A stretch of DNA of 5,905 bases from Candidatus Heimdallarchaeota archaeon (GTDB lineage: Archaea > Asgardarchaeota > Heimdallarchaeia > Heimdallarchaeales > Kariarchaeaceae): the NCBI GenBank assembly GCA_015522385.1, contig WAMJ01000036.1, positions 1 to 5,905 of the forward strand, given 5' to 3'. The translations under genes and the position numbers were made by a program. Shown piece after piece: positions 1-5,905 of this stretch. How positions within the stretch are numbered: position 1 is the first letter of the stretch; each line of letters opens with the position of its first letter. The notes under the pieces were generated by a model. The model searched no databases and was not told the origin of the DNA. It saw only the letters and a list, made by a program, of their open reading frames with translations.

Positions 1-125
1 TATAAAAAGTATAGACCAGACATACTGGAAAAATGATAGAATCATGACTGATTCTAGTCAGCTGTATGTGCTATCGGAGGGATTGTCGGTATTGTAAGAA
101 TTATTGAGAAGTTTTTCAGGAAATG
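1..125. other. Left contig edge, no assignable gene
   Basis: No gene can be assigned here. The plus-strand frame beginning at base 2 is open from the edge for 31 codons to a TAA at 95-97 (it ends ...YVLSEGLSVL), followed by a T5 run at 112-116 that could end a transcript. It may be the tail of a truncated gene converging on the cofilin gene. Competing readings are an 11-codon tail in frame 1 (YKKYRPDILEK, stop at 34-36) and a hydrophobic minus-strand start at 45 (MILSFFQYVW...) running off the edge. Thirty-one open codons is not improbable by chance, so I leave this undecided. Confidence 0.3.
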
Positions 126-560
126 TTAACCCATTTGCTGATAGTTAGCACCCTGACGAGCGGCCATCTTAGATTTGATTCGCTCTGCGGTAAGGCTACT
201 TTTTTCATCCTCCTGCAACTGCACACTGATACCGTTAAACTTGGTGTTGATCAGGCTTTTTGCTCCCGCATACTGCATCCTGAGTCGTACAGGGGATTCC
301 ATGGGCATCCAGAAGAGGAACAGCATCCTCGTGTCGTCCAGTCCCACCCTGTTCTTCATAGGGAAGTCATAGAGAATGTACCTTGGCTCGTTGTCTGGGA
401 GCGATGCCACCATCTCCTCAAAAGGTTCGGTAGTGTGCTTTTCGAGGATGAGATTCTCCTCATCGATCTTGAGGATCATCCCCTGAGGCTTCTTCTCAAA
501 TCGCATCTCCTCATATTTCTTGATTAATTCTGGGTCGATATCTTGGCCACTTATACTCAT
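126..560 (-). CDS. ADF/cofilin-like actin-binding protein
   Basis: This 144-residue protein appears to be a complete single-domain ADF-H protein, the fold that binds G- and F-actin and severs or depolymerises filaments in eukaryotes. It matches cofilins in length (yeast cofilin 143 aa, recalled from memory) and in the order of landmarks. These are an N-terminal MSISG (eukaryotic MSxSG-type start with the regulatory serine), LPDNEPRYILYDF at 54-66 (yeast LPEND..YAIYDF), strand FLFW at 81-84, and the long actin-binding helix region SPVRLRMQYAGAKSL at 89-103. In that helix R92 and R94 line up with the actin-contacting R96/K98 of yeast cofilin. NGISVQLQ (109-116) and a C-terminal helix (about 122-134) follow. 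There is no nuclear-localisation insertion and no second domain, so it is not a gelsolin-type protein. The ATG at 560 is supported by AGGCGAT at 564-570. The gene is last on the minus strand, 241 nt after the glycosylase gene, with its own promoter. The natural partner would be an Asgard actin, which is not in this window. Family call from motif recall, not a database search. Confidence 0.9.
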   Translation of the reverse strand: MSISGQDIDPELIKKYEEMRFEKKPQGMILKIDEENLILEKHTTEPFEEMVASLPDNEPRYILYDFPMKNRVGLDDTRMLFLFWMPMESPVRLRMQYAGAKSLINTKFNGISVQLQEDEKSSLTAERIKSKMAARQGANYQQMG

Positions 561-563
561 GTA

Positions 564-570
564 ATCGCCT
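564..570 (-). promoter_or_regulatory. Shine-Dalgarno-like site of the cofilin gene
   Basis: On the minus strand this reads AGGCGAT, three bases before the ATG at 560. It matches the archaeal anti-SD complement AGGTGAT at six of seven positions. It supports the ATG at 560 as the start. Confidence 0.5.
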
Positions 571-577
571 ACACGTC

Positions 578-592
578 GGAGACTTCGTCTCC
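578..592. repeat. Perfect inverted repeat in the cofilin promoter/leader
   Basis: GGAGAC-TTC-GTCTCC is a perfect 6-bp inverted repeat with a 3-nt spacer. It lies between the TATA-like box (594-602) and the cofilin start codon (560). With archaeal spacing of about 26 bp from the TATA centre to the transcription start, the start would be near 574. The repeat would then sit in the promoter just downstream of TATA, where a dimeric repressor would block RNA polymerase. If transcription starts further upstream, it would instead form a 5'-leader hairpin. The repeat is seen; its role is inferred. Confidence 0.55.
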
Positions 593-593
593 T

Positions 594-602
594 CTTATAT
601 TA
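594..602 (-). promoter_or_regulatory. TATA box of the cofilin gene
   Basis: The minus strand reads TAATATAAG, a good archaeal TATA-box match, centred about 38-40 bp before the ATG at 560. It predicts a transcription start near 574 and a short leader of about 14 nt containing the SD-like site. It indicates that the cofilin gene can be transcribed separately from the upstream operon. Confidence 0.5.
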
Positions 603-674
603 GATTTTATTGCCGATAATTCTTAAGCTTTGCTCCAAGTAGAAAATTCTTTGAGAGGTATTAGACGTCATTTT

Positions 675-680
675 AAAAAA
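675..680 (-). terminator. Possible T-run terminator of the HAD-GT-UDG operon
   Basis: The minus strand carries a T6 run in an AT-rich context about 125 nt past the glycosylase stop. Archaeal intrinsic termination needs mainly oligo-T on the coding strand. A second T6 run (805-810) overlaps the end of the glycosylase gene and is an alternative. No stable stem precedes either run. Confidence 0.25.
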
Positions 681-801
681 TATTTCAGATTGAAAATACG
701 TCCCTAGAGAAGATGTGAATAGATCCTACGAGTTATCGAAATTTTCCTGTATGACAAACCCCCCCGAGCCAAAACCCTACTCTGGTCAAAATCTCCGCAC
801 T

Positions 802-1392
802 TTAGAAAAAATCGTCCAGATTCAACTGTCCCTTTCCTTTGGGGGGTGAGGTCAAGTACTGATTTAGTACTCCAAAGTACTCCCGGTACGTCTCTATGAG
901 GTTCATGTTCCGCAGGATATATGCCGGATGGAAAAGTGGTAAAATCGGGAACTCTTTGTAGTCTTGTACTATCCCCGCTACCTTAGTTATCCTCGCATGG
1001 GGTAAGAAGAAGTTGAGAGCAACCCTTCCGAGGGTCACCACGATCTTAGGGTGCAGTCCGTCTAGCTGTGGATTAAGCCAGTACGAGCTGCAGACTGCAA
1101 TCTCATCCATGGTGGGATCCCTATTCTCAGGAGGACGGCACTTCACAATGTTGAGAATAGATACCTGAGAGCGTTCCAGCCCGATCTCACTGAGCATTTT
1201 ATCAAGAAGTTTTCCACTCCTACCTACAAATGGCTCACCCCGGAGGTCCTCCTCACGACCTGGGGCTTCCCCGATAAAACAGATATCTCCTTCCCCAGAC
1301 ACAATTCCAGGAACGACCTGCGTCCTACTTCGGGAAAGTGGACAAAGGGAGCAGTTCTTCATCTTTGAATTAAGGAGATCAAACTTATCCAT
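802..1392 (-). CDS. udg: Type-4 (Fe-S) uracil-DNA glycosylase with C-terminal PIP box
   Basis: The enzyme removes uracil from DNA after cytosine deamination, starting base excision repair. From the ATG at 1392 it is 196 aa, typical of family 4. Four cysteines fit the [4Fe-4S] ligand pattern: C14 and C17 (CSLC), C85 (KCRPPENR, 84-91) and C101. The active-site motif GEAPGREEDLRGEPFVG spans 41-57, and HPAYIL (155-160) is the second catalytic-loop motif. The last eight residues, QLNLDDFF (189-196), fit the PCNA-interacting consensus Q-x-x-[ILM]-x-x-aromatic-aromatic and follow a flexible PPKGKG linker. An in-frame GTG at 1401 would add three residues and overlap the preceding glycosyltransferase gene by 7 nt. 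I prefer the ATG at 1392 because GGAG (1401-1404) lies 8 nt before it. This is the third gene of the minus-strand operon, and the coupling to the glycosyltransferase is very tight. Confidence 0.95.
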   Translation of the reverse strand: MDKFDLLNSKMKNCSLCPLSRSRTQVVPGIVSGEGDICFIGEAPGREEDLRGEPFVGRSGKLLDKMLSEIGLERSQVSILNIVKCRPPENRDPTMDEIAVCSSYWLNPQLDGLHPKIVVTLGRVALNFFLPHARITKVAGIVQDYKEFPILPLFHPAYILRNMNLIETYREYFGVLNQYLTSPPKGKGQLNLDDFF

Positions 1393-1394
1393 CT

Positions 1395-2432
1395 CTACCA
1401 CTCCATGACAGAGTAGAGATATCCGGTAAAGTCAGAGACAGGAGTCCCCTTGTACTCTGCTGTCTTGAAGTATACATCGGGTTTACCAAGAAAATTCTGC
1501 AGAGCACCGACCGAGAACTCTTCACTGGTCGTTGCCAGTTTCAGCTTTTCCAGACGGTAGGCGTTGGTCGCCTGCTCAAATTGGTTCTTGATTGGAATAA
1601 CATGGAGGGGTTTGTCCACGAGGATGGCCTCCCACGTGACCGAAAAACCAGCATTAGAGATGATACCCTTGCTGCTGGTGAAATCCATGAGGAAACCTGA
1701 CCGAGAGGTCGGTTTGAGCTCTACATTCCCGATTTTCTCAGATTTATTGTACCCGTAAACAATGAAGTTGTCATCAGGGAAGTTCTTTAGCACTCTCCTA
1801 AGGTATTTCTCCCTCAATCGCTTCACATAGATCACGTAGTGGTCTCCAGAATAGATATCATGGTCATCAAACTCCTCTTTCCACAGGAGGGGGTAGATAG
1901 TCCAGATTCGCTCGTTCCTCAACTCCTTGACGTAATCAATAGCTATGTAGTGATCTGCTATGGGAACAGTGACCTTAAGAGTCAGATCCATAATAAAATG
2001 ATTGAGGGAGTATCCGGGAATCGTTAATGAGAGGTTTGATCTGACAGAGTGCTGGTGATCTAGAGAGAGGAGAGGGACCTCGGATATCATTCCAACGTAG
2101 GACACAAGTGGGGCGAAGTCGGAGATAACCAGATCAAACTTCTCCCTTTTCAGGCGTCTAACAAGATCTATTATTATACGGGCAATATATCTTGAATTCA
2201 TGAAGCTCTTCGAGATCGTGCTAAAGAAGGTGAGTTGGTGCTCTTGGTAAACGAGCTCAAAACCATTTATCCACGTGTAGGTCTTAGCCATGGAGTATGC
2301 ATATCTTGGAGGCTTAGGGCCATCAAACACAATATGAATGTCGTGCCCCTCCTCTATGAGTTGCTTCATGATTGTTCTGGAACGATTTATGTGTCCTTGC
2401 CCATTTGTATTAATTCCGTAGAGTATCTTCAT
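1395..2432 (-). CDS. GT-B glycosyltransferase, MJ1255-like family
   Basis: This 345-aa protein resembles GT-B fold (MurG/UDP-glycosyltransferase-like) enzymes of the archaeal MJ1255 type. It probably moves a sugar from a nucleotide donor to a lipid or glycan in the cytoplasm or at the inner membrane face. The N-terminal Rossmann half opens with ILYGINTNGQGHINRS (3-18), the Gly-rich loop with the GH pair, and holds FDLVISDFAPLVSY (99-112). The C-terminal donor half has ISNAGFSVTWEAILVDKPL (258-276) and IPIKNQFEQATNA (279-291), the usual Gly/Glu and E-Q donor-binding signature. No membrane segment is seen. An in-frame TGA directly abuts the ATG at 2432, fixing the start; GGGAG (2440-2444) lies 7 nt before it. 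It follows the HAD gene by 52 nt and nearly touches the glycosylase gene. Donor and acceptor cannot be read from the sequence. Confidence 0.85.
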   Translation of the reverse strand: MKILYGINTNGQGHINRSRTIMKQLIEEGHDIHIVFDGPKPPRYAYSMAKTYTWINGFELVYQEHQLTFFSTISKSFMNSRYIARIIIDLVRRLKREKFDLVISDFAPLVSYVGMISEVPLLSLDHQHSVRSNLSLTIPGYSLNHFIMDLTLKVTVPIADHYIAIDYVKELRNERIWTIYPLLWKEEFDDHDIYSGDHYVIYVKRLREKYLRRVLKNFPDDNFIVYGYNKSEKIGNVELKPTSRSGFLMDFTSSKGIISNAGFSVTWEAILVDKPLHVIPIKNQFEQATNAYRLEKLKLATTSEEFSVGALQNFLGKPDVYFKTAEYKGTPVSDFTGYLYSVMEW

Positions 2433-2439
2433 TCAGCAA

Positions 2440-2444
2440 CTCCC
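2440..2444 (-). promoter_or_regulatory. Shine-Dalgarno site of the glycosyltransferase gene
   Basis: GGGAG on the minus strand, 7 nt before the ATG at 2432. Together with the TGA (2433-2435) immediately in front of the ATG it fixes the translation start. A GATAAAAG TATA-like stretch upstream (about 2467-2474) could act as a weak internal promoter. Confidence 0.5.
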
Positions 2445-2484
2445 TTTGCTCAATTTCATCCTGAGGCTTTTATCCATTTAGGTC

Positions 2485-3174
2485 TCACCTGAGATCAGAG
2501 AAAACCTTGGATAACTCTTCGTGGTCTGAAACGACGATATCGGGATTCTGCTCAAGTATCAAGGACTCGGTGAACTTCGCATATTGACCGAGGAAGGCAA
2601 TGGTTTTGCAACCAGCCACTCTTCCCGAGATGACATCAACTGTAAGATCACCAATGTACAGGGTGTCCTTGACGTCAACACCGAGTTTCTCGCAGGCAAT
2701 ACGGATAGGTTGTGGATCGGGTTTCGGACGGTCGACATCATCATCTGTGACCACCACCTCTATTTCCCGGAGTATGGGGATCTGTTCCATAGCGGAATTT
2801 ACTGCCTTGCGCGATGCACTGGTCACGACTGCTACTTTGGTGTTGTCTAAGGCCCAACGGATGTTCTTCTCCGCACCATCAATCAACTCGAATGTGTACT
2901 TTGACCGATTGTAGTTCCTGATGGCCCGCGCGAGGAATCTGACGTTCTTGAAGAAGTTGAGATTAACACTTACCCCAATGCTCCATACAATCTTTAGAAC
3001 CTTGAACTTGCTCTTGGCCCCGATGTTCCCGAGAAGCTCACGAAGTGGTTCCCCCACGGCCTCATCCTCAGGTCTTCTCCCTAGTTCTACCTCAAGTGCT
3101 TGGGCAATAGGCTCGACGAGCCTGACATCCATTCGAGCGAGAGTGCCGTCTAGGTCAAAGAGTATGGCCTTCAA
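2485..3174 (-). CDS. HAD-superfamily hydrolase, phosphoglycolate phosphatase-like
   Basis: A 229-aa cytoplasmic HAD phosphatase. All four motifs are present: motif I DLDGT (7-11; nucleophile D7, acid/base D9), motif II VVTSAS (116-121; S119), motif III lysine in RPKPDP (K151 within 149-154), and motif IV YIGDLTVDV (173-181; D176 and D180 for Mg2+). The insert between motifs I and II (about 15-95) is a helical cap of the C1 type, as in the phosphoglycolate phosphatase/PGMB group. Substrate cannot be set from sequence; phosphoglycolate or a sugar phosphate are both reasonable. The start is TTG at 3174. An in-frame TGA lies six codons upstream and motif I begins at residue 7, so no other start fits. 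AGGT (3181-3184) lies 6 nt before it. First gene of the minus-strand operon, divergent from the pilus genes. Confidence 0.9.
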   Translation of the reverse strand: MKAILFDLDGTLARMDVRLVEPIAQALEVELGRRPEDEAVGEPLRELLGNIGAKSKFKVLKIVWSIGVSVNLNFFKNVRFLARAIRNYNRSKYTFELIDGAEKNIRWALDNTKVAVVTSASRKAVNSAMEQIPILREIEVVVTDDDVDRPKPDPQPIRIACEKLGVDVKDTLYIGDLTVDVISGRVAGCKTIAFLGQYAKFTESLILEQNPDIVVSDHEELSKVFSDLR

Positions 3175-3363
3175 TAGGCTACCTGTATTTCATGAATATA
3201 AAAATCTCGATTTCCGTATCTATAAAAATAACTCAGTGGCTGGATCCTACTTGTTCGAACCTCATCCACACCATATCGGACTTAACCAAGGATCAATGAC
3301 ACCTCTACTAACTCCCCAAATAGTTACTTTGTATTTGCGGGGATTTATGTACCCAACTCTTGT
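3175..3363. promoter_or_regulatory. Divergent promoter region between HAD operon and tadA
   Basis: This 189-nt AT-rich spacer separates two divergent transcription units. The 9-mer TATAAAAAT occurs twice (3197-3205 and 3221-3229), 24 bp apart. On the minus strand both read as ATTTTTATA TATA-like boxes. The proximal copy would start transcription at about the TTG (3174), nearly leaderless. The distal copy would start it near 3197, leaving room for the AGGT Shine-Dalgarno site. For the plus strand, TTTATGTA at 3344-3351 lies about 20 bp before the GTG at 3364 and could give a leaderless tadA transcript; the TATAAAAAT copies could give a long leader. An 8-bp palindrome, GTTCGAAC, sits at 3253-3260. 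Box assignments are inferred from spacing. Confidence 0.5.
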
Positions 3364-4548
3364 GTGAACACTGTGGAAAGTAAGTTCCTCAGGTCGGAGC
3401 TCTCTCCGACAACCCCACTCCAGACACTAAACATTGAGCTGGACCTGCCCTCAAATTGGGAGGGGATAATCGTCAAGGCTAGATCTCTCTATCTTTCACA
3501 AAGGAGGGAAGAGATGCGTCCTCGGAATCTCAACGAGACGCTTCAGGCCGTGGAGCAGATCATACAGCTCGAAGTCCCCGAAGTGCCAGATGAGTTGGTA
3601 CCAGCTGTTGGGTGGAACACTGTTGGACTCATGGAGATTTACGTCCTCCTTCTAGACCCAGAGGTAAGCGAGATCATGGCTTCTAACCTAGGACTACCCC
3701 TCGTCATCACGCACAGGGTACACGGCCGTTGCAAGACTAATATCCTCTTCACAGAAGAGCTCTGGAAATCATTGAAATCACGTGCGGAGTTCGATACAGG
3801 AGAGACCCTCTCCCCGATATCCCCAGCTCTTAAAGCAGGATTCGAGACCGAAATCGGGTCGATCAGGGTGTCCATGCAGATGCCCCCTTTGGCTGTTGAC
3901 GGACCCGCGTTCTCCATCCGAAGGTTACCCGTAGTTACAATCAGCATGGAGAGGTTAATCCGTGACGAGCAGGTGACCAAAGGGCAAGCGGAGTACCTGC
4001 TGGAAAAGGTCACCAGCAGGGCCAACATCGTCATTGCAGGTGAGCCGGGATCAGGGAAAACCACACTGGCCAATGCCCTTCTCATGGAGACCGACCCCAC
4101 GTGGAGGCTGATCATAATAGAGGACGCAAAGGAAGTGAGATTCGACAATGAGAGGTTTCCACTGCTGACAAGGTTCTCGATGCCCTCAGTGGGATCGGAC
4201 AAACGTTACGCCCAGAGAGCAAACGAGATTGCACGTCTTCTTCATCGCTCACCCGACTATGTCTTCCTCGGTGAGATCCAGAACAAAGAGGACACTGTTG
4301 CTGCCATGGAGGCTTTTGCAGCTGGGATCAGGGGGATGGCGACCACCCATGGGCATAACCTTGACGGGCTCCTTGCCCGTTGGGAACTCTCACATGGGAT
4401 GAGCCATGACCTTCTGCAGGTGATTGACATAGTGGTGATCACTAAGCGGAGAATCGTTGATGGCAGGAGTGAGTTACGGGTTGAGGGGATATATTCCCTC
4501 GTCCTTAAGGACGGTAGGTTCAACGGGTTCGAGCAGGTGGAAGTATGA
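3364..4548 (+). CDS. tadA: TadA/GspE-type secretion ATPase (archaeal type IV pilus motor)
   Basis: A 394-aa hexameric-type ATPase of the VirB11/GspE/TadA family that would power pilus assembly at the cytoplasmic membrane face. The N-terminal domain includes LLLDPEVSEIMASN (95-108), the family's 'plL.D..v.EIM.n' motif. The C-terminal domain has Walker A GEPGSGKTT (226-234), the Asp box IIIEDAKEVRF (250-260), a Walker B-like PDYVFLGEIQNKED (297-310; E304) and a His box GMATTHGHNLDGLLARW (324-340; H329). The usual Arg after GE[VI] is Gln (Q306), a mild divergence. It overlaps the downstream T2SF gene by 4 nt (ATGA), the classical motor-platform pairing. The start is uncertain. GTG at 3364 (or GTG at 3373) lacks a Shine-Dalgarno site but follows a TATA-like box. 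An internal ATG at 3514 has a perfect AAGGAGG (3501-3507) 6 nt before it and would give 344 aa. I kept the long form because codons 1-50 read as plausible protein. FlaI-type function is less likely because no other archaellum genes are seen. Confidence 0.9.
   Translation: MNTVESKFLRSELSPTTPLQTLNIELDLPSNWEGIIVKARSLYLSQRREEMRPRNLNETLQAVEQIIQLEVPEVPDELVPAVGWNTVGLMEIYVLLLDPEVSEIMASNLGLPLVITHRVHGRCKTNILFTEELWKSLKSRAEFDTGETLSPISPALKAGFETEIGSIRVSMQMPPLAVDGPAFSIRRLPVVTISMERLIRDEQVTKGQAEYLLEKVTSRANIVIAGEPGSGKTTLANALLMETDPTWRLIIIEDAKEVRFDNERFPLLTRFSMPSVGSDKRYAQRANEIARLLHRSPDYVFLGEIQNKEDTVAAMEAFAAGIRGMATTHGHNLDGLLARWELSHGMSHDLLQVIDIVVITKRRIVDGRSELRVEGIYSLVLKDGRFNGFEQVEV
4535..4540 (+). promoter_or_regulatory. 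Shine-Dalgarno site of the T2SF gene inside tadA
   Basis: AGGTGG sits 4 nt before the ATG at 4545, within the last codons of tadA. With the ATGA stop/start overlap it suggests translational coupling of the two genes. Confidence 0.5.
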
Positions 4549-5660
4549 TCGATAGGACGATCACACCATTTATCGCAGCCACGTCGGGGATAGTCATGAT
4601 CTCCGTCGTCACAGCATTTTTTACAGGTGGAATAACACCAATCTACCTTCTTCTGTGGCTTGTGTCAGTCGTTCTTCACCAAGCAGTCCTCGGGATGCAA
4701 CTGATCAAGCACAAAGAGCTAGCGCGAAATCGGGCGAGGTGGCTGAAAGCAATGCTTCTCCGAGACGTAGCGAGTACACCCGAGTTCGAGCACTACGTCG
4801 GTTCTATCACGGGGATCAGCAGTGACTTCATAACAAGAGAGCTGGGGATGGAGCAAAATATTGACATCGTGCGCAATCTCCCACCGGACGTCTCCACTGC
4901 CGAAGAGGAGCTTGTGAAACTGGAGGAGAGGAGCTCGGTAGTCCTTACGGCTGCAGTCTTCATACCAGTCGTCTTCTCCCTCGCCCACATGTTCCGGTAT
5001 GTAGAAGCACCAGTTGTTATCATCGAAATCGTCACAGCTCTCACCGTAATTCAGTCTCTCGCCCTATTCTACAACAAGGCCATCAGGTTAGAGGGGTGGA
5101 GGGAGGCCCTGATGGAATTCGGGAAGATGCGTGAGGAGCTCATAAGCGGAGGCAGGCAAGCACTCACCCGAATCCCCAACTATTTCAAGAACATCCAGAA
5201 CCTCGAACTTGGCAACGATATAGATGTGGCTGATGTCAAACCGTCACGGTCTGCCATAGCCAGTGTGGCACTGATCATCGGACAACTCCCGAATGGAGAG
5301 AGACCCAAGGTGATCGACCGTTTCATCAGAAGCACCGAATCCATGCCGACCAAGGAGGAGCTCATGGAGGTGAGGTGGAAGGCCCTGAACGGGAGAGCGC
5401 TTCTCATCACAACCATAGGAGTGGCCATCACCGGTTTGTTCGCGGGAATCGCGAGCTACAGCTTCCCAAGGATCTTCGAGCAAATCCAAGTCATAAGACC
5501 AACACCGTATCTCAGCATCTTCCTCTTCATCCTCGTTGTTCCCTCCTCGTTGATTATCACACAGTCATGGCTGGACAGGGGACGCCAGTATAGATGGTCC
5601 GTCATATGGAGCACGGTCTACTGGATGGTGTACCTGTCAGTCCAGATCTTCGTCTACTAA
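4545..5660 (+). CDS. tadC: TadC/T2SF-family pilus platform membrane protein
   Basis: A 371-aa polytopic membrane protein of the type II secretion F / TadC kind, the membrane platform on which the ATPase acts to insert pilin subunits. About seven hydrophobic segments can be seen: roughly 8-27, 31-50, 132-149, 155-176, 285-306, 320-340 and 351-370. Two large soluble loops (about 55-130 and 178-284) are rich in charged residues, as expected for cytoplasmic T2SF domains. It is shorter than archaellar FlaJ/ArlJ proteins (around 550 aa with duplicated domains), matching the shorter TadC-like form. The start ATG overlaps the stop of the ATPase gene (ATGA), with an AGGTGG site before it. Sequence motifs in this family are weak, so the call rests on topology, length and its coupling to the ATPase. 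No pilin or prepilin peptidase gene follows before the contig ends. Confidence 0.8.
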   Translation: MIDRTITPFIAATSGIVMISVVTAFFTGGITPIYLLLWLVSVVLHQAVLGMQLIKHKELARNRARWLKAMLLRDVASTPEFEHYVGSITGISSDFITRELGMEQNIDIVRNLPPDVSTAEEELVKLEERSSVVLTAAVFIPVVFSLAHMFRYVEAPVVIIEIVTALTVIQSLALFYNKAIRLEGWREALMEFGKMREELISGGRQALTRIPNYFKNIQNLELGNDIDVADVKPSRSAIASVALIIGQLPNGERPKVIDRFIRSTESMPTKEELMEVRWKALNGRALLITTIGVAITGLFAGIASYSFPRIFEQIQVIRPTPYLSIFLFILVVPSSLIITQSWLDRGRQYRWSVIWSTVYWMVYLSVQIFVY

Positions 5661-5707
5661 TACCCCATAGAAAAATAACTCATGCATGAATATTTTGAAG
5701 ATATTAT
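5661..5707. terminator. Short convergent spacer, possible bidirectional terminator
   Basis: These 47 nt separate tadC from a convergent minus-strand ORF. They are AT-rich, with a short AATAT/ATATT inverted repeat around 5689-5707 and a T5 run on the minus strand (A5 at about 5672-5676). This suits transcription stop from either side but is weak as a defined terminator. Confidence 0.25.
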
Positions 5708-5884
5708 TTAATCAAAACTATTGCTTTTACGCAATTTATACGCAGATATAAGCTCTACTACCCCCATGGCATAATGGATTGGTTGTAGGAAGTGAAAACC
5801 AATTAACATTATCTGGATGGTTAACCATGCAAACAACGTAATCCCCATGAAAAGACCATAAAGTGCTGCCTTCCTGTATTCCAT
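5708..5884 (-). CDS. Small or truncated membrane protein at contig end
   Basis: A minus-strand frame runs from the contig edge to a TAA at 5708-5710. Its first ATG is at 5884, giving 58 residues. The peptide starts MEYRKAALYG and ends AYKLRKSNSFD. It has one clear hydrophobic segment (about 7-32), a second shorter one (about 35-48) and a basic tail, as in a small integral membrane protein. Only five genomic bases remain between the ATG and the adapter, and the frame is open through them. The ATG could therefore be the true start or an internal Met of a longer truncated gene. Family not recognised. It converges on tadC, so it need not be part of the pilus operon. Confidence 0.5.
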   Translation of the reverse strand: MEYRKAALYGLFMGITLFAWLTIQIMLIGFHFLQPIHYAMGVVELISAYKLRKSNSFD

Positions 5885-5889
5885 TAGAG

Positions 5890-5905
5890 CTGTCTCTTAT
5901 ACACA
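5890..5905. other. Residual Tn5 mosaic-end (Nextera) adapter sequence
   Basis: The last 16 bases, CTGTCTCTTATACACA, match exactly the first 16 bases of the 19-bp Tn5 mosaic end CTGTCTCTTATACACATCT used in tagmentation libraries. A match this long at the exact end of a sequence is best explained by untrimmed adapter read-through, not by a genomic Tn5 copy. Genomic sequence therefore ends at about 5889. Any translation reaching past that point is artificial. Confidence 0.95.

Follow-up and report, generated by a model that had tools for sequence, protein, structure and literature searches.

A Predicted Single-Domain ADF/Cofilin of Heimdallarchaeia, with Distant Counterparts in Another Asgard Class

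The 5,905-nucleotide stretch of DNA analyzed here (the window) encodes, at positions 126 to 560 of its minus strand, a protein that profile searches and structure prediction identify as a genuine archaeal ADF/cofilin of Heimdallarchaeia, with a mode of action that is most likely that of eukaryotic ADF/cofilin. Nearly every genome sampled from one family of Heimdallarchaeia carries the gene, and distant counterparts occur in another Asgard class. Putative actin disassembly is the best-supported role of the product; we infer that it would bind and sever actin and that the native actin would be its target. Cofilin dismantles actin filaments in animals, plants, and fungi, and actin, profilins, and gelsolin-type proteins are known from Asgard archaea, the closest group to eukaryotes. 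With a true ADF/cofilin in a family of Heimdallarchaeia and a more eukaryote-like one elsewhere, the main eukaryotic actin-disassembly factor would have existed in archaea, and these small proteins, directly assayable against Asgard and eukaryotic actin, would open the question of how regulated actin turnover arose to bench work.

Where the literature searched speaks of a "cofilin" in Asgard archaea, it means ProGel, a gelsolin-type sequence. The accessible text of one study mentions distant cofilin and gelsolin homologues in Thorarchaeota, equates the Asgard cofilin with ProGel, and describes functional ProGel and 2DGel as having been shown earlier for Thor only (PMC9433394); that of another names profilin and gelsolin homologues of Asgard archaea (PMC12050087). 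In the available portions of five further papers (PMC10307638, PMC12993045, PMC9834061, PMC10989744, and PMC9648965), "cofilin" occurs only in the cited title of the 2020 ProGel paper. We found no report of an Asgard PF00241 protein in the accessible texts searched, with supplementary tables, preprints, and most subscription papers outside their reach. The ProGel and 2DGel proteins of Thor, Loki, and Heim are likewise Asgard actin regulators; unlike them, the window's protein matches PF00241 and no gelsolin model.

The sequence-only reading of this DNA had proposed a stand-alone cofilin gene at 126 to 560, and the frame proved exact: it starts with ATG on the minus strand, runs uninterrupted, and encodes 144 amino acids (aa). 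PF00241 (Cofilin_ADF) is the sole significant Pfam family of the product (88.8 bits; E = 2.9e-25; cut-off, 22.4), with a match that spans residues 13 to 131 of 144 and profile positions 2 to 125 of 125, such that a single ADF-H domain makes up nearly the whole protein. Gelsolin families, including PF00626, were not matched at E ≤ 1 in the same search, on which ground a gelsolin identity was rejected; NCBIfam gave no match at E ≤ 0.001. The AlphaFold2 model of the protein has the ADF-H fold (mean pLDDT, 88.2; pTM, 0.82), and twinfilin, which shares this fold, was rejected as an identity because the 144 aa hold one ADF-H stretch, against two such domains in twinfilin-1. The solved structures that best match the sequence are actophorin (E = 8.1e-17), fission yeast cofilin (3.5e-16), and 5ivu (a cofilin labeled Streptomyces griseoflavus), and a profile from the 23 rows of alignment A1 raises the fission yeast match to 1.8e-23; going by molecule names only, none of the solved-structure matches listed is named as an Asgard protein. 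A search of 5.8 billion proteins yielded 31 candidates, of which 22, the relatives, had E ≤ 1; all 22 carry PF00241, which excludes chance as the source of the likeness to cofilin. One database record (P0022) already bears the name cofilin. The landmarks from which the gene had been recognized (the MSISG start, LPDN, YILYDF, FLFW, SPVRLRMQYA, and NGISVQ) are all in the translation, and most recur in the relatives; the claim of a length near-identical to that of eukaryotic cofilins holds for fungal and plant proteins (137 to 143 aa) but not for human cofilin-1 (166 aa).

We compared residues in a 47-row alignment that includes 25 rows of the type found in the window (Heimdall type, counting the window) and 12 cofilins, to which the window's protein is 20 to 27% identical. 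Like eukaryotic ADF/cofilins (actophorin, yeast Cof1, and Schizosaccharomyces pombe cofilin), the protein has a single near-full-length ADF-H domain of the same fold, an S/T-G N terminus, a basic pair in helix 3, Lys101, and a basic residue at Arg78; unlike them, it is archaeal and has a KNRVGLDDTR stretch, Asp in place of yeast Arg80, and a conserved QG.N tail. The yeast cofilin positions compared (including R96, K98, K105, R80, K82, E134, R135, and R138) are ones that we take to be actin contacts. At the N terminus (MSISG; 546 to 560, minus strand), Ser4 and Ser4 of yeast cofilin share one alignment column, close to where vertebrates have Ser3, and S or T occupies this column in 23 of the 25 Heimdall-type rows; vertebrate Ser3 is given as the LIM-kinase site in the accessible text of PMC8534876. 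Long helix 3 (residues 91 to 107 in the AlphaFold2 model; 240 to 290, minus strand) is the predicted main actin-binding face. Its Arg92 and Arg94 correspond to yeast R96 and K98 and are R or K in 23 and 25 of the 25 rows, respectively, while Lys101 (yeast K105) is present in all 25. KNRVGLDDTR (residues 69 to 78; 327 to 356, minus strand) is typical of Asgard rows and ends in Arg78, which aligns with yeast Lys82 and is R or K throughout the 25. The C-terminal tail RQGANYQQ (residues 135 to 142; 135 to 158, minus strand) extends past the ADF-H core. In all 23 rows of A1 its Gln136 and Gly137 are unchanged, a conservation that is less strict in the wider alignment A2. The Asgard rows have two distinctive signatures, KNRxGLDDTR and a tail of the form RQGxNYQQ or QGIN. 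One close pair of relatives (L017 and L018) is under purifying selection (dN, 0.048; dS, 1.44; ratio, about 0.03).

The set of contacts assigned to the filament side is kept in part. Yeast K82 and R135 persist as Arg78 and Lys131 (the latter position being basic in 20/25 Heimdall-type rows), and R80, E134, and R138 are lost in the window. Yeast R80 is replaced by Asp76, with Asp in 20/25 rows; R109, R110, E134, and R138 are replaced by Asn, Thr, Ser, and Ala, although the R138 position is basic in 16/25 rows. The filament-side contacts would therefore differ from those of yeast. We propose that helix 3 with Arg92 and Arg94, together with the N terminus, would dock into the cleft that separates actin subdomains 1 and 3 at the barbed end, that Arg78 and the C-terminal helix would contact the following subunit in the filament, and that such binding would weaken the filament and lead to severing or depolymerization. 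A protein that binds actin chiefly to sequester monomers or decorate filaments and severs little is an unlikely alternative that would fit the loss of yeast R80, R109, R110, and R138 alongside the conserved actin cleft of the relatives' genomes (see below), but it sits poorly with the long C-terminal helix and its conserved end. According to the accessible text of PMC9200798, the cofilin of Leishmania has an extended C-terminal helix that matters for efficient severing; by analogy, the tail of the window's cofilin, into which the last model helix (residues 125 to 143) extends at low confidence, may serve severing.

Cofilin co-occurs with actin and gelsolin in most of the relatives' genomes that were searched for them. 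A PF00022 (actin) match was found in 10 of the 12 cofilin-bearing genomes and in neither G006 nor G037. Seven genomes (G001 to G005, G040, and G227) match at E ≤ 1e-130, with one TAG inside the actin frame of G005, and G007, G013, and G038 show divergent or partial matches only; many of these metagenome assemblies are fragmented. The seven strong actins share 61 to 65% identity with a eukaryotic actin (for L012, across just 239 columns) and retain 8 or 9 of 10 scored positions that we take to be the barbed-end cleft, a comparison that a motif filter confined to actins other than two divergent ones of G007. The cleft also serves other actin binders, and its conservation is therefore not cofilin specific. 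All seven cofilin-bearing genomes searched for gelsolin carry, in a gene separate from that for cofilin, a tandem pair of gelsolin domains in one frame; cofilin and this two-domain gelsolin may provide such archaea with two kinds of filament-disassembly protein. The profilin model PF00235 matched none of the seven genomes, and no control either. The closest solved structure by sequence to the actin of G003 is PDB 9wc4_A, named HC1 actin (E = 2.8e-185); a literature search found no paper joining HC1 actin and Heimdallarchaeia.

The relatives reside in archaea. Of 60 stretches picked up by a pattern scan of GTDB species genomes, 8 encode relatives at 48 to 69% identity, and of the 8 archaeal metagenome-assembled genome (MAG) contigs with relatives, 7 are titled Candidatus Heimdallarchaeota and 1 is titled archaeon; records of two relatives are named Candidatus Kariarchaeaceae archaeon (P0017) and Methanobacteriota archaeon (P0007). 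The longest contigs with relatives measure 1.13 Mb (P0004), 977 kb (P0011), 669 kb (P0009), and 631 kb (P0010). A relative 64% identical to the window's cofilin (L003) sits inside a 669-kb Candidatus Heimdallarchaeota contig of genome G003. PF00241 is present in seven of the eight genomes of the family of G003, the eighth being a genome of 1.4 Mb, in 11/35 genomes of its order, in 11/58 of its class, and in 12/227 of its phylum. The source of the window is probably a member of Heimdallarchaeia in or near this family, which one source calls Kariarchaeaceae. Apart from its main cofilin, G004 has a partial PF00241 match (C98, 2840 to 2974; E = 3.3e-4) in a 287-aa frame, listed in the order and class searches and absent from the phylum-wide one.

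The second Asgard type comes from G227, the only genome sampled of its class, in the same phylum as the window's relatives. It has two PF00241 genes, L019 (93.3 bits) and its paralogue L028 (76.3 bits), whose surrounding frames look prokaryotic by eye. Like the window's cofilin, these proteins match PF00241 and have the Asgard stretch, in them NRAGLE; they differ from it in belonging to another class and in being 33% (L019) and 30% (L028) identical to it. L019 matches actophorin among solved structures at E = 1.4e-23, its helix SPDDAPIKLKM resembles the eukaryotic one, and 3 of 12 candidates are relatives of it at 91 to 98% (P0023 to P0025).

Trees were built from 47 rows (25 Heimdall type including the window, 4 G227 type, 12 cofilins, 2 GMF, 2 twinfilin domains, and 2 coactosins) and from a reduced set of 41, with coactosins, twinfilins, L028, and L025 dropped. 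P0001, P0003, P0004, P0013, P0019, P0025, and the L007 cofilin were left out, as were L020, L021, L024, and L026, which are identical to P rows; five of the best 120 of 3,340 matches served as tree rows, and the L017 row lacks the initial Met in A2 and in the trees. The sampling of eukaryotes is thin: fungi and 5ivu supply seven of the 12 cofilins, and Acanthamoeba is the sole protist. In the 47-row tree, the smallest supported sets that contain the window consist of Heimdall-type rows only. The Heimdall-type rows fall outside the cofilin rows, and the window's cofilin is not nested in the eukaryotic lineages sampled, nesting within a single one having been named beforehand as a sign of contamination; joining the Heimdall type with the seven fungal rows, with 5ivu counted as fungal, is rejected (p-AU = 0.00264). 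Placing every Asgard row on one side is borderline in the 47-row set (p-AU = 0.0555; without L028, 0.0541), the Heimdall type together with the G227 type as one side is not rejected in the 41-row set (0.169), and neither is the Heimdall type by itself (0.117 with 47 rows and 0.426 with 41). In the 41-row tree, the 12 cofilins form one side of a branch (100/99), and the G227 rows join them (100/98).

A vertical origin of the Asgard cofilin is possible. Two ADF-H lineages might already have existed in Asgard archaea, the Heimdall type lying near GMF in the trees and the G227 type being sister to eukaryotic cofilins; as a tentative suggestion, eukaryotic cofilin, and perhaps GMF, could have been inherited from an Asgard ancestor with dedicated actin-disassembly factors, in which case cofilin-driven turnover would predate eukaryotes. 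It is rather unlikely that Heimdallarchaeia instead gained the gene by ancient transfer from a eukaryote or proto-eukaryote rather than from the Asgard ancestor of eukaryotes. The patchy presence across the phylum and the borderline test of a single Asgard clade speak for such a transfer, and eukaryotic signature proteins with patchy distributions have been suggested to stem from transfers of this kind (PMC12395588, the accessible text of which does not contain "cofilin"); near-universal presence in one family, the position of the Heimdall type outside the sampled eukaryotic cofilins, and a different cofilin type in another Asgard class speak against it.

GMF acts on Arp2/3, and PDB 4jd2 is a GMF-Arp2/3 complex. 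That the window's protein acts in a GMF-like way, on branched or Arp2/3-like structures, rather than as a cofilin is improbable. In the 47-row tree, three Heimdall-type rows do have GMF and the second twinfilin domain as neighbors (96/72), and the 41-row tree puts GMF weakly with three such rows (86/49), yet the GMF branch is very long (3.86 in the 41-row tree), its placement is unstable between the trees, and keeping the Heimdall-type rows together is not rejected, as noted above. In the human GMF row, yeast R96, K98, and K82 correspond to Glu, Gln, and Pro, the first two replacing the helix-3 basic pair common to eukaryotic cofilins and the window (Arg92 and Arg94) and the third standing at Arg78. 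A GMF identity is thus disfavored by residues, not by trees.

The cofilin gene sits among compact prokaryotic-type genes. On the minus strand these are a family 4 uracil-DNA glycosylase (UDG; 199 aa; 802 to 1401; TIGR00758, 171.2 bits, cut-off 125.3; PF03167), a glycosyltransferase whose gene overlaps that for the UDG (1395 to 2432; PF13528, 173.1 bits, cut-off 25; MJ1255 model below its cut-off), and a HAD-type hydrolase (2485 to 3174; PF13419, 100.8 bits); on the plus strand they are a type II/IV secretion-type ATPase (3364 to 4548; PF00437, 62.4 bits) and a membrane-protein-like frame in the TadC position (4545 to 5660) without a family hit. Of the linkage first read here, to a type 4 UDG and Tad pilus genes, the UDG stands above its NCBIfam cut-off and the Tad pilus part does not, the TadA and TrbB matches of the ATPase lying below theirs. 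Six of 227 genomes match the 4545 to 5660 gene at E ≤ 0.001: G006, G038, and G003 (E of 4e-55 to 3e-50), G040 (3e-14, with one stop inside), and G026 and G028 (weak, with two stops). The four best of these are all in the cofilin-bearing family, which ties the window to that family. The glycosyltransferase has 11 matches in the 227 genomes (up to 39% identity), none of them in a cofilin-bearing genome. The last 16 bases of the window (5890 to 5905), CTGTCTCTTATACACA, are those of what we take to be the Nextera transposase end (0 expected by chance); the end of the contig resembles an adapter remnant.

Contamination or chimeric assembly, in which a eukaryotic cofilin had been joined to archaeal DNA, is rejected as highly improbable: cofilins do occur under prokaryotic names (5ivu and P0028, labeled Streptomyces griseoflavus), and the adapter-like end and the unmatched glycosyltransferase point the same way, but the relatives at 48 to 69% identity lie in eight archaeal MAG contigs, the gene is spread across one family, grouping with fungi fails the AU test, the frame is uninterrupted among prokaryotic-type genes, and the 64%-identical relative inside the 669-kb contig, together with the matches of the 4545 to 5660 gene in the cofilin-bearing family, makes a chimeric join unlikely.

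Neighbors were compared for eight cofilin frames (the window plus seven loci, the L006 cofilin not among them). The window's other five genes have no relative among the frames of L001 to L008 around the relatives' cofilins, where nine of ten neighbor proteins have Pfam hits (e.g., PIG-L, amidohydrolase, F420 ligase, TsaD, and radical SAM). A conserved actin operon was rejected, as no actin-related family is among these hits and no neighbors are common to the window and L001 to L008.

Several further observations concern individual loci. On the 669-kb contig (C2) of G003, cofilin, a two-domain gelsolin, a TadC-like gene, and actin (L020, L031, L055, and L013) lie within about 67 kb (165.9 to 233.1 kb); this is perhaps a loose cytoskeletal region, as seen after the fact in one genome of 3.3 Mb. 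The 5ivu stretch is contained in P0028, both being labeled Streptomyces griseoflavus, and joins a basidiomycete and a Drosophila cofilin (99/97, 41-row tree); this Streptomyces-labeled cofilin reflects either recent transfer or contamination, against which the Asgard case can usefully be set. In the window, a perfect 6-bp hairpin with a 3-base loop (578 to 592) lies 17 bases before the cofilin start codon and was scored as one plus-strand terminator-like site against 0.7 expected; Rfam gave no match above threshold. G227 has seven PF00022 matches on five contigs (C185, C97, C20, C43, and C187), one full-length at 444.6 bits and the others in long frames or fragments, with one below the cut-off, and most other cofilin-bearing genomes have one such match each. 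Its divergent second ADF-H protein, L028 (G227:C91; L058, 1382 to 1888), bears an acidic N-terminal extension, and upstream of it, beyond an opposite-strand frame, lies a frame that looks roadblock/LC7-like by eye (L058, 3 to 419).
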